Source: Acidobacteriaceae bacterium (GTDB taxonomy: Bacteria; Acidobacteriota; Terriglobia; Terriglobales; Acidobacteriaceae). From it: 64,000 nucleotides of DNA. The notes beneath the pieces were generated by a model that saw only the letters and a list, made by a program, of their open reading frames with translations, had not been told where the DNA came from and made no database searches. The stretch covers positions 1 to 64,000 of the forward strand of contig PLXP01000050.1 in NCBI GenBank assembly GCA_003151435.1, written 5' to 3'. The position numbers were made by a program, and so were the translations under genes. Below, in pieces: positions 1 through 64,000 of this stretch (its first letter is position 1; every line of letters begins with the position of its first letter).

Positions 1-218
1 TCCGGGTCATAAAGTTCCGGGTCGCGGTACTCGCTTTGTTGGTCATCGCTATCCACCTCCGAGTGGGCAAATCCGTGGCGTTCGGCAGAGATATAGGTGC
101 TTCCCTCATCCAAGATTTCGTTAAAGCGTCGCGCCCCCTCATCGCTCCAGAAATCGAAAGCTGCTTCGTCCTCCCCTCTCGTTTCCGCCTCCGGCATGTT
201 GTTCTCATTCGTTCGCAT
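1..218 (-). CDS. hypothetical protein, N-terminal part (runs off the window start)
   Basis: Open minus-strand frame from ATG at 218 (MRTNENNMPEAETRGEDEAAFDFWSDEGARRFNEILDEGSTY...), no stop before position 1. Confidence 0.4.
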   Translation of the reverse strand, partial: MRTNENNMPEAETRGEDEAAFDFWSDEGARRFNEILDEGSTYISAERHGFAHSEVDSDDQQSEYRDPELYDP

Positions 219-368
219 CCGACGTTTCCTTTCCGGGGCACGCATTTGGCGCAGCGTTTCCCCTCACCTGAATTGTCGGAGCAAACGAATGCTTTGGAGC
301 CCGAGGAGTACCTCGGTGTTGTTCCTGCCGGGCACATCCATTGATGAACAGTCTGCAGGGTTCAGCGA

Positions 369-794
369 TTAGGGTTTAGCTTTCGCGTCCCACCCAGAAT
401 CTGTCGCCTCGAAGCGCAGGATTACCGAGGTGAGCCCCAGTGCCCGAGCGAGCGGTAGGAGTCTGCTGAGAGGGAGAAGCACATGACCGCATTCTGCCTT
501 TGACAGGAAGCTCCGGTTCATCCCTCCCGCCATCGCTGCGAGCTGGGACTGACACATGTGATGTCGCTTGCGCAGAGTCCGGAGCACGAAACCGATGCTG
601 CGGGCCAGCTGCTCGTGCTGATCAACGGGAAAGCAACCGAGCAGACTGTCGATCGGGGCTACCAAGTATTCAAGTCCGAGAGAAAGATGACACCGCACGC
701 AAGTGCCGTTGCGTGGGAATTGGCGAGTTCGGCAGCGAAGGCACGTGATCGTCTCGCTGTCGCGTATCGAGGGTACAAAATCCAGAGTGGGCAT
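369..794 (-). CDS. XRE-family HTH protein with N-terminal CxxC-CxxC zinc-ribbon-like segment
   Basis: ITCLRCRTRQFPRNGTCVRCH followed by an HTH segment LRTLRKRHHMCQSQLAAMAGGMNRSFLSKAECG; start chosen at MPTLDF. Confidence 0.55.
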   Translation of the reverse strand: MPTLDFVPSIRDSETITCLRCRTRQFPRNGTCVRCHLSLGLEYLVAPIDSLLGCFPVDQHEQLARSIGFVLRTLRKRHHMCQSQLAAMAGGMNRSFLSKAECGHVLLPLSRLLPLARALGLTSVILRFEATDSGWDAKAKP

Positions 795-1883
795 AGTTTC
801 CTTTGGTTGCGTAGGGCAGTCGAGATCGTGGAAACCAGTTCGACGCGGGCCGGGCAAAGGCGCACACGCGGTTGGCGGCGGGACCCAACATTGCTTCCCG
901 CGGCGAGTTCTAAGTCCGTCTTGAACCGATGGTCTCGTTGCTGTGAACGACCGAGACGAGATTTGAAGGTGGGCAGAAAGGCCTAAATGGAGAAGGGATA
1001 CGGAGCTACTGCCTACTGACCACGAAGCATCGTCCGCACCTTGTCCCGAGGTCGTGGCCCGGCTTTAATGCATCGGATCTGTTGAGCACTCAAGGGGAAG
1101 GCGCAGCGAATTCCGTGGTCGGCACACACCCTGCACACGAGGCGATCACAACACTCAGGAAGCTGCGGTCGGGGAGGATCGGAGGACTGATGCCGAATCA
1201 GCATTCCGGAACTCGACCGCCGGGGACCATCATTATAGAATCAAGCACTTGCCTCTAAAATGAGCCCGCACGGAAGCGCTCTTGTCTGGTCGCCTAAGGT
1301 ACTGATTTGACGCATTTGTGTACGCACGGCATGGCACAGTCTGGGGCACAGCTGATTGACAGCAAAGCTGTGTTGGATTCCTTCTTCGAACGATTTTCAC
1401 GCATGCGCGTCAACATCACGCAGAGGGCCAGTTGGTCGATCAATGATGATCTGCGAGCGCTCGATAATTAGCACGTGCAGTCTCACATTCCCATCGCCGT
1501 AGAGGTGATCCCGATTTGGCAATGACCCGCCCCGGAAACCTCTGCCGCGCGAAATTGGAAATCTCGGCCTGCAACCTGGCGAGGATATCGTCCTCATCTA
1601 TCACTCACTACTTGGTTGGCAAGCCCGTATCAGCTTTCGGGGGCATTTGTTCGAGAAGCCGGTTGATCGGCCAAGTGCCGAAGATATAGGGCGATCTGAC
1701 AGCTCGATGAGTGCAACACCCGAATTCGTCAATCGAAATTTGTAGCGGCAGATCGTTTGCGGGAATCGCTCCGGGCCCGGCGCACCCTGCGTGAATCTTG
1801 AAGCTTCCTTAGCGATACCAAACGACAGCGTAGTGAGTTGACGCTCCATGCATCTCGAGGGCGTCGCAGGTGTACCGTCGTGC

Positions 1884-3935
1884 TCAGTACGGTCTGTGTC
1901 CCTCTGTTTTGCCGGGCCAGGTATCGGTGCGGAAGGGAACAGCCGGAAGTCCGGCGCCATTGAAGAGCGTGGCTGCGGGATTGGATTGCCAGGCGTAGCG
2001 CACCTGCGTGGGATTGGGTACGGACGGAGATGAGACGACGACCGTGTCGCCGTCGATGCGGGCATCAGCCCAGACCCACTTGCGGTCGTCTCCGGCGATC
2101 GTGAATTCTTCGAGCTTGTCGCCTTTCACGACAAGTCCGCCGTCGGTGTGGGTGAAGTGCAGGCGGATAGAGCCAGGGAGGCGTTCCACGGATTCGAGCG
2201 TGGGGCCGGAGTAGACGAGGTTCTTGCCGTAGTATCTTGCCAGCGCGCAGAGGGCGAGACGATCGCCGACGGGCTGTTTGTCCTTGGCGTGGATGTTGTC
2301 GGGATCCCCGGTGTCGATGGTGACAGCCAGGCAGGCGTTGGGAACGGTGGCGGCTGCGAGGGCTTGCGATTCCCGGGTTTCGGTCCAGTCGTCGCCGTCT
2401 ACCGGGACGGGGCTGCGCTTTGTGAAGGCGGGCAGGCTGACGATGTAGAAGGGGAAATCGCCCTGGGCGAAGAGCGAGCGCCAGTCGGCAATCATGGCGG
2501 GAAGGATTTTGCGGTACTGGTAGCCACGGGGTGAGTTTTGTTCTCCCTGATACCAGATGGCGCCGGTGATGGAGAGCGGAGCGATGGGGGCGAGCATGCC
2601 CTCATAGAGGACGGTGGGCATGACAGGCCAGTTCTCATAGGCGATGGGCAAGGGTTGCGGTGGACGCGCGTCGACGCTGAGCTTGGCTTTCCACTGACCC
2701 GCGAGCGGGATGCGGGTCTGATCGCCCAGAGTGAGATGCAGGTCTTCGAGCTTGGAGAGAAAGCCGCCATCGGGTTTCGTTTTAAGGACGCGAATGGCGA
2801 TGACGTTGCGGCCAGGCTTCAAAATGCCATCGCGAATGAAATACCTGCGTGGATTCTCGACCCAAGCGCTGCCGCCGACTTCGGTGCCATTGATATAGAC
2901 GGTGTCCATGCGTTCTATCTCCCCAAGGGAGATCATGTTGCCGTCACGAGGGAATGGGCCTGGGGTCGGAGTCGATGCCGGGGCTACTGGCCTGGGTAAC
3001 GGATCGGGCAGAGTAATGTCTTTGCGGAACCAGACGAGGGCCGGGGTATCGGGCACTCCGAGTTCGGTGAAGCCGCCGGGGACCGGTACGGTTTTCCAGG
3101 TCGAGTCGTCAAGATCGGGGGCTGCCCAGTTGTTCTTCTGGCCGATGTCGTACTCGTCGTACCAGTGCGTGACATAGTTGCCGTATTCGGGCGCATTTTC
3201 GGCTTTCAGCCGGTGGAGTTCGGCAAGCGGGACATCGAAGTCGCGGAGTGGACGGAGCGCGGCGGCGCTGGTCCACGATTCGGCAGGCGTGCCACCGACA
3301 GCGTCGATGACGAGGCCGATGGGAACGTGAATCTCCTGCTGGACCCTGCGGGCGAAATAGTAGCCGACCGCCGAGATCCAGCTTGCGTTCTCCGGGGAGA
3401 CGACGCTCCAGTTGCCTTCGATGACGTCGACGTGGTGATAGGCCGGATGACCGCCAACGGTGAAGAAGCGAATGTCAGGGAAGTTGGCCGTCTTGATTTC
3501 CTCATCGGCATTATTAGTGAACCGGAGGGGAAGGCCCATGTTCGATTGGCCGCCGCAGAGCCAGATGTCGCCGACGAGGACGTTGTGCAGCTCGACGGTT
3601 TGGCGGCCAGCGATCTTCACGGTGTAAGGACCGCCGGGCGCAGGAGGCTGAATCCTGACCTGCCAGCGGCGGTCAGCGCCCGCGGTTGCGGTTGCTGTGT
3701 TGTCGCCGATCTGGACGCGGACGGTGTCGCCGGGGTCGGACCATCCCCAGATCGTGTCGAGCTTGCCGCGCTGCAGGACCATGTTGTCGCCAAAGATGGG
3801 GCTGACGAAGGGAAGAGGCCTGGCAAGTGAGGCGGTTGCCCCCTGGCCGGGTGTAGGCTGCGCAAATGCTGCAACGCTCGCGGCGAACAAAAGACCTGCG
3901 GCAAGCGATGTGCTTTGAACGTGTCTGAACCTCAT
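1884..3935 (-). CDS. sialate O-acetylesterase-like (SASA domain) secreted protein
   Basis: Signal peptide; FGDNMVLQR, WLCGGQSNMGLPL, GAIWYQGEQNS motifs typical of the family; start MRFRHVQSTS. Confidence 0.85.
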   Translation of the reverse strand: MRFRHVQSTSLAAGLLFAASVAAFAQPTPGQGATASLARPLPFVSPIFGDNMVLQRGKLDTIWGWSDPGDTVRVQIGDNTATATAGADRRWQVRIQPPAPGGPYTVKIAGRQTVELHNVLVGDIWLCGGQSNMGLPLRFTNNADEEIKTANFPDIRFFTVGGHPAYHHVDVIEGNWSVVSPENASWISAVGYYFARRVQQEIHVPIGLVIDAVGGTPAESWTSAAALRPLRDFDVPLAELHRLKAENAPEYGNYVTHWYDEYDIGQKNNWAAPDLDDSTWKTVPVPGGFTELGVPDTPALVWFRKDITLPDPLPRPVAPASTPTPGPFPRDGNMISLGEIERMDTVYINGTEVGGSAWVENPRRYFIRDGILKPGRNVIAIRVLKTKPDGGFLSKLEDLHLTLGDQTRIPLAGQWKAKLSVDARPPQPLPIAYENWPVMPTVLYEGMLAPIAPLSITGAIWYQGEQNSPRGYQYRKILPAMIADWRSLFAQGDFPFYIVSLPAFTKRSPVPVDGDDWTETRESQALAAATVPNACLAVTIDTGDPDNIHAKDKQPVGDRLALCALARYYGKNLVYSGPTLESVERLPGSIRLHFTHTDGGLVVKGDKLEEFTIAGDDRKWVWADARIDGDTVVVSSPSVPNPTQVRYAWQSNPAATLFNGAGLPAVPFRTDTWPGKTEGHRPY

Positions 3936-3954
3936 AACTCGAAACCTCTCACCA

Positions 3955-5520
3955 TCAGCGTGCGGGCTCCTGGCACTGAAAGTTGCGAGCGTCCTGGCTG
4001 TCGCCGGTTCCGATGTACCGCGCATGTTTTGGGTAAGCGCACAGCGGTCGGCTGCGACCGGGGAATGCCTGACCCGTAGCGATCACTGCGTCGGGCGCGG
4101 TGCCTTTCTCGACCCAACTGACGACGGCGGTGAGCATGTCGAAGTGATCGAGAGCGGGGCCGCCGCCGCAGTGGGCCATGCCGGGGACGAGAAACATACG
4201 GCTCCATTCGGAAACCTTCTCGGCACCGCCGTTGGTTGCGGCAAGCGATTGGTAATAGCCGATCGTGTCGAGCGGCGAGAACCACGGATCGCTGTCGCCA
4301 TGGAAGAAGATGAGCTTGCCGCCGTTGAGAGAAAAAGTGGAGAGATTCGTGGAGGCGGGCTCGACGAGCGGATCGGAATCGTGCAGCGCTTCCTTGTCGA
4401 CGTCGAGTTCAGTGGCGGTGGTGTAGGGGCCGAAGATACCGCGCGTGCCCATGGCGAGCAGGCCCGAGACGCCGCCCTTCATTGTGATGCCTGCATCGTA
4501 GAGGAAGCCGGGATAGACCTGGGTGCCGTAGGCGTTCTTCGGGCCGGCGAAGGCCTTCTTGATGGCCGCGATTTTCTCGGGCGCGATGCAGCTTTCGCTT
4601 CGGCCGGACTTGCAGGCGAGGACCGCGGGATCGAAATCGCAGCCGAGAGGATCGGAGAGCATGCCGTCGGCGACGCCGTCCTTCGCGTCGCATTGCTTCA
4701 TGAGGGCATCCATGAAGAGCTTGCGATCGTCGTCGGTGAGGAACTTGTCGATCTGCGGCTTACCGGATGCGTCTTTGGGGGCGGCCTGGTTGTAGGCGAC
4801 AGGGATCCATTGGGCAATCGCAAGGTTGGAGAGGCCAGTGCGCATGGCTGGATCGCCGGATACGATGCCGTTGAAGACCGTAGGATAACGCTGCGAGAGG
4901 ATCATGCCCTCGCGGCCGCCTGTGGAGCAACCGACGAAGTAGGAGTACGCCGCAGGTTTTGCGTAGTAGTGCGCGATGATCTGCTTGGCGACTCCGGCGA
5001 CTTCAGCGTTGGCGAGGAAGGCGAAGTCGAGATAGGCCTGCTGGTCGCGCATGAAGGAGAAGTCAAAGGGACCGGTCTTCGCCTTGTGTCCGGTGTCGGT
5101 GCTGGCTACGGCGAAGCCGCGGGAGAGAGCCGGCTTGTCGCCTGCGTAGTTGGCACCCGCGGGATAGGCCACGATGCCATTGCCGCCACCGCCGCCCTGC
5201 ATCATGAAATCGCCGTTCCAGGCGGATGGATCGGGCAGAGCAACGGCAAAGCCGATGCCGAACTCCTGGCCGTCAACGCCCTGCCGGCGATTGATGACAC
5301 CATCGACTCGGCAGTGCGCGGGCAACGGTCCGATGGCGGGAGCGTTCGGATAAGGCGGCGGTACTGTTGTGCCAGCAGGAACGGGTGCAGCCTTGGTGAT
5401 TTCGACGCCGGCGATCTTGAGGCCGGCGAGAGAGGCACAGGGGTCGGCCAGTTGAGACTGGGCAGCCAAAGGCGCCGACAGCACAGCCGCCAGCAGAAGC
5501 AAGAGTTTGGGATGCATCAT
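3955..5520 (-). CDS. tannase/feruloyl esterase family alpha/beta hydrolase
   Basis: Signal peptide MMHPKLLLLLAAVLSAPLAAQS; YFVGCSTGGREGMILSQRYP (GCSxGG), FLVPGMAHCGGGPALDHFDML. Confidence 0.88.
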   Translation of the reverse strand: MMHPKLLLLLAAVLSAPLAAQSQLADPCASLAGLKIAGVEITKAAPVPAGTTVPPPYPNAPAIGPLPAHCRVDGVINRRQGVDGQEFGIGFAVALPDPSAWNGDFMMQGGGGGNGIVAYPAGANYAGDKPALSRGFAVASTDTGHKAKTGPFDFSFMRDQQAYLDFAFLANAEVAGVAKQIIAHYYAKPAAYSYFVGCSTGGREGMILSQRYPTVFNGIVSGDPAMRTGLSNLAIAQWIPVAYNQAAPKDASGKPQIDKFLTDDDRKLFMDALMKQCDAKDGVADGMLSDPLGCDFDPAVLACKSGRSESCIAPEKIAAIKKAFAGPKNAYGTQVYPGFLYDAGITMKGGVSGLLAMGTRGIFGPYTTATELDVDKEALHDSDPLVEPASTNLSTFSLNGGKLIFFHGDSDPWFSPLDTIGYYQSLAATNGGAEKVSEWSRMFLVPGMAHCGGGPALDHFDMLTAVVSWVEKGTAPDAVIATGQAFPGRSRPLCAYPKHARYIGTGDSQDARNFQCQEPAR

Positions 5521-5600
5521 AACCAGCCTTCTTTCCCGCGAAACGGATGTGAGCGCGGCGTGGGCCCTTTTTGCTTTGCAGGGTCCGGCGCAGCGGCAGA

Positions 5601-7976
5601 TTACTTGATGGTTGCCTGGACTTCCTTGCCTTCGTAGCTGATCTCTGCGTTGGCCGCGCCGGTTGCATCCACGCCGACGCCATGTCCGTCTGCGACCAGG
5701 ACGACGCGGAACTTGCGGCTTTCGGCCATTCCGGGGAATGAGCCTTCGCACGCGCCGATTGTGAGAGACGAGCTGCGATCGTTCCAGCGGATGGGGATGA
5801 CTGAATGCTGACCTTTCTCGTAGTCGTAGCCGTCGCCCGCGTCTTCATAGAGGTCGAATTCTCCATCGGCGCCGCGATAAATGCGAAGCTCGATGGGCCC
5901 CGCAGGATCTTGCGCCGCGTACTCGATCTGCGGACCCATGGGAAGGATGGAACCGGCGCGTACGAAGAGCGGCATACGATCGAGGGGCGCTTCGGCTTCG
6001 ATCTCCTGGCTGCCGTTGAGCGATTTGCCGGTCCAGAAGTCGTACCACACGGCAGCTGCCGGTAAGTAGACACTGCGTTTGGTAGCGTCGGCTTTGAGCA
6101 CGGGGTTGACCAGGATGGCTGGGCCGAACATGAATTGATCGCCGAGGTTCCAGGTCTTCGGATCTGTACGCCAGTCCATGACGAGCGGGCGCTGGATGGT
6201 GTAGTCCTCGCTTGTTACCTTCCAGGCCAGGGAATAGATATACGGCATCAGGCGGTAGCGGAGCCTATCGTAGCTCACCAAGATCGGCTCGACTCTATCG
6301 AAGCTCCACAGCTCGTTATGCGGCCGATGCCCATGCGTGCGAAAGATCGGGCAGAAGGTGCCGTACTCGAACCAGCGCGCGTAGAGCTCCTGGAACGCGG
6401 GATCGGCGAGAGGATCGTCGTGGGGCGGCCAGTAGCCTCCGATATCCGTCGTCCAATACGGAGAACCCGACAAGGCAAAGTTGAGTCCGGCAGGGACCTG
6501 GTGGCTCAGGCCCCAGTAGGTGCTGTAGACGTCTCCCGACCAGACGGTGGCGCCTACGCGCTGCTGGCCGAGGAACGCCGAGCGCGTGAGCAGAAAGACG
6601 CGCTTACTCTTGTTCTGCGTCTTCCAGTGATCCTGCACTCCGAGGGTGTGTACGAGCGGGAAGACGTTCGTGAATTCGGCGCCGTTGCCGATCGCGAGCT
6701 GGCGGCTGCTGAGGATGGCGTCGCCCATGTGCGGCCAGTATTCTTCGGGCTCGGCGCTATCGAGCCAGAATGCGTCCCATCCCTGCGCCAGCAGCTTGCC
6801 AGGCAGGTGCTCCCAGTAGAGGTCGCGCGCCTCGGGGTTGGTGGCGTCGTAGACGTGCGCGCCAGACACAAGCTCGTGCTTTGCATCGAGAATCTTATAG
6901 GTTTCGGACTCGGGATCGAGCAGGCCCCAGACAGAGATCATGGCATGCACGTTTTCTTCGTGCAGGGCCTCGAGATCTTGCGCTACGTCGTGATAGTTGG
7001 AATTGAAGACCGGATTGCCTTCGGTCTTCCACCAGAACCAGTCCTGCACCATGGCGTCGAGCGGGATATGCTCGTGGCGATAGCGTTGCGCGATCCCGCG
7101 AATCTCGTCGAGCGATACATAGCGATCCTTCGATTGAAAGAAGCCATAGGCCCACTTCGGCAGCAAGGGCGTATGGCCGGTCATGGTGCGGTACTCATGC
7201 AGAATGGCGTCGATCTCCGGGCCGTAGAGCAGGTAGTAGTCGATCGACTTGCCGGCGATCGAGGTCAGCTTCACCTCGAGCGGGAAGCGATTGTCGAAGT
7301 AGGTGAGCGCCGCCGTGTTCCACATGAGGCCGTAGCCCTTGCTCGAAATCAGTAGAGGGATCGCGACATCAGTGTTGTTTTGACCCAGTTCCACCGTGGC
7401 GCCGCGATAGTTGAACATTCCGCTCTGATGCTGGCCCAGGCCGTAGAGCGCTTCCGTGATCGATGGAGAAAAGCGGTCCGTGACGCGGTAAGTGTGATCG
7501 CCATTCAACTCGACCGGCTCGTACGTGCGCGGCATGCTGGGGCCCTCGTTCAGCAGCGAGTCTCCACCGGCCGTGTGAAAAGAGAGATTGCCGCGCTCGT
7601 GATCGACGATCACCTCAAGCTGTGCAGTCTTCATGCTGGCCGCTTTCGCATCTTGTGTGAAGGTGAACGGCGCTCCGGGGCAGGATTGCTGCGCGTCGAG
7701 CATCCATGGGCGCGGCGACGCGGAGGCTGAGGGTTCGGGCATAGCAACGACGTGAATCACCGAGGCAGTACACACGGTGACCTCGAGGACTTCCCTGCCC
7801 GCGGTGGCGCGGATGCCTTGGCTTGTCTGTTCGACTTGCGCAGGCGGAGGGCCAGGCATTTTCTGGCCGGGCATTTGTGCCTTGGCCATTGGCGGGGTGA
7901 CCGAGAAGAGAAACAGGATGGGCATAGCTGCCCAAGAACCACGACCCATACGGAGAATTCCTACATTCGAAAGCAT
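5601..7976 (-). CDS. GH31 glycoside hydrolase (alpha-xylosidase/alpha-glucosidase type)
   Basis: WFWWKTEGNPVFNSNYHD..., WLDSAEPEEYWPHMGD, WTTDIGGYWP, RTHGHRPHNELWSF; secreted. Confidence 0.88.
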   Translation of the reverse strand: MLSNVGILRMGRGSWAAMPILFLFSVTPPMAKAQMPGQKMPGPPPAQVEQTSQGIRATAGREVLEVTVCTASVIHVVAMPEPSASASPRPWMLDAQQSCPGAPFTFTQDAKAASMKTAQLEVIVDHERGNLSFHTAGGDSLLNEGPSMPRTYEPVELNGDHTYRVTDRFSPSITEALYGLGQHQSGMFNYRGATVELGQNNTDVAIPLLISSKGYGLMWNTAALTYFDNRFPLEVKLTSIAGKSIDYYLLYGPEIDAILHEYRTMTGHTPLLPKWAYGFFQSKDRYVSLDEIRGIAQRYRHEHIPLDAMVQDWFWWKTEGNPVFNSNYHDVAQDLEALHEENVHAMISVWGLLDPESETYKILDAKHELVSGAHVYDATNPEARDLYWEHLPGKLLAQGWDAFWLDSAEPEEYWPHMGDAILSSRQLAIGNGAEFTNVFPLVHTLGVQDHWKTQNKSKRVFLLTRSAFLGQQRVGATVWSGDVYSTYWGLSHQVPAGLNFALSGSPYWTTDIGGYWPPHDDPLADPAFQELYARWFEYGTFCPIFRTHGHRPHNELWSFDRVEPILVSYDRLRYRLMPYIYSLAWKVTSEDYTIQRPLVMDWRTDPKTWNLGDQFMFGPAILVNPVLKADATKRSVYLPAAAVWYDFWTGKSLNGSQEIEAEAPLDRMPLFVRAGSILPMGPQIEYAAQDPAGPIELRIYRGADGEFDLYEDAGDGYDYEKGQHSVIPIRWNDRSSSLTIGACEGSFPGMAESRKFRVVLVADGHGVGVDATGAANAEISYEGKEVQATIK

Positions 7977-8075
7977 GTTTGATCTCGACTTTCTGTTCGC
8001 TCGCTACTTTGCGCGCTGTTCATGCCCGCGAGCCACCTGAAATCCCATGTAACTCTGGAGCGATCATCTGCGCGG

Positions 8076-9182
8076 CTAACGGCAATCTGCTGTGAAGCAG
8101 AGATTCTTGCTGAAGAACGGCAGCACATGGTTCTGGAAGCGATCGGCGACTACGCTGACATGCGTGCCGGAATAGACTTCAAATGTATTCGCGATCCCAT
8201 AGTTATCGAAGATGGCGTGGAGCTTGCCTGCGTCGATGCGCAGGCCATCCTGATCGCCTACGTCCATGGCGATGGCTCGGTACTGCTTGAGATTTCCGAT
8301 GTACTGATCGACAAAGGCCAGGGGTGAGTTAGCCGTGAATTTCGCCACGATCTCCGGCTGGGGAACGCCGTCTTTGGTAGGCAGATCGAAGTAGAGCGGA
8401 GGGTTCTTGGGATCGGGAGCCCACGCCGCTGCCGTTGCATATTGTGCGGAGGCGAAGCCGGGCGACTGTGCCGCCAAGTCCGCGGGAGACTTGGCTGCGG
8501 CAACCTTCTTCTCGTTGGCGATCGCCCTCTCCTTCATCTGATCGGCAGGGCCCGGTCCGCCGCCCGCCATCGAAGACATGCAGCACGGACTCATGATGTA
8601 GAGAGCGCCGAAGACGTCAGGATGCTTCATGCCGATGCGGGACGCGCCATAGCCGCCCATGGAGTGGCCGACCAGACCGCGGCTCTGCCGATCGGGGATG
8701 GTGCGGTAATGCGCGTCGATATAAGAAACAACGTCGTGCCATATGAACTTCTCGAAGTCGCCGGTAGTGGCGGAGCTTGAATACATCGAGCCGTTGTAGA
8801 TCGTTTTGGAATCGGGCAGGACGACAATCATCTCCTGCGACCCTTTCGCGAATGCGCCTTCGAGCGTTTGCGGGACGTGGATCTCGTGCGTCCACTGCTC
8901 GGCGCCGATGGAGTAGCCATGCAGCGCGTAGACGACCGGATAGCGGCGCTTCTTGCCTTTCTCGTAACTAGGAGGCAGGAAGACGATGACATCGCGATCG
9001 ACGGCGTCGCCTTCGAGGTTGCCTTCGAGCGCGTCGCCGTGGATTTTGATGTGCTCCACCGCGACCGGTTTTGCGTCAGGGATGACGTCGGGAACGTTCG
9101 TCTTCACCTGGGCAGTGAGCCACGGCCCGGGCGCGATCGCCAATGTGATTACGCACGCACCGAACAACTTCTTTGACTTCAT
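8076..9182 (-). CDS. Esterase D-type alpha/beta hydrolase (secreted)
   Basis: YPVVYALHGYSIGAEQW, RGLVGHSMGGYGASRIGMKHPDVFGALYIMSPC; signal-like N-terminus from MKSKKLF. Confidence 0.8.
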   Translation of the reverse strand: MKSKKLFGACVITLAIAPGPWLTAQVKTNVPDVIPDAKPVAVEHIKIHGDALEGNLEGDAVDRDVIVFLPPSYEKGKKRRYPVVYALHGYSIGAEQWTHEIHVPQTLEGAFAKGSQEMIVVLPDSKTIYNGSMYSSSATTGDFEKFIWHDVVSYIDAHYRTIPDRQSRGLVGHSMGGYGASRIGMKHPDVFGALYIMSPCCMSSMAGGGPGPADQMKERAIANEKKVAAAKSPADLAAQSPGFASAQYATAAAWAPDPKNPPLYFDLPTKDGVPQPEIVAKFTANSPLAFVDQYIGNLKQYRAIAMDVGDQDGLRIDAGKLHAIFDNYGIANTFEVYSGTHVSVVADRFQNHVLPFFSKNLCFTADCR

Positions 9183-9205
9183 TTGGACCCTCTCCAACAC
9201 TCGGT

Positions 9206-11329
9206 TTACTGCACGGGATATGAATAGATGTTTACGCTGAAGGGGCGCACGGTAATGATGCCGGGAAATGCGCCGAGCGTTTGTTCTTCAACCTGAACCT
9301 CGGGCTTCTTATCCACCTGCACCGTTGCATCGATGGAATCGGGAGCCATTCGCCACAATTTGCCCGCACTGGTAAGTTTCGCTCCATTGATCGCAATCAT
9401 AATGCTCTGCTCGGAGTCGGATGGATTGAGCACGGCGATGGCGAGGGTCTTGCGGTTCTCGCTGAACGCGGCGCTTACGTCGAGCGGGTAGGTGTCGCTG
9501 CCGGGATTGATCGCCGGTTGGTCCCCGCCGGCCGGAAACGTCGGCTTCGGCTGCGGCGAGTCTCCGGTCACCTCTACGGGGATGGTGCCGAAGTGATCGC
9601 GGTACATCTTGAAGAGCATTCCTGTGGGATTGAGTATGGCTTCTGTGCGGTTGGAACTCATCATCGCGGTTGCGAAGGTAAATGCGCCCATTTGGAAGAT
9701 ATCGGAGTGGCGGAACATTTCGTGGAAGGCCCATGCGTACGCGGGGACGGTCTTGTAGGAGTTCGGTCCGCCTCCGAAATACGCCCACTCGTCGATGGCG
9801 ATGGGAACGGGCTTGGCGCGGAGCGCGGGAATGCGCTTCAAGTATTCCTGATAGTGCTCATATTTAGCGCGGACCTGGACAGCCGGCGCGCGCTCCCACT
9901 CGATCAGTGATAGAGGAGGATCGATGGGCACCTTCTTCTGCAGTTTCATGTCAGTATGCTGCGTGCCGGACGCGTAGTAGTGCTCGCTGACCATATCGAT
10001 GTTATCGAGGCAGTTGAGGAGCATCTGACCGGTCCAGTCGGCTGGCGAGAGATAATCGGGGACATACTGGCCGTTGATGCGGCGGGACTGATCGGCGCCT
10101 TCCATCACATCGGGCATGGCGCCGCCGGCGATCAACTTGATGGATGGGTCAACCGCTTTCATCTCCTTCGCGAATAAGTTGTGCTTCAACTCGAATTGCG
10201 GAAGCGACATGGCGCCCATCTGGTAGTCGCCCCAGGGTTCATTTCCGACGCCCCAGAACTTCACGTGGTATGGCTCAGGGTGGCCATTCTGGTCACGCCG
10301 TTTTCCCATGGGCGTAGTAGCGGCACCGTTGGTGTATTCGACCAGTTCGCGTGCCGACCATGCGTCGCCGAAGCCGGCATTGACGGTGATATAGGGGTCG
10401 GCGCCGAGGAGACGGCAGAGCGTGAGGAATTCATCGGTGCCTACATCGTTAGGCTGCACAGCGTGCCATACGGGATCAAAGATGGGCGGACGCTTGTCGA
10501 TGTCACCGACGCCGTAGCGCCACTCGTAGGCGGAGACGAAGTTGCCGCCAGGGAATCGCAGAACGCCAAAGCTCAACTGCTTGAGCGCGGCGATCACTTC
10601 CGGCCGGAAGCCTTCGATGTTGTCCGCGGGCATGAGCGAGACCGCACCGACGTGGAAGGACCCTGTACCTGTGCCGGTGATCTCAAGTGTTGCGTTGTCA
10701 CTGTCCGTTGCGGCCGTATAGCGCAATGGGAATTTGCGATATCCCGTGCCGGTCGTCCGGAGATTGATCGTCTGACGATCAGTGGATTCCTTGCCCCAGA
10801 TAAGTGAGACCTTGACCATTGCGCCCGGAAAGCTAGTAAGTACGATACGTCCAGTGTAGGCCTTGCCTTTTCGAACGGCGATTCCGGACTGGGCCAAGCC
10901 GCGCGGCACTTTCCCGTCGAGTTTGACAACCAGCGACTGAACTCCGGTGTAGGACGATTTGGTGTCCATCGTGACCACGCTCTCACCGATGGGTGCCCAC
11001 CAGCGAGTGGGCACGCGATTGAACCGGGGATTGCCTCCTGCATTTCCAATCACGGGAGAAGGTGTAGGAGCGCTGACTGCGACGGGGTAGAAGAACTTGC
11101 GATCGACAAGCATCTCAGACCAGACGCCGGTGTTGACGATGTCTCCGCCGTGCTCCAGGAACTGACCATAGGTGTTCTTCGAAATGGGAGCGCCTGTCTT
11201 CGAAGTATCGATCGTTGCGTTCACAATGCGAGCCTGAGACGAAGAAGTACAGGGCAGCGTCGACAGAACCAGGAGACACAATGCCGCGCGCAGAGAAAGC
11301 GTTTTCGCGAGCTTTTGGAATTGGTGCAT
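9206..11329 (-). CDS. GH51 alpha-L-arabinofuranosidase (secreted)
   Basis: ISKNTYGQFLEHGGDIVNTGVWSEMLVDRKF, LRFPGGNFVSAYEW, VKFWGVGNEPWGDYQMG, IAIDEWAYFGG. Confidence 0.88.
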   Translation of the reverse strand: MHQFQKLAKTLSLRAALCLLVLSTLPCTSSSQARIVNATIDTSKTGAPISKNTYGQFLEHGGDIVNTGVWSEMLVDRKFFYPVAVSAPTPSPVIGNAGGNPRFNRVPTRWWAPIGESVVTMDTKSSYTGVQSLVVKLDGKVPRGLAQSGIAVRKGKAYTGRIVLTSFPGAMVKVSLIWGKESTDRQTINLRTTGTGYRKFPLRYTAATDSDNATLEITGTGTGSFHVGAVSLMPADNIEGFRPEVIAALKQLSFGVLRFPGGNFVSAYEWRYGVGDIDKRPPIFDPVWHAVQPNDVGTDEFLTLCRLLGADPYITVNAGFGDAWSARELVEYTNGAATTPMGKRRDQNGHPEPYHVKFWGVGNEPWGDYQMGAMSLPQFELKHNLFAKEMKAVDPSIKLIAGGAMPDVMEGADQSRRINGQYVPDYLSPADWTGQMLLNCLDNIDMVSEHYYASGTQHTDMKLQKKVPIDPPLSLIEWERAPAVQVRAKYEHYQEYLKRIPALRAKPVPIAIDEWAYFGGGPNSYKTVPAYAWAFHEMFRHSDIFQMGAFTFATAMMSSNRTEAILNPTGMLFKMYRDHFGTIPVEVTGDSPQPKPTFPAGGDQPAINPGSDTYPLDVSAAFSENRKTLAIAVLNPSDSEQSIMIAINGAKLTSAGKLWRMAPDSIDATVQVDKKPEVQVEEQTLGAFPGIITVRPFSVNIYSYPVQ

Positions 11330-11387
11330 GGTTCGTTTTCTCCTCATATTTGGATGGAGCGAAATGCCGATGCCTTCAGGCGGCGCG

Positions 11388-13088
11388 TTAGTATGGCTCA
11401 ATCGAGATGACAGTCACGGATCGGGGCGCTACGGTGAGTGAGAGCTTGCCGTTCTGAAGTTTCACTGCAGTCGGCTTCGGAACAATTGCATTCGGCGATT
11501 CGAAGGTGTTGATACTGTCCACTGCGGCTCCCGTCAACGTCTCCGCCTTGGCCGACTTTGCCGTTATTCCTGCGAGGTCAGCATTGATGGTGGCGGGGTC
11601 TTCCGCGTCGAGGTTGGTGATCTCAAGCAACAGCTGTCCATCCGCGCCTTTTGCGGCAATGGCGTCAACGCGCGGCAGGGACACGCCGCCGTGCGTGTAG
11701 GTGCCCGCGTCGAAGACCACCGGCATGAACGTCGCGTCCTGAAACGGAACGTACATCTTGAAAACGTAATAGGTAGGTGTCAAGACTAGCTTCTCTTTGT
11801 CGGTGAGGATCATCGCCTGGAGCACGTTGATCATCTGCGCAATGTTAGCCATGCGCACGCGATCGGCGTGACGGGCGAAGATGTTCAAGTTGAGCGCGGC
11901 CAGGATCGCGTCGCGAACGCTGTTCTGTTGGACGAGAAATGCCGGATTGGAGCCGGGCAATGGCGCGTGCCACGCTCCCCACTCATCCACGCTCAACGTG
12001 ACCTTCTTCTCCGGATCGTACTGATCCATGACGACCTCCTGCTTGCGCAGGAACTCATCCATGAAGAGGGTGGATTTGATGGTTTTGACGTAGTCGTCCA
12101 GCCCGAACTTCTCCGAGGAGGTCGAGGGTGGCCAGCCATTGGGAACCGTATACCAGTGAAGCGAGACGCCGTTGATATCCCACGCCCAGGTGTGCTTCTT
12201 CCACGCTTTCATCACTGATTCAGTCCACTCGGTGTCAGGCGTGCCAGGACCCACCGCGATCTTCAGCATCTGGTCCTTGCTGCGTTGCGCAGGGTTCATA
12301 TTCAGCACGAAGCGGCTGTACACCTTCATCAAGCTCACGTAATAGTCGGGCGTCATCGCGCCGCCACAATCCCAGCTTTCGTTGCCGATGCCGAGAAAGC
12401 CGACCTTATAAGGCTCAGGATGGCCATTGGCGGCTCGCTCTTTGGCAAGAGCCGTCGGCGCGGCGGCGGTCATGTACTCCAGCCACTCGGCTGCCTCCTC
12501 GGTCGTTCCTGAGCCGACATTGATGGACACGTAGGGTGTGCTGCCAATCTGCTGGATGAAGTCCATAAACTCATCGGTGCCGAAGACATTCGTATCGATG
12601 ACGTCGCCCCAGGCGGAGTTCACGGTTGCGGGTCGCTTATCTCGAGGGCCGACTCCCTTGCGCCAGTGATACTGGTCGGCGAAACAGCCGCCGGGCCAGC
12701 GGACGTTCGGCACCTTGAGTTCCTTGAGCGCAGCAACGACGTCGTTGCGGATTCCACGGGTATTCGGAATAGATGAGTCGGGGCCGACCCAGATGCCTTC
12801 GTAGAGGCCATGGCCGAGATTCTCGGCGAACTGGCCGAAGAGGTTGCGATCGATCTTCGGACCCGGCTTCGACGCATCGACAGAGAGATGAACAATGTTG
12901 TCGGCAGCCAACAACGGCGCAACCGAAGAGAAAACAAGCAGACAGAAAACTGCAAGAACACGACGCGCCAAAGACTCTGCCTCCGTTGAGCCGTCGGAAT
13001 TCGAGGCACGAGATTTACAGCCGCCGTTCTCGTATTCCGTTCCGGAACCCTCGAATATACACAGCACAAGCCAGAGCGAACAAGCCAA
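11388..13088 (-). CDS. GH51 alpha-N-arabinofuranosidase (secreted)
   Basis: KIDRNLFGQFAENLGHGLYEGIWVG, VRWPGGCFADQYHWRKGVGP, GFLGIGNESWDCGG, LSVDEWGAWH; start codon uncertain. Confidence 0.9.
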   Translation of the reverse strand: MACSLWLVLCIFEGSGTEYENGGCKSRASNSDGSTEAESLARRVLAVFCLLVFSSVAPLLAADNIVHLSVDASKPGPKIDRNLFGQFAENLGHGLYEGIWVGPDSSIPNTRGIRNDVVAALKELKVPNVRWPGGCFADQYHWRKGVGPRDKRPATVNSAWGDVIDTNVFGTDEFMDFIQQIGSTPYVSINVGSGTTEEAAEWLEYMTAAAPTALAKERAANGHPEPYKVGFLGIGNESWDCGGAMTPDYYVSLMKVYSRFVLNMNPAQRSKDQMLKIAVGPGTPDTEWTESVMKAWKKHTWAWDINGVSLHWYTVPNGWPPSTSSEKFGLDDYVKTIKSTLFMDEFLRKQEVVMDQYDPEKKVTLSVDEWGAWHAPLPGSNPAFLVQQNSVRDAILAALNLNIFARHADRVRMANIAQMINVLQAMILTDKEKLVLTPTYYVFKMYVPFQDATFMPVVFDAGTYTHGGVSLPRVDAIAAKGADGQLLLEITNLDAEDPATINADLAGITAKSAKAETLTGAAVDSINTFESPNAIVPKPTAVKLQNGKLSLTVAPRSVTVISIEPY

Positions 13089-13179
13089 ATAAATCGCTTT
13101 ATTTTTCTAGGATGACGGATTTAACATGCCGATGGTTGATGTTTGCAGACTGATCCGGTTCCAAGCCGGCTCTGTCTCG

Positions 13180-14425
<1,246 letters not shown>

Positions 14426-14436
14426 CAGAGGTTCAC

Positions 14437-17121
14437 ATGAGCAGATACATGACGCAGATGATGCAGAGATTTGTCCTGGGAGCTGGAACGCTTCTCTTTG
14501 TCTTGACCGTACAGACTGCGGTTGCCCAAGGTGCGGCGTCTCCTGGGTATCTGGACACCAATTTGACGCCTGAACAGAGGGCTGCCGACCTGGTGCGCCG
14601 AATGACTCTCGCGGAGAAGGCTACGCAAATGCAGAACAACTCCGCGGCAGTGCCACGGCTCAACGTTCCCGCATACCAATGGTGGAGCGAGGCCCTTCAC
14701 GGCGTCATCAACGATGGCGTAACCGAGTATCCCGAGCCCATCGGCCTGGCTGCGACTTTTGATGCGCCGGGAATTCACACCATGGCAGCCCAGATTGGCA
14801 TCGAGGGGCGCATCAAGCACGTGCAAAATGCGCGCGAGGGACACACCGGCATCATGGGGGGCCTCGATTTCTGGTCGCCGAATCTGAACATCTTTCGCGA
14901 TCCGCGCTGGGGTCGCGGTCAGGAAACCTACGGCGAAGACCCGTTCCTTACCGGCCGCATGGGAGTTGCCTACGTGACCGGATTGCAGGGCGACAATCCG
15001 AAGTATTACCTCGGCATAGCAACCCCGAAACACTATGCCGTACATAGCGGGCCGGAGCCCACCCGACACTTTGCCGATGTGGACGTGAGCAAGCACGATC
15101 AGGTCGACACCTACGAGCCAGCATTCCGCGCTGCCATCGTGGAAGGCAAAGCCGGCTCTGTGATGTGCGCGTACAACGCAATCAATGGCGAGCCCGCATG
15201 CGCAAGCCAGTACCTGCTCCAGGACCAGTTACGCGGCAAGTGGGGATTTCAGGGGTATGTGGTTTCAGACTGCGACGCGGTTCGCGACGTGGCAGCCAAT
15301 CATCGTTACCGCTCAACCCAGGCACAAGGCGCGGCTATTTCAGTAATCAGGGGCATGGATAACGAGTGCGTCACCTTTACCTCAAGATTTGGAGAGCCCG
15401 TCGAAAAGGCCTATATCGACGCTGTACAACAGGGATACCTGCCTGAAAGCACACTGGACACGGCGCTCATCCGCCTGTTCACCGCGCGCATCAAGCTCGG
15501 CATGTTCGACCCGCCTGACATGGTTCCCTTCACCAAGATCGACGAGAAGGAACTCGACAGCGCCGAACATCGCGCCCACGCACGCAAACTCGCGAATGAG
15601 ACCATGGTCCTGCTAAAGAACGACGGTCTGCTTCCCATTAAGCCGGGGATCAAAAAGATCGCCGTCATAGGCCCGCTGGCCGACCAGACCCGGCCGCTGA
15701 TCGGAAACTATGCTGGTCAGCCCACGCATATCGTCTCCATCCTCGACGGTCTGCGGACTGAGTTTCCCAACGTGACGATCACATTCGTCCCCGGAACCCA
15801 GTTCCTGCGCACTGATGGAACCCTTGTGCCGGACGGCCTGCTTACTACTCCGGATGGCAAGCCCGGCCTTAAGGCTGACTACAACGAAGGAATGCGGCGG
15901 GGACCGGGGGCTGGGGAAACGAATACCAAACCGCTCGTCAGCCGTACGGAAACGAATGTCGAACTCACCGAAAATAACCTGCCAGCAGAAGTTGCCGGAA
16001 AGAAGACGTTTGGGGCACAGTGGTCAGGATTCCTGACACCCACGGAATCAGGGGACTTTCTTCTCGGCATTCGCTGCGAAGGATTCGGAAGGCTTGCGGT
16101 TGATGGCAAGCAGGTAGCGACGGCGTTCGGCGGTGGCACGCGAGGACTCTCATCGGGCGTGGGCCGCGTCCACCTCGAAAAGGGACACAAGGTCGCGCTC
16201 GAGATCTCCTACGGAACCAGAAATAGTAAACCCCATGCCGAACTGATCTGGGCCAGGTACAACGGCGCTCCTTCGCCAGAAGCCATTGCCGCGGCGAAGA
16301 ATGCCGATGCCGTGATTGCCGTGGTGGGAATCACAAGTCAGCTCGAAGGCGAAGAAATGCCGGTGAGTGAACCGGGATTCCTGGGCGGAGATCGGACCAG
16401 CATCGATCTGCCCCAGCCGGAAGAAGACTTGGTGGAAGCTGTGGCTGCCACCGGCAAACCGCTCGCCGTGGTTCTCCTGAATGGCAGTGCCCTCGCCGTC
16501 AATTGGATCAACGAGCATGCCAACGCCATCCTCGAAGCATGGTACCCGGGAGAAGAAGGCGGAGCGGCAGTGGCCGAAACGCTGAGCGGAAAGAATAATC
16601 CTGCGGGTCGGCTGCCGGTTACGTTCTATACCGGCGTCAGCCAGTTGCCAAATTTCGAGGACTTCGGCATGGCCAACCGAACCTACCGCTATTTCAACGA
16701 CAAGCCTCTTTATCCGTTTGGCTACGGCCTCAGCTACACGACCTTCAAATATAGCGACCTCAATGTTCCGGTGCAGGCGGTGCCAGCTGGGCAGCCTGTG
16801 AGTGCCGATGTGACGATCACCAACACGGGCAAAGTTGCGGGAGATGAGGTTGTACAGGCCTATCTCAAATTCCCTGCTGTGAAGGGTGCGCCGCTCGTAG
16901 CTCTTCGCGGATTCCAGCGTGTTCATCTTGAACCGGGCGCGAGCCAGAAGGTTCATTTCGACTTGAAGGACCGCGACCTGGGCATCGTGACCGAGGACGG
17001 AAATCCAATCATCGCTCAAGGTGATTACACCATCAGCATCGGCGGAGGCCAGCCGGACACAGCAGCGCCAGCGGTGACCGGAAAGTTTCATATCGAAGGC
17101 CAAGTTGCCTTGCCGGAATAA
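14437..17121 (+). CDS. GH3 beta-glycosidase (beta-xylosidase-like) with embedded PA14 and C-terminal Fn3-like domain
   Basis: YQWWSEALHGV, FGEDPFL-type YGEDPFLTGRMGVAYVTGLQG, GYVVSDCDAV, PA14 stretch GAQWSGFLTPTESGDFLLGIRCEG, C-terminal PLYPFGYGLSYTTF; start at 14437 after RBS. Confidence 0.92.
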   Translation: MSRYMTQMMQRFVLGAGTLLFVLTVQTAVAQGAASPGYLDTNLTPEQRAADLVRRMTLAEKATQMQNNSAAVPRLNVPAYQWWSEALHGVINDGVTEYPEPIGLAATFDAPGIHTMAAQIGIEGRIKHVQNAREGHTGIMGGLDFWSPNLNIFRDPRWGRGQETYGEDPFLTGRMGVAYVTGLQGDNPKYYLGIATPKHYAVHSGPEPTRHFADVDVSKHDQVDTYEPAFRAAIVEGKAGSVMCAYNAINGEPACASQYLLQDQLRGKWGFQGYVVSDCDAVRDVAANHRYRSTQAQGAAISVIRGMDNECVTFTSRFGEPVEKAYIDAVQQGYLPESTLDTALIRLFTARIKLGMFDPPDMVPFTKIDEKELDSAEHRAHARKLANETMVLLKNDGLLPIKPGIKKIAVIGPLADQTRPLIGNYAGQPTHIVSILDGLRTEFPNVTITFVPGTQFLRTDGTLVPDGLLTTPDGKPGLKADYNEGMRRGPGAGETNTKPLVSRTETNVELTENNLPAEVAGKKTFGAQWSGFLTPTESGDFLLGIRCEGFGRLAVDGKQVATAFGGGTRGLSSGVGRVHLEKGHKVALEISYGTRNSKPHAELIWARYNGAPSPEAIAAAKNADAVIAVVGITSQLEGEEMPVSEPGFLGGDRTSIDLPQPEEDLVEAVAATGKPLAVVLLNGSALAVNWINEHANAILEAWYPGEEGGAAVAETLSGKNNPAGRLPVTFYTGVSQLPNFEDFGMANRTYRYFNDKPLYPFGYGLSYTTFKYSDLNVPVQAVPAGQPVSADVTITNTGKVAGDEVVQAYLKFPAVKGAPLVALRGFQRVHLEPGASQKVHFDLKDRDLGIVTEDGNPIIAQGDYTISIGGGQPDTAAPAVTGKFHIEGQVALPE

Positions 17122-17161
17122 AGGGCTACATTGAATCCCGCTCAGGGATAGAGGGGAATTC

Positions 17162-18967
17162 GTGCAAAGACGGGATTTCTGCAAACTACTTGCGATCGCT
17201 GCGGCATCGAAAGCTTTGCCATCAGCTGGGCGAACTGCCCAGGAGAGCCAGCCTGGATTGCCGAGTGGGTTCAACCAATACACGCAGGACTACGCTCAGT
17301 TTTGCGCTCAGCCGCCGGAGAAGAGAGTCTTCTACAAGGTCAGCGATGGAAAAATCATCGAGGAACGCCTTGAGGAGGTCGCATGGCAGCCGCCGGCATG
17401 GAACTACAACCCGGTTGCGCAATCCGTCGCCGGTGGGCTTTGGGATGATGTGCCCTTAAGGTCGCCAATCCCCGATCTCGCTGGCGATGGTCCGTTCAAA
17501 CCCAAATGGGATTCGTTGCTTGAGTACGAAGCACCGGATTGGTATCAGGATGCCAAGTTCGGCATTTGGGCTCACTGGAGTCCGCAGTGCGTTGCCGAAG
17601 CCGGGGACTGGTATGCGCGCAATATGTATATCGAGGACCAGCGCCAGTACAAATATCAACTTGAACATTTCGGTCCGCCATCGCGATTCGGATACAAGGA
17701 CCTTTGTGCACAGTGGACCCTGCTGAACTGGGACCCGGACGAGTTGATTGCACGCTACAAAAATGCAGGCGCGAAAATATTTGTCGCTCTGGCCAATCAC
17801 CATGACAGCTTCGACGCGTGGGACTCGAAGCATCAGCCTTGGAATGCCGCTGCCATCGGTCCGCACCGTGATGTGATCGGCACATGGGCTGCGGCGGCGC
17901 GGAGGCAGGGGCTACGGTTCGGTGTGACGGTGCATCAGGCGCGCAACTGGTGGTGGTTCCAGCCTTCGCATGGCGCTGACAAGTCCGGCCCGCGGACTGG
18001 CGTTCCGTATGATGGCCATCTCACGCAGCCAGATGGAAAGGATCAGTGGTGGCAAGGGCTCGATCCCCAGCGACTCTACGGCGTGAAGCACCCGGCTGGC
18101 TCCCTGCCCGACACATCCTATGTGAAGAACTTCTACGACCGGACCCGCGATCTCATCGACCAGCACAATCCCGACTTGCTTTATTTCGATGATTCGCTGC
18201 TGCCGCTCGGCTGGGCCGGATTGAATATCGGCGCGTACTTCTACAACAAGAGCGTGAAGACGAATGGCAAGATGGAAGCCGTCCTGAACGTCAAGGATGT
18301 TCCGGCCCGGCTGGCCAAAGCGGTTGTCGCTGATTATGAACGGGGGCTGACTGCCGAGATCATGAAGCATCCCTGGCAATCTGAGACCTGCATCGGCGCC
18401 TGGCATTATCTTCGCTTTCTCTACGAGAAGCCGGGGGAATACGGCGGGTATCTGCCCCCGCGCGATGTGATCCACTGGTTGATTGACACTGTGAGCAAGA
18501 ACGGCACGTTTATCCTGAATGTTCCCGGCAGGCCCGACGGAACCATTGACAGCAAGGAAATCGCGGTGCTCGACGGCATCACAGCATGGATGCAGACCAA
18601 TGGCGAGTCGATCTATGAAACTCGGCCGTGGAAGGTTTACGGTGAAGGCCCCAATAGCGTAAAGGCGGGGTCCTTCCAGGGTGAGAGCGTGAACAAACTG
18701 GGAGAAAAAGATATCCGATTCACGCGCAATAAGGCGATTACTCTAATCTACGCACTGCTGCTAGGCTGGCCGACAGAATCGTTCGCTGTGCAAGCTCTGG
18801 GACTCTCAGCGGCAACAAAGCCTGGGAGAATCGGCAAGCTCGAACTTCTGGGAACCGACCAGAAAATCAGCTGGAAGCAGCAGGACGATGCTCTGCGGGT
18901 GGAGCTTCCAAAGCTCTATAAACCAGCGGTTGATTATGCCGCCGTGCTCAAAGTGACATTGGCGTAA
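17162..18967 (+). CDS. GH29 alpha-L-fucosidase
   Basis: WYQDAKFGIWAHWSPQCV, YWARNMY-type segment, FVALANHHDSFDAWDSKHQPWNA, LLYFDDSLLPLGW; N-terminal RRDF Tat-like leader. Confidence 0.85.
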   Translation: MQRRDFCKLLAIAAASKALPSAGRTAQESQPGLPSGFNQYTQDYAQFCAQPPEKRVFYKVSDGKIIEERLEEVAWQPPAWNYNPVAQSVAGGLWDDVPLRSPIPDLAGDGPFKPKWDSLLEYEAPDWYQDAKFGIWAHWSPQCVAEAGDWYARNMYIEDQRQYKYQLEHFGPPSRFGYKDLCAQWTLLNWDPDELIARYKNAGAKIFVALANHHDSFDAWDSKHQPWNAAAIGPHRDVIGTWAAAARRQGLRFGVTVHQARNWWWFQPSHGADKSGPRTGVPYDGHLTQPDGKDQWWQGLDPQRLYGVKHPAGSLPDTSYVKNFYDRTRDLIDQHNPDLLYFDDSLLPLGWAGLNIGAYFYNKSVKTNGKMEAVLNVKDVPARLAKAVVADYERGLTAEIMKHPWQSETCIGAWHYLRFLYEKPGEYGGYLPPRDVIHWLIDTVSKNGTFILNVPGRPDGTIDSKEIAVLDGITAWMQTNGESIYETRPWKVYGEGPNSVKAGSFQGESVNKLGEKDIRFTRNKAITLIYALLLGWPTESFAVQALGLSAATKPGRIGKLELLGTDQKISWKQQDDALRVELPKLYKPAVDYAAVLKVTLA

Positions 18968-19001
18968 GCGAAAAGACCGTGGCTCGCTGGTCGCTCAGCC
19001 G

Positions 19002-20687
19002 ATGTCTGGAAGCCTGACCGGAACGCTGCGGGAACAGATGCTAATATCACGTCGATTGTCGAAATCACAACTTCAAGCTCCGGAGATGGACCAATCCATG
19101 CTTCATTTTTTCATGCGGCGCCTGTGTATTGTCGTGCTTGGGTTTCTTGCGGTCTCACTCGCTTCCGCACAGGCGAATCAGAACTCGTTGCGTCATGTCG
19201 CAGCCGACGTGAAAGACACACGCGGTCCGGTTGATCGCTTCTTTGACCTTTCAGTCGGCTCCGATTATCCCGGAACGTTGATTCGAGATGACAGCCAGGC
19301 GCAGCTCAAACTTGTCACCGGCGAACTCGGTTTTCGCTACATACGATTCCATGGCATCTTCCATGATGTTCTGGGAACGGTCCGTGACGAAGATGGAAAG
19401 ACGGTGTACGACTGGGCCAAGATCGACCAGCTCTACGACGACCTGCTGGCGCGCCACATCAAGCCGTTTATCGAACTCGGCTTTACTCCGAAAGCGCTGG
19501 CAACGTCCGAGAATAGCATCTTCTATTGGCACGGGAATACATCGCACCCGAAGCCAGATGGCTGGCGCAACCTCGTGGACGCTTTTGTCCGGCACGTTGA
19601 AAGCAAGTATGGCAAAGACGAAGTACGCGCCTGGTACTTCGAGGTGTGGAACGAGCCGAACTTGTCCGGCTTCTGGGAGGGCAGCGACCAGAAGGCATAT
19701 TTCGAGCTCTATGATCTGACCGCCAAGACAATCAAAATTGTCGATCCCAACTTGCGCGTCGGCGGCCCCAGTACCGCCGGCGCAGCATGGGTCCCCGAAT
19801 TCCTGGCGCATGTCAAGCTCAGCGGCACTCCAGTCGATTTCGTGACGACGCATACTTACGGCGTCCAGGGAGGATTTCTGGACGAGAACGGAAAGAGCGA
19901 TACCAAGCTCGATCCTTCTCCAGACGCAATCATCGGCGACCTGCGCCACGTGCGCGAGGAGATTTCAGCATCAGCTTTTCCTGGCCTTCCGCTCTATTTC
20001 ACTGAGTGGAGCACCAGCTATACGCCACGCGATTCCGTGCACGACTCCTACATCAGCGCGCCCTATATCCTCAACAAGCTGAAAGCCAGCCAGGGGTTGG
20101 TGCAGGGCATGAGCTACTGGACGTACACCGACCTGTTCGAAGAACCCGGGCCACCGACCGCTCCCTTTCAAGGCGGATTTGGATTGCTGAATCCTCAAGG
20201 GATCCGCAAGCCGGCGTACTTCGCATACAAGTATCTGCATGCGCTTGACGGAAACAGCCTTGCAACGAACGATCCGCAGGCGATGTTGTCCACAAAGGAT
20301 GGAAACGTGACGGCTGTAATCTGGGACTTCGAACAGCCGGAACAGAAAGTCAGCAATCGCTCCTTCTATACAAAGGTGATTCCATCGCATCCAGTCGCGC
20401 CTGTGCATCTGCGTCTGACACACGTTGCGACAAATTCCACGTATCACCTGGAAGTGCACCGCACCGGGTTTCATTCGAACGATGCTTACACGGCCTACAT
20501 TGAACTTGGTTCTCCCCCGAAACTGACTGAAGCGCAGATCGTGCATTTGAACGACCTCACGCGCGATCTTCCGGAGACGGATAAGGTCGTGCGCAGCGCC
20601 GCCGACGGCACTATTGATGTCACTTTCCCGATGAACAGCAACGATATTGTCCTGGTGAGGCTGGTTCGTAACCCGGCAGCCAAGTGA
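19002..20687 (+). CDS. GH39 beta-xylosidase-like protein (secreted)
   Basis: FRYIRFHGIFHDVLGTV, WYFEVWNEPNLSGFWEG, DFVTTHTYG, YFTEWSTSYTPRDSVHDSYISAPYIL; probable start near 19086-19116. Confidence 0.87.
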   Translation: MSGSLTGTLREQMLISRRLSKSQLQAPEMDQSMLHFFMRRLCIVVLGFLAVSLASAQANQNSLRHVAADVKDTRGPVDRFFDLSVGSDYPGTLIRDDSQAQLKLVTGELGFRYIRFHGIFHDVLGTVRDEDGKTVYDWAKIDQLYDDLLARHIKPFIELGFTPKALATSENSIFYWHGNTSHPKPDGWRNLVDAFVRHVESKYGKDEVRAWYFEVWNEPNLSGFWEGSDQKAYFELYDLTAKTIKIVDPNLRVGGPSTAGAAWVPEFLAHVKLSGTPVDFVTTHTYGVQGGFLDENGKSDTKLDPSPDAIIGDLRHVREEISASAFPGLPLYFTEWSTSYTPRDSVHDSYISAPYILNKLKASQGLVQGMSYWTYTDLFEEPGPPTAPFQGGFGLLNPQGIRKPAYFAYKYLHALDGNSLATNDPQAMLSTKDGNVTAVIWDFEQPEQKVSNRSFYTKVIPSHPVAPVHLRLTHVATNSTYHLEVHRTGFHSNDAYTAYIELGSPPKLTEAQIVHLNDLTRDLPETDKVVRSAADGTIDVTFPMNSNDIVLVRLVRNPAAK

Positions 20688-20722
20688 TCGATCTGCGGCG
20701 TATCACTAACGAAGGGGAGCAG

Positions 20723-22810
20723 ATGAGCGAGAGGATGCATCGAACAATCTACGTCAATCGCAATGTGTACTTCTTCGCCCTGCTGCTGGCTATTATCTCT
20801 GTTGGGCTCTCACACCCCGCACCGGCCGCGGAGGACGCGTCTGCGCACCCAACCTGGCCCGGTCCAGGGCAGCTTTTTGTAGGTACGTGTTATCAGCCCA
20901 TCGACCGCTCACCCGAGCAGATCGACCGGGATATCGCCATCATGAAGCGCGCCGGCTTTAATGTCGTGCGTATGGGCGACCTGTCGTGGGATTCCTTCGA
21001 GCCATCGCAGGGCAAGTTCACTTTCGAGTGGTTCGACAGCGTCATAGACAAGATGCATGCGGCCGGAATCCGAGTGATTCTGGACATTCCGGGCTTGCCC
21101 GCTCCCATTTGGCTGCATCGCGCATATCCAGGCGTTGACATCGTCGCGCAGAACGGCACGCGCCTGCCTCCCGCGGAACGCTATATGGACGACATCAGCG
21201 ACCCGAATTACGTCCGCGAGGTCAGCATCATGGCCGACGCCCTCACCGAGCGCTATGCGCATCATCCCGCGGTCATCGCCGTAGGTTATGACAATGAGAT
21301 CGGAAACGGCTTCATATCGTATTCGGAGGCCGACCGGCAGCTGTTCATCGCATGGCTGAAGAAGAAGTACGGAACCATTGATGAACTAAACAAGGCTTGG
21401 GCAACACAGAGGTGGTCTCGCCGGTTGAACAGCTTTGAAGATGTCGATCTGCCGCTGGCGGATGGGCCCGGACCGTCGGAACGCTACCTGGACTTGCATC
21501 GCTACTGGTCTGACGTAACCGTAGCGCGCCTCGAGGAACTCGACGCAATCCGTCGCCGCAACATGCCGGAAATTCCATCCATCTCAAATCTATGGGATAC
21601 GGCGGGCAGGAGAGGCTTCGACTATCTCAGCACGTACAAATCGTATGTATCCTTCGGCGCCGAAGGCTTCTATCCTGGAGACCCCATCAGCGGTGCTTTC
21701 GGCGCGCTCATGACCAAGGGAGATTTACCAACCCCGATCTGGTTCAACGAATTTACTGCGGGCGGCGGAGGGTACTACGGAACACCCGGCCGGAGCCGCA
21801 TGTACGCCTACCTTGGACTCATGATGGGAGCCCAGGGGATTCTTGCCTGGACGTTCAACAGTCACCAGGGAGGAGAGGAACAGGCGCTCTTTGGGTTGGT
21901 GGACCACGACGGAACTCCGTCGTGGAAAGTGGATGAGTTTGCACGTATTGGCGCGGAGTTCAAACAGCTTGCGAAATACGGGTTCCCGCGCTATACCCAT
22001 CCTGAAGTGGCCATCGCCTACTCGTTCGATTCTTTCGTCGCATCTCACCCCAACGGCCCGTCCAATACAACGCTGCAATACTTCAAGCCTCCCTACACCG
22101 AGCAGGTGCAAGGCGCCTTTGAGCCATTCTTCCGTGCCAATCTCGATACCGCCATCATCAACATCGGGCATGAGAGCCTTTCACCCTACAAACTGGTTGT
22201 CGTACCAGCTGATTATGTGATGGATGTGGCGAGCGCAACGGCACTGCGGGAATACGTAAGCAATGGCGGCACGGTACTAATGACAGCATTCTCAGCCAAA
22301 GTGGATGAGCATGGGCGATGGTTCGACACGCCGCTGCCCGGCAGGCTGAGCGATGTCTTCGGGCTGAAGACAAATGCTTTCTATGATTCGACGGCGTTGA
22401 AAATCGATCTGGATGGCAAGTCAATCTCTACCAACTTACATCGATATGAGGTTCTCGAGCCCTCCACGGCAACGGTGCTCGCTCGCTTCACAAATGTTCC
22501 GGATCATAGCCCGGCAATCACGATCAATAGATTTGGTAAAGGCAATGCCCTCTACCTGGCGACCGAGTCCAACTCTTACACCATCGGTTCCGTACTCCAA
22601 CGCGTTCTTCGCCTTGCAGGCATTCAAGCTGGGCCTTCCACTCCAGAAGGTGTTTACGCCCGATCAGTAGATGGCCGCACTCTGTATGTAAACACGACCG
22701 AAGAAAAGAAGACCGTGGCCCTAGAGGGCAGCAAACGGGGAATGCTGACCAATCGGATTTATGAAGACGCTATAGTTTTGGATCCATTGGCATCGGATCT
22801 TGTCCAATGA
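20723..22810 (+). CDS. GH42 beta-galactosidase (secreted)
   Basis: GTCYQPIDRSPEQIDRDIAIMKRAGFNVVRMGDLSWDSFEPSQGKFTFEWFD, AVGYDNEIGNGF, trimerisation-like C-terminal domain. Confidence 0.88.
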   Translation: MSERMHRTIYVNRNVYFFALLLAIISVGLSHPAPAAEDASAHPTWPGPGQLFVGTCYQPIDRSPEQIDRDIAIMKRAGFNVVRMGDLSWDSFEPSQGKFTFEWFDSVIDKMHAAGIRVILDIPGLPAPIWLHRAYPGVDIVAQNGTRLPPAERYMDDISDPNYVREVSIMADALTERYAHHPAVIAVGYDNEIGNGFISYSEADRQLFIAWLKKKYGTIDELNKAWATQRWSRRLNSFEDVDLPLADGPGPSERYLDLHRYWSDVTVARLEELDAIRRRNMPEIPSISNLWDTAGRRGFDYLSTYKSYVSFGAEGFYPGDPISGAFGALMTKGDLPTPIWFNEFTAGGGGYYGTPGRSRMYAYLGLMMGAQGILAWTFNSHQGGEEQALFGLVDHDGTPSWKVDEFARIGAEFKQLAKYGFPRYTHPEVAIAYSFDSFVASHPNGPSNTTLQYFKPPYTEQVQGAFEPFFRANLDTAIINIGHESLSPYKLVVVPADYVMDVASATALREYVSNGGTVLMTAFSAKVDEHGRWFDTPLPGRLSDVFGLKTNAFYDSTALKIDLDGKSISTNLHRYEVLEPSTATVLARFTNVPDHSPAITINRFGKGNALYLATESNSYTIGSVLQRVLRLAGIQAGPSTPEGVYARSVDGRTLYVNTTEEKKTVALEGSKRGMLTNRIYEDAIVLDPLASDLVQ

Positions 22811-23227
22811 AGAAGAAATGCCTGCTGGTGGATCTTAGCCCAGACAATTGGGAACCTGATGGCGCCCCATTCAGTTCTAAATGAGTGCATCATCGCCAAT
22901 GCCCTCACCGACGACACCACTTGAGCCACATGGCTGAATAGTCGCCATGTCGGACACTTGTCATCCTGTATATAGTTATGGCCGATCGGGCTCGAGCCAA
23001 AGCTGCCCAAAAAGCCAATTTACGCGACAAACTATGGCGCCGTTATTGACGAAGCTGCCGGCAGCACTGAACCACCGCCGCAGCGTTTGAGCGTTGGCAA
23101 TGCGTAGGGGTGCTCTCTGACTGGATTGGGATCGAAGTCAAGCTGATGTACGATGTTGTTGTTCCGCGCGGATCCGTTCGGCGGAACACACGAGTTGCTT
23201 CCGTGCGGGCTGCTTGGGGGTGATCTC

Positions 23228-24262
23228 GTGAAACTGTTCAGAAAGAACAAATCGAAGTATTACTGGTATGACTTCACGGTGCGCGGCGAGCGCTACCGCG
23301 GGTCGACCAAGGAGAGCAACGAAACGAGAGCGCAAAAGGCTGCCGCTCTCAAACTCGCTGCCACTATCAAGGGCAGCGACCCGCTCGACAGGAAGCCACC
23401 CACGCTTCGTGAATACTCGAAGGATTTCCTTCAATGGGTGGAAACAGGAAGGCTCGAGGCCGACAGCCGCCGCTATTACAAAAACGGCTGGCGACTACTG
23501 GAGCAGACGAAGATCGCCGGAATGCGCATGAACCAGATCACCAAAGACGAGGTCGAAAAGCTGCTGTTCCCCGGATCGGCCTCGAACGGCAACAACGCGC
23601 TCCGGACGTTGCGGAGGATGTATTCCAAAGCCAAGGAGCACAGGATGATCTTTGAGGTTCCCGACTTTGCGCTCTTCAAGGAACGCGGGCGGTCGCTCCG
23701 CCTCAACGACGAAGCGGAAAGGAGGCTGTCAGCGGTGGCCGAACAGCCGCTGAAGGACATCATCGTGGTGATGCGCGACACCGGAATGCGCAACGCCCGC
23801 GAACTCTACTGCATGCGGGTGGAGAACGTGGACTTCGATGCCGGGACGATCTTCACGCCGGACAGCAAGACGGAGTCCGGCCGCCGGTTCATCCCGATGA
23901 GCAGCCGCGTGAAGCAGACTCTCGAGGCGCGCTGTGAGGGACGGAGCGAGGGCTGGGTGTGGATGTCGCGTTATAAGGGAAAGCACATTGGGGAAGGGAT
24001 GGTGTACCGGCAATGGGCGCGTGCGAGGCAAGCCGCGGGGCTGCCCCGCGAACTCGTCCTCTACTGTGCGCGCCACGACTTCGGCAGCTTCGTGTTGGCA
24101 AAGACCGGAAATCTGAAAGCGGTTATGAACGCAATGGGCCACGGTGACGTAAGAAGCGCCATGGTCTACCAGCACCCGGAAGGGGAAATCATTCGCAACG
24201 CGCTAAACGCACGGCACATTTCGCGGCCCACCGTGCCCAACGACAACCAGGCAAATGCTTGA
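23228..24262 (+). CDS. tyrosine recombinase/integrase
   Basis: SAM-like N-domain; catalytic RDTGMRNARELYCM, ELVLYCARHDFGSFVL, GHGDVRSAMVYQHP (R...HxxR...H...Y); GTG start at 23228. Confidence 0.85.
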   Translation: MKLFRKNKSKYYWYDFTVRGERYRGSTKESNETRAQKAAALKLAATIKGSDPLDRKPPTLREYSKDFLQWVETGRLEADSRRYYKNGWRLLEQTKIAGMRMNQITKDEVEKLLFPGSASNGNNALRTLRRMYSKAKEHRMIFEVPDFALFKERGRSLRLNDEAERRLSAVAEQPLKDIIVVMRDTGMRNARELYCMRVENVDFDAGTIFTPDSKTESGRRFIPMSSRVKQTLEARCEGRSEGWVWMSRYKGKHIGEGMVYRQWARARQAAGLPRELVLYCARHDFGSFVLAKTGNLKAVMNAMGHGDVRSAMVYQHPEGEIIRNALNARHISRPTVPNDNQANA

Positions 24263-24435
24263 ACCTAACCTGGATTGGTCCCCAAACAGCCTTTCGAGGA
24301 TGCTGATGCCGGATCAGCCTACCGATAAACATGTCACATGGGCGTTTTTCATTATCTATATGACGCGAATGCTCCTCGGTAGTGCGGATTCAGAAATCCT
24401 CTTGGCAATTCGGACACTCTCGACTCAAACTGCAT

Positions 24436-27147
24436 CTACTCTAAGCGCAACGCACTTAAGGGATCCACTCTTGCTGCGCGGCCTGCCGGTACCGCGCTTG
24501 CTAATAGAGCTACGAGTGCAACACCAAGAATCGCGAACATATAGCTCGCAACATCGAGAGACTTCATTCCGTACAACGAACTCTCCAGTCCCCTGCCAGC
24601 GGCCATAGCCAGCGGAATCCCTATTGCCACCCCGGTCGCCGTCAGCACGAGGCTTCCGCGTAATACCATCCATACGACCTGTAGGCGTTGCGCGCCCAGT
24701 GCCATGCGCACACCGATCTCCGCACTGCGGCGGCTCACACGATACGCAAGCGTTCCGTACAAACCTGTCGCAATCAGCACCACGGCCAGCACACCGAAGC
24801 AGCCCGCGAGGCGGGCAAAGAGAGCCTGTTGTGCTATGGACTGCTCAAAAATCGCGCTCTGCGTCATCGGCTCCAGCAACGGCATGTCGGGATCAATCTG
24901 TGTGATCACCTTACGCACCGTCGGCAACATCGCCATCGGTTTCCCCGGCACACGCATCTCGATATTGAGCTGATTCACCGCGCCCTCCTGCGTGAACACG
25001 GTCCATAGCATCGGCATCGCCTCTTCAGTGATGCTGGTGTACTTGTGGTCTTTTACCACACCCACAATGCGTACAGTCTCGTGCCCCGTTGGGTCACTGA
25101 GTACGTGGCCTACCGCATTCAACGTGCCTACATACTTCTTTGCGAAGGTTTCATTCACGATCAAAACTCTGGGGGCGGACCCAGAATCGGCATCGGAAAA
25201 ATCTCTTCCCTGCACAACCTGTACACCCATCGTGCGAAAGTAGTCCGCGCCTACCGTGTTCTTTCTGTAGCTTGCCTGTCCCGGCTCTAGTCCATTCGGT
25301 TTGTGCCCATCCACGAGCACACCACTGTCGTTGCTGGACCACCCAGAACCAGGTCGTTCGCTAGCCATCGAAACGCTCTCCACTCCTGGGATCGTTCGCA
25401 GCCTTTGCTGCAATGCGACAAAGAAGGCAATACTCTCCTCCTTGCCATGTACATTCTGTGGATTTATACCGAAAACCAGCAAGCCTTCCGGCTTCTGTCC
25501 AAGAGGAGTCTTCAACAGGTTGCGCAACGTACCTAATAGCAACCCCGCACACACCAGCAACACCACGCACATGGCAATCTGCGTCACGATGACCGCATTG
25601 CCTGCGCGCACCTTCTGCGAACTTGCCTGTGACACTGTAGCGGAACTACGCACCACCATCTCAGGCCCACTCGACATAGCCGCGCGCAACGGCGCCAACC
25701 CAAATACCAGCGCAAGCAGAAGCAGCACACTCAACGTGAACCACAACACCAAGCCATCCGGCTGCAGGTTCGATTCAATTTGCGCCCACGAACCCAGAGC
25801 GCGTGTCGCGCCCAGTGCGAAGATCCATGCCGCAGCACCGCCAAGTGCAACGAGCAAAAGGCTCTCCGTGAGTAACTGCCGCGCAATCTCCTTACGCCCT
25901 GCGCCGAGTGCAAGTCGCAAACTGAATTCTCTCTGGCGAGTCGAATTCCGTGCCATGAGCAGCATGACCACGTTGCTCATCGCGATCAGCAGAACCAGTC
26001 CCACCATCGCCATCAACATCTTCAAGGAGCGCGCAAAGGCATCTCCCTGGCCGTCAAACTGCTTGGCTTCATTGAACGAAAGATGGTACGTTTCATCTCC
26101 CGCATGCTTCTGTCGAATGCCTGTATACGCTACTCGTTCAAAAATTCCCTGCGCCTTCGCCAACGCCTGTTCGTGGCTCACCCCGGATGCTGTGCGGACC
26201 ATCAGTTTCATATCCCAGAGGTTTAGCCGTGTCAGGTACATGCCTTGCTCTGCCGGTGCACCCCAGGCATTGAACTCTGGCCTGCTCTGCAGCGGAATCC
26301 AGAAGTCCGAAGGCAGGCTTCCCTCAGTACCTTCAAATCCGTTCATTGCAACGCCGACAATCGTGAATGGAAACGACTTGATGTACAGCGTCTTTCCAAC
26401 TACATCGCGACTGCTCCCATAGTGGCTGACCCAGAAGCCATGGCTGATCACAGTCACAGGCGCATGGTCATCCTCGTCCTTTTGAACAAAGCCGCGGCCC
26501 ATCTTCATACCCACTCCCAGCCCGCTGAAGTAGTTACCACTCACCATGTCGCCCGCAGCCTCCTCCGGTACCGTGCCAACCCGCACCGGGGTCTTGCCAC
26601 TCCAAGACATGGGAATGAAAGCCATGACATCCTGCAATCCAGCCTGCTCACGCAATGCTCTGTACACCGGGTATGAAAACGACGTGCTTGGATCGCCGGT
26701 CTGGGAGGCGCCGTCAGGGTAGCCGGAGGTGTGTAGATAGAAAACATGCGAAGCGTCCTGGACCGGCAGCATCTTAATAAGCACTGCATGCATCACGCTA
26801 AATACGGCTGTATTCGCGCCTACTCCAAGCGACAATGTAAGTACGCACACAATCGTGAATACGGGTGTCTTCAGCAACTGCCGCGCACCATACCGCACAT
26901 CCCGCCACACATTCGCAAAGAACATCGTTGTCCTCAATTCTCTCTGTCGCTGTTTCAGTAGAGTTGTATCGCCAAACTGCCGCCGCGATGCCCTCGCCGC
27001 TTCCTTCGCGCCCATGCCCTCGCGCTCAAACTTTTCCGCAAGCATCTCCAGATGCAAACGCATCTCGTCGTCAAGAACACTGTCCGCCTTCCGTTGCGCA
27101 AACAGTGCTTTCAGCTTTGCCAGGAATGTCAGCGCGCGATCAGACAT
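24436..27147 (-). CDS. ABC transporter permease of the acidobacterial ADOP/MacB-like type
   Basis: N-terminal DEMRLHLE...REGMGAKEAARASRRQFGD, FTIVCVLTLSLGVGANTAVFSV, duplicated FtsX domains, RSAEIGVRMALGAQR. Confidence 0.88.
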   Translation of the reverse strand: MSDRALTFLAKLKALFAQRKADSVLDDEMRLHLEMLAEKFEREGMGAKEAARASRRQFGDTTLLKQRQRELRTTMFFANVWRDVRYGARQLLKTPVFTIVCVLTLSLGVGANTAVFSVMHAVLIKMLPVQDASHVFYLHTSGYPDGASQTGDPSTSFSYPVYRALREQAGLQDVMAFIPMSWSGKTPVRVGTVPEEAAGDMVSGNYFSGLGVGMKMGRGFVQKDEDDHAPVTVISHGFWVSHYGSSRDVVGKTLYIKSFPFTIVGVAMNGFEGTEGSLPSDFWIPLQSRPEFNAWGAPAEQGMYLTRLNLWDMKLMVRTASGVSHEQALAKAQGIFERVAYTGIRQKHAGDETYHLSFNEAKQFDGQGDAFARSLKMLMAMVGLVLLIAMSNVVMLLMARNSTRQREFSLRLALGAGRKEIARQLLTESLLLVALGGAAAWIFALGATRALGSWAQIESNLQPDGLVLWFTLSVLLLLALVFGLAPLRAAMSSGPEMVVRSSATVSQASSQKVRAGNAVIVTQIAMCVVLLVCAGLLLGTLRNLLKTPLGQKPEGLLVFGINPQNVHGKEESIAFFVALQQRLRTIPGVESVSMASERPGSGWSSNDSGVLVDGHKPNGLEPGQASYRKNTVGADYFRTMGVQVVQGRDFSDADSGSAPRVLIVNETFAKKYVGTLNAVGHVLSDPTGHETVRIVGVVKDHKYTSITEEAMPMLWTVFTQEGAVNQLNIEMRVPGKPMAMLPTVRKVITQIDPDMPLLEPMTQSAIFEQSIAQQALFARLAGCFGVLAVVLIATGLYGTLAYRVSRRSAEIGVRMALGAQRLQVVWMVLRGSLVLTATGVAIGIPLAMAAGRGLESSLYGMKSLDVASYMFAILGVALVALLASAVPAGRAARVDPLSALRLE

Positions 27148-27149
27148 AT

Positions 27150-27494
27150 TTAAACCTTTGCCTCAAGGGCCAGCACATGGCCAATCACCGCCGAAATGCG
27201 TTCCCAGTTCTCGGTCTCGACGGCAAGCTGTTTCATCCCGCGCTTGGTGATGCTGTAAAACCGCGCGCGCCGGTTGTTCTCCGAGACGCCCCACTCACTT
27301 ATGATCCAGTTCTTCTGCTGCAAGCGCAGAAGCGACGTGTACACCGTGCCCTCGTTCAACGTCAGTACGTCTTCGCTTAACTGCTCAATGCGCCGCGCAA
27401 TGCCAAAACCATGCAATGGGCCTAAAGCCTGCAGGGTCTTGAGGATCATCAGATCCAGCGTTCCCTGTAAAACCTCGGATTTGTCCGCTGCCAT
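27150..27494 (-). CDS. PadR-family transcriptional regulator
   Basis: VLQGTLDLMILKTLQALGPLHGFGIARRIEQLSEDVLTLNEGTVYTSLLRLQQKNWI; adjacent to permease. Confidence 0.88.
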   Translation of the reverse strand: MAADKSEVLQGTLDLMILKTLQALGPLHGFGIARRIEQLSEDVLTLNEGTVYTSLLRLQQKNWIISEWGVSENNRRARFYSITKRGMKQLAVETENWERISAVIGHVLALEAKV

Positions 27495-27599
27495 GCCTGC
27501 TCCTATGGATACTGCAAAGAAGATATCATCCACTCCTATGCAATGTCCATAGAAGAGGTTTACGCAGTTCTTTGTCAAAATGTTCCTAGCCGCCGCAGG

Positions 27600-27919
27600 T
27601 TTTTTAGCGGCAGGACGATCACATTAGCCGACGAACCAACCTGAAAGCCGGTATTAGTACCTCACAGCGTGCAACTGGCCGCCCTTGGCCAGACAGGATG
27701 CAAAGGAACGCGAGTCGAGCGATGATGGTGGAGCCGGTCGGATGACAGCTACAGCCCGCGCCGACATTGGTGCCTGGTTCCGAGCCCGACCGTAAAGCGT
27801 GGGTCTGGGGTTGCGTACAGACGTGTGATGACGTATGTCGGTTTCCGGCTACGATCTCGATTGGGAGTTTGCTCTGTGCCCGCGCCCCGGGCATCCGACC
27901 GGCGTGATCGGAGGAGCAA
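27600..27919 (+). ncRNA. candidate IS110-type bridge RNA/left-end noncoding region
   Basis: About 320 nt without a convincing CDS immediately 5' of an IS110-family transposase; contains perfect hairpins CTGGCC-gccctt-GGCCAG (27675-27692) and TGCCCG-cgccc-CGGGCA (27877-27893). Confidence 0.4.
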
Positions 27920-29182
27920 ATGGCCAAGAAGAGCAAGAGAAGATGTGACACTCTACCTATCCTGCATCCGGATGCCGCGGGAATCGATGTAGGTGCAAGC
28001 GAGTTGTTCGTCGCCGTCAGCGCTGATCGAGATCCCCACCCCGTCCGCAGTTTCCCTACGTTCACTCGCGATCTGCAAGCGCTGGCCGACTGGCTTGAAC
28101 AGTGCGGGATTCATTCTGTCGCGATGGAGTCTACCAGCGTCTACTGGATTCCGATTTATCAGATCCTGGAAGCACGCGGTCTCGAAGTTTACCTCGTCAA
28201 TGCACAGCACGTGAAGAATGTGCCTGGTCGGAAGACCGATGTCTCAGATTGCCAGTGGCTCCAGTACCTGCACTCGGCTGGCCTGCTCCGTGCCAGTTTC
28301 CGGCCGCCTGGATTCATCTGTGCCATGCGATCTCTCTGGCGACATCGCGCCAGCCTGATTCAAATGGCCGCTGAGCACGTCTTGCACATGCAGAAGGCTT
28401 TGGACCAGATGAACCTTCAGATTCATCGCGTCCTGAACGACATTACCGGAGTAAGTGGTCTGAGGATCCTGGACGCGATCCTTGCAGGTGAACGGAACCC
28501 TCTTATTCTGGCGCGGCTCTGTCACGGCGGCGTGAAAAGCAGCGAGGACGTCATAGCGAAGTCACTCGAAGGCGATTACCGCCCAGAGCATCTGTTCGCA
28601 CTTCGCCAGTCCTTGGCGGCGTTTCGCTATTATCAGCAGCTGGTTCTTGAAGCTGATCAGGAGATTCAACTGCAGCTTGCAGAATTGGAGACGGCCGCAA
28701 CAGCACAGCCAACGACGCCACCACCAACTAAAGCCACGGCCCATTATGCACGCCACTACGAGCCGAGAACATTCGATCTTCGAGGTGAACTATACCGAGT
28801 CTTTGGGGTAGACCTCACGAACGTGCCAAGCATCAGTGCCCTGACCGCTCAAACGATCCTGTGCGAGATCGGTACGGATGTCTCACGGTTCCGAAATGCC
28901 TCTGCTTTCGCATCCTGGCTAGGGCTCTGTCCTGAGAAGAAAATCAGCGACGGCAAGGTGCTGTTCACCAAGAGCCGACGCGTCCGAAGCCGCGTAGCGA
29001 CGGCCCTGCGCATGGGGGCTCAATCACTCCACCACGCGAAGGACTATCTGGGGGAATTCTTCCGCCGCATCACTCGCAAACTCGGCAGGCCTCAGGCGAT
29101 CACGGCCACGGCCCACAAGCTTGCACGTATAGTCTTCCACCTGTTGAGCACAAAGGAAGCCTATACCGAATGCCCAATATAG
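27920..29182 (+). mobile_element. IS110-family transposase (DEDD RuvC-like N-domain plus Tnp20 serine domain)
   Basis: AAGIDVGASELFVAV, HSVAMESTSVYWIPIYQILE, HVKNVPGRKTDVSDCQWLQYLHSAGLLRASFRP, VPSISALTAQTILCEIG...FASWLGLCPEKKISDGKVL. Confidence 0.93.
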
Positions 29183-29187
29183 GCTTC
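29156..29187 (+). repeat. 10-bp perfect inverted repeat overlapping the IS110 transposase stop codon
   Basis: GAAGCCTATA-ccgaatgcccaa-TATAGGCTTC. Confidence 0.7.
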
Positions 29188-29398
29188 GCAGGCAAGCAGC
29201 TCAACTCGGATTCCAGGTAATCCCCGTAGCAATAGGCGTTTCCCAATACAGTCCCGTTGCCAATGCTGGAAATAAAAGAGGGCGGCTATGCATCTCGGTG
29301 AAAGTGTCGCGCTCCAAGCCAAACATGCGTGTGCAGCAGACGGGCTTCCGGGTCACGGACCAACAAGGGGCTGGGCCGATCGTGGTCCACACGCCCCT

Positions 29399-32071
29399 TC
29401 ACTCAGCGCGCAAAGCTGCCACCGGATCAAGGCGTGATGCCTTCAGCGCCGGCAACCAACTTGCCAGGGTCGCAACTGCTGCAAGCAGAAAAAGAGCGAA
29501 CGCGAACGTCGCAGTGTCGTAGGCCTTCAGGCCGAACAGCATCGAGCTTGCAGCTCTTCCAGCGAGCAAAGCAAGAATAGTGCCGAAGATGACGCCAACC
29601 AGCAGCATGGCAGCAGTGTCGCGCATGACAAGCCCGATCACCTGCCGACGTCCTGCGCCGAGCGCGATGCGAATGCCAATCTCGTTCTGGCGGCGGGTGA
29701 TGAAGAAGGAAAGCACTCCGTAAAGGCCGACGACGACGAGCAGGGCAGCGAGCGCGCCGAAGAAGCCGGCAAGCATGGCCATCATACGGTCGCCCACCAG
29801 GTGGTCGCGGATGCCTTGCTGGAAGTCAAAGAACTGCATAATCATGTTGGGATACCTGGCGACGAGGGTTTTGCGCACATCGTCGATAGTTGCCGCGCCG
29901 GCGTTTGTCGAAATCATGATCCCCACACCGGGTCCTTGCGCCGTGACGGGAAACTGCGCGGCGGGCGCGAAGGCCATGGGCGGCGTCGCGTCGCGCAAGT
30001 TGTTGTACTTCGTGTCGGGAATGGTTCCGATGATGCGGTAAGTGCGCTCGGGATATTGAGGTTCGGGCAATACGTGCACCGGCTGGCCAATGGGTGCTGC
30101 GCCGCCGAGATATCTGCGGATAAAAGCCTGGTTGACGATGAGCACGAACGGGGAACTGTTTGTATCTTCCTCAGAAGAGTTGCGACCGGTGAGCAGGGGA
30201 ATGCCCATGGTGGCGAAGAAGCTGGGGCTGGCGTAGGTGAATTTGGAGGCGCCCTGCAGTGTACCCAATTGAATATTGTGTTCCCAACTGCCATCGCTCA
30301 TCGGCGCCAAGGTTGTGCTGCCGGCGTTCTCGACGCCCGGAACGCTGCGAACGAGGTCGACAAGCTGGCGTTTGAACTCGGCTTCGTTTTCAGGTGTGAT
30401 TTTGAGGCTTCCAAAGCCGAAGTACCCGATGGTGATTCCGCTTTCGCGCATTCCGGGGTCGACGGTCATCAGGTTGCGATAACTTCGCACAAACAAGAGC
30501 GCACCGACGAGCAGCACCATCGATACCGCTACCTGGGTGACGACCAGGAAGCGCTGCACCGAAAAACGCTCGCGGCTGCCGAGCGTTCCGCGCACGCCGG
30601 ACTTGAGAGCGGTGTTGGGATCGGCTTTGGTGCCGCGCAGAGCAGGCATGCTGCCGAAGATCATGGCCGTGAGCACAGCGACGCAGGCGGCGAAGACCAG
30701 CACGCGCCAATCGGGATCGATGGAGAGTTGGATGGAGCTCTGGCTGGTGTTGAGCGACGCAACCAATAGGCGGCTCAGCGGCTGCGCGATAGCAACCCCC
30801 AGCGCCGCGCCGGTGAAGGCAAGTAGGCCGCTTTCGATCAGCACTTGGCGCAGCCGGCGGCCGCGCGAGGCTCCGAGAGCAATGCGGATGGCCATCTCGC
30901 GCTGGCGCGTGGTGGCGCGGGCGAGCATAAGGTTGGCGAGATTGGCGCAGGCTATCAGCAACACCAGGCCGGTGATGGCGAGGAGCAATTGCAGAGAGGA
31001 ATCATACGCATTGCGTAAAGCGCTGACGCCGGCGCCGGCCGGATAGACGCCAAGACGGAAGGACATGTAGGTCTTCAAAGCATCCGCGCTGTAACCGATG
31101 GGCGCGGTGCTCTGGAAGATGCCTCCGCTCAAGGCATTGAAATACGCAGACGCACGGTCTATGGTCCATCCCGGTTTGAGACGACCCATGACATTGACAA
31201 TGAAATTCTCGCGACGCGGATTAGGCGGCGTGCAGGTGGGATAGGCAACATCGAACCGGTCACCGACGGAGAGTCCAAAGAAGGATGGAGGCGTGACTCC
31301 GAGCACCTGGACGAGGCGATCTTCGGCGGCCATGGTGGTGTTCGGCGTGATGGGTTGGCTGCCCAGGTGCGACTTCCAGAAGGCATAGCTGACGACCACC
31401 TTGGAAATCTCGCAACTCGATTCATCCTGCGGTTCGATAAGGCGGCCCTGCCACGGAGCTACGCCCAGCACGTTGAAGAATTCGCCTGAGACTTCGATGG
31501 CATTGACCTGCTTGGCATCACTCTGTTTGCCGACCATCATGTGCGTCGAACGCCAGTCGAAGACGCCAGAAAACGGGTCGTGGTGGCGGCGAACCTCTTG
31601 CCACATAGGAATCGTGAACTCAGCGAACTGACCGCTCTTGACGCCAAAGCCGCGATTGCCACCTGCGATGCGCACCTCGGCAAGCTCGCCGGGCGCGGTG
31701 ATAGGCAGGCTGCGCAGGCGAACGGCGTCCACCAATTGAAAGACCGCAGTGTTGGCGCCGATCCCGAGGCTGAGAGTGAGGATGGCCACGAGGGTAAAGC
31801 CCGGGCTCTTCGCGAATCCCCGCAGGGCATAGCGTGCATCGCGAAAAAGACTGTCGAGGCCCGGGGCCGCGTCTTCAGCTTCCACTTTTTCCTTGAATAC
31901 GGCTGGGTTGCCGAAGCGCAGGCGGGCTTCGCGGGTTGCTATTTCTGGGCTCATGCCTCTGCTGATGTTGGCGTCGATGCGCATCTGCATGTGCTCGCGC
32001 AGTTCGTCCTGATTCTCGCGGCAGAGACTGGAGCGATTGCCAAGTGCCCAAATGCGACGAAAGATTCCCAT
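29399..32071 (-). CDS. ABC transporter permease of the acidobacterial ADOP/MacB-like type
   Basis: FTLVAILTLSLGIGANTAVFQLVDAVRLRSLP, ATTRQREMAIRIALGASRGR, RRQNEIGIRIALGAGRR; same architecture as 24436-27147. Confidence 0.9.
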   Translation of the reverse strand: MGIFRRIWALGNRSSLCRENQDELREHMQMRIDANISRGMSPEIATREARLRFGNPAVFKEKVEAEDAAPGLDSLFRDARYALRGFAKSPGFTLVAILTLSLGIGANTAVFQLVDAVRLRSLPITAPGELAEVRIAGGNRGFGVKSGQFAEFTIPMWQEVRRHHDPFSGVFDWRSTHMMVGKQSDAKQVNAIEVSGEFFNVLGVAPWQGRLIEPQDESSCEISKVVVSYAFWKSHLGSQPITPNTTMAAEDRLVQVLGVTPPSFFGLSVGDRFDVAYPTCTPPNPRRENFIVNVMGRLKPGWTIDRASAYFNALSGGIFQSTAPIGYSADALKTYMSFRLGVYPAGAGVSALRNAYDSSLQLLLAITGLVLLIACANLANLMLARATTRQREMAIRIALGASRGRRLRQVLIESGLLAFTGAALGVAIAQPLSRLLVASLNTSQSSIQLSIDPDWRVLVFAACVAVLTAMIFGSMPALRGTKADPNTALKSGVRGTLGSRERFSVQRFLVVTQVAVSMVLLVGALLFVRSYRNLMTVDPGMRESGITIGYFGFGSLKITPENEAEFKRQLVDLVRSVPGVENAGSTTLAPMSDGSWEHNIQLGTLQGASKFTYASPSFFATMGIPLLTGRNSSEEDTNSSPFVLIVNQAFIRRYLGGAAPIGQPVHVLPEPQYPERTYRIIGTIPDTKYNNLRDATPPMAFAPAAQFPVTAQGPGVGIMISTNAGAATIDDVRKTLVARYPNMIMQFFDFQQGIRDHLVGDRMMAMLAGFFGALAALLVVVGLYGVLSFFITRRQNEIGIRIALGAGRRQVIGLVMRDTAAMLLVGVIFGTILALLAGRAASSMLFGLKAYDTATFAFALFLLAAVATLASWLPALKASRLDPVAALRAE

Positions 32072-32079
32072 GCATCACC

Positions 32080-32406
32080 TCATGCAAAGCGCAGAATTGC
32101 CTGAACACCTTTGACGACTTGCTCCCAGTTCTTTTCGCGCAGGGCCAATTGCTTTTTGCCCGCGGCGGTGAGGGCGTAGTACTTTGCCTTGCGGCTGGCC
32201 TCGGTCACTGCCCATTCTGCGCGGACCCAGCCGTTTTGCTCCATGCGATGAAGCGCGGGATAGAGCGAGCCTTCTTCCACATTGAGCAATTCGTCCGATA
32301 CGCGTTCAATGTGCATGGCAATGCCATAGCCGTGCATGGAGCCAAGCTGAGCGATGGATTTCAGAATGAGTAGATCGAGCGCGCCCCGCAGATCATTCTT
32401 TGCCAT
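32080..32406 (-). CDS. PadR-family transcriptional regulator
   Basis: LRGALDLLILKSIAQLGSMHGYGIAMHIERVSDELLNVEEGSLYPALHRMEQNGWVRAEW. Confidence 0.92.
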   Translation of the reverse strand: MAKNDLRGALDLLILKSIAQLGSMHGYGIAMHIERVSDELLNVEEGSLYPALHRMEQNGWVRAEWAVTEASRKAKYYALTAAGKKQLALREKNWEQVVKGVQAILRFA

Positions 32407-33391
32407 AATCTCCTTACCCTAGACATCGATGGGTAAATAGAAATTAGAACTTCTTACCATAGTTGTCAAGGGGAGGCTTTCCTTTTCTGCAGCCTGCGAA
32501 TTCCTCAATACAAGCTCTTCAACTCACGGATCCTTCAACAGCCCTTTCGTGAACCGCTGCAGTCGGTTTAGTAGACGACTTCGCAGTAGAACCGGATCGC
32601 CACTTTGGCTTTGAGAGCACAAAGCGATCCGTGAATCGAATCTAGTGAGATGCAGCCAACATCCTAGAAGAGGAGTACGACTCTCTTACATTCAATTTGT
32701 TGAAAAACCCCATCGTGGGATAGGTCCTGCAAGTCGGCTAGTGTCATGGCATCTGTAAGATGCATCCAGAATTACGGGATGGCCTGGCATTACGGCGTTT
32801 TTCAGGAGTAACTCCTTGAATGCTTGCAACTGGCGCCAAGTTAGGGGCCTACGATCCACCTCTTACGGAAAAACCAAACGTGCATAAAATGGAGAAATTG
32901 CGATCCTGGTTCACGAACTGCCAGGCTCGAGATCGATGGAGTCATCCACTACATTCCTGAAGCGTTGCTTTCAGCCCAAATACTTCTTTATGGTTTCAAA
33001 GGAAACGTGGCTCACCCTCGGCGATCACCCAAAGGCGGGCATACGTTATCACTTCAAAACCGGCCATAGAGAATGACCTGAGACATTAGCTTTCGACCGG
33101 GGCAGTTAGCCTAGGTTGACATGGGTAATGTCTTGAGCAAAGAGAAGCGGGAACACGCCTAGGCTACCTACGCGAAATCACCCCCAAAGTTGCCCCGACT
33201 TGTTCTGCTGCGGGCGTATGGCGTGAACTTTAGGGTTCTGAATGGTTGGTCGGCATTTCGGAAGTAATCACTCTCTGGACTGTGCGAACGCACCCGTTAC
33301 ACGGTTATGCCGCCACCCAGAACAGCGGAATCCCGCCACAGGATGAGTTGCAATGGAGGCCGCATCATCCCTGTTGCAGGTGAACCCGAAA

Positions 33392-33724
33392 TCAGGCCGC
33401 TTTGACGGCAATGCGGGCAGAGCGGGAGTTTGGCTTGGACTTGATGACGATCTCTATGTCTTGCCCGAGTGCCACGAGGAAGTGCATCAAGCGCTCGACG
33501 GAAAAGCCTTCCAGTTTGTAATTCAGTAGGGCGGAGACCTTCGGCTGGTTGATGCCGAGCGCTGTCGCAACCTCAACCTGCGTGAGCCTCTGCCGTTCGA
33601 CAATCAGGTTGAGGGCGGCTCCGAGCCGGGCCTTCGTATCGAGTTCCGCCGCATCCGGAAGTCTCATATCAGCAAAGACGTTGCCGCTGCTGCGAATGAT
33701 TTGCTTTTGGACACCCTTAGCCAT
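33392..33724 (-). CDS. XRE-family antitoxin, HigA-like
   Basis: SSGNVFADMRLPDAAELDTKARLGAALNLIVERQRLTQVEVATALGINQPKVSALLNYKLEGFSVERLMHFLVALGQDIEIVIK; partner of the upstream frameshifted toxin. Confidence 0.85.
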   Translation of the reverse strand: MAKGVQKQIIRSSGNVFADMRLPDAAELDTKARLGAALNLIVERQRLTQVEVATALGINQPKVSALLNYKLEGFSVERLMHFLVALGQDIEIVIKSKPNSRSARIAVKAA

Positions 33725-34072
33725 ACCTCTCCTCGTAATCCCTCTGCGCCAACTTCAAACGCTCCTTAACCAAAACGACGTCGGATTGTGGGGTTGCAAT
33801 TCCATGCGCTGACCTCTTCTGAAAGGCGTGTAGAACATAGATGGCATTTGTGAAACGAACGGTGTAGAGCGCCCTGTACGTGTCTCCGTCATGGTCTTTG
33901 ACGATCTCCAGAATTCCGGGCCCTTCGCCGTTCCACGGTTTCGGCGACGGATGCTTTCCGTCGTATTGAGCCGCACGGAGAGCGAAGCCAACAGAAGCCT
34001 GAACTCCGATGGAAATCGAGTAATGTCCTTGAGCGACGATCCAATCCAGAAGAGAGGATTGTCATCCGGCAC
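33717..34072 (-). pseudogene. HigB-like (phage Gp49/RelE-like) toxin, frameshifted
   Basis: Frame from GTG 34072: VPDDNPLFWIGSSLKDITRFPSEFR; after a 1-nt shift near 33996-34000 the family-like sequence resumes ASVGFALRAAQYDGKHPSPKPWNGEGPGILEIVKDHDGDTYRALYTVRFTNAIYVLHAFQKRSAHGIATPQSDVVLVKERLKLAQRDYEERYG and stops at 33717, overlapping the antitoxin start. Confidence 0.8.
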
Positions 34073-34090
34073 AAGCTTTCGTGTTGTTAT

Positions 34091-34110
34091 TTATCCCATT
34101 TATGGGATAA
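34091..34110. promoter_or_regulatory. palindromic operator of the HigBA-like locus
   Basis: TTATCCCAT-tt-ATGGGATAA, perfect 9-bp arms, 18 nt upstream of the toxin start. Confidence 0.65.
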
Positions 34111-34324
34111 TCCCGCCAAGCGAAACCGGTTATCAGGTCAAATCTGTCGCAGAAGACCATCGAAGCCAACGAATGACCATGGTTATAAGTGGGTAGTCGG
34201 CCAGCAGGATCTGACGTGAGCCGGATTACGTCAGGTCCGACTGGGCGGTTTTACAGGCCCGACGAGCCGAGGAGCTGGTGGCATCCAGTGATAGAGATTT
34301 CACGCTCTCGACGCCCACTCTCAC

Positions 34325-35584
34325 TCATTGTTTGCGCTGCGCCATTTTCAGATCCTCATGCTCGAACGCTGAAGCCATGCGGTCGATCTCGGTTTTACCG
34401 AGGCCGCGCCGCACGGCTTCTTCGCGCCACTTCGAGACGACATTGCCGACCTGTTTTGCAATATCGCGGGCCTTGCCGTCGTCCAGTTCGAAATACCCCG
34501 CAACTTCCAGGGCCAGAGCGAGAGACGCCGTGTTGTCATCCTCGTTGATCGCCGTGCTGAGGATGCGCGGCTTGATGTCGGTCGGCACGGGGTTAAGGTC
34601 ATAGGCTGGCGAGAGACGCCAGCCCTCCTGCCCCGCATAGAGAAAGCCGTGATTGCGCAAATGGTCGTCCGTGTTGGAAATCAGAATATTGAACACCAGC
34701 CGCCGCCAGAGCGCCTCCATGTCGGCTTTCGGCGCGGCCCCGTGCTGACGCAGCGCGTCGACAATTTCCAGATAGCTCCGGCCTTCGTTGTCTTTTGACC
34801 CCAGCATGCTCATGGCGGAGAGAAACGGAATTCGCTGCTTGCCTTCACGGTCAAAGCGCCGCACCAGAAGCACGGGTTTTTTGGATATGGTCTCGATGCG
34901 GCTTTCCGGCACGGCGATGCCGGCTTTTGTTGCCAGCGCAAGGGCGACCGCTTCCCATAACACTGTGTTGATTTCATCGTCCTTGCGCGGGAATTTCGCA
35001 ATCGCGAGATGGCCGTCCTTTTCAATGACAGAGGCCTTCGGGCGCGCGCCGCCGAGCGATGATCCTGGCGCGAACAGCAGGCGCAGATCCTCCTCGGTGT
35101 CCTTGTCCTCCATGACGTGTTCCGCTGCGGAAAGGAGTTTCGGCAGCTCGACAAATGGCGGGATACGTTTGACTCCCTCCTCGCGCAGGAACGAGCCGCC
35201 CTCATGTTCAGCAAAGCGCAGCGCGCCCTGTCGCGCCTCGTCATCCACGAGCAGCAGAAAGTCGATCTCCTGAAGCGTGCGCGGCGCCGTCCCCTCGCGT
35301 TCTGCGCGGCGTCGTTCCATGCGGCGCATCAGAGCGCGTCCCCACCGGTCCGGCGCCGAGTCGCCGATGGCGCCGAACATCGGCGTATCTGCCGGCGTGT
35401 GAAACGGGCCGGGACCCAACTGCAGCGCCGGCTCCAGCGAGAACCGCGCGGGATGCTGCAGCCAGCCCTCGTCGTATTCGAAGGTGGCGCTTTCCTTGTT
35501 CTTGCGGACGCGGGCCCACAGGCGCCCCATCAGATGGGGAACGCCGTCCAGGTCCACGTATACAAGGGTTTCCTTGTCCATCAC
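34325..35584 (-). CDS. hipA: HipA-type serine/threonine kinase toxin
   Basis: GDSAPDRWGRALM, LLFAPGSSLGGARPKASV, AIAKFPRKDDEINTVLWEAVALALA, LVFNILISNTDDHLRNHGFLY, SPAYDLNPVP. Confidence 0.92.
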   Translation of the reverse strand: MMDKETLVYVDLDGVPHLMGRLWARVRKNKESATFEYDEGWLQHPARFSLEPALQLGPGPFHTPADTPMFGAIGDSAPDRWGRALMRRMERRRAEREGTAPRTLQEIDFLLLVDDEARQGALRFAEHEGGSFLREEGVKRIPPFVELPKLLSAAEHVMEDKDTEEDLRLLFAPGSSLGGARPKASVIEKDGHLAIAKFPRKDDEINTVLWEAVALALATKAGIAVPESRIETISKKPVLLVRRFDREGKQRIPFLSAMSMLGSKDNEGRSYLEIVDALRQHGAAPKADMEALWRRLVFNILISNTDDHLRNHGFLYAGQEGWRLSPAYDLNPVPTDIKPRILSTAINEDDNTASLALALEVAGYFELDDGKARDIAKQVGNVVSKWREEAVRRGLGKTEIDRMASAFEHEDLKMAQRKQ

Positions 35585-35925
35585 TTATCCTTCGTGTGTT
35601 TCTGCTTGCGCGCAACACGGATGCGTTGCGGCAGATGTTCCTCTTCGAGCTGCAGGCCCACCGGGTCGTTATTCGGAGCGACCAGATCGGCCAGGCGGTC
35701 CGCCATGCCCAGTACAAAAAGGATCGTGGCGTATATCCCGATCGCGACACCGGGATCGCCCTTTTCAATCTTGACCAGGGTGGTGCGGCTTATCGACGCG
35801 CGCTGCGCCGCGATAGCCGCCGGAATGCGCCGCCGCCGCCGGGCGTCACGAATGTCGCGGCCGAGCTTTCGCAGCGCGTTCTTGACCGGTATGGGCAATA
35901 CCACGGATGATCTGCTGGTTCTCAT
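35581..35925 (-). CDS. hipB: HipB-type XRE antitoxin
   Basis: HTH segment RKLGRDIRDARRRRRIPAAIAAQRASISRTTLVKIEKGDPGVAIGIYATILFVLGM; 4-nt overlap with hipA. Confidence 0.85.
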   Translation of the reverse strand: MRTSRSSVVLPIPVKNALRKLGRDIRDARRRRRIPAAIAAQRASISRTTLVKIEKGDPGVAIGIYATILFVLGMADRLADLVAPNNDPVGLQLEEEHLPQRIRVARKQKHTKDK

Positions 35926-35958
35926 ATTTAGTGTCCGTACTTATGGTCGTTAATAGGT

Positions 35959-35984
35959 TTAACGTACATCATTATGAACGTTAA
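35959..35984. promoter_or_regulatory. palindromic operator upstream of hipBA
   Basis: TTAACGTACATCATTATGAACGTTAA, imperfect 26-nt palindrome (4 mismatched positions); a further similar half site (cttatggtcgttaat) lies just before it. Confidence 0.6.
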
Positions 35985-36246
35985 GTCAACCAATCGACTT
36001 TTTCGGGCGCTCGCCATCGCCCTTCCTGATATATCGGAACCCGTGCCTTCGAGTGGGTGCGATGAGGGTGTTTGCAGAGAGGCGGCTTCAGGGATACGGC
36101 GAGCGGTGGTCGCACGGCGGACTGGCCAAGATAAAGTAGTTTTCCGGGAGCTATCGGTCCGCGCCGGCTGCTTCGTTCCAACTCCTATCCATCCATTTCG
36201 GACTAGGCGAATCCCTTAACGCCGAGATGCGCACGGGTGCGATATC

Positions 36247-37806
36247 TCAAGCAAACTGTATCTTGAACGTGACTGCGTGCTCGCTGGGCCACGTGCTGGG
36301 CGAGGCGATGATTAGCCCGTCGTCTGTCTGCTTCCATCGCAGCCTCTCGGGAAGACCCAGCAATTCGACGTGGCTGACCTTGCGGTGCTCAAGCCCGTGT
36401 GAGGGTGCCAGGGAGACAATTCGTGTTTCGGTCGCGTTGTGGCCCATTGCGAACGCATACAACACGCCGCCTTTTGTGGTGAACCGAATGTCGGCGCCCG
36501 TCAGATCCGTACGCTTATTCTCGTTAAAGTGTTCCGGGGTGCCGTTCATGCCGCCACCGGATTCTGTCTTCTTAATTCCCGGACCCTCCCCATACACCTT
36601 CCATGGCCGCGTTGCGTAGATCCCTTCCGAATTCACCTTCATCCACGCGGTAATGTCATCCAGAATTCTGAGTTCCTCATCGTCGGGCATGCCACTTGCC
36701 GGCAGTGGGATGTTCAGAAGGAGATTGCCGTTACGGCTAACAACATCGACCAGAAGATCGAGTACGGTCTTCGGTCGCTTGTAGGTGGCGCCCCGCTTGT
36801 AATGCCAGTCTCCGATGCACGTGTCAGTCTGGAAAGGGTGAAGTTCAATGTCGTCCACGACCCCGCGCTCGACGTCCAGCGTGCATGCACCTGTCACGCA
36901 TTCGCTGCGCTGTTTCGCGGTATAAACCACGTCCAGGCTTCCCTTGTGCCAGCGAAGGCTTTGGTTGTAGTAGTGGGCGACTAATGACCGGCCCCAGCGG
37001 CCGAACGGAATCGGACCATCTTCGTAGTACAAGTCCGGCTGGTGCTGATCAATCAGGTCTTGAGCGCGCAGGAACCATTCGCGTTTCCATGCTTCGCTTT
37101 CGTTGCCCTGCTCGGCCCAGGGTTCGCCGCCAGGCGCGTGCGGCGGGAAATACAAGTCGTAGTTGGCAAGGTCTGTACCATCGTAATGGACTCCGGCGTA
37201 TTGGCCCTGCTTGTCGGCGCCTTTGTTGGTGGTCCACCAGTTGTAGCTCGCCCAGACGTGCTCGCTGACTCCGAAGCGGAGGCCGGCTTCGCGCGCTGCC
37301 TGCCGCCACTCGCCTACTATGTCTCGCTTCGGCCCCATCTTCACCGAGTTCCAGCGGTGGCCTCGCGAGTTCCAAAGGTCGAAGTTGTCGCAATGGACGC
37401 CCATGCTGACGAAGTACTTGGCGCCGGCCGCGGAATAGCGTTGAATGAGCGCAGCAGGGGCAAACGCTTCCGCTTTCCATAGCGGAATCGTGTCTTTATA
37501 CCCAAACTTCGAGGGATGACCATACGTCTTCAAATGGTACTCATATTGCGGGCTGCCCTCCATGTACATGTTACGGGCATACCAATCGCCGTCGCCAATC
37601 GCGGAGCTTGGCCCCCAATGCGCCCAGATTCCGAACTTCGCGTCCCGAAACCACTCTGGGCATTGGAACGATTCGAACGACCCATCCGGTGAATACGGCC
37701 CCGAGGCTATGGGAATGTCGCTCGCTGGGAGGCCTGCGCCGCGGACCGCCCTGGCCGCCGCTAATCCGGCGGCTGCTTTGAAGAAACTTCTGCGGGACGT
37801 TGTCAT
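36247..37806 (-). CDS. GH29 alpha-L-fucosidase with Tat leader
   Basis: MTTSRRSFFKAAAGLAAA; WFRDAKFGIWAHWGPSSAIGDGDWYARNMY, YFVSMGVHCDNFDLWNSRGHRWN. Confidence 0.87.
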   Translation of the reverse strand: MTTSRRSFFKAAAGLAAARAVRGAGLPASDIPIASGPYSPDGSFESFQCPEWFRDAKFGIWAHWGPSSAIGDGDWYARNMYMEGSPQYEYHLKTYGHPSKFGYKDTIPLWKAEAFAPAALIQRYSAAGAKYFVSMGVHCDNFDLWNSRGHRWNSVKMGPKRDIVGEWRQAAREAGLRFGVSEHVWASYNWWTTNKGADKQGQYAGVHYDGTDLANYDLYFPPHAPGGEPWAEQGNESEAWKREWFLRAQDLIDQHQPDLYYEDGPIPFGRWGRSLVAHYYNQSLRWHKGSLDVVYTAKQRSECVTGACTLDVERGVVDDIELHPFQTDTCIGDWHYKRGATYKRPKTVLDLLVDVVSRNGNLLLNIPLPASGMPDDEELRILDDITAWMKVNSEGIYATRPWKVYGEGPGIKKTESGGGMNGTPEHFNENKRTDLTGADIRFTTKGGVLYAFAMGHNATETRIVSLAPSHGLEHRKVSHVELLGLPERLRWKQTDDGLIIASPSTWPSEHAVTFKIQFA

Positions 37807-38619
37807 GGGTTCCCCCCTTCATTCCAAACTTCAGAATCTCACTTTCAAGAGCATGATCCGATAAGCAATATCGCCGTAGCCCTGCAAACCTGCACTTTGG
37901 GTTTGATGAAGCAGGTCCTGCAACGGTAATGAAATGCTGACATGCGCCAAGGCTGAGCCCAATGATCGGGCACATCGGCAAGATCAGTAACAAGAAGTCG
38001 GCATCTCGCAAGGTTTCCAGAAGCAGACGTCGACCGCGTTGAGTTTATCAACTTTTCGGCACACCGACGGCCCATCGGAAGCGGGCTGTACGGACGACTG
38101 ACTGCAACGCTGAATTGGGTCTGCTGATGGCCAGTCAGTCTAACGGAAGCGCACCGTGCCACGGTCGCTGATATCAGCTGGAGAGTCGTCGCCGGGGCAT
38201 GGAACAAGAGAGCCGGCCCAGTCTCTCATGTTCGTGCATTCAGCCAAGCGCCCGAGAAACGTTTTTTCCCGGGCACTGGTACATGGCTGTGCTTCATCAA
38301 CGACGCTGGCTTACCCTTTCAATGTCTCAGTGCGGATCAGATGTCCGGGGGTGTTCAGATTTTCTATGAGGCATTTTCTGCTTTAAAGCGTGAAAGGGCG
38401 AAATAACGAAAGAACGACATGACGTTTGCCCGCAAGAACGATAGCCAGATTTCTACACGACTGTTGGGACCGGGCCTATTTGGGGCGATGGGATCTTGCG
38501 CGCCCGCGCTGTTTCCCGACGATGGTATGAGCAAACCTGGACGATTGGCCACGAGGTCCTCCTTCTGATACTGGTCATTGTGGCTTCAATCAAGAGGCAT
38601 AGGCCAGCCCTGTCCACGT

Positions 38620-39066
38620 TCAGGCGTATGCCATTTCCCGCTGCGGCTCGATCTCCACCTTCGTGTGCAGCCGCACGTTCAGCGCGTCCAGGACCTTAAT
38701 GGCGCGCTCCAGCGTGATCCCAAAATACTCATTTCGCTCATCACGGGAGACTTGCGACTCATGCACATCGAGGCGCCTCGCCAGCTCGCGCTGGGACATC
38801 CCCTGGGCAATGCGAATCGAGATGAGCAGATGCCCGAGGCCGCGCAGGTTCTCCAGCTCCTCGAATTCACCCCGCTTGAGACGCTCATAGCTCTCGACCT
38901 CTTCCTTAAGCTGAAGGTGAAACGACTCCATCGGATCGATGACTCGCTTAATCTCCTCGTCGGAAAGGCCGGTTTCCTTCAGCCGCGCCCGATGCTCGGT
39001 GAGCCGGTTTCGCTCATCTGCGAGCCGGGCCGATGCTTCCTGGTACTCAGTCTCGTTGCGAATCAT
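38620..39066 (-). CDS. XRE-family HTH regulator/antitoxin-like protein
   Basis: IAQGMSQRELARRLDVHESQVSRDERNEYFGITLERAIKVLDALNVRL preceded by coiled-coil; start MIRNETEY 2 nt after the upstream gene stop. Confidence 0.8.
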   Translation of the reverse strand: MIRNETEYQEASARLADERNRLTEHRARLKETGLSDEEIKRVIDPMESFHLQLKEEVESYERLKRGEFEELENLRGLGHLLISIRIAQGMSQRELARRLDVHESQVSRDERNEYFGITLERAIKVLDALNVRLHTKVEIEPQREMAYA

Positions 39067-39068
39067 GG

Positions 39069-39635
39069 CTATCCTCCATAGTTGATTTTGACGATACCCC
39101 TCGGCTTGCCGTTTCGACGGCACTGGCGAAAGGCTGAGGGGAATTCCAGTTCGTTCCCATATTTGTCGAGAATCCCGCTGCCTACGCCCAGCCCCGGCAC
39201 ATGCGGATACAGTTCGACGCGGTACTGATGCCACATAGGCAGTTGCTTCTTGGGGTATCCCGGGTATGGCCTGCGTGAAGCGGGGTCCCAGGTCCAGACT
39301 TTGTATGGGTCCAGCAGATTGAGCTTGCGGGTCAATTCGCCGGTGATCAGGTCTTTCAGGTCGCACACGAAATACCCGTCTATGTCATTGGGATGGTCCT
39401 TGTCCTCGGCGAACGATCCGTCCGCGTAGATGTCACGGATACCGACCTGCCATAGCTGCCGCGCGAGAATTTCGAGGTTTTCGACGAGCATCTCACGCCA
39501 GGTCGAATCCCACGCCGAATTTCCCCCTGGCCCCGGTCCCCTGACAAGCACCGACTGCCGGAGATCCGCGAGGGAAATCTCGTAATCGCCCGGAGGAAGG
39601 AGGCCATCCTGATCGAAGGGGGGAATCGCTGTCAT
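39069..39635 (-). CDS. nucleotidyltransferase-like protein (DUF6932-like)
   Basis: DIYADGSFAEDKDHPNDIDGYFVCDL resembles an NTase GS...DxD motif; coupled to downstream XRE gene. Confidence 0.6.
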   Translation of the reverse strand: MTAIPPFDQDGLLPPGDYEISLADLRQSVLVRGPGPGGNSAWDSTWREMLVENLEILARQLWQVGIRDIYADGSFAEDKDHPNDIDGYFVCDLKDLITGELTRKLNLLDPYKVWTWDPASRRPYPGYPKKQLPMWHQYRVELYPHVPGLGVGSGILDKYGNELEFPSAFRQCRRNGKPRGIVKINYGG

Positions 39636-39671
39636 GTCTACCGCTCTGCCACACATGACACACTAGACTAC

Positions 39672-39689
39672 CTTGACACATACGTCAAG
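39672..39689. promoter_or_regulatory. inverted-repeat operator candidate between the divergent XRE/NTase-like pair and the CD-NTase
   Basis: CTTGAC-acatac-GTCAAG. Confidence 0.5.
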
Positions 39690-39808
39690 ATTACTTATTA
39701 TGGTATGAAAAGGTGCCTGTATATAGTGCATCGGTATCGGTATTGTCTATTGGTAGTGGTCCGGGCGGACTTGCTCAGGAATCGCTGCTGACCGATTTTG
39801 GAGGCTTT

Positions 39809-40756
39809 ATGGCAGTCCTTAACGCAAATATCGCGCGAAGCGGTGGAGCAAAGCCGTATCGCGACTGGGAGGCGACCTTCGCGAGCCGGGGTGCAGCGCC
39901 CGGATTGACCGAGCAGACCAAGTGCGAGAACGCCGAGCGCGCCATCCGCAAGGCGATCTCGGCAAGCACCGCCCTCGCCTCCAGGAGCATTGAGGTGTTC
40001 ACTCAGGGCTCCTATGCGAACCGAACGAATGTCCGCCAGGATAGCGATGTGGACATCTGCGTTCTTTACACCGGCGCATTCTTTCCCGATTACTCGATGA
40101 GCCAAGGGCTGAACGGCCCGCTCTTGGGATATGTCGATGGCACATACCTTTATGCCGCCTTCAAGAACGATGTACAGGCGGCCCTCATCGCGTACTTTGG
40201 CAAGGAATCGGTGACGCGCGGCAAGAAAGCGTTTGATGTCCATGCCAACACCTACCGGATCGACGCCGATGTCGTGCCGGCCTTCGAGCATCGGCGCTTC
40301 CACGGGAACTCAGCATTAAACTGGTTCGCCTCGGGGACGCAGATCTGCCCAGATGGCGGCAGCGTGATCGTCAACTGGCCGCGCCAGAACTATGCCAACG
40401 GGGTGGAGAAGAATGACGCGACCGGGCGTAGGTTCAAAGCCGTGACCCGAATCCTCAAGCGACTGCGCAACGAGATGGCCGATGAGGGCTATGCCGCAGC
40501 AGTTCCCATCTCCTCCTACCTGATTGAGTGCCTGGTCTGGAATGTTCCAAACGAGGCGTTTGGACATAGCGAACTGAAAGCGGATGTCCGGTGGGCGCTG
40601 GCGCATTTGTGGAATGAAACGCGGACGAATGAAACGTGCAATGAATGGGGTGAGATCAACGAATTGAAGGACCTGCTCTGGAGCGGCCAGCCCTGGTCCC
40701 GTGAGCAGGTAAACACGTTCCTGCAAGCGGCGTGGGACTATATCGGTTTTGAGTAG
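39809..40756 (+). CDS. CD-NTase/SMODS nucleotidyltransferase (CBASS-type oligonucleotide cyclase)
   Basis: SIEVFTQGSYANRTNVRQDSDVDICV (GS...DxD), third acidic site TYRIDADVVPAF, RFKAVTRILKRLRNEM, SSYLIECLVWNVPNEAFG; strong RBS ttttggaggctttATG at 39809. Confidence 0.82.
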   Translation: MAVLNANIARSGGAKPYRDWEATFASRGAAPGLTEQTKCENAERAIRKAISASTALASRSIEVFTQGSYANRTNVRQDSDVDICVLYTGAFFPDYSMSQGLNGPLLGYVDGTYLYAAFKNDVQAALIAYFGKESVTRGKKAFDVHANTYRIDADVVPAFEHRRFHGNSALNWFASGTQICPDGGSVIVNWPRQNYANGVEKNDATGRRFKAVTRILKRLRNEMADEGYAAAVPISSYLIECLVWNVPNEAFGHSELKADVRWALAHLWNETRTNETCNEWGEINELKDLLWSGQPWSREQVNTFLQAAWDYIGFE

Positions 40757-40758
40757 CC

Positions 40759-40812
40759 ATGGCATCCGAGCGCTATATCAAGGCCGTCATCTACGCTGCC
40801 GTGCTGGTATAG
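40759..40812 (+). pseudogene. truncated N-terminus of the gene following the CD-NTase
   Basis: ATG GCATCC... encodes MASERYIKAVIYAAVLV then TAG exactly where transposase-like sequence begins; hydrophobic helix-like start. Confidence 0.45.
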
Positions 40813-41060
40813 CAAGGATCATCGTCCCGATCTCAAGCAGTTGGTCTACGAGCTTTCCGTGACGCACGACGGCGCAGTCCCTGTGCTGTTCAAAGCGCAC
40901 GATGGCAACCGGACCGACGACACCTTGCATGAAGAGAACTGGCAGACACTGCGCGGCATTATCGGCCGCTCGGACTTCCTCTACGTGGCCGACTCCAAGC
41001 TGTGCGTCAGCAAGACGCTGATGAACATCGATCGCAACCAGGGACGATTCATTACCGAAG
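40808..41060 (+). mobile_element. internal fragment of an IS1634/IS4-superfamily transposase
   Basis: YSKDHRPDLKQLVYELSVTHDGAVPVLFKAHDGNRTDDTLHEENWQTLRGIIGRSDFLYVADSKLCVSKTLMNIDRNQGRFIT. Confidence 0.75.
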
Positions 41061-41104
41061 CGGCGAATGCGCGCGATAATCTTCTGCGCGAGCGTGGTAT
41101 CAAG

Positions 41105-41551
41105 ATGGCGACCTCCTTTCAGGGCGTTGAACCAACCCCTCCACGCTCGGAAGTCCCCTTTAGATTTTCTCGTGCTTGGCTCATGAACGAACTAAGCGAG
41201 TTTCAGCTCGGAGTGTTTTACGCGTTCAGTGCATACGCGGACCAACCGCTTTTGGCTGAGGATCCAGACATTTTTGCGCGTTTTTGCGATAGCCCAGAGG
41301 TCGTAGAGCGATTAGAACCTTTCGGTCCAGCTCAAAACAATCGCATTCGCCGCACTCTAAGCCAACTTTCTGCACTGGGACTCATCGCCAAAGTGACTTT
41401 GCCTAAGCAGAACCAGGAAACCGGTGAGCGCGAATATCTCAAAGCGTTCCGCCCGCTCAGGGAAGAGGAATTCACACGCCTAACTGATGCGGCGGCATTG
41501 CGCAACGCACTGGGTGTGGGAGGTGAGCCCCAGCCGGAGATCGAGTCATGA
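41105..41551 (+). CDS. small protein (about 148 aa, winged-helix-like) coupled to the ATPase
   Basis: MATSFQGVEPTPPRSEVPFRFSRAWLMNELSEFQLGVFYAFSAYADQ...NNRIRRTLSQLSALGLIAKVTLP; ATGA overlap with next ORF; upstream frame is continuous with the transposase fragment. Confidence 0.6.
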   Translation: MATSFQGVEPTPPRSEVPFRFSRAWLMNELSEFQLGVFYAFSAYADQPLLAEDPDIFARFCDSPEVVERLEPFGPAQNNRIRRTLSQLSALGLIAKVTLPKQNQETGEREYLKAFRPLREEEFTRLTDAAALRNALGVGGEPQPEIES

Positions 41552-43332
41552 GGCTGCGCTACCTTTACTTGCAGAACTACCCGCCAATCTCGGAAATCAA
41601 AGTGCGTTTTGCCAGCGGATCGCCATTGGCTCGCAACTGCGCCATACGGTTTGTGGTTGGCTTAAATGGTAGCGGCAAGTCGAATCTGTTGCGCGCCATC
41701 GCTGAGGTGTTCCTTGCGCTGGCAGACATGCGTGTTCCTCCTTTTCCGGTCACGTTGTTCTACGAACTAGGCGCGCGCGGTTCAAAGAATCACCGTACGC
41801 TTCTGCTCCACTGTCCTGGGGATCGCAGCCGAGCGAGCTTTTGGGTATACGAGCGGTTCGCGTACGACGATCAAGACCGCCAAGAAGTGTTCGAGAAATG
41901 CATTGAACACCTTAACATGAACGGGCAGCCAGATAATCCCGGCTTCACGGCCTTGATTACTCCCGGGAGTTGGACGGTGCGTAACAGCACAGCGCCTTTA
42001 ATCGGCTTACCTTCGGCAGTTCTGGCCTATACCACGGGGGAATTACGCCCTTGGCGCTCCATCTGGGCTCGCAATCAGGATGGCCTAGGCATGCTTGAGA
42101 GCGACGAGAGCGAGATTGAATTTGGGGATGAGCGCCCAGCAGGCTGGACAGCAGCCCAAGAGGCGGCACTGCAAGCCGCGCGTAAACTGACTACCGAGGT
42201 GGAACTCTCTGCTTCAGAGCGAAAAGCGCCACTTGCCGAAGCCTATCGACGTCCGATTCTCGTGGACGCCACCTTGCTCAAGTGCGCACTCCTTGCCGTG
42301 GCCTTACCACAATCTCTCAAGACCTCAACAGATGAGTATGAGCAGTTTTTGGGAATACTTAGGGACGACGAGAAGAATGATCTACAAGAATTGTTGGAAC
42401 GAGGAAGTTGGCACCACTTGGTATCCGTCGGGTTCCGCACCCGATTGCAAGTAGCAAATTGGGATCGCAAACTGTGCGAGACAGCCAACGACTGGTGGCT
42501 GTCCGCAGGCGAAGTAATCGCCACTCCGCATCCGCTAGAACAACGCCGGACACTGTTTTTCGACCTTAAAGGGATGTTCAGTGGCATGGACGTTACGCTC
42601 CGCAGCGCTGCCCGCGACAGCCTGGCCACCTGTACCACTCAAGGCGAGGCACTTTGGACTCTACTTGGAGGCAAGGACTCCACAGCCTTCGAATTGTTTG
42701 CCCGCTTGATGGAACTCAACCAAGCTGGTCTCTTCGATGATTTGCTCTTGCGCCTGCGATGCCGGGTCGCTCCTCTGCCGGACAGCGAGGGCGTAATTCA
42801 GGATGCCGGCGTTTTGCGTTACGAAGAACTTTCGGATGGCGAACAAATGGTGCTCGGACGAATGGCCCTCTTCCACCTGCTGAGCGCCCAACAAGACGCA
42901 TTGTTGCTGCTCGATGAACCAGAGACACACTTCAATGACAAATGGAAGCGCGAGATTGTCGACATCATCGACGCTGCGATCGGAAGCACAGCAAATGACG
43001 TGCTGATTTCGACGCATTCGGCCATTGTGCTGTCGGATGTATTCAATGACGAGATCGTGATGGTGCAGAGAGCCGCCAATGGTTCAGGGGTACAACCTGT
43101 CAGTGAGAACACCTTCGCGACCGATCCCAGCGCATTGATGATGAACGTATTTGGAGCCGACGACAGTATAGGCAAACGTGCTCAACAGTTCATCGAAGCC
43201 AAGCTAAGCCACGCTACCGGTACACCGGAAGAGATGGCGGATCTTGAGCGCCTGATTGAAAGAATGGGCTCTGGGTTTTACCGCTCTGAGTTGCGCACAT
43301 TGTTGAATACATGGCGAGGCAGAAGTGCTTAA
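41548..43332 (+). CDS. AAA/ABC-type defence ATPase (PtuA/OLD-like, restriction-system-associated type)
   Basis: FVVGLNGSGKSNLLRAIAEV (Walker A), RYEELSDGEQMVLGRMALFHLLS (signature), ALLLLDEPETHFNDKW (Walker B), VLISTHSAIVLSDVF (H-loop). Confidence 0.85.
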   Translation: MRLRYLYLQNYPPISEIKVRFASGSPLARNCAIRFVVGLNGSGKSNLLRAIAEVFLALADMRVPPFPVTLFYELGARGSKNHRTLLLHCPGDRSRASFWVYERFAYDDQDRQEVFEKCIEHLNMNGQPDNPGFTALITPGSWTVRNSTAPLIGLPSAVLAYTTGELRPWRSIWARNQDGLGMLESDESEIEFGDERPAGWTAAQEAALQAARKLTTEVELSASERKAPLAEAYRRPILVDATLLKCALLAVALPQSLKTSTDEYEQFLGILRDDEKNDLQELLERGSWHHLVSVGFRTRLQVANWDRKLCETANDWWLSAGEVIATPHPLEQRRTLFFDLKGMFSGMDVTLRSAARDSLATCTTQGEALWTLLGGKDSTAFELFARLMELNQAGLFDDLLLRLRCRVAPLPDSEGVIQDAGVLRYEELSDGEQMVLGRMALFHLLSAQQDALLLLDEPETHFNDKWKREIVDIIDAAIGSTANDVLISTHSAIVLSDVFNDEIVMVQRAANGSGVQPVSENTFATDPSALMMNVFGADDSIGKRAQQFIEAKLSHATGTPEEMADLERLIERMGSGFYRSELRTLLNTWRGRSA

Positions 43333-44434
43333 GGAGATCCATCGCATTCCTTGCACTCCGGCGTTAGCGGCCTGCCAAAGGCTGATGAAATGCTTTGCTC
43401 TTTGGCTGTGTCAGCCATCCACAAACGCGGAAAGCATCACGCAAAATGGGTTGCAGCCTCCGATCTCGCCTAGCGCGATCGAAGCCAATTGGCTATGGCA
43501 GTTCTTGCAGAGAACGGAATCGGAAATCGCACTGCTAAATCGTGCGAGGAATGTTGCAAACATGTCTGCTCCGAGGAAATTCCTTCTGAGTGCTTGGATA
43601 CAAGATGTTTCCGCGCTCCCCGCTCAGTTTCAGCCTACTCCTGGAAATTGGCCAGCCGAAAAACCCCCGATCCCTGCACTGTCCTGGAATGCGTTCAAGG
43701 TTCTCATGCAGGCCTTCTACAAGAAAGGCTTGAATAGCGCTAGCGGAATCCCCTATCTACCCAATGGCACTCCGGTCGCCGATGGCGGGCTAACATACCT
43801 TGCCTTTGTACAAGGATTTCGCGACACCCACCGGCTGAACCCAGATCCGAACGCCCGCGAAGTCTGCGTACTGTGCGGCGGCCCACTGGGTGAGTCCCCT
43901 GAAGTAGACCATTGGATAGCCCAGAGTGGCGTGCCGTTGTTTAGTGTGTGCAGTGATAACCTTTTGCCGACCTGCGGAACGTGCAATTCTACTACCAATA
44001 AAGGAGAGAAGGATGTGCACGATGGCGGAAGTTTCGCTAATTGGTTTCACCCCTACTTGCGCGCCGCCAACGGGGCGTTGACCTTGGGCTATGACTTGTT
44101 GTCACGAAGAGTAACGTGCACTGCCGCGCAGGAAATTGACCAACCCAAGGTGGAGAATCTCAACCACCTGCTCAATCTCAGAGACCGCTGGACTCGGGAA
44201 TTCAAAAACGAATACGTCGACCAGCAGAATGTGTTGCGCCGACGCGAGCAAATCCGAATTCAGAACGGCCAGCCACGCCACACGCAAGCCGAAGTGCTGC
44301 AATATTTGCGTCAGATGCAGGCCGACCTCGTGCCAAGTAAGCCGCATTATGAAGTCCACCAAGTGCTGTGTGCGACGATGTTGGAAACAGCACGACTTGC
44401 GGCTTGGCAAACTGAATTAGATTTGGTGCAATAG
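43325..44434 (+). CDS. HNH endonuclease domain protein (PtuB-like)
   Basis: CVLCGGPLGESPEVDHWIAQSGVPLFSVCSDNLLPTCGTCNSTTNKG (CxxC ... DH ... N ... CxxCN); GTG start overlaps ATPase stop by 8 nt. Confidence 0.82.
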   Translation: MLKEIHRIPCTPALAACQRLMKCFALWLCQPSTNAESITQNGLQPPISPSAIEANWLWQFLQRTESEIALLNRARNVANMSAPRKFLLSAWIQDVSALPAQFQPTPGNWPAEKPPIPALSWNAFKVLMQAFYKKGLNSASGIPYLPNGTPVADGGLTYLAFVQGFRDTHRLNPDPNAREVCVLCGGPLGESPEVDHWIAQSGVPLFSVCSDNLLPTCGTCNSTTNKGEKDVHDGGSFANWFHPYLRAANGALTLGYDLLSRRVTCTAAQEIDQPKVENLNHLLNLRDRWTREFKNEYVDQQNVLRRREQIRIQNGQPRHTQAEVLQYLRQMQADLVPSKPHYEVHQVLCATMLETARLAAWQTELDLVQ

Positions 44435-44496
44435 GGCGCCACCGTACCGTAAATACGCGAATGCAACATGTGGCTGGCGGAGGTGGGGAGGGTAAA

Positions 44497-44778
44497 GTGA
44501 GGTACGCGAGCATCACAATGGCGATTTTGGCATCGGCCACAGGAATTGTGGCGGCAAGCTACTGGTTTCTGTCGAGCAAGGTCGAAATAGAGCCGATTTG
44601 GCCGACGGGTGCGAGCGGACCCGTCGAACCGGGTGAGCACGAGGACTCCCAGGATGGATGGATCGGCGGCGCTCTGACGGCGTTTTCGGAATCGGCGCGG
44701 CTGAACGCGAAAGCTGCCATGTGGACGGCAGCATCCGTTATTTTCGCAGCCATTGCAAGCATTCTTTCGGCTCTGTAG
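44497..44778 (+). CDS. small two-TM membrane protein
   Basis: RYASITMAILASATGIVAASYWFL ... AAMWTAASVIFAAIASILSAL; two hydrophobic helices. Confidence 0.45.
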   Translation: MRYASITMAILASATGIVAASYWFLSSKVEIEPIWPTGASGPVEPGEHEDSQDGWIGGALTAFSESARLNAKAAMWTAASVIFAAIASILSAL

Positions 44779-44797
44779 GACTTTGGGGAGAGAAACG

Positions 44798-44959
44798 ATG
44801 GACGATCCGGTTGTTGGGGCAGCGCAGATTGCTTTTTCGGTTCGGCTGAGGGATTCCGCTGATGTTTCCGAGAATACTAAGAACGCTCAACTGATTGCTA
44901 AGAGCTGGCGCAAGGCTGTGCATGAGCTGGTGCGTATTCCGGTCGATGTGGGCCGGTGA
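44798..44959 (+). pseudogene. hypothetical ORF truncated by the IS21-type end
   Basis: MDDPVVGAAQIAFSVRLRDSADVSENTKNAQLIAKSWRKAVHELVRIPVDVGR; last codons are IS21 terminal-repeat sequence. Confidence 0.4.
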
Positions 44960-45145
44960 TTCCATTGGATGTGGGCTACTGATTCCGGTGTGATGTGGGC
45001 CGGGATTCCGTTCTGATGTGGGCCGCATTTTTTGTTTCACCGTAATCGTGGCCCACATGGCGTAATCGCGGCCCACATGAAATGGAACGATGGCCCAGAA
45101 CCACCGTAATCGCGGCCCACATGCAACGTAACGGTGAAGTGGGCC
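44945..45145. repeat. IS21-family terminal repeat array
   Basis: GATGTGGGCC(or T) at 44945, 44968, 44992, 45015 (23-24 nt spacing), followed by inverted copies CGTAATCG(T/C)GGCCCACATG near 45041-45059, 45061-45079, 45105-45122. Confidence 0.8.
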
Positions 45146-45210
45146 AGGGCCTGAGCAGGCGTCGTTGGTAATCCCAGGCGGATGTTTTCCTGAAGTCAAA
45201 GGAGAACGTC

Positions 45211-45295
45211 TTGCCAGAAAAGAGATTGCCCATGCGTCAATTACGCGAAGTCCTGCGTCTCTACTTCGAATCACACCTTGCTGGCCGACGCTGCG
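45211..45295 (+). pseudogene. 5' remnant of IS21-family istA transposase
   Basis: MPEKRLPMRQLREVLRLYFESHLAGRRC matches the typical IstA N-terminus, then family similarity ends. Confidence 0.7.
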
Positions 45296-45593
45296 AGTCG
45301 GCATCCATCTGCTTCTCAATACAAAAAAGGCTTGACTTTCTGCGCGATCGGGGGCTCAATAACTGTCCGAGCGATTTCCATTCCTTCGCGATCCCTGTTC
45401 TCCTTCAACCGCGTGAGGAATGATGTCTTTCAGTAGTAGCTTGGTCCGAATCTGTTTCTGGTGCGGTGCCAAGTCACAATTCCGAGCCAGGACTAGGTTC
45501 GGCCGTATCTCTGCGTGCCGACTACTGAGAGAGCGTCTGTTTCCAGATCGGAACAACGGTAGGACGAGAGAACAATTCCCGGAGGTGGCCCCC

Positions 45594-48500
45594 ATGAATG
45601 GAAGCACCGGGGATTCGGACAATCGATGGTCGGTCATCGATGAACTGGCGAATCTCAAAGAGAATCCGAACCTCAAAGGCAGTCTGATTATCGGCAGGGA
45701 GCCGGACCTCGAGGCTTGTCTCCGCCGGGTGCTGCGCCCCCACGACGAAGCTGGTTTTCAGTCGCCCAATGACGACTGGATGATTCGGGTGCGTGCTCAA
45801 CTGGACGAGGATCTCGGAAGCCTGACTCTGCGTGAGATCCGCGAGCAACTGGGTTTTCCTAACGAGGATCTTCCCAACCGAACGCAAGCGAATCTCAGGA
45901 TACTGTTTCGCTCGGACGCATTTTTGCGTTATGTCAACGCGTACCTGTTTTTCGGCATACGGTTTCTTGCCTGCCGAGCGAAAGTGCTGTCATCCTCTGG
46001 GGGCGAAGAACTGGCTTCATGCGCAGATGCCAACGTGCGCCCTTTTGCATTGGTGCCGCCGCCTGTGTTGGCTGAAGTGCTCGGCGCCCAGCAGCGGTTC
46101 GAGGAGTTCGCGAGACTGACCACTCGCCAACCGGGAACTGCAGTCGATACAGCGCTGTCCTTCCTCGACGATTTCCACCCGCCGCAGCTTGATCCCGTTC
46201 AGTATGAATTGCAGGAGCCATCGCAATATGAACTGTGGCTGCGCGGACTGCGTCCGGAGACGGAAGAGAGACAGAATGCACGATTCGAAGAAATCAGCAA
46301 GGGGTTGGCAGAGTGGGCAAGGACGCGCTGCAACTTCTATCTTTCGCTTGACCCGCAGGCGCCTGCACTCATTCAGTCAGCCGAAGCGGTCGAAGAGCAG
46401 GCTCTGAATGAACGCCCGCCACAGGGGTGGCTGGTCACACATCCAATGGCTGCCCGCTTGGCACTGGCCGATGTCTATTGGATCGCGCGTCTTCTGCGCG
46501 CCGATGTGTCGGCAAATGCGACCGTCACTTACCACAAGGATAACTGGCTTCATTTGTTGCGCTTCCACCTAATTCTCGCACGCGACCTGGATGGCTCCAA
46601 GACACTGGAAAAGGCTGAAGAGGCACTGCGTTCGGTGTTCGACTATGTGTGCGATCTCATTCAGAATTCGGTCGAGATCACGATCACGCGCGAGAACGAT
46701 CGAATCAAGGCAAATTCCGGCGAAACGAATAATCTGCCGCTGGGCACGGAAAGATGGCGGGCTGTGTTCAACGAAGAGCTCGGCGAAATAGCGAGACAGA
46801 GAAGAGTGCGGCATTTTCGCGATCCCTCGCTGCCGCCGGAAGCGACTGCCGGGCCGCGTGACGGAATTGGTCCTATCGTGTCCCCGGGCCCAGGTGAGCC
46901 GGGGGCGTTGGCCAGTGCGACAGATGAAGGCGTAATCCGCTCATTCGGAGTCAGCGGTGGTTCGAGCACTGAGTTATCCGATGGCATCGGTCAGGGGAAC
47001 CCGCCGCCGAGCCCGCCGAGCGCGACAAACAGTGGCTGGAGCAAGAGGATCACGACTGGCAAGGGTCCCTTTAATCTCATCGGTCTTGCCTTTTCCGGAG
47101 GCGGAATTCGCAGTGCCACATTCAACCTCGGTGTTTTACAGGGTCTTCAGGAACTGGATCTTCTCCGCCAAGTCGATTATCTGTCGACCGTTTCAGGCGG
47201 CGGCTTTATCGGCTCGTGGCTGGTGGCGAATGTTCGCCGTAGTGCGCACTGGCTTGGCCGTCTCACAGACTGGAGCGATTCGATCGCTCACTTGCGCGCC
47301 CACTCCAACTATCTTGCACCGCGTTCGGGAATTCTTAGCGCCGATACCTGGAACATGGGCATTAGCTGGTTCCGAAATGCCATTCTCATCCAGCTCACGG
47401 GACTGGCGTGGCTCTTCGCCTTGCTGTTGTCAACGCTGGTGGCTCTCCGGGTCTTCCTCCTCGCGGGACATCGCGCCATGCTGTTCGGCTATTCATGGGC
47501 TGCGTGGGTGATGGCAATTGCAGCGGGCATTCTCGTCGTTGCGATTTCATACAACTTGCACGGAACCAGTTCTTATGCCGGCGGGGGCAAGAGCCGCCGG
47601 TCGGGATGGGTCTGGTGGCTGGTGGTCATACCGGGCTGGGTTGGCGCGTGCGCTCTAGCCTCGCAATTCTGGGCCACGGCTCGTTTAACGTTCAATGCGT
47701 GGCCCTCTCTCGCGGGACTGAACCACTACTCAGAGCTGCTTAAAGCCGCATGGAGTCCGTGGCGCTGTATCCTCCTGGCGGCGCTCTTTGGCTTCTACGT
47801 CATCACCGTGTTTACGCTGCGGCGCCATCGCTGGCATGCCATATGGATCAGCATCTGGTGCACATCTGTGCTCTATCTTGAGCTGGTCGGGATCTTCCTC
47901 TTGTTTCGGAAATGGTCCGGCTTGTGCGATATTGCCAACGGCCTGGGATTCGTCTTCGGTCCTTTGCTTGTCCTGTTCGCCTTTTCTGTCTGCGTTCTCC
48001 TTCTCATCGGGTTTACGGGGCGCAACACCGACGAAGCGAGACGGGAATGGTGGACGCGCCTCGGAACCTGCCTGGGGATCTTCGCCGGAATCGGAGTCTT
48101 TGTCTGCGGAGTTGCGGTATTCGGTCCGTGGCTGGTTCTGCACTTCTACAACTGGGCCAGCACAAACTATTCACTGTCCGTTAAGAGCATCAAGTGGACC
48201 GCCGTCCTGAGCTGGCTCGGCACCGTGATTGGCGGCCTGCTCGCCGGCAAAAGCAACAAGACGGCGGGCGAAGGTGACAGCGCCAGTTCCCCTGCGCTGG
48301 AGGCACTGGCTAGGGTCGGAGGGTTCCTCTTCATCGTCGGCAGCTTTCTGCTGGGTTCAACATTGCTCTACATCCTGATTTTCGAGATCTTCGCTTCAGA
48401 AACTTCAGTATTGGCCGTTATCCACATGCTGTGCAAGGAGCTCAGTTTGTGGGAGATCTTTCTTGCTTTCGGTGTCGCTTTCGGCATCGGTTCGCTGTTT

Positions 48501-50018
48501 TCCTTTTGGTTTGAGATCAATATCTTCGGTCTAAACCAGTTCTATCGGAACCGGCTGGTGCGTTGTTATCTGGGCGCCACGCGCTGGACCCCCGGCGTTC
48601 GGAAGCCAAACCCCTTCACCAAGTTTGATTTCAGAGATGACCTGGGACTCTCGCGATTCCGAACCGATTCACCCGGCGCCGACTTGCCCAACCTGAACAC
48701 GCCGGCGGCGGAATGCGGTCCGTACCGGGGCCCGCTTCCCATCCTCAACTGCGCGCTCAACCTCGGAGGCAGTTCGGACCTTACTCTGAACACGCGCCAC
48801 AGCGCCTCATTCACTCTCACGTCGCTGCGCTGCGGCTCTGATCGTCCCAAAGTCGGTTATGCTCCCACCTGGTCCCCAAACGGCAGTTTTGCCGACGGCG
48901 TTCCCCTGGGCCAGGCAGTATCCATTTCCGGTGCGGCCGTGAACCCCAACATGGGTTACAACACCTCGCCGCTGGTGGCCTTTCTGCTTACGATGTTCAA
49001 TGTGCGCCTGGGCTGGTGGTTTCCGAATCCCGGTCAGCCACGCTGGCGCCGCAGAGGACTGAGTTTCAGCCTCTATTACCTGGTAATGGAACTGCTCGGG
49101 ATCGCTAACGAAAAGCGAAACTTCCTCAGTGTTTCGGATGGCGGACATTTTGAGAACCTGGCCATTTACGAGCTGATCCGGCGGCGCTGCAAACTGATCA
49201 TTGCCTGCGATGCCGAGTGCGATGAGCAGTTACAGTTCGGCGGGCTGGGCAATATGATCCGCATCTGCGAAACGGATTTCGGCGCCGTGATCGACATCGA
49301 CGTAAAATCGATCCGTCCTGGCAAAGAGGGGCACAGCCTCGCACATTGCGCTGTTGGCACGATCAAATACTGCAGCGGCGAGATAGGGCGCCTCATCTAC
49401 CTCAAGGCGTCGATGACGGGTGACGAAGACGTTAGCATTGCGCAATACCGGAGCTCGCATCCCTCGTTCCCACACGAAAGCACGTCGAACCAGTTCTACT
49501 CGGAATATCAGTTTGAGAGTTACCGCAAGCTGGGTTTGCACATCGTTCGCTCCTCCTTTAAAGGCAACCTGCCTGGAGACGATCCACACATGATCGCCGA
49601 GCGAATGGCCGACGTTCTCACACCCGCCGGATGTTCCGGCGAGGCATTCCTGAAGCACGGTGAGGCCCTCGGGAAGATATGGGAAAATTTCCGCGCGTCT
49701 TCTAGCTTGCTTTCATTCATGCAGGAGCTGATCAGTCTCGAACAAAAAACCGCGCCTACTGCAGTGACCGATGAGGAGCTTTGCATCGGACTCGAGCTGA
49801 TTCAGCTGATGGAAGATGTGTTCCTGGACCTGCGGCTGAACGACTTTTGGGAACATCCGGATAATCGGGGCTGGGCCATCCTTTTCATGCGATGGGCGCG
49901 CAGTCCTCGATTCCGACTAATCTGGGAGAAGACGCGGCGCACGTTTGGCATCCGCTTTGAATACTTCTGTCATGCGCGCCTGGGACTCACACGCGACCGG
50001 CCGATTATTCGTGTGTAG
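45594..50018 (+). CDS. giant membrane patatin-like phospholipase family protein (about 1474 aa)
   Basis: NLIGLAFSGGGIRSATFNLGVLQGLQELDLLRQVDYLSTVSGGGFIGSWL; multiple TM helices; FLSVSDGGHFENLAIYELIRRRCKLIIACDAE (catalytic DG); RBS GGAGG before ATG 45594. Confidence 0.82.
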   Translation: MNGSTGDSDNRWSVIDELANLKENPNLKGSLIIGREPDLEACLRRVLRPHDEAGFQSPNDDWMIRVRAQLDEDLGSLTLREIREQLGFPNEDLPNRTQANLRILFRSDAFLRYVNAYLFFGIRFLACRAKVLSSSGGEELASCADANVRPFALVPPPVLAEVLGAQQRFEEFARLTTRQPGTAVDTALSFLDDFHPPQLDPVQYELQEPSQYELWLRGLRPETEERQNARFEEISKGLAEWARTRCNFYLSLDPQAPALIQSAEAVEEQALNERPPQGWLVTHPMAARLALADVYWIARLLRADVSANATVTYHKDNWLHLLRFHLILARDLDGSKTLEKAEEALRSVFDYVCDLIQNSVEITITRENDRIKANSGETNNLPLGTERWRAVFNEELGEIARQRRVRHFRDPSLPPEATAGPRDGIGPIVSPGPGEPGALASATDEGVIRSFGVSGGSSTELSDGIGQGNPPPSPPSATNSGWSKRITTGKGPFNLIGLAFSGGGIRSATFNLGVLQGLQELDLLRQVDYLSTVSGGGFIGSWLVANVRRSAHWLGRLTDWSDSIAHLRAHSNYLAPRSGILSADTWNMGISWFRNAILIQLTGLAWLFALLLSTLVALRVFLLAGHRAMLFGYSWAAWVMAIAAGILVVAISYNLHGTSSYAGGGKSRRSGWVWWLVVIPGWVGACALASQFWATARLTFNAWPSLAGLNHYSELLKAAWSPWRCILLAALFGFYVITVFTLRRHRWHAIWISIWCTSVLYLELVGIFLLFRKWSGLCDIANGLGFVFGPLLVLFAFSVCVLLLIGFTGRNTDEARREWWTRLGTCLGIFAGIGVFVCGVAVFGPWLVLHFYNWASTNYSLSVKSIKWTAVLSWLGTVIGGLLAGKSNKTAGEGDSASSPALEALARVGGFLFIVGSFLLGSTLLYILIFEIFASETSVLAVIHMLCKELSLWEIFLAFGVAFGIGSLFSFWFEINIFGLNQFYRNRLVRCYLGATRWTPGVRKPNPFTKFDFRDDLGLSRFRTDSPGADLPNLNTPAAECGPYRGPLPILNCALNLGGSSDLTLNTRHSASFTLTSLRCGSDRPKVGYAPTWSPNGSFADGVPLGQAVSISGAAVNPNMGYNTSPLVAFLLTMFNVRLGWWFPNPGQPRWRRRGLSFSLYYLVMELLGIANEKRNFLSVSDGGHFENLAIYELIRRRCKLIIACDAECDEQLQFGGLGNMIRICETDFGAVIDIDVKSIRPGKEGHSLAHCAVGTIKYCSGEIGRLIYLKASMTGDEDVSIAQYRSSHPSFPHESTSNQFYSEYQFESYRKLGLHIVRSSFKGNLPGDDPHMIAERMADVLTPAGCSGEAFLKHGEALGKIWENFRASSSLLSFMQELISLEQKTAPTAVTDEELCIGLELIQLMEDVFLDLRLNDFWEHPDNRGWAILFMRWARSPRFRLIWEKTRRTFGIRFEYFCHARLGLTRDRPIIRV

Positions 50019-50119
50019 ACATCGGCCGCCTCTTTGTGGCGGAGAACCCGTCTGAGTACTTAGGGCTTCTCTTGACGCAGGGGATTCCCTGATGCGCCTT
50101 GGGAATCTAAGTAATCGGA

Positions 50120-50485
50120 GTGGAGGAGCGTGAAATTCATCGATTAAGAGAAACGCGCCTTGGCATCGTGATGTACGACGGAGAATCTCTGGTGGTTTAC
50201 AAAAACGGCGTGGCACAAGAGTTGTTTCTTGCGGTACGCGACGAGGTCTCAGTAGCGAATAGAGGGTCTGCCAAGCCGACGAGTTATAGCTTAAGGGAGG
50301 CGCTCGCCGACACGGAGATCTTTGTCGACATTGTCAGCGGTACGTCAGCGGACGGAATCAACGGGATGCTGCTCGCAAACCCCCTAGCAAATGGCATATG
50401 GCGGTTTGAAGCCTCCTCGTACAAAACGTCTCCGGAGGGCCTACCTCCCTCGCTCATACAGCATGAAGCTTCCGCCCCTTCTTGA
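50120..50485 (+). pseudogene. N-terminal fragment of a second patatin-like (DUF3376-type) protein with altered nucleophile elbow
   Basis: EEREIHRLRETRLGIVMYDGESLVVYKNGVAQELFLAVRDE ... TEIFVDIVSGTSADGINGMLLANPLANG; GTSAGG-type motif reads GTSADG; short ORF. Confidence 0.6.
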
Positions 50486-50640
50486 CACATGTAGTGGTTC
50501 AGTTCGGCCTGTCGAGTTTTTCACATGTGTTTTAGGCCAGGATTCATTCTGAAATACGCCATACGCGCAATGGCGCGTCTCAGGGTTGTTTGCTTTCGAC
50601 GTTCTAGAATTGCTTAAACCCCTTTCCCATCCACCGAATT

Positions 50641-50668
50641 GTGAATGATAAAGGACGTTATCATTCAC
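50641..50668. repeat. 11-bp perfect inverted repeat
   Basis: GTGAATGATAA-aggacg-TTATCATTCAC in noncoding DNA. Confidence 0.75.
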
Positions 50669-50978
50669 TAACGGGCGGTACCGCAGCAGACGTCTGGTAA
50701 GGTCATAAGCATTTTTTGAACACTGCCCCACATCGCCGGGCAGGCTTGTCTCTGCCGTCTGAAAATGACCGTTCTCCGAGGTCAGCCCTGATCATCCCTT
50801 GAGAATCAACGCGAGACTTTCGGGGCGCGGTCGCCAAGAGCTATCCAGAGGTTTTCATGAAACCACGCATCCTTCAAGGTGCTCCGGGCTGCTCATTCCA
50901 GCCAGCTTGAAGGAGCCCTTCGGTCCCCTCAAACAAATGTAGATGTGGATAACGAGTGGTGCTTGTCGTTGACGGTCC

Positions 50979-52118
50979 CTACAGCGCGGCGCTAACCACC
51001 GCAATCAACTCCTCCTCCGTAAGTGGCAGTGGATTGGCTTGCATACTGCTGGCTTTCGCCGCCTTCTCAGCTACGCCCGGCAAATCAGCTTCGGTGATTC
51101 CCCATGTGCGCAGCGCAGGGATGCTGAGTTCCTCGGAGAGTGCTTTTACCCAGTCGATGCCATCCTCTACGCTTGCTTCACTCCGGCCGGTAAGCAGACG
51201 CGCGATGGCAGTGTAGCGTTCGAGAGCTGGATGCTGTGGTGCACGGGCGCGCAATCCAGCTACGTTGGCCGCCATGCCATGGGCCAACAGCGCAGCGCAG
51301 AGCGCTCCGTGCGGAGCCTTCCATTGGCCTCCGAGCGGTGCCGCAAATCCATGCACCACACCTAATCCGGCGTTTGCCAGTGCCAAGCCGCCGAACAGGC
51401 TTGCCAAGGCCATTTCGTGTCGCGCATCCCGATCCGCGCCGTTGTGGTACGCGCATCGCAGCGCACTTGCGATCCGCTCAATCCCGGCAACACAAATGGC
51501 ATCGACCAACGGATTGGCTCGTATGCTCACATACGGCTCGATGAGCTGCGTCAGGGCGTCGAGGCCAGTAAATGCGGTGACTTCAGGCGGCAGCCCGTAT
51601 GTCAGCTCGGGATCGACCACTGCGACCCGCGGCAGCATCAGTGGGCTTCGCAGACTCGCTTTGACACGGTGCTCGGTCGATCCGAGCACGGCATTACGCG
51701 TGACTTCGCTGCCGGTGCCGGCCGTGGTCGGAACCGCAATGAATGGCAGAGGCGGGACCGTGATGGCGCGACCTTTTCCCACTATCTCGAGAAACTCGAG
51801 CGGCTCGCCTCCGTTGGTGCCGATGATGGCAATCGCTTTGCCGGCATCGATTACGCTGCCGCCGCCAATCGAAATCACGACATCGCAGGCGGCTTCCTGC
51901 GCCTGCCGTGCGCCCTCGCGGACCAGGTCGACCGTCGGCTCGCCGGACACCGCCAAGGTCTGAGCTGAGAGGGCCGAGACGAGCGCTGAAGCTCGCTCTC
52001 TCGCTGCGCCGGTCACGATGAACGGTCGTGTGCCTAAGGTACGAGCCAGATCGGGGAGGGTGGCAGCCATGCCCTCACCGAAGATGATGCGGGTTGCGGT
52101 CGCAAACTCGAAGCGCAT
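50979..52118 (-). CDS. iron-containing alcohol dehydrogenase (maleylacetate reductase-like)
   Basis: VVISIGGGSVIDAGKAIAI, IAVPTTAGTGSEVTRNAVL, LDALTQLIEPYVS, LGVVHGFAAPLGG. Confidence 0.9.
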   Translation of the reverse strand: MRFEFATATRIIFGEGMAATLPDLARTLGTRPFIVTGAARERASALVSALSAQTLAVSGEPTVDLVREGARQAQEAACDVVISIGGGSVIDAGKAIAIIGTNGGEPLEFLEIVGKGRAITVPPLPFIAVPTTAGTGSEVTRNAVLGSTEHRVKASLRSPLMLPRVAVVDPELTYGLPPEVTAFTGLDALTQLIEPYVSIRANPLVDAICVAGIERIASALRCAYHNGADRDARHEMALASLFGGLALANAGLGVVHGFAAPLGGQWKAPHGALCAALLAHGMAANVAGLRARAPQHPALERYTAIARLLTGRSEASVEDGIDWVKALSEELSIPALRTWGITEADLPGVAEKAAKASSMQANPLPLTEEELIAVVSAAL

Positions 52119-52121
52119 GCT

Positions 52122-52427
52122 CTACCAATCCTGGGGTTCGGGAAAGACATCGTTGAACTTCACGCTATGACGCGGCTCCGCCATCATGTCTGCCACCTCA
52201 TCGCGCCACTTCGCATAGTGAGCCGTCTCTTTATGTGCGGCCGCTGCTTCCCTCGAGCGGTAGACCTCGATCAGCACGAACCGAGTCGCATCGTCCTGCT
52301 GCTCGACAACATCGAAGCGTGCGATACCGGGCTCCTGAACACTCGAGCGGGCATTCTCGATGGTGGCCCGCCTGAAGTCTGCGACCAATTCAGGCTTGAC
52401 GTGCACATGCACGTGAACGATCAGCAT
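52122..52427 (-). CDS. antibiotic biosynthesis monooxygenase (ABM) domain protein
   Basis: [74 protein letters not shown]. Confidence 0.88.
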
Positions 52428-52570
52428 CGGCTTTGCCTCCGCACCCCATCTTACTGCTTCTCTCGAGTCGCGTAGCCTGACCTCGCTGAGCGCTTCTCGC
52501 CATGTCCATTCTTCGATTCCGATCTTCCGGAATAGGGCACTCGTTTTGCCTCTCTACCGAAAGGAAGTTC

Positions 52571-53509
52571 ATGCAAACTCATACATGTTCCCTCGCCCCG
52601 AAACCATCCTGCCTTGAGGAACTGATTCAGAAGGCAAAGTCCTTCGTTGCCGCAGCCAAGGCCCCCGCAACACTGAAGGCTTACAGAAACGACTGGCGGG
52701 ACTTCGAGTCCTGGTGCAGCGAGCACCAGTTGACAGTTCTCCCTTCGACGCCGGAGACCGTTGCCCTCTACATTGCGGACCGCGCCTCCACATTGGCGTC
52801 GGGCACCATCACACGCCGCCTTACCTCGATCACCAAGGCGCACCAGGCAGCAGGCTTTGCGAATTCGCCGGCCACGACCCGCCACTTCGTCGTCGGTGAG
52901 ACGCTCAAGGGAATCCGGCGCACGAAAGGCACTGCGCAGCACGGAAAGGACCCGCTCCTCTCAGCTGACATCCGCCGGATCGTCGCCGCCCAGCGCGAGG
53001 ACCTGATCGGACTCCGTGACGCCGCAATCGTTCTGGTAGGATTCGCGGGCGGATTTCGCCGCTCGGAGCTTGCCTTCATTGATGTATGTGACCTCAAGTT
53101 CTCAGCGGACGGTGTCGTCGTCAGCGTCCGCAAATCGAAGACAGACCAGGAGGGCGCCGGACGAGAAGTGGGTCTGCCCTTCGGTGCCAGTCAGGATACG
53201 TGTCCGGTCCGCTCTCTCCGGCAGTGGCTCACCGCTTCCGGAATTTCCGACGGTCCCGTCTTCCGGTCAGTCGGCCGCTATGGACATGTCGCGCAGCGCG
53301 GCCTGCACAAAGACTCTATTGGAAAGCTCTTGAAGAGAGCTACAGCTCGGGCCGGAATGAATGTTGATCCGCTCGGCGGGCACTCCCTTCGCGACGGATG
53401 CGTGACCCAGGCGGCGATGAACGGAGTGCGGGAGTTCGTCATCATGAAACAGACGGGGCATAAGACGGTTGAGGCGGTGACGCATGCCGTTCAACGCCAT
53501 CTGATCTGA
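52571..53509 (+). CDS. tyrosine recombinase-like protein, catalytic Tyr apparently absent
   Basis: SAM-like N-domain TLKAYRNDWRDFESWC; RDAAIVLVGFAGGFRRSELAFI; GGHSLRDGCVTQAA; ends TGHKTVEAVTHAVQRHLI. Confidence 0.75.
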   Translation: MQTHTCSLAPKPSCLEELIQKAKSFVAAAKAPATLKAYRNDWRDFESWCSEHQLTVLPSTPETVALYIADRASTLASGTITRRLTSITKAHQAAGFANSPATTRHFVVGETLKGIRRTKGTAQHGKDPLLSADIRRIVAAQREDLIGLRDAAIVLVGFAGGFRRSELAFIDVCDLKFSADGVVVSVRKSKTDQEGAGREVGLPFGASQDTCPVRSLRQWLTASGISDGPVFRSVGRYGHVAQRGLHKDSIGKLLKRATARAGMNVDPLGGHSLRDGCVTQAAMNGVREFVIMKQTGHKTVEAVTHAVQRHLI

Positions 53510-53598
53510 TGACTGCAAAAACATCGAAGGACAGTGCGGTTTCGGCCTCATCAATGACCGTGCCATTTTGCACGCGACATCAACGAGACCGATCACTT

Positions 53599-55470
53599 TC
53601 ATTTCTTGCTTGACGCAAGTAATGTACCTGGTCTCACAATTACCGTCCCCCTCATCCCACTAGTCTCGTGTACGACGCAAACGTAGTGATACGTTCCCGG
53701 CTTATCGAAGGTGTGATAAAAGGTCCCACCTGGTTGCAACAAGGCCGACCCAAAGGCACTGGCGCCGGACGGAAAGCCGACGTCCACGCGGTTAATGGCT
53801 CTTTCGGGATCGTCAACCACGTTGTGGTAGTACGTAGAGGTGTTCTTCCAGACCACCTGTTCTCCGGCATTAATCGTGATCATGGCGGGAATGAACGACA
53901 TCGAGCCCATACCTACTTCTCCGCCAATTGGTCCTACCGGAGGCTCGAGCGCCTTCCTGATATCGGCAAACGTGACCTTCGGAGAACAATTGGGCATGAT
54001 CGCGTCCACAGTATCGACGACGTAGCTCGGTACGTGAGGATCCTCGACTTCCACCACACTTCCGAAATGTCCTGTTACGTGAACGAACCGGCCGGCATTT
54101 TGCGAAAACAGGAAGGGCTGTGCTTCCATCCGGTAGACCTTCTGCGAGTGCCATAGCTTCAGCATGGTTTTGCCGTCGTTCTCTTCCGCAAGACACCCCA
54201 AAAGCCCTCCAACAGACTTGAGGCTGAATGGCGGCGGTGCACTCGCCATGGAAGGCATGTCGTTCATGCCGGGCATGTTCATTGCCGATTCGGGAACGGA
54301 GAGAGCGGCTGATGATGGCTTGATGTGATCCACCTCGTCCACGTCAGATGCAGTGACACCGCTGATCTCCTGCTCTCCATTGCTGGGCGAGGCCGGTCCC
54401 GCATGCATCAAGGCTGTATTCTCCTGGCCCTTCACCTGAAGAATGGCCATGTTGCCCTTTTCCATTCGCGAGATCGCGTGATCCATGAGTGTGAATTGCC
54501 CAGCGTTGCTGGCCTTGACCTCGAAGATCGCTGCACCTCCCGGAGGGACAGTTGCCGTCTGAATTCCCGCAAGCGGCGGCGAGAGCAGTGAACCGAGTTG
54601 GTAAAAGCGCGTGAAAATCTCACCCACCATGTGTTCGGACGCGGTTGCGTTCGGCCCAGCGTTGCCGAAATAGATTCGTACGGTTTCGCCTTCATTAGCC
54701 TGAAGCGGATATTCCTTTGTAATAGCATCGACGGCCCCGTTGAAGACGTAGTACTGTGGGGTCTCCGCCATGAGGTTCACCGCGCTGAATTGCTGCAGGC
54801 CGGATTTGCCTTTTGGAGCTGTCGTGTAGATCTCGCCCTGCATGAGGTAGTATTCGTGATCGACATGCGGCAGTCCGCCGGGAGGCTCGACTAGGATCAG
54901 CCCATACATGCCATTGGCGATGTGTTGCGCGATCATGGGACTGCCGCAGTGGTAAACAAATAGCCCTGGGGTCGTGGCCACAAACGTAAAGGTCTTCGAC
55001 TGGCCCGGCGGAACCTGCGTCAGAGCGGCTCCTCCGCCTGTCCCGATTGCCGCGTGAAAGTCGAGCGAATGGACCATCGTGCTGTCTTTAGAGTTCACGA
55101 GTGTTACTTCAATCGTGTCGCCCTGCCGCACCCGGATGAATGGTGCAGGTACCTTACCATTGAAGGTCCAATAGCGGTAGGTCGTGCCGCTTGCGGGATC
55201 GAGTGCACCGACGAGTTCCTTGGAGGTGAGTGTTACCTTCACCACGGCGGGAGCGCGGTCACCTATCGGTGGCGGAAGGTCAGACGGGTCGCGGACAATG
55301 TCAGCGGCCTTGATCGTATGAGCCGTATTTCCCGAGTGCGCGGGATGACTCTGAGCAAAGGCAGGGACAGGCCCTGATCCCATCAGCCCTGCGAGCCAAC
55401 TTACTCCGAATGCGAGAACGAGCATTGACAATCTTCGATAAGTACCGGTATCCATAACGTGCCTTTTTGC
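53599..55470 (-). CDS. nirK: copper nitrite reductase-like (NirK type) protein with C-terminal plastocyanin-like domain
   Basis: HSLDFHAAIG, FVYHCGSPMIAQHIANGMYGLILVEP, HMVGEIFTRFY, DHAISRMEKG; C-terminal YYHNVVDD...YHYVCVVHETSGMRG; annotated from about MDTGTYRR. Confidence 0.72.
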   Translation of the reverse strand, partial: AKRHVMDTGTYRRLSMLVLAFGVSWLAGLMGSGPVPAFAQSHPAHSGNTAHTIKAADIVRDPSDLPPPIGDRAPAVVKVTLTSKELVGALDPASGTTYRYWTFNGKVPAPFIRVRQGDTIEVTLVNSKDSTMVHSLDFHAAIGTGGGAALTQVPPGQSKTFTFVATTPGLFVYHCGSPMIAQHIANGMYGLILVEPPGGLPHVDHEYYLMQGEIYTTAPKGKSGLQQFSAVNLMAETPQYYVFNGAVDAITKEYPLQANEGETVRIYFGNAGPNATASEHMVGEIFTRFYQLGSLLSPPLAGIQTATVPPGGAAIFEVKASNAGQFTLMDHAISRMEKGNMAILQVKGQENTALMHAGPASPSNGEQEISGVTASDVDEVDHIKPSSAALSVPESAMNMPGMNDMPSMASAPPPFSLKSVGGLLGCLAEENDGKTMLKLWHSQKVYRMEAQPFLFSQNAGRFVHVTGHFGSVVEVEDPHVPSYVVDTVDAIMPNCSPKVTFADIRKALEPPVGPIGGEVGMGSMSFIPAMITINAGEQVVWKNTSTYYHNVVDDPERAINRVDVGFPSGASAFGSALLQPGGTFYHTFDKPGTYHYVCVVHETSGMRGTVIVRPGTLLASSKK

Positions 55471-55915
55471 GGCTGAAGCGCGCCTACTTCTTTTCTCAGC
55501 TAAGTTCATGGTGGATCTTGCGATGCGAGACCACAATGATGCACACATACTCTCGCGTGCACAGCCGTACTATAGGCGTCGATCTTGGCTGGAGGAGTAC
55601 CTCTGGTTGGTATTCATTGTCAAAAGGGAACTGAATCGCGAGCGCGGCGACATCAATTGGAAGTTCGCGCAAAAAGGCCCACCAGAAGTTCGGCTACAGC
55701 GAATTACTCCCGGCATGCGTTCACAACGCACGTTTGTTGGTGGGCCAGCCGCCATTCCGTGGGGACTACATGAATTCCCGTGGCAGAATTGTTGAGCATC
55801 TTCTGCGTAAGTCTTCCTTCTTCATGGCTTCGGTTCTGAGCAATTCGTACACGTGCTGTGAGGTATCTATTGCGTGGTTATACGTGCCAATGGCTACACC
55901 AGCCGAACGAGTCGA

Positions 55916-58321
55916 CTACGCATACGGCCACTTCCAATCCAGGATCTCGGGCTTGTCGATGCCGTATTGGTGGGCATAGGCGACGTTCTCCCGTATCTGG
56001 TCCTGCAACCAGTCTCTGACGTGAGCCCCGGACTTTTGCAGGCGCGGAACCCGATCGATGACATCGATTGCCAGATTGAACCGGTCCGCCTGATTCTGAA
56101 TGGTCAGTCCGAGAGGAGTGTCGATGCTGCCCTTCTCCTTGTAGCCATGCACATGCATGTTCTCATGGTTAGCGCGCCGGTACGTCAGCTTGTGGACGAG
56201 CGATGCATATCCGTGAAAATTGAAGATGACCGGCTTGTCGCTGGTAAACAACGAATCAAACTCGCGATCCGTCAATCCGTGTGGGTGCTGGGATGCTTGC
56301 TCGAGCTTGAACAGGTCGACGACATTGACGAAACGCATCTTCAAGTCTGGGAACTTGTCGCGCAAAATGGCCGTCGCTGCAAGTGCTTCCATCGTCGCCA
56401 CATCACCGGCACATGCCATCACCACATCCGGCTCGCTATTCTGGTCATTGCTGGCCCAGGACCAAATGCCGATTCCTTTCTCGCAATGCCGGACGGCAGC
56501 ATCCATATCCAGATACTGCAGGTGAGGTTGTTTATCTGCCACGATCACGTTTACGTAGTCGACGCTGCGTAAACAGTGGTCCACCATACTCAGCAGACAG
56601 TTTGCGTCCGGAGTGAGATAGATCCGTGTGACCCGCGAGCTCTTGTTCGTGACCACATCAAGAAAACCTGGGTCCTGGTGAGTGAAACCGTTATGGTCCT
56701 GGCGCCAAACGGTCGAAGTGACTAGTAGATTCAACGACGGGACGGAGGCGCGCCACTCGACTTCGGTCTTACACTTTTCCAGCCACTTGGCGTGTTGATT
56801 GAACATGGAGTCGATGATGTGGAAGAACGCCTCATAAGAGGCGAAGAAGGCATGACGGCCGGTCAAGACGTAGCCTTCCGCCCAGCCCTCAAGAGTATGT
56901 TCGCTGAGCATCTCCATGACCCGGCCATCCGGGGAGAGCTCACCGCCATCCAGGTCCTCCGGCTTCGATTCCGCCAGCCAGGTTTTTTTGGAAGCTTCGT
57001 AAATCGCCTGAAGGCGATTGGATGCCGTTTCATCCGCTCCGAAAACGCGGAAGTTTTTCATGTTTTTGCGCATGACGTCGCGTAGAAATTGGCCAAGCAC
57101 AAAAGTGGCCTCGGCCTGGGAGGTACCACGCGTAATAACTGGAACGGCGTAGTCACGAAAGTCCGGTAAACGGAGAGGTTTGCGCAGCAGACCGCCATTC
57201 GCATGAGGATTGGCACTCATCCGGCGGTTTCCCTTGGGCGCCAGTTCCTTCAGCTTCGGAACGAGTCTGCCGTCCGCGTCGAACAACTCCTCCGGTTTGT
57301 ACCGACGCATCCAGGCTTCGAGAATCTTGAGATGCTCGGGGTTCTCGGCGATTCCGGGGATTGGAATCTGGTGCGCGCGCCAGTAGCCCTCCAACTTGTG
57401 CCCATCTAATTCCTTGGGAGCAGTCCATCCCTTGGGAGTGCGCAAGATTATCATGGGCCAACGCGGCCGGTCCGGCTTGCCGTGGCGACGAGCTTCCTCC
57501 TGAAAGGTGTGGATCTGATCGACGCACGACTCTACGGCAGCAGCCATTTTCTGGTGCATTATCAGTGGGTCGTCACCCTCGACGATGATGGGACTCCAAC
57601 CGAAGCCCACGAAAAGACTATGCAATTCCTCGGGCGTGATCCGCGCCGAAATGGTCGGATTTGCGATCTTATAGCCGTTCAAATGAAGAATGGGTAGGAC
57701 TGCGCCATCGCGAATCGGATTCAGAAATTTACTGGAATGGAGCGATCCCATAAGGGGGCCTGTCTCGGCTTCGCCATCTCCGATGACGGCAGCGACGATT
57801 AGATCCGGGTTATCAAAGGCTGCTCCAAATGCGTGGGACACGCTATAACCGAGTTCTCCGCCCTCATGAATGGAACCGGGGGTTTCCGGCGTAGAGTGGC
57901 TACCGATGCCCCCCGGAAACGAGAACTGCTTGAAGAACTTGCGCATGCCATCGATGTCTTCGCTCTTGTCTGGGTAAACCTCAGAGTACGTTCCTTCGAG
58001 ATAGGCGTTCGCGAGAGGCGCAGGAGCGCCGTGTCCGGGGCCCGAGATGTAGATCATGTTTAAGTCGTATTTCTTGATAAGCCGATTCAGATGCACCCAT
58101 ATAAAACTCTGGCCCGGGTCGGATCCCCAATGGCCCACCAGACGCTTCTTCACATGCTCTACTTTGAGTGGGTCTCGTAAGAGAGGGTTATCCCACAGAT
58201 AGAGCATGCCGAGCGAGAGATAATTGCACGCGCGCCAGTATGCATCGATTGTGTGAAGCTCGTCGGCGGAAAGCACGGCTTGGTCGCCAAATACGGCCGG
58301 TGCTTCGATAGCTAGTGAACT
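55916..58321 (-). CDS. xfp: xylulose-5-phosphate/fructose-6-phosphate phosphoketolase
   Basis: [95 protein letters not shown]-like segment. Confidence 0.96.
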
Positions 58322-59126
58322 CATGAGCGGACTCCTTCTCTTCCCTGGCGCAGCATTTTCCCTGACGCGGCATCTTCCCTGGTGCAGCGGGGAGGTCATG
58401 GCACATTCACATTCTCAGCGTCTGCCGCGCTGCCATTGGGCGTTGTCATCCTGTTTGCTTGGTGACTGCACTAAGGCAGGCAAGGAGACTGAAAATAGCA
58501 TTCTGCTCCTAGAGGTCAGAGCTATTCTCGTGGGATGCGCTCATTGACGTAGCCGACGTCGCGGATTTCAGCACTGCCGGATCTTTTCGCGGACACGCAA
58601 AATGGTGTTGATCCTGCCTTTCAACAAGATAGGTAGGTGTGAATGTGCTATCAGGTCAAAAGTGATCACATTTACTGCCCGCACACGGCCAGTTCTGGAC
58701 TGAGGAAGGCACGGACCCCGGATTCACACTTTTCTCGATGCGTTCAAATACAGACACACAATGAGTACCAATCGCACGCCAGCGGCGAATGTCGACATCG
58801 ATTCTCGAGGTCGGCCATTATCTTGAGTCCGCAAAAAGAACCGGCAGGGAATTGCGAGTTTACGGTCGACCTTAAGTCATCTTGGGTGGATGAGCGAGCC
58901 TCTCAACTGTTCCGCGTCCAGTTCCCTGTTCGGTGTGCAATTTTGACCTGATCTCGCATCCCACAATTGCCATCGTAAACATAGATGGTCGGCCGGCAAT
59001 ATCAGACTTGGGCACAGCAGTGTTCGGTCGCATTGCATGGAGGAATTCAGCTCCAGCGCACAGCCATCGCAAAACAGGAGATAGTTTTCCTTTCGATAGT
59101 CCCGTTAATGATCTACCCACAGGAGA

Positions 59127-59715
59127 GATGCAGATGAATACCAAAGCTGATGCACAAAAGAAGGGCCCGTTCTTGACGGATATCGAAGAGATCCGGCGCC
59201 GCGCACGGGGGCACATCGAGAAAGGTGCGATGACGCCTGATTATAAAGGCGATATACAAACTGTCCTCCGTGTACTCAATGAGGCGCTTGCTACCGAACT
59301 GGTTTGTGTCCTGCGTTATAAGCGCCATCACTACATGGCGAAGGGCATCCATTCCCAGGCAGTGGCAGCGGAATTTCTCGAGCACGCCAATGAGGAACAA
59401 GGACACGCTGATCAGATTGCGGAAAGAATCATGCAATTGGACGGAGAGCCGAATTTCAGTCCGGAGGGAATGCTCACGCGCAGCCACTCTGAATATGTTG
59501 AAGGAGCAACGCTTCTCGAGATGATTCGTGAAGATCTCATCGCGGAACGCATAGCCATCGAGTCCTATGGCGAAATCGTCCGGTACCTGGGCGAAAACGA
59601 CCCAACCACCAGACGAATGATGGAAGGGATTCTCGCGAACGAGGAAGAACACGCCGACAACATGAAGACGTTACTCGAGACCATTGGAAAAGAAGAGAAA
59701 CAACGCGAACAATGA
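59127..59715 (+). CDS. ferritin-like/bacterioferritin-type protein
   Basis: VLNEALATELVCVLRYKRHHYMAKGIHSQAVAAEFLEHANEEQGHADQIAERIMQL ... ERIAIESYGEIVRYLGENDPTTRRMMEGILANEEEHADNM. Confidence 0.88.
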
Positions 59716-59794
59716 TGCGGAGTCCTTATAGCAGGCTTTGTTGTTGCGGACGGACCAGCGGCGCATAAATCGAATCTGCACGGAGTAGAAAAGT

Positions 59795-60229
59795 ATGAGA
59801 CCGACACAAGAGCTCCACGATCTTGGCCAGAGTCTTTGGCTCGACAACATCACGCGTGAGCTTCTGACAAGAGGCACGCTCCGCCGCTACATCGACGAAC
59901 TCTCGATCACCGGACTCACGTCGAATCCCTCGATCTTCGACCACGCAATTAAGAACTCGGATTTCTATGACGATGCCATCCGACAAAAGCTGAAAGAGGG
60001 CAAGTCGGCCGAGGCGCTCTTTTTCGAACTTGCAATCGAAGACCTGAGGCAAGCGGCCGACCTCTTCCGTCCGGTTTACGACCGGAGCAACGGCATGGAC
60101 GGTTGGGTCTCGCTCGAGGTTTCACCGAAGCTCGCTCAGGACACGGCAGGCACGATTGCCGAGGTCAGAATCTGTTACCTGGGCGCGCGAAGTGACGTTG
60201 CGTTGCTGCGGAATAAAGCCCTGGATTGA
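59795..60229 (+). pseudogene. tal: transaldolase, N-terminal fragment
   Basis: ELHDLGQSLWLDNITRELLTRGTLRRYIDELSITGLTSNPSIFDHAIKNSDFYDDAI...GWVSLEVSPKLAQDTAGTIAE then loss of similarity; family Lys/barrel C-terminal part absent. Confidence 0.8.
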
Positions 60230-60399
60230 CCCCGCAGAAGAGAACCTTGAGTTCAGGCCCAATGACGTCCGGTATGCGGCGGCCCATCGCAGCGCGGATT
60301 TCGCCAGCCGTTGGCTTGCATGGGCGTGATGACGATCTCATACTTCGTACCGCAGCTGGATCGTTGAATTCCCGTACGGGGATGTGCCGGTAAGACGCT

Positions 60400-60618
60400 T
60401 CACGCTGAAACCTTGGTCAGCGCCGAGCCCTTGTGCATCGCTATATGGTCAGTTTTGTCGCTCTTAATCTCGTATTGCGGTTCATCCTTGCTCGCATGAA
60501 CCTTGTAGCCTTTGAACTCGATCTCGGACGTGATCACCTTTGTGATCGTGCCCCTGACCCGACCGGCTTCCGAATTCCAACTGACGTGATCTCCCACCTT
60601 GAAACGTCTCGTTGCCAT
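60400..60618 (-). CDS. DUF2945/hypervirulence-associated TUDOR-domain small protein
   Basis: MATRRFKVGDHVSWNSEAGRVRGTITKVITSEIEFKGYKVHASKDEPQYEIKSDKTDHIAMHKGSALTKV. Confidence 0.85.
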   Translation of the reverse strand: MATRRFKVGDHVSWNSEAGRVRGTITKVITSEIEFKGYKVHASKDEPQYEIKSDKTDHIAMHKGSALTKVSA

Positions 60619-60917
60619 CTCTCGACTCCCTAGCTCGGCCATACCATCCCTGTGTCACGTGCCATCTATGGGTGCCGAACCTGAGCGCATCATCCGCTCC
60701 GGTGCTTGCATACGGGACTCTCACGCTAATTCAAGGATAACGCAACGTTCCTCTAGCGACGCCTCATTCATCCTTTCCCTCATTGACTTATTCTGGAGCG
60801 GGACGATTCTTGCGATCGCCAGCCGAGCGTTGTCGCGCAGAGAGGTTTAGCACTTGGGAGGAACCCCGGCTTGGCCAAACACCCGGCTGATCGGCAAACT
60901 GGGATGAGGAAGGGAAA

Positions 60918-62317
60918 ATGAATACTCAATCGAACGTTCGTATCGAAACCGACAGCATGGGGGAGATTGCCGTCCCTGCAACTCACTATTGGGGAGCGCA
61001 GACCGAGCGCTCTCTCCATCATTTCGCGATTGGCGAAGACCGCATGCCGCCAGAGTTGATCCGCGCCTTTGCCATCCTGAAGAAGGCAGCGGCCCTGGTG
61101 AACCACGATCTCGGCAAACTTCCGCGCGACAAGACGGAACTGATTGTGACAGCAGCCGAAGAAGTGATCGCGGGCAAACTTGAAAGCGAATTTCCTCTGC
61201 GCATCTGGCAAACCGGTTCCGGCACCCAGACCAATATGAACGTCAACGAAGTGATTTCGAATCGTGCCATTGAGTTGGCCGGCGGAGAAATCGGAAGCAA
61301 GAAGCCGATTCATCCCAATGACCACGTAAACATGTCGCAGTCTTCGAACGACACCTTTCCGACAGCGATGTATATTGCCGCGGCGACAGGGGTCAGTGAG
61401 CGGCTGCTTCCATCGTTGCGGCGGTTGCACGAAGCAATTGCGGCCAAGGCCAGAGAGTTCGAGGATATCGTCAAAATCGGGCGTACACATCTCCAGGATG
61501 CGACCCCGCTTACATTAGGCCAGGAGATGGGCGGCTGGGCCAGCCTGCTCGAGCGCGATATTGCCCGTATCGAGACAACACTCGATGGCCTCTACGATCT
61601 TGCGATCGGGGGAACGGCGGTGGGAACGGGACTGAATACGCATCCGGAGTTTGCGGAGCGAGCCGCGGCGAAGATCGCTAAGTTGACCGGTTTACCGTTC
61701 CGCTCGCATCCCAACAAGTTTGCAGCGCTTTCGGCGCACGACGAGCTGGTGTTTGCGAGTGGGGCGCTGGAAACACTTGCCTCATCGCTGATGAAGATCG
61801 CCAATGATATTCGCTGGCTAGGTTCGGGCCCGCGCTGCGGACTCGGCGAGTTGCTTCTGCCGGAGAACGAGCCCGGCAGTTCCATCATGCCCGGGAAGGT
61901 TAATCCCACGCAGTGCGAAGCCATGACCATGGTCGCCGTCCAGGTGCATGGCAATCACGCAGCGATCGCGTTCGCCGGAAGCCAAGGGAACTTCGAGCTG
62001 AACGTCTTCAAGCCCGTGATGATTCACAACTTTCTGAACTCGGTTCGCCTACTCGGTGACGTCTGCCGCAGCTTCACGGAATTCTGTGTTGAGGGCATCG
62101 AAGCCAATCGCATCGCATCCAGGAAAATGTAGAGAACAGCCTGATGCTCGTAACCGCATTGAATCAATACATTGGTTACGATAAGGCCGCAAAGCTGGCG
62201 AAGACCGCGCACCAAAAGGGGATTTCTCTGCGCGACGCGAATCGCGAGCTGGGCTTTCTGACGGAGGAGGAGTTTGACAGCTATCTTCGTCCCGAGAAGA
62301 TGATTGCTCCGGGATAA
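60918..62317 (+). pseudogene. fumC: class II fumarate hydratase, C-terminally frameshifted
   Basis: [57 protein letters not shown]; reading frame breaks at a GCATC tandem duplication (62110-62119) and resumes [60 protein letters not shown]. Confidence 0.9.
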
Positions 62318-62355
62318 GGAACGGGGGCCACTGCTCTTTCAGTGTGGTTCTCGGG

Positions 62356-62964
62356 CTACTCGTCGGGCCGCTCCGTTACGGCTCTTTCTCCTGCTCGAGG
62401 GAACTCCGATTGTCTTCCGCCCGCAGCTTCGCCTGCGAGCAGTGTGTCCAGGGAGGAATAAGCGTAAATCGTCGGCGCGTGGTTCTGCATTAATCCGCCA
62501 GTATCGGCGGTTGGGCCATAGTTGCTATGCAGGTCGCGCCCGAGCATCCGCAACAACGCCATCAGTTGGCCCCGATGGTGGGATGTATGGGCAATCCGGC
62601 GTGTCATGACCCAGGCGCGGGAACGCGCAACATCGAAGAACATTGTTTCTGCCTCCCACCACGGGTCCTCCTTCGATTGCAGTACTTGAAGCCGCTTTGT
62701 GCTGTCCTCTGCGTAACGCCGGATGAAACTGATGCGGGTCTCCGGATCCGGAAGGGGCGGGGCACCTACTTCAATTCCCAGCATATTGATGAACCACGTG
62801 TTTTCGCTCACGCATTGGTGGACCATATGCTCATGAACGCTCCGCCCACGCTTGTCGGTACGCGAGGGCCTCACCGGCAAGTCCTCATCTGTGAACTCGC
62901 TCCAGACACTTAACACCTTCAGACGTTCGGTATCGTAGGTGTCAACGAGAAAGTCGTATCGCAT
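62356..62964 (-). CDS. DinB-family protein
   Basis: MRYDFLVDTYDTERLKVLSVWSEFTDEDLPVRP..., AWVMTRRIAHTSHHRGQLMALLRMLGRDLHSNYGPTADTGGL. Confidence 0.85.
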   Translation of the reverse strand: MRYDFLVDTYDTERLKVLSVWSEFTDEDLPVRPSRTDKRGRSVHEHMVHQCVSENTWFINMLGIEVGAPPLPDPETRISFIRRYAEDSTKRLQVLQSKEDPWWEAETMFFDVARSRAWVMTRRIAHTSHHRGQLMALLRMLGRDLHSNYGPTADTGGLMQNHAPTIYAYSSLDTLLAGEAAGGRQSEFPRAGERAVTERPDE

Positions 62965-63185
62965 GGATCCTCCGATGATGGGGATGTAAGTACGGCCGCA
63001 TGATCCGCCCGCTCCGTTATCATCAACCTCCTACTCATGGGCGCGCAAGCGCGTGGTGGCGTGCTGGGATCACTCCCGGCAAGTACCTTCATCTCTCGCG
63101 GCGGTATGAACATACTATTGTTGCGCCACGCTCTGGAAGGCAACACTGAGATCAGGCTGATTGCCGTATTTCGTCAGGTGTGAGA

Positions 63186-64000
63186 ATGATTGCTTTTGGT
63201 GCTGAACATCGGGCCGTCCATTACCCCGAGGATCGCCGCTTTCGAATCTGGATCAGGCCATCCATGGCGATTGGCACGGTCGCAGCCATTGCATCCTTGG
63301 TCGTGGCGGCATGGATCGAACTGGGTGTTGCCGGGTTGCCGCGCATTCCACCAGTTCCCGTCGTCTATCCCAACAACTTCGCGGGACCGCACGGATTTCC
63401 GCTTTGGGTTCGCTACTGTCATTTTTTCAATTTCCTCTTCGTCACGCTTCTCATCCGCAGCGGCCTATCCATCCTGGCCGACCACCCGCGACTCTATTTC
63501 AACGATGACTGTACGCCGGGGAGCGAGTGGATTCGATTCACACCAATTGAGGTTCCACGTGACCGGCTCTGGACAGCTAAAGACGATGCACGCTATCTAT
63601 CGCCGCTCATCGGAACACCGGGATACAGGCATACGATCGGCATCGCGCGCGTCTGGCACTTCATCGACGTGCACGGGTTTATTCTTTGCGGGTTGTATTT
63701 TGTCTCGATGCTCTTTGTGACAGACCAGTGGAAAAGGCTCGTACCCACATCACCCACAGTAGTCCTCCAGGCATGGAACACATGGGTCCATTACGCGACC
63801 CTTCATCTGCCCCAGGAACCGAACGGATTCTACGGATACAACGCGCTCCAGCAGATCGCCTATTTTTCGGTTGTCTTCGTGTTCGGGCCGCTGGCGATTC
63901 TGACAGGAATTGCGATGTCGCCGGCCGTTGTGAACCATTTCTCCTGGTATGCACGCATGTTTGGTGGACGCCAGTCGGCTCGATCGATTCACTTTCTGAC
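63186..64000 (+). CDS. cytochrome b/b561-like membrane protein (truncated by window end)
   Basis: Open frame from ATG 63186: MIAFGAEHRAVHYPEDRRFRIWIRPSMAIGTVAAIASLVVAAW...WVRYCHFFNFLFVTLLIRSGLSILADHPRLYFNDDC...RVWHFIDVHGFILCGLYFVSMLFVTDQWKRL; no stop before 64000, so absent from the ORF list. Confidence 0.75.
   Translation, partial: MIAFGAEHRAVHYPEDRRFRIWIRPSMAIGTVAAIASLVVAAWIELGVAGLPRIPPVPVVYPNNFAGPHGFPLWVRYCHFFNFLFVTLLIRSGLSILADHPRLYFNDDCTPGSEWIRFTPIEVPRDRLWTAKDDARYLSPLIGTPGYRHTIGIARVWHFIDVHGFILCGLYFVSMLFVTDQWKRLVPTSPTVVLQAWNTWVHYATLHLPQEPNGFYGYNALQQIAYFSVVFVFGPLAILTGIAMSPAVVNHFSWYARMFGGRQSARSIHFL

Follow-up and report, generated by a model that had tools for sequence, protein, structure and literature searches.

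The question of how bacteria keep suicidal defences, CBASS among them, silent is an active one, and a locus in an acidobacterial genome raises it in a specific form: does a two-gene unit, made up of a predicted nucleotidyltransferase (NTase) and an XRE-type regulator, control the CBASS gene that faces it? The window, by which is meant the whole 64,000-nt stretch of Acidobacteriaceae DNA that was analysed (contig PLXP01000050.1), carries on its plus strand a gene for a CdnE-type CD-NTase of 315 aa (39809..40756; ATG at 39809 with GGAGG ahead of it, stop at 40756). Divergent from it across a 173-nt spacer lies a minus-strand operon, in which the gene for DUF6932, a predicted NTase-fold enzyme of 188 aa (39069..39635; ATG at 39635, TAG at 39069-39071), comes first, and the gene for its XRE partner of 148 aa (38620..39066; ATG at 39066, TGA at 38620-38622) follows after a 2-nt gap. 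Both the divergent layout and the 2-nt coupling had been reported in a preliminary description of this DNA, and are confirmed by the coordinates of the open reading frames, with stop and start codons at 39069 and 39066.

The spacer contains the inverted repeat CTTGACACATACGTCAAG (CTTGAC-N6-GTCAAG; 39672..39689, assigned to neither strand), exactly where it had first been noticed. This is a putative XRE operator, each arm of which is the -35 hexamer of one of two divergent promoters. The predicted DUF6932-XRE promoter, TTGACG-17-TAGTGT (39661..39689, minus strand), has a position that is conserved in relatives; the predicted CD-NTase promoter, TTGACA-17-TATTAT (39673..39701, plus strand), agrees with the consensus at 11 of 12 positions and has its -35 box within the operator. 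CTTGACACATACGTCAAG has no second exact match in the 64-kb window, and the single exact site of TTGACNTNNNTGTCAA in the 5.96-Mb genome is this palindrome. Since 39672-39689 is the only exact site in the genome, regulation by the XRE protein is probably local. A 6-bp inverted repeat with a gap of 0-10 nt is present in about 30% of shuffled 173-nt spacers; a palindrome in one spacer is thus unremarkable by chance, and comparative evidence is needed.

Relatives of the pair were collected with a DUF6932 alignment as query: 85,462 species genomes yielded 80 loci, and viral contigs yielded three more; genes in these relatives are uncurated longest-ORF calls, and records L013-L018, L161 and L162 repeat L022-L040. 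An XRE homologue lies directly downstream of DUF6932 on the same strand in 83 of 83 loci, most commonly with a 4-nt overlap. Scanning the viral contigs with the XRE as well as the DUF6932 alignment returned only the same three contigs. In a set of 200 related genomes, DUF6932 and the XRE relative are found in the same nine, and neither occurs without the other. The pair is found in Acidobacteriota, Planctomycetota, Myxococcota, Pseudomonadota, Chloroflexota, Cyanobacteriota and others, and also on plasmids. The earlier suggestion that the NTase-like and XRE genes form a unit is thus borne out by synteny and, as judged from gene order, the pair is an obligate cross-phylum module. It is best explained as a mobile two-gene control module of the 'enzyme plus repressor' kind, with predicted self-regulation.

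A type II-like toxin-antitoxin system is a serious rival, and a real if minority possibility. DUF6932 would then be an NTase toxin modifying tRNA or protein, as MenT does, and the XRE protein an antitoxin that binds the toxin via its helical hairpin and autorepresses via its HTH; control of CBASS would be a by-product of location. In line with this, the module is a small mobile bicistron with overlapping genes, spread over many phyla and plasmids, with obligate pairing and a putative autoregulatory operator. Broken copies point the same way, as DUF6932 is damaged in six loci with an intact XRE gene and XRE is damaged in one. However, this asymmetry is weak, and it also fits an enzyme whose loss leaves the repressor on.

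The product of 39069-39635 had been described as NTase-like, and several observations back this. It matches PF22014 (E 1.8e-30) and contains the motif GSF-x8-DID, with D84, D86 and E141 as candidate metal ligands; the GSF and DxD residues and E141 are invariant in DUF6932 relatives (alignments of 70 and 78 sequences). The NTase-superfamily signature, hG[GS]-x-DxD plus a third carboxylate, is present. The best Foldseek matches of its AlphaFold model (pLDDT 90.2) are NTases, namely CdnC, CCA-adding enzymes, AadA and MNT antitoxins, with individual E-values that are weak (at least 0.02; best 0.023). One distant DUF6932 family protein gives a Pfam Polbeta match at E 1.9e-4, which is below the curated cut-off. 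By sequence and model, DUF6932 looks like an NTase, with predicted enzyme activity. A profile comparison of DUF6932 with the CdnE alignment detected no similarity. DUF6932 is not mentioned in the literature searched, although its link to CBASS may nonetheless have been published.

The module resembles AbiE and MenAT (NTase toxin plus antitoxin) in joining an NTase gene to that of a regulator or antitoxin, but there is no detectable sequence relation, and the partner in the module is a hairpin-XRE protein or an HTH-less hairpin. Profile searches with the AbiEi and AbiEii families gave no matches for DUF6932 or the XRE protein. The families of DUF6932 and its partner are not among the NTase toxin-antitoxin systems checked, which speaks against a toxin-antitoxin assignment. 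The conserved Rx4-6H expected in a HEPN-MNT pair is absent from the partner, and from the HTH-less partners as well. The presence of AadA and AAD(9) among the Foldseek matches raises a further alternative, in which DUF6932 is a small-molecule (antibiotic-type) NTase under a substrate-responsive XRE repressor. This is very improbable: the coupling to a helical partner is tight even when that partner has no HTH, and the module is linked to CBASS.

The XRE partner consists of an N-terminal helical hairpin (residues 5-64) and a Cro/CI-type HTH (about 74-128; HTH_3 match, E 7.5e-11). The best Foldseek matches of its AlphaFold model (pLDDT 91.6) are HipB and restriction-modification C-proteins. Distant DUF6932 proteins have other partners: two are XRE proteins of another type, two are proteins of 314-324 aa, and seven are HTH-less proteins of 66-74 aa. 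The seven (L129, L130, L132, L133, L137, L138 and L140) form an uncharacterised minimal pair with DUF6932, and one of them, scanned against Pfam and PADLOC, gave no match. In L125 and L128 the DUF6932 variants, which correspond to the PADLOC candidate PDC-M63A, are followed by the uncharacterised 314-324 aa protein. In alignments, the short HTH-less partners correspond to the XRE protein's N-terminal hairpin (hhalign E 7e-5); the hairpin is thus the core that these partners have in common, and the HTH is optional. Because the HTH is missing from the partners of some relatives, the core function of the pair cannot lie in transcriptional control alone. A partner with an optional HTH and only the hairpin in common is also what would be expected of a modular antitoxin, and HipB antitoxins are the nearest folds of the XRE HTH. 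In addition, DarG and AbiEi occur among the neighbours of the module, a defence-island setting as is found for toxin-antitoxin modules.

Comparison of the loci changes the standing of the palindrome. A conserved version, TTGACATNNATGTCAA, overlaps the -35 box of DUF6932, about 50 nt upstream of the start of that gene; at least 11 of 14 positions match in 67 of 84 loci, against 0.7% of shuffles. When the site is picked by its -35/-10 likeness alone, the far arm has at least five of seven matches in 82% of cases, against 1.3%. A close variant is located upstream of the Mesobacillus pair. In the loci with an HTH-less partner the palindrome scores like shuffled sequence (seven of seven loci), and it is missing in loci whose partner is the other XRE type. 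Conservation in the same place upstream of DUF6932 in relatives across phyla, together with absence beside HTH-less partners, raises the palindrome above chance and makes it almost certainly the XRE operator, as a candidate identified by comparison. The possibility that it is an artefact of back-to-back -35 boxes was rejected, since the arm that the DUF6932 promoter does not need is conserved, and since the site is absent with HTH-less partners. One locus (L028:4940-4990) has the operator inside a near-perfect palindrome of ~44 bp (CCTCATAGCCATACTTGACATGGATGTCAAGTATGGCTATGAGG), with nearly identical divergent promoters for DUF6932-XRE and for a CBASS operon that includes HORMA and TRIP13 genes.

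A PADLOC scan of the nearest neighbour genes identified CBASS genes divergent from DUF6932-XRE in 7 of 84 loci: the window, L028, L031, L030, L038, L048 and L102. The divergent side contains CD-NTase, HORMA and TRIP13 in L038; SAVED-TIR, CD-NTase, HORMA and TRIP13 in L048; and TRIP13, HORMA, CD-NTase and SAVED-TIR in L028 and L031, which are two contigs of one MAG. Two loci are partial, with a CD-NTase cut at the contig end (L030) and a truncated CapV phospholipase (L102). No CBASS parts were found on other sides of the module (Fisher p=4e-5, divergent vs all other positions); these loci were noticed post hoc, the statistics coming from that very survey, and enlarging it added few loci. The outer operator arm is the -35 box facing the CBASS genes, and it is followed at 16-18 nt by a -10 with at least 4/6 matches in 6 of 7 CBASS loci. 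Such a divergent -10 is seen in 5 of 57 other operator-bearing loci and in none of the 18 others that have a divergent gene (p=4e-5 for each comparison). Gene content, not promoter quality, decided which loci counted as CBASS loci. A toxin-antitoxin system would predict neither this divergent bias of CBASS nor its promoter.

On a tree of the pair, the CBASS label needs six changes, four of them forced by supported branches, and all seven CBASS-flanked loci fall within one subclade of about 30. These changes indicate that the CBASS association has several origins, or has been lost and regained repeatedly, and involves different CBASS types. Against the controller reading, 92% of loci have no CBASS neighbour, so the module has a life of its own. 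From the side of CdnE, none of the CdnE relatives surveyed has a DUF6932 gene next to it, and viral contigs scanned with CdnE gave nothing. The association with CdnE had seemed a one-off in the CdnE-only neighbour search, where no CdnE homologue turned up next to the module, a view that was overturned by the scan for all CBASS parts.

Could the junction in the window be accidental, the module having landed upstream of a CBASS remnant with a divergent promoter by chance? The CdnE gene has no Cap15 beside it and CdnE relatives elsewhere have no adjoining DUF6932, as this would predict, but six other loci have the same divergent layout with other CBASS types, and divergent promoters are better in CBASS-flanked than in non-CBASS loci; accident is therefore an unlikely explanation. 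The preliminary proposal that the operator is shared with the CD-NTase finds support, at the level of sequence, in the recurrent divergent placement of CBASS and its dedicated promoter (6/7 vs 5/57), and the recurrence of both arrangement and promoter in other loci carries the idea beyond what a single locus could offer. The module thus shares with the controllers of adjacent pathways (CapH+CapP, CapK+CapS and CapW), as a functional class, a recurrent adjacency to immune operons with its own palindromic putative operator in their promoter, CBASS being divergent in 7 of 84 loci.

The CBASS copy in the window itself is a different matter. PADLOC cyclase models recognise the CD-NTase (E 4e-119), and among crystal structures it matches those of CdnE (7x4f, E 1.4e-86); its GS/DVD motif is intact, as expected of the CD-NTase in a type I CBASS (CdnE-Cap15). 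Cyclic di-pyrimidine CdnEs have an (R/Q)xW motif and are accompanied by Cap15 (PMC10442399); QPW at 294-296 fits this motif. The system is like CdnE-Cap15 type I CBASS in its CdnE clade and (R/Q)xW motif, and its relatives carry Cap15 (PMC10442399), with Cap15 (PF18153) coming directly or nearly directly after CdnE; it differs in that the window has no Cap15, the effector expected in the operon, and has an internal fragment of an IS1634-family transposase in its place (40808..41056, plus strand; NF033559 positions 156-241 of 483, E 4e-19; the sole copy in the genome). Just after CdnE, a short frame (MASERYIKAVIYAAVLV-stop; 40759..40812, plus strand) is, by position only, a possible remnant of the Cap15 gene start, and the similarity of the MASERYIKAVIYAAVLV peptide to Cap15 N-termini is not significant. 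A search without a positive control found no Cap15 downstream of CdnE or elsewhere in the 94% complete assembly. Because the expected Cap15 is gone and an IS1634 fragment stands instead, the operon has probably decayed and this CBASS copy is probably a relic. The XRE protein had been proposed to license the CD-NTase here; with the expected effector lost, the copy probably licenses nothing today.

How might the module act where CBASS is whole? We give slightly better than even weight to the reading that DUF6932-XRE is an enzyme-plus-repressor controller, in which XRE blocks both promoters and DUF6932 acts on its partner. An XRE dimer on the palindrome would cover both -35 boxes, blocking both promoters at once and keeping CBASS (CdnE) low. 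The NTase-fold DUF6932 would act on the partner, most likely by nucleotidylating or sequestering the N-terminal helical hairpin, and this would lift repression during stress or infection. Repression by XRE of its own promoter is strongly indicated, repression of the CBASS promoter moderately so, and antagonism or modification of the partner by DUF6932, via the hairpin common to short and long partners, weakly. A toxin-antitoxin system would account just as well for the modular partner, for the asymmetry among broken copies and for the wide distribution, and it is compatible with such control.

The preliminary description had regarded shared-operator control of CBASS as uncommon, but a precedent exists in CapW, whose repression of a divergent CBASS promoter works both ways (PMC9122588). 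CapW/BrxR is similar in having a palindrome in a shared divergent promoter. However, it is a single WYL protein, and the CapW palindrome overlaps the -10, whereas that of DUF6932-XRE overlaps both -35s. Three families of regulators that silence defences such as CBASS have been counted (PMC13373217). CapH+CapP, as described in that source, likewise has adjacent genes for an enzyme and an HTH repressor beside the promoter of CBASS and other immune operons (PMC13373217), but there CapP is an ssDNA-activated peptidase that cleaves CapH, whereas DUF6932 has an NTase-like fold without HExxH. This metallopeptidase motif is absent from both DUF6932 and XRE proteins, and the enzyme partner is a PF22014 protein. 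CapK+CapS shares the order of enzyme gene then repressor gene, autoregulation through a palindrome (putative in DUF6932-XRE) and the association with CBASS (PMC13373217). In contrast to the NTase and hairpin-XRE protein of the module, it is made up of a GHKL kinase and a STAS-wHTH protein; its operator is unrelated (TTAA half-sites), and CBASS lies downstream of capS rather than divergent (PMC13373217). CapK/CapS-like proteins have also been co-opted in a toxin-antitoxin system (PMC13373217). On the best reading, DUF6932-XRE would be analogous to CapH+CapP and CapK+CapS, although the families are unrelated.

The recurring pairing suggests an unreported family of regulators that restrain phage defences. 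A more specific proposal is tentative and somewhat doubtful: a fourth family of immune-operon controllers, in which the NTase covalently modifies (e.g., AMPylates or UMPylates) the partner hairpin, the symmetric bidirectional operator opens, and the module and the divergent CBASS are de-repressed together, the HTH-less pairs having another output. If true, this would be a new regulator family, distinct from the known enzyme-repressor pairs and repeatedly joined to CBASS of different types; DUF6932 would gain a testable function, and the operator motif could be used to find further immune operons.

Other defence-related genes lie near the module or its relatives. In the window, a HipA-like protein (HipA_C, E 3e-51) is encoded directly after a small HTH protein on the minus strand (34325-35925), and this HipBA-type pair is about 3 kb from DUF6932-XRE. 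Downstream of the CBASS remnant, at 41548-44434 (plus strand), a gene for an AAA ATPase (PtuA-like, restriction-associated AAA) overlaps a PDC-M01B/PtuB-like gene; by sequence, the two are probably a Septu-like defence pair. A 1532-aa protein at 45420-50018 (plus strand) has a patatin-like phospholipase stretch and, by eye, many membrane segments. Elsewhere, a membrane protein that by eye resembles a Pycsar effector (L026:6010-6579) has a 4-nt overlap with the end of the XRE gene. Finally, a gene for a small membrane protein and another that may encode a nucleotide cyclase (L107:8739-10098) lie beside an acidobacterial CdnE-Cap15 operon, which, judged by eye, suggests a Pycsar system.
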